Shown here: positions 1-8,091 of the stretch, piece after piece
How the letters are laid out: each line of letters starts with the position of its first letter
Position numbering within the stretch: position 1 is the first letter of the stretch
Origin: Polyangiaceae bacterium
Lineage (GTDB): Bacteria > Myxococcota > Polyangia > Polyangiales > Polyangiaceae
Assembly (NCBI GenBank): GCA_025936205.1
Contig: JAICTU010000425.1
Coordinates: 1-8,091, forward strand
Direction: 5' to 3'
DNA: 8,091 bases
The notes under the pieces: model-generated
Databases searched by the model: none
What the model was told of the DNA's origin: nothing
Seen by the model: only the letters and a program-made list of their open reading frames with translations
Translations under genes and position numbers: made by a program

Positions 1-183
1 AGAGCCCTCAGCGGCGCCGCCCTGGAGTTGCACCGGAAGCGCTCTGCCACCGAGATCCTGTATCGGTTCCGCGCGCTGCGCGGCGACGTCCTGGTCGTGG
101 TCGATGCGCCGCTCGACCGAGCCATCCTCGCCTACTCCGGCGGGATGCAGGTGGCCAGCGAAGGCGAGCTGATCCTGTTCTGA
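1..183 (+). CDS. C-terminal end of an unidentified protein (5' truncated)
   Basis: The frame is open from the first base of the window and ends in TGA at 181-183, giving the last 60 residues of a protein. The visible part has a basic stretch (HRKRSATEILYRFRALRG), a hydrophobic beta-like strand (DVLVVVDAPLD) and the C-terminus EGELILF. Third codon positions are mostly G or C, as in the neighbouring genes, which supports real coding. No family motif is recognisable in this short piece. The diguanylate cyclase gene begins 13 bp after the stop on the same strand, so the two are probably co-transcribed. The product could therefore belong to the same signalling unit, but nothing in the sequence proves that. 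Confidence 0.6.
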   Translation, partial: RALSGAALELHRKRSATEILYRFRALRGDVLVVVDAPLDRAILAYSGGMQVASEGELILF

Positions 184-196
184 AGGGCAAGAAGAA

Positions 197-1621
197 GTGG
201 AAACCTCTCTACCGCGCGTGATTCTCGTGGACCTCTCCGAGGCTTCGCGCGAGGTCATGGTGCGGCGGCTGTTCGCCCAGGGCTACGCCGTGGAGGCCGC
301 CCCCGATCCGGTCACGGGCGCCGAGCTGGCGCTGTCGTCGCCGCCGCGCGCGGTGATCGCGGATCTGTGGATGCCGAGCATCTCGGGCGTGCAGCTGTGC
401 CGCCTGCTGCGCACGGAGCCCGCCACGGCGGAAGTGCCCGTGATCTTGCGCGGCGACAGCGATGACCCGCGCAGCCGCTTCTGGGCGGAGCGCGCTGGAG
501 CGGCCGGTTACGTGCGCAAGGGCCGCATGAGCGAGCTGGTGCGCTTGCTCGCCAAGGTGGTGCTGCCCGCGGCGGAGGATGACGGCTTCTTCATGCAGCT
601 GGGCGGCAGCAACATCGATATTCGCGATCGCATCGCGCGCTACCTGGATGCCGCCCTGTTCGACTCGGTCGTGGCCGCGGAGGTTCGCTCGCTGGCCGCG
701 TGCGGATCGTTCGAGCGCCTGTTCGACGTGTTCTCGCAGTTCCTGTCCCAGGTCGTTCGCTACCGCTGGCTGGCGCTGGCGAGCGAGCCCGGACACTTCG
801 GATTGCACCATCATCCCGCCAGCGCAGCGCAGGCGGAGCAAGAGGCGCGCCTCGCGCTCGGCATGGCGGGGGGCGCGGGGTTCCGCTGCGTGGTGGACGA
901 GGACACCGTGCTCGAGACGGAAGGTCCGCCACCGGTGATTTGCCATGTGCCCTTCGCCGGCGCGCGCGTCGGCACGCTGGCGCTCGCGCCCAGCTCGAGC
1001 AGCGAGCCCGACACCGGGCGCCTGATCCAGCTGGTCGCGCGCGAGCTGGGAGGTCCGGTGCGCATGGCTGCGCTGATGGCCGAGCAGGAGCGCCTGGCGG
1101 CCATCGACGTGCTCACGGGGCTGCGCAACCGGCGCGCCTTCCAGCAGCAGATCGCGGTCGAGATCTCGCGTTCGACACGCTACGGCGTGCCGCTCGGGCT
1201 GCTGTTGATGGACGTGGATCACTTCAAGGCCATCAACGATGGGCATGGCCATGCCGGGGGCGACCGCGTGCTCTCGGCGCTTGGCGCGCTGCTGCGGGAG
1301 CGGCTGCGCACGCCGGACATCCCCGCGCGCTGGGGCGGCGAGGAGTTCGTGGTCGCGCTCCCCAACACGGATCTGGCGGGAGCGGGGCTGGCGGCAGAGC
1401 GCCTGCGCTCGGCGGTGGCTGAGGCCGTGATCAAGCACGGCAACGCGACCATCCCTGTCACCATCTCGATCGGTGTCAGCGCGCTGGAGAACGGCGAATC
1501 GCTGGAGACACTGACCGAGCGCGCCGACCAGGCCATGTACGCGGCCAAGGTACGTGGTCGCAATTGCGTGGTGGTGGCGGAGCCCTCCGCGCCGTTGGCT
1601 GCCGTTGCGCGCGGGGCTTGA
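197..1621 (+). CDS. Response regulator-like diguanylate cyclase (receiver + middle domain + GGDEF)
   Basis: This 474-residue protein probably makes cyclic di-GMP from two GTP in the cytoplasm. Residues 6-120 form a receiver-like domain: D56 in ADLWMP is the likely phospho-acceptor and K108 in GYVRKG the conserved lysine. The usual acidic pair after strand 1 is reduced to one Asp (D12, followed by L13), and the conserved Thr/Ser after strand 4 appears to be Gly (LRGD). Residues about 125-290 are an unassigned alpha/beta region, possibly GAF-like. The GGDEF domain starts at DVLTGLRNRRAF. D339 and D356 are the metal-binding Asp pair at the usual spacing of 17, GGEEF is at 380-384, and an RxxD inhibitory site (R371, D374) lies five residues before it. 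The cyclase therefore looks active and product-inhibited. The start is GTG at 197, with GAAGGG upstream at 182-187. The gene follows the preceding one by 13 bp. The enzyme call is strong; control by phosphorylation is uncertain. Confidence 0.93.
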   Translation: METSLPRVILVDLSEASREVMVRRLFAQGYAVEAAPDPVTGAELALSSPPRAVIADLWMPSISGVQLCRLLRTEPATAEVPVILRGDSDDPRSRFWAERAGAAGYVRKGRMSELVRLLAKVVLPAAEDDGFFMQLGGSNIDIRDRIARYLDAALFDSVVAAEVRSLAACGSFERLFDVFSQFLSQVVRYRWLALASEPGHFGLHHHPASAAQAEQEARLALGMAGGAGFRCVVDEDTVLETEGPPPVICHVPFAGARVGTLALAPSSSSEPDTGRLIQLVARELGGPVRMAALMAEQERLAAIDVLTGLRNRRAFQQQIAVEISRSTRYGVPLGLLLMDVDHFKAINDGHGHAGGDRVLSALGALLRERLRTPDIPARWGGEEFVVALPNTDLAGAGLAAERLRSAVAEAVIKHGNATIPVTISIGVSALENGESLETLTERADQAMYAAKVRGRNCVVVAEPSAPLAAVARGA

Positions 1622-1625
1622 GGAA

Positions 1626-1642
1626 GGGGTTAGGGGTTAGGG
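1626..1642 (+). repeat. G-rich tandem repeat, two GGGGTTA units plus GGG
   Basis: Just after the diguanylate cyclase stop, two GGGGTTA units are followed by GGG. Three G-runs are separated by TTA, and a fourth run of four G lies 12 bases downstream inside the next hairpin (1655-1658). This could form a G-quadruplex in the non-template strand or the transcript. It resembles a telomeric repeat only by coincidence. Any role in ending transcription or in mRNA 3'-end stability is inference. Confidence 0.4.
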
Positions 1643-1646
1643 CTTT

Positions 1647-1670
1647 CGGATCGCGGGGCGGCGCGATCCG
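1647..1670 (+). terminator. Perfect 9-bp stem-loop after the diguanylate cyclase gene
   Basis: The left arm CGGATCGCG (1647-1655) and right arm CGCGATCCG (1662-1670) pair perfectly around a 6-base loop. The hairpin lies 26 bp after the stop codon, where a terminator is expected. It is followed by GGGCAGTGG and not by a T run, so it is not a standard intrinsic terminator. It could be a U-less terminator, an mRNA 3'-end stabiliser or an operator. The stem is plainly visible; the function is inferred. Confidence 0.4.
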
Positions 1671-1756
1671 GGGCAGTGGTTGTGCGATCTCGATGAGCGG
1701 CCTCAGACCCTTGTGATTGCGGGGGTGGCTGCAGCTGGACCGCCCGTGTTTCACGC

Positions 1757-1762
1757 GATAAT
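1757..1762 (+). promoter_or_regulatory. Possible -10 box before the cellulase gene
   Basis: GATAAT matches the sigma-70 -10 consensus at five of six positions, in an AT-richer patch of an otherwise GC-rich spacer. No convincing -35 element lies 16-18 bp upstream. If it is used, transcription would begin only a few bases before the ATG at 1774, and no clear Shine-Dalgarno sequence is seen there either. This is a weak call. Confidence 0.3.
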
Positions 1763-1773
1763 AGACGTGCAGC

Positions 1774-2958
1774 ATGAGCAGGCATCTGATCATTGGCGGT
1801 GGCGTTGGGCTGGGCGCTGCAATCTTTCTTCTGGGCTGTAGCAGTGGCATCGATTCGCCCGATGGAATGACGACGAAGCCTGACCAGACTCCGTCGTTTG
1901 GTTCCGGCGCGCCCACCAACCCCACGCCGGTGCAGCAGACTCCTGCGCCTGTGCAGCCCGTCTCGGAGACGCCGCCGACGCCGGTGATGGCGATGCTCAC
2001 GCCGCCCGCCGAGCAGCCCTGGCAGCCGCCGGCTACTATCGATCCGAACAGCCCGGTGGGCCTCCACGGCCAGCTGCACGTGCAGGGTACGGCGCTGGTG
2101 GACGAGAAGGGCGCGCCGGTGCAGCTCAAGGGCATCAGCTCGATGTGGCTGAACTGGGAGGACCGTTACTCGACCAGCAAGCAGGGCTTGCAGTGGATGC
2201 GCGACAACTGGAAGGTCACGATCTTTCGTGCCGCGATGGGCGTGGAGCCCGATGGCGCGTACCTGAAGGACCCCGAGCACGCGCTGAAGGAGCTACGCCA
2301 GGTCGTGCACAATGCGATCGATCTCGGCGTTTACGTGCTGATCGACTGGCACGATCACCACGCTTACGATCACCAGGCGCAGTCCGTGGACTTCTTCACG
2401 AAGATCGCGGACGAGTTCGGCAAATACCCGAACGTGCTCTACGAGACCTTCAACGAGCCGGAGGGCGATCCGGACTGGTCCAGCAAGCTCAAGCCGTATC
2501 ACACGGCGGCAGTGGCGGCGATCCGCTCCAAGGATCCGGATGGGGTGGTGATCCTGGGCTCGCGCAACTGGTCGCAACGCCCGGATGAGGCCGCGAAGGA
2601 CCCTGTGCAGGGCACCAACCTGATGTACACGGTGCACTTCTACGCCTGCGATCACCGCGAGGCGCAGCGCGCTCAGGCGCAGGCCGCGTACGACGCTGGG
2701 CTGGCGTTGTTCGTGACGGAGTGGGGCGCGACGCCTGCGGATGGCGGCGCCTCGAACCCCACGGTCTGCGCCGATGAGGCCGAGGTCTGGCACGACTGGA
2801 TGGACGAGCGGAACATCGGCTGGGCCGCGTGGAAGCTCGATGGCTGCGGCGACTCCAGCTGCCTCTTCAACAGCAAGAGCGCGCCGGTCACGGGCGGCTG
2901 GACCGATCAGTGGCTGAACGGCCACGCCAAGTTCGTGGTCAGCAAGCTGACGGAGTAA
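1774..2958 (+). CDS. GH5 family endoglucanase (cellulase), lipoprotein
   Basis: This 394-residue enzyme is predicted to cut internal beta-1,4-glucan bonds in cellulose by the retaining mechanism. Residues 1-22 are a lipoprotein signal: a hydrophobic core followed by the lipobox LLGC, with C22 the lipidated residue. Residues about 23-90 are a Pro/Thr/Gln/Ser-rich linker that would hold the enzyme off the membrane. The catalytic barrel (about 95-394) resembles the subfamily of Bacillus Cel5A, GH5_2: GQLHVQG and LKGISS at its start, the conserved Arg R152 in FRAAM, DWH at 191-193, the acid/base E228 in FNEP, the substrate-site HFYA and the nucleophile E316 in VTEWG. Several cysteines late in the domain (ACDH, TVCAD, DGCGDSSC) could form disulfides, which fits an exported protein. 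No carbohydrate-binding module is present. The ATG at 1774 is the first possible start, because an in-frame stop lies at 1762-1764. The gene appears to stand alone. Confidence 0.95.
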   Translation: MSRHLIIGGGVGLGAAIFLLGCSSGIDSPDGMTTKPDQTPSFGSGAPTNPTPVQQTPAPVQPVSETPPTPVMAMLTPPAEQPWQPPATIDPNSPVGLHGQLHVQGTALVDEKGAPVQLKGISSMWLNWEDRYSTSKQGLQWMRDNWKVTIFRAAMGVEPDGAYLKDPEHALKELRQVVHNAIDLGVYVLIDWHDHHAYDHQAQSVDFFTKIADEFGKYPNVLYETFNEPEGDPDWSSKLKPYHTAAVAAIRSKDPDGVVILGSRNWSQRPDEAAKDPVQGTNLMYTVHFYACDHREAQRAQAQAAYDAGLALFVTEWGATPADGGASNPTVCADEAEVWHDWMDERNIGWAAWKLDGCGDSSCLFNSKSAPVTGGWTDQWLNGHAKFVVSKLTE

Positions 2959-3039
2959 AGCGACGCGGGGACGCTCGGTGGGCGGTCCTGGCGTGCGCTG
3001 GCGCGCTGGAGCGCCGAGCCCGTCAGCCGCGGAGCGTGC

Positions 3040-3047
3040 TATACACT
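3040..3047 (+). promoter_or_regulatory. Weak -10-like TATACACT before the Uma2 gene
   Basis: TATACACT sits 5-12 bases before the ATG at 3052 in a GC-rich spacer. It contains overlapping partial matches to TATAAT. I see no good -35 element and no Shine-Dalgarno sequence, so a near-leaderless transcript would have to be assumed. The sequence is low-confidence evidence for a local promoter. Confidence 0.22.
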
Positions 3048-3051
3048 CGAG

Positions 3052-3627
3052 ATGTCCCTGCGCGCGCCGGCCCGGGCAACGTTTGCCGATCTCCTCGCGC
3101 TGGGAGACCAAGCATTTCACGAGATCCTCTCCGGTCACCTGGTGGAGAAAGCAGCGCCTCTGCCGGAACATGGCCTTGCGCAAAGGGCGCTCGGCCGCTT
3201 CATCGGCGGCCCGTATCACGACGACGACGGTCGAGGAGGGCCGGGAGGCTGGTGGATCCTGACGGAGGTGGAGGTCGAGCTCGAGCAACACCAAGTGGTG
3301 CGACCGGACATTGTGGGTTGGCGTCGCGAGCGGCTGCCTGCGCCCTGGGGGCAACGGCCTGTACGGGTGGTGCCGGATTGGGTGTGCGAGGTGCTGTCGC
3401 CCTCGGATGAGCGTCGCGATCGCGTGCACAAGTCCGCGCTCTATCTCAGGTCCGGGGTCGAGTATTTTTGGCTCGTCGCACCGGCGGAGCGCTTGCTCGA
3501 GGCGTATCAGCGACAGGGCGCTGCGTGGTTGCGGCTGGGGGCGTGGGGAGATTCGGAACGCGCGCGGATCGTTCCGTTCGACGCGGTCGAGATCGATCTA
3601 TCGCGGCTTTTCCCGCCGCTGGGATGA
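3052..3627 (+). CDS. Uma2 family protein (DUF820), putative PD-(D/E)XK nuclease
   Basis: This 191-residue protein has the full-length layout of the Uma2/DUF820 family, which carries a restriction-endonuclease fold and is strongly expanded in cyanobacteria and myxobacteria. Visible family landmarks are HEILSGHLVEK near residue 23, an EVEVEL strand, RPDIVGW (with D86 as the core Asp), PDWVCEVLSPSDE (with E113 as the core Glu), K127 in the following helix and GVEYFWLVAP near residue 138. The usual ExK lysine is replaced in EVL, as is common in this family, so K127 may take its place; this is an inference. The biological role of Uma2 proteins is largely unknown. The gene stands alone, 93 bp after the cellulase gene. 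The ATG at 3052 gives the normal family N-terminus. Confidence 0.85.
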   Translation: MSLRAPARATFADLLALGDQAFHEILSGHLVEKAAPLPEHGLAQRALGRFIGGPYHDDDGRGGPGGWWILTEVEVELEQHQVVRPDIVGWRRERLPAPWGQRPVRVVPDWVCEVLSPSDERRDRVHKSALYLRSGVEYFWLVAPAERLLEAYQRQGAAWLRLGAWGDSERARIVPFDAVEIDLSRLFPPLG

Positions 3628-3723
3628 GAAACGGGAGGCGCGCCGCGCTCCGCACGCCACGTGGCTTCCACGGGCGGTGTCCGCTTCCCTCCAGGACCGA
3701 AGTGGGCGCGGGACTGAGCGCGG

Positions 3724-3729
3724 TTGAAA
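3724..3729 (+). repeat. Left copy of a flanking direct repeat TTGAAA (candidate target-site duplication)
   Basis: TTGAAA here, immediately outside the left inverted repeat, matches TTGAAA at 4061-4066 immediately outside the right inverted repeat. The match extends to seven bases (TTGAAAG) if the first base of the element is counted. Such a repeat is the expected footprint of transposon insertion. Confidence 0.65.
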
Positions 3730-3892
3730 GCTCAGGATTCGTCACATCTCGGCACTGCGTCGCCGAAGCTCTGGAGCGGTTGAGAGCAACGGTAGGACGC
3801 CTGGCTGCGCTGAAGGAGGTGGGGTTGCGCGAGAGGAAGTTCATGTTCCTCGGGAAACCTGACTTCGTGCGTCTGGAAGGGACGACGGTGGG

Positions 3893-3920
3893 CAGTTGGC
3901 CTGTGGGATTGCGCCAACTG
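3893..3920. repeat. Internal 8-bp inverted repeat of the MITE-like element
   Basis: CAGTTGGC (3893-3900) pairs perfectly with GCCAACTG (3913-3920) across a 12-base loop. It lies close to the centre of the 331-bp element. MITE-like elements often fold into long secondary structures, and this stem could extend such a fold in DNA or RNA. Confidence 0.5.
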
Positions 3921-3992
3921 GAGCTTCGGGCGGGGGAGGTGCGGATCGTCCGCTTGCGGCACGCACGGAGCGGGACGGCTCCGCTCGGCTTC

Positions 3993-4007
3993 GCGCGAGG
4001 CTCGCGC
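3993..4007. repeat. 15-bp odd palindrome GCGCGAG-G-CTCGCGC
   Basis: A perfect 7-bp inverted repeat surrounds a single central base near the right end of the MITE-like element. A smaller dyad (CGGAGC with GCTCCG, 3966-3983) lies just upstream. A hairpin with a one-base loop cannot form well in RNA, so a protein-binding or cruciform role is more likely, if it has any. Confidence 0.4.
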
Positions 4008-4060
4008 CCGGCCCCCCAGAGGCTCCGGGCACTCGATGCGAGATGTGACCAATCCTGAGC

Positions 4061-4066
4061 TTGAAA
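4061..4066 (+). repeat. Right copy of the flanking direct repeat TTGAAA
   Basis: This is the partner of the copy at 3724-3729. It abuts the outer end of the right inverted repeat exactly, with no spacer bases. Confidence 0.65.
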
Positions 4067-4075
4067 GGGGCCGAT

Positions 4076-4104
4076 TTGCCCGCAGGTCGAGCTGATGATA
4101 TCAT
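4076..4104 (+). promoter_or_regulatory. Promoter of the toxin-antitoxin operon
   Basis: TTGCCC (4076-4081) and TATCAT (4099-4104) resemble -35 and -10 boxes, matching four and five of six consensus positions, with the ideal 17-bp spacer. The expected start of transcription is near 4110-4112, right at the antitoxin ATG (4113), so the mRNA would be leaderless or nearly so. The -10 box lies inside the palindrome at 4096-4111. Confidence 0.55.
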
Positions 4105-4111
4105 GATATCA
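4096..4111. promoter_or_regulatory. Operator palindrome: two tandem TGATATCA sites
   Basis: TGATATCATGATATCA is a perfect 16-bp palindrome made of two copies of the self-complementary 8-mer TGATATCA. It covers the predicted -10 box and ends one base before the antitoxin ATG. Antitoxins with a ribbon-helix-helix domain, alone or bound to their toxin, normally repress their own promoter by binding such repeats; the half-site resembles those described for FitA-type systems. The symmetry is seen directly and the binding is inferred. Confidence 0.75.
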
Positions 4112-4112
4112 G

Positions 4113-4370
4113 ATGGCCGATATTTTGATTCGCAAGGTCTCTAGCAAGACCAAACAGCTGCTCCGCCGTCGCGCGGCGCGGCGCGGCGTCAGTTTGGAGT
4201 CAGACCTCCGCGAAACGCTGGAGCGGCTTGCCCTCGAGGAAGCCTCGTCACCCGACGATGTCGAGCCGTTTGGTACCTGGCTGGTCTCGATCTCGCGTCC
4301 GGGAATCGACCTGGATCCGGCGCTCGACGAGCTGCGCGCCGCCCCGCTGCGGCCGACGGATTTCGAATAG
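4113..4370 (+). CDS. Ribbon-helix-helix antitoxin (FitA/VapB type)
   Basis: This 85-residue protein should neutralise the PIN toxin encoded next to it and repress the operon. The N-terminus MADILIRKVSSKTKQLL fits the FitA-type ribbon-helix-helix fold: a short DNA-contacting strand (about residues 3-8), helix 1 (SSKTKQLLRRRAARRG) and helix 2 (SLESDLRETLERLALEE). The C-terminal part (about 50-85, ending LRAAPLRPTDFE) is of the type that wraps around the toxin and blocks its active site. The ATG at 4113 is fixed by an in-frame TGA at 4104-4106. No Shine-Dalgarno sequence precedes it, consistent with a near-leaderless transcript. The toxin gene starts two bases after the TAG stop. Confidence 0.88.
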   Translation: MADILIRKVSSKTKQLLRRRAARRGVSLESDLRETLERLALEEASSPDDVEPFGTWLVSISRPGIDLDPALDELRAAPLRPTDFE

Positions 4371-4372
4371 AA

Positions 4373-4810
4373 GTGATCCTGCTGGATACGAACGTCCTTT
4401 CCGAGGCGCTGAAGCCGGTGCCGGCCGCACCCGTGATCGCGTGGCTGGATGAGCACTATCCCGACTGCGGGATCTGTAGTCTCACCGCGTTCGAGCTGCG
4501 CGCCGGCTTGGTGGTACTTGCCGATGGCAAGCGCAAAGCGGCATTGGAGAACGCGGTCGAGCGCGCACTCCGGCGCTTCGCGGAGCGGACGTATGCGTTC
4601 GATGCAGCTGCGGCTCATAGCGCAGCCGTGGTCCTCGCCGAAGCTCGCAAGGCCGGGCTGCCGCTGGGTCAGGTACCTATCAAGCTTGCTGATCTGCAGA
4701 TCGCTGCCATCGCGAGCGCCTACGGCCTGCAACTGGCGACGCGCAACGTCGCCGACTTTCGTGGGCTCGGTTTCGGCCTGATCGATCCCTGGAACGCGAA
4801 GCCCGGCTGA
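4373..4810 (+). CDS. PIN-domain toxin ribonuclease (FitB/VapC type)
   Basis: This 145-residue protein is a probable Mg-dependent endoribonuclease held inactive by the upstream antitoxin. The PIN active-site acids are all in place: D5 in MILLDTNVLSE, E41 in TAFELRAG, D107 in KLADLQIAAIA, plus N125/D128 in TRNVADF. The segment LPLGQVPIKLADLQIAA is typical of the FitB branch. Length is normal for the family and the frame is intact, so the toxin looks functional. The start is GTG at 4373, two bases after the antitoxin stop, which suggests translational coupling and antitoxin-first synthesis. The gene converges on the sigma-54 activator gene, with only 19 bp between the two stops and no obvious terminator there. 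The RNA target cannot be read from sequence. Confidence 0.92.
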   Translation: MILLDTNVLSEALKPVPAAPVIAWLDEHYPDCGICSLTAFELRAGLVVLADGKRKAALENAVERALRRFAERTYAFDAAAAHSAAVVLAEARKAGLPLGQVPIKLADLQIAAIASAYGLQLATRNVADFRGLGFGLIDPWNAKPG

Positions 4811-4829
4811 CGAGCGCGCGTGAGCGCCA

Positions 4830-6365
4830 TCACTCACTGCGGGAGAGGCCGAACGAGCGGATCAGGCTGTAGACGTGCGAGCGCGCGATATCGAGGCGCT
4901 CGGCGGCTTGCTTCACGTTCCAGCTGGTCTCGCGCAGGGTGTCGAGCAACAGCCGCTCCTGGAACTGGCGCGTGGCCTGTTGAAAGGTTTGCGCGCGTGG
5001 CTCGGCGCAGGCGCGGCCCTCGCCGGGGAACAGGTGCTCGCGCTCGATCACCGTGCTGCCGCGGCCGCCGGAGCGGATCACCGCGGCCTCGACCGCGTGC
5101 TCGAGCTGGCGCACGTTGCCGGGCCACTCCGCGTTGAGAGCGGCCTGCAAGGCCGAGGGGGCAAACTTGAGCCGGCCGAAGCCGTGGGCCTGGGAGGCGC
5201 GGGCCGCGAAGAACTCCATCAGCTCCGGGATGTCGCTGCTGCGCTCGGACAGGGACGGGACGCGCAAGGGCATCACCTGCAGCCGGTAGCGCAGGTCTTC
5301 GCGGAAGCGCTTTTCCTGCACGGCGAGCGCCAGATCCATGTTGGTAGCGGCGATCAGGCGCACGTCCGCGGTGCGCGCCTTGTTGCTGCCGAGCGGGTAG
5401 TACTGGCGCGACTGCAGGAACTGCAGCAGCTTGGCCTGCGTGGCGAGCGTCAGCTCGCCGACCTCGTCCAGGAAGAGCGTGCCGTGCTCGGCGGCATCCA
5501 GCTTGCCGTCGATGCGGCGTGTGGCGGTCGAGTGCGCGCCCGGCATCGCACCGAACAGTTCGCTCTCCAGCAACGTCTCGGGGATGGCGGCGCAGTTCAG
5601 CTCCACGAAGGGCTGCCCGGCGCGGCGGCTGTTTTCGTGCAGGATGCGCGCGAGCTGGGTCTTGCCCGTGCCCGAGGCCCCGGTGAGCAGCACGCACACG
5701 TCCACCGGCGCCACCAGCGAAACCTGCGCCAGCGTGTCGGCCGTGGCGGCGCTGTGGCCCACGAAGTTGGGCAGGCGTAACACCTTGCGATAGGGCAGGG
5801 TCGCGTCCTGCTCGTCGCGCAGGCGCCGCTTCACGAGCAGACGATCCGCGAACACCGCCAGGTGCCGCGCGAACATCTGCGTGAGCGCCACCTCGTCCTC
5901 GCTGAAGGGGCCGCGCGCCGTGCGATCCTGCAGATAGACCACACCCATCACTGACGCGCTGCCGATCGGCACGCACAGCACCGCTTCGATCTGGTTCTGC
6001 TGCACGCTGCGGCGGTCCCGAAAGCGCTGATCGAGCACGGCGGAAGCCGTCACCACCGGCTCGCCGCTGGCGACCGCCTCGGCGATGATGCCGTGCGAGA
6101 CCACGTCCCGGATCTCCGCGACCTCGGCATCGGAGCAGCCCTGCGCCACCTCCCAGCGCAGCGGCTCGGGATTCGCAGAGCGCTCATCGAACAGCTCCAG
6201 ATAACCCTTGCGGGCCTGGGCCATGCTCGTGACCAGGCCGAGCGCCGTTTCGATCAGCTGCTCGATGCTGTCGTGCGCGCCCAGCTCCAGGAGCGTGCGG
6301 TACAGATCGCGCTCCTGGCGCAGCCTCTCCACGGACGGATCTCCTGGAATCTCTCGTTGCGCCAT
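4830..6365 (-). CDS. GAF-domain sigma-54-type transcriptional activator (AAA+, Fis HTH) with GAHSTA loop
   Basis: This 511-residue regulator has three parts. Residues about 20-190 are a GAF-type sensory domain (from SVERLRQERDLYRTLLELG to the FADRLLV helix), which would bind a small ligand; no receiver domain is present. Residues about 200-430 are a sigma-54-activator AAA+ ATPase: Walker A GASGTGKT (229-236), Walker B GTLFLDE (295-301, D300/E301) and the arginine-rich FREDLRYRL region. The C-terminus (about 468-511) has a Fis-type helix-turn-helix, NVKQAAERLDIARSHVYSLI. The sigma-54-contacting GAFTGA loop reads GAHSTA (276-281), with F to H, T to S and G to T. The ATG at 6365 was chosen because the GAF region begins soon after it and GAAGGG lies 12 bases upstream. 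The frame stays open back to 6557, but that extension is not protein-like. The gene is divergent from the kinase gene, which carries a sigma-54 promoter and is a likely target. Confidence 0.92.
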   Translation of the reverse strand: MAQREIPGDPSVERLRQERDLYRTLLELGAHDSIEQLIETALGLVTSMAQARKGYLELFDERSANPEPLRWEVAQGCSDAEVAEIRDVVSHGIIAEAVASGEPVVTASAVLDQRFRDRRSVQQNQIEAVLCVPIGSASVMGVVYLQDRTARGPFSEDEVALTQMFARHLAVFADRLLVKRRLRDEQDATLPYRKVLRLPNFVGHSAATADTLAQVSLVAPVDVCVLLTGASGTGKTQLARILHENSRRAGQPFVELNCAAIPETLLESELFGAMPGAHSTATRRIDGKLDAAEHGTLFLDEVGELTLATQAKLLQFLQSRQYYPLGSNKARTADVRLIAATNMDLALAVQEKRFREDLRYRLQVMPLRVPSLSERSSDIPELMEFFAARASQAHGFGRLKFAPSALQAALNAEWPGNVRQLEHAVEAAVIRSGGRGSTVIEREHLFPGEGRACAEPRAQTFQQATRQFQERLLLDTLRETSWNVKQAAERLDIARSHVYSLIRSFGLSRSE

Positions 6366-6461
6366 CTGCTGGGCCGGCCCTTCACGGTACCATGCACGCC
6401 CCAGCTGCCTGGTTGCAACTCGCAGACTACCCGAGGGGTCGCTATTTAGCAGTGAAGCATC

Positions 6462-6470
6462 TGATATAAT
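6462..6470 (+). promoter_or_regulatory. Extended -10 element TGATATAAT
   Basis: A perfect TATAAT (6465-6470) preceded by TG at the extended -10 position lies in a distinct AT-rich island (about 6440-6490). It points right, towards the kinase gene, which would have a leader of about 350 bases. No good -35 hexamer is present (CTATTT at 17 bp), but extended -10 promoters can do without one. The same AT-rich island could also serve the divergent activator gene. Confidence 0.4.
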
Positions 6471-6593
6471 TGGGAAATATTCTTGAAATTCGTGCGCAGG
6501 GCGCAGCCGCTGCTCGACGTCCGGCACGGGTTCCCAAGGTCCGTTCTCGCTCGGCATCAGGTGGAAGGGATAGACGAGCGTCGCGTGAACTCG

Positions 6594-6612
6594 TCGCGAT
6601 CGAATCGCGATC
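6594..6612. repeat. Direct repeat of TCGCGATC with 11-bp period
   Basis: TCGCGATC occurs at 6594-6601 and again at 6605-6612, one helical turn apart and each containing the palindrome TCGCGA. This spacing suits cooperative binding by a regulator, but the motif is short and may be chance in GC-rich DNA. Confidence 0.25.
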
Positions 6613-6619
6613 CTCGAAC

Positions 6620-6645
6620 GGCTCCGGGCTCACCCCCGAGGAGCC
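6620..6645. repeat. Stem-loop GGCTCC / GGAGCC
   Basis: A 6-bp perfect stem (6620-6625 with 6640-6645) surrounds a loop in which GGG can pair with CCC across a two-base bulge. No T run follows on either strand. It is part of the structured divergent intergenic region. Confidence 0.3.
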
Positions 6646-6649
6646 AAAT

Positions 6650-6718
6650 TCTGAAATATCAGACACACCGCCGATCGGGTGTCGTCTGCAGAAGACGTCC
6701 TGTGCCGCGTCCGGCACA
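6650..6718. promoter_or_regulatory. Cluster of four short inverted repeats, candidate upstream activator sites
   Basis: Four dyads follow one another: TCTGA-N4-TCAGA (6650-6663), ACACC-N8-GGTGT (6665-6682), CGTCT-N5-AGACG (6683-6697) and the strongest, TGTGCCG-CGTC-CGGCACA (6701-6718, a 7-bp perfect stem). They end about 77 bp before the GG of the sigma-54 promoter, within the distance at which sigma-54 activators normally bind. The last dyad has TGT and ACA ends separated by 12 bases, like a Fis-type activator site. GGCACACG recurs 24 bp downstream (6737-6744). Binding by the neighbouring activator is inferred. Confidence 0.4.
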
Positions 6719-6792
6719 CGCGACTGAGTGCGCGGGGGCACACGGCGAGCGGATTCGCGAGGTTTCTCACCCGCGCGGGGAGTTTTGCAGCG

Positions 6793-6809
6793 TTGGCATG
6801 ACGGTTGCT
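6793..6809 (+). promoter_or_regulatory. Sigma-54 (-24/-12) promoter upstream of the kinase gene
   Basis: TTGGCATG-ACGG-TTGCT matches the sigma-54 consensus TTGGCACG-N4-TTGCW at all positions but one (T for C). The invariant GG (6795-6796) and GC (6807-6808) are separated by exactly 10 bp. Transcription would begin near 6820. The adjacent divergent gene encodes a sigma-54-type activator. The predicted start site lies only about three bases before the GTG used for the kinase gene, so that mRNA is either near-leaderless or translated from a start further in. Confidence 0.75.
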
Positions 6810-6822
6810 CAACTCCCCCGCG

Positions 6823-8091
6823 GTGACTCAAAGCGAGAATCGAATCGAGCGCGCGGAGCAGACTCGACCTTGCGAAGAGCTCCTGGGCCTGGACTTGGCC
6901 GCTCCAGAGTCAGCGAGAGCGCTGGCGGAGCGCGAGCCGGCGCCCCCGTTTGGGCGCGATGCTGTCGGGCGCGATGCTGGGCCGCGCGAGAGCGCGTCTT
7001 CTTCTGGCCGCGAGTCCGCGCACTGCCTGAGTGACGAGCAGGTGCTCGCGTTCAGCGAGGGCAGCCTGCCGCCGGAGGCCATGGACTCGGTGAACGCCCA
7101 CCTCGACTGGTGCCCCACCTGCCAGGAGCTGGTCAACGCGGCGGTCCACGACTGGGACCATCCGCCGGCGTCGGTGGCGTCCGACCGCATCTGGATGGCG
7201 ACCTTCGGCCCACGCCAGATGATTGCCGGCCGCTACCGCATCGAGCGCTTTCTCGGCCGCGGCGGCATGGGCGAAGTGTATGCGGCGTTCGACACCGTGC
7301 TCAGCGACCACGTGGCGCTCAAGACGGTGCTCTCGACCAGCTCCGACAACCCGAGCGCCGTCAAACGCCTGATCTCCGAGGCGCGGCTCGCCCGGCGCAT
7401 CAGCCATCCCAACATTTGCCGCGTGCACGACGTGGGCGTGCACGAAGACCACGGACGCATCGACGAACGCCTGCACTTCCTCACGATGGAGTTCATCGAA
7501 GGCAAGCGCCTCGGTCAGATCCTGCGTGCGGGCCCGCTGCCGCTCGAGCTCGCCCTGCGCATTGCGCGCCAGATCCTCTCCGGGCTCGACGCCGCGCATC
7601 GCGCCGGCGTGTTGCACCGCGACCTCAAGAGCGACAACATCATGGTCAAGGGCGCGGGCGACGCGGTCCACATCACCATCACCGACTTCGGGCTCTCCCA
7701 GGCGCTCGATGCGCACGCGCGCGCGATTGGCGGCGGCCGCCAGGAGCGCGTCGGCAGCCTCGCCTACATGGCTCCCGAACAAATTCTCGGCCACGACCTG
7801 GGCCCGGAGACGGACGTCTTCGGCTTCGGCGTCGTGCTCTTCGAAATGCTGTGCGGGCGCCTGCCGTTCTTATCGGAAGGCGAAAACCCGCGCGAGATGG
7901 CCCTGCGCCGCTTGAACGAGCACGCCGAGCCACCGAGCCGCTATCGCGCAGACCTTCCTGCGGCGCTCGATGCGATCGTGAGGCGCTGCCTGGAGCTGGG
8001 GCGCGAAGTGAGATTCAGGTCGGCGGGTGAGGTGCTCGAGGCGTTGAAGGAAGTGGACGCGGGCGGGGTGGGCTCGAGCGAAGAGGCTTCG
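6823..8091 (+). CDS. Ser/Thr protein kinase with N-terminal anti-sigma-type zinc finger (3' truncated)
   Basis: The frame runs open from the TGA at 6799-6801 to the window end, giving 423 residues. Residues 1-66 are low-complexity and hydrophilic. A zinc-binding C-x24-H-x3-C-x2-C motif follows (C68, H93, C97, C100), as in anti-sigma-factor zinc fingers (zf-HC2). The Hanks-type kinase domain begins near residue 135 with the glycine loop GRGGMGEVY (from 145), ATP-binding K167 in VALK, catalytic HRDLKSDN (265-272, D267), DFG (288-290) and APE (317-319), so it looks active. No membrane helix is visible before the cut; a C-terminal sensor or effector region may follow. GTG at 6823 is tentative: TTG 6895 is an alternative, and the first in-frame ATG (7081) would remove part of the zinc finger. 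The gene is preceded by a sigma-54 promoter and is divergent from the activator gene. Confidence 0.9.
   Translation, partial: MTQSENRIERAEQTRPCEELLGLDLAAPESARALAEREPAPPFGRDAVGRDAGPRESASSSGRESAHCLSDEQVLAFSEGSLPPEAMDSVNAHLDWCPTCQELVNAAVHDWDHPPASVASDRIWMATFGPRQMIAGRYRIERFLGRGGMGEVYAAFDTVLSDHVALKTVLSTSSDNPSAVKRLISEARLARRISHPNICRVHDVGVHEDHGRIDERLHFLTMEFIEGKRLGQILRAGPLPLELALRIARQILSGLDAAHRAGVLHRDLKSDNIMVKGAGDAVHITITDFGLSQALDAHARAIGGGRQERVGSLAYMAPEQILGHDLGPETDVFGFGVVLFEMLCGRLPFLSEGENPREMALRRLNEHAEPPSRYRADLPAALDAIVRRCLELGREVRFRSAGEVLEALKEVDAGGVGSSEEAS

Follow-up and report, generated by a model that had tools for sequence, protein, structure and literature searches.

We found that a 329-bp segment of the window (the whole 8,091-nucleotide stretch of DNA analysed here) is very probably a miniature element without a transposase, derived from an IS4-family element of the IS50 (Tn5) subgroup. 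The segment has the features of a MITE: it is short, has paired terminal inverted repeats and a target duplication, and contains no transposase. The original prediction of a non-autonomous transposable element is supported by the terminal inverted repeats together with the target duplication, and most likely the segment is a new member of an already known kind of non-autonomous insertion element. The analysis places a formerly orphan repeat in the Tn5 family, for which transposase and ends have been studied in great detail; no principle is changed by the finding.

The segment is bounded by a 24-nt inverted repeat (arms 3728-3751 and 4039-4062, spacer 287 nt) that is 96% complementary (23/24), confirming the predicted near-perfect inverted ends with one mismatch. 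It was the only inverted repeat of at least 21/22 spanning no more than 600 bp in the window, where it appeared as three overlapping registers. In 60 first-order Markov sequences of window length, zero repeats reached 21/22 and the top score was 19/22, so the inverted repeat exceeds chance expectation. TTGAAA adjoins the arms on either side (3724-3729 and 4061-4066), and it had been taken as a clean duplication enclosing a gene-free 331 bp. Because the complete relatives described below mostly begin with CTCA, one base further in, we abandoned this six-base reading. In the register of the complete relatives, the element occupies 3731-4059 (329 bp), one base inward per side, and is flanked by a direct repeat of 8 bp (3723-3730/4060-4067) that is identical at seven of eight positions. 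Direct-repeat matches at lengths 10, 9, 8, 7 and 6 numbered 3, 4, 7, 3 and 1, and among these lengths 8 bp alone fits as a duplication. The flanking TTGAAA and the lack of a recognisable gene stand; with the boundaries moved to the register of the relatives, an 8-bp duplication with one mismatch is the best reading. The features of the locus are collected in Table 1.

Table 1. Features of the element and its surroundings (positions in the window)
Feature	Position	Strand	Basis
Uma2-family protein gene (PF05685), outside the element	3052..3627	+	Pfam
Target duplication, left copy, GTTGAAAG	3723..3730	+	7/8 against the right copy; lengths 6, 7, 9 and 10 poor
Left terminal inverted repeat, CTCAGGATTCGTCACATCTCG, inside-end-like	3731..3751	+	7/7 conserved IS50-subgroup positions
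Non-autonomous IS4-family (IS50 subgroup-like) element, very probable, 329 bp	3731..4059	.	Inverted repeats; end consensus 7/7 at both ends; register of relatives
Interior, no recognisable gene, crossed by open frames on both strands	3752..4038	.	Pfam, protein and transposase comparisons
Right terminal inverted repeat, minus-strand reading CTCAGGATTGGTCACATCTCG, inside-end-like	4039..4059	-	19/20 against the G210 end
Target duplication, right copy, CTTGAAAG	4060..4067	+	Direct-repeat length comparison
FitA-like ribbon-helix-helix antitoxin gene (PF22513)	4113..4370	+	Pfam; start codon 45 bases past the right duplication
PIN-domain protein gene (PF01850), probable toxin partner, FitB/VapC type by place	4373..4810	+	Pfam

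The end consensus of the IS50 subgroup is given as CW------Y---CA-A--W- in Table 1 of De Palmenaer and colleagues (PMC2266710), where the direct repeats of the subgroup are listed as 8-9 bp. Both window ends matched this tabulated consensus at seven of seven positions in the register 3731-4059, and shifting the register by 1 or 2 bases (-2 to +2) reduced the matches to 0-4. The ends, which the original prediction had not recognised as those of a known insertion-sequence family, thus fit the IS50/Tn5 subgroup of IS4. The direct repeat falls within the tabulated range at 8 bp, with one mismatch. Complete insertion sequences of the subgroup encode a DDE transposase with the YREK signature and measure 1350-1550 bp. 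The window element has no transposase and measures 329 bp, so it can be at most a derivative of an IS50-subgroup insertion sequence. It resembles IS50/Tn5 in its end consensus, its 8-bp duplication and the Tn5-like transposase of its relatives. It differs in lacking a transposase, in its length and in having two inside-type ends, which are without the GATC of the inside ends of CTCA-type relatives.

Complete relatives were found by way of the ends. In genome G218, two end matches mark elements first measured at 1469 and 1414 bp. The two are 87% alike; one encodes an intact 469-aa transposase, and in the other the transposase is broken. The intact transposase matched PF14706 and PF01609, scored 285.6 bits against NF033590 ('IS4 family transposase', cut-off 160) and matched the solved Tn5 transposases (PDB, 1mus) over residues 5-460 with an E-value of 2.7e-33. 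Judged by these sequence matches, the transposase of the relatives is Tn5-like and of the IS4 family.

Used as a query, the G218 transposase found matches at E<=1e-30 in 47 of 317 genomes. We examined 44 transposase loci (L109-L152) for ends; several of these are further copies within a genome, and L138 is the same place as L151. Ends were called in 33 of the 44 loci and were weak or absent in 11. The called elements measure 1343-1573 bp, with typical ends of CTCAGGATCCTACACATCTCG (outside-like) and CTCAGGATTGATCACATCTC (inside-like), some starting with CTGA, CTGT or TAAA. Exact duplications flank 19 of the 33 called elements (12 at 8 bp, 1 at 9 and 6 at 10), counts that lean upwards since the duplication formed part of the score by which end pairs were chosen. 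Two more had a duplication with one mismatch, and 12 had none, five of these being cut by a contig end. At L120, L123 and L130 the flanks were simple repeats. Among 20 further loci, mostly with more distant transposases, six exact duplications of 9-10 bp were found, and many of these loci had no trustworthy ends. One genome (G264) carries five copies of a 1573-bp IS4-family element (L114, L141, L142, L145 and L146); four of the five have exact 10-bp duplications, exceeding the 8-9 bp tabulated for the IS50 subgroup.

In most complete CTCA-type elements the two ends are unlike, one being outside-type and the other inside-type. Complete elements of G218 (L092 1677-3143), G210 (L139 299-1702) and G297 (L143 252-1705) have ends of the form CTCAKGAT... 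and exact 8-bp duplications; unlike the window element, they encode a transposase, and one of their ends is outside-type (CCTACACA or CATACACA). TTGATCA is present in the inside ends of CTCA-type relatives. We take the inside end of Tn5 to carry this same TTGATCA core, and the inside and outside ends of Tn5 presumably differ from each other as the two ends of the relatives do. A full-length element with identical ends was sought, and none of the loci had exactly both window ends. The nearest end among these loci was the inside end 3' of the transposase gene in the complete G210 element (L139 1683-1702), which agrees by eye with the right repeat of the window at 19/20 positions.

A pair of alike ends also occurs in complete elements. 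G285 has a complete 1503-bp element with two GGTC-type ends, and G283 a complete 1504-bp element with one GGTC-type and one GGTT-type end; exact 9-bp duplications were present in L213, L215 and L217, the flanks of the latter two being identical. These elements raise the possibility that the partner of the window element belongs to such a clade with two alike ends (G285, nearly G283), and that the short element simply kept both natural ends. We consider this version of the IS50-subgroup reading unlikely: the ends of these elements agree by eye with the right end of the window at 16-17 of 20 positions, against 19 of 20 for the G210 end, and their duplications are 9 bp long where that of the window is 8.

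We scanned genome contigs with a 21-base end pattern, which read GTCACATC. The scan gave one match, which lies about 130 bases from the end of contig WYBA01000096.1 of Myxococcales MAG PRO3; in viral contigs the pattern matched 0 stretches. PRO3 (G001) served as the centre genome, and its class was sampled as 317 genomes. Allowing up to 3 mismatches, the pattern had 89 matches in 43 of the 317 genomes, and the reversed pattern had 5 (hand-summed). At least four of the 89 matches bound transposase genes (G210:C20, G156:C460, G218:C1 1850822 and G218:C3 1366655). Tn5-type ends, together with the short paired-end pieces described below, are thus scattered through the PRO3 class. Many of the end matches are close to a contig end (a few hundred bases at most), as repeats that break assemblies should be, and such ends may therefore help explain broken assemblies.

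Among the genomes richest in ends were G001, G073, G249, G141 and G024, with 12, 11, 7, 5 and 5 matches. A search of 15 genomes with NF033590 gave hits at E<=1e-10 in four (G007, G148, G218 and G122), three of them above the cut-off, and found no such transposase in these five end-rich draft genomes. The partner missing there may have been lost, or may lie in an assembly gap, since the drafts break at these ends. In PRO3, end-like motifs at L001 2610-2930, L022, L025, L029 and L030 adjoin dispersed repeats of the form CATCCTGAGC...GTCGAAGGATG, which may serve as targets or form part of short elements; L001 also carries a CGTCTC-type microsatellite.

Besides the window element, we identified 11 other paired-end elements of 144-724 bp in nine genomes, with up to 3 mismatches per end (L081 is the same as L224). 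Six of the 11 are flanked by duplications of 7-10 bp that are exact or differ at one position: L029 (7/7), L060 (7/8), L076 (9/9), L087 (9/9), L101 (8/8) and L104 (9/10). At the other five a clear duplication was not seen, and the flanks of L096 are palindromic. The ends of L060, L076 and L094 agree with one another at only 15/22. In G218, five loci have most of about 45 end-adjacent bases in common, and only two of the five yielded a second end. The 423-bp paired-end element L224 of G148 encloses a fragment of a transposase and lacks a clear duplication; as an example of internal deletion, it points to one way in which the short pieces may originate. The largest short element, L096 474-1197 in G276, is 724 bp long, with ends matching at 22/22, near-palindromic flanks; its open frames have a high content of R, P and G. 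Among the matches listed in a search of the open-access literature, there was no account of such short elements in myxobacteria.

The interior of the window element was compared with genes, proteins and other elements. Pfam gave zero families in the three tested open frames overlapping the interior, and Rfam gave zero matches anywhere in the window. Two element-spanning frames, compared with about 5.8 billion proteins, shared words with 273 and 3 candidates, none of which reached E<=1. Against nine transposases of the relatives the best E-value was 0.16, and a transposase remnant was undetected. The interior shared nothing with the short or complete related elements and had short matches to other loci only. 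As a DNA query, the whole element had matches at E<=0.01 in 86 of the 317 genomes (best 2 candidates per genome), in short stretches of which many lay at query positions 235-300. We read these as GC-rich composition rather than homology, except for the end matches in G001 and G073. A plasmid match at query positions 227-258 (E 0.3) was discarded as a weak match in a GC-rich stretch.

Further copies, which the original prediction had proposed to look for, did not appear: neither the 317 genomes of the PRO3 class, which do not include the source genome (BLAST, best 2 candidates per genome), nor the protein-word searches yielded another copy of the interior. This lone interior, together with the mismatch already present in the duplication, is what one would expect of a solitary decayed remnant, left by a full element after loss or exchange of its middle, the short form having never moved. 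Such a history is compatible with the family assignment, and we hold it to be a real, if minority, possibility. Set against it are the inverted repeats, still matching at 23/24, and the duplication, still at 7/8; so are the short paired-end elements of the class and the end-adjacent bases common to the five G218 loci.

The internal dyads noted in the original prediction had been taken to suggest a folded structure. The whole segment does fold strongly (z -4.89 and -5.51 for the two strands, RNA parameters), and the part without the terminal repeats folds weakly (z -1.18, with 21 of 200 shuffles equally good; DNA parameters, + strand). The internal dyads therefore add little weight. A rival reading, of a hairpin or regulatory repeat that acts in cis between Uma2 and fitAB and is transposon-like in looks only, would agree with the intergenic position near fitA and with the good folding of the whole segment. 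We rejected it as extremely improbable because structure of the interior is lacking, the fold signal coming mainly from the terminal repeats. Direct repeats also adjoin the ends, like ends recur across the class and in some cases lie at transposase genes, and a fitAB-like match in genome G296 shows no similarity in the element.

For the favoured reading of a transposase-less IS50-subgroup derivative, the following course can be proposed. A Tn5-like transposase supplied in trans would bind both inside-end-like repeats, and the 329-bp piece would be excised by cut-and-paste. Cuts staggered by 8 bp would then let it insert between Uma2 and fitAB, and one base of the duplication would have changed after insertion. 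We infer that the 329-bp element may have derived from a full element by losing its middle, though its interior has no detectable transposase remnant. MIC231 cassettes are, we assume, an IS4-family precedent for such non-autonomous pieces. Like these cassettes and other bacterial MITEs derived from insertion sequences, the window element is non-autonomous, has insertion-sequence ends and is presumed to move in trans. It contrasts with MIC231 in having no recognisable gene and in that IS231 is placed in a different IS4 subgroup from IS50 (PMC2266710).

A broader scenario concerns the GATC site. In several transposons, binding of the transposase is inhibited when GATC sites in the ends carry Dam methylation (PMC3347997). 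By eye, GATC was absent from both 20-base ends in the window element and in eight of the 11 short elements, and present in L076, L101 and L104, a tally in which ends without GATC were favoured by the reading of the search pattern. One may conjecture from these end sequences that loss of GATC could offer escape from a Dam-like methylation brake. The window element would then belong to an undescribed, widespread myxobacterial group of Tn5-type miniatures with two inside-type, GATC-less ends, escaping the brake on the parent and spreading at its expense; we regard this scenario as quite improbable.

We also compared the locus with that of the closest genome found by the sigma-54 regulator, G296 (87% protein identity, residues 44-575). 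At L189 of G296 the convergent cellulase and sigma-54 regulator genes are adjacent, with about 70 bases between them, and the orthologous place is without the whole block of Uma2 gene, element and FitA/PIN pair (window 2959-4829). This block is likely a site of gene gain or loss. The original prediction named, as refuting it, the lack of a second copy in related genomes together with orthologous loci that always contain the segment. The former holds so far for the genomes searched; the latter does not, as the G296 locus, the only orthologous one identified, is not filled. No exact empty site could be seen there, the block around the element being absent as a whole. G296 also carries, on other contigs, fitAB-like (71%, about 690 bases) and Uma2-like matches, and both lack the element. 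Window positions 3400-3730 had matches in 58 of 108 genomes of the G296 family (best 6 candidates per genome); the best of these lie within Uma2, with some short matches at window 3630-3692. Just upstream of the fitA start codon at 4113 lies a perfect 16-bp palindrome, TGATATCATGATATCA (4096-4111), which by eye is a candidate operator of the antitoxin. At the far end of the window (6805-8091), an open frame that runs off the window appears by eye to encode a serine/threonine protein kinase.
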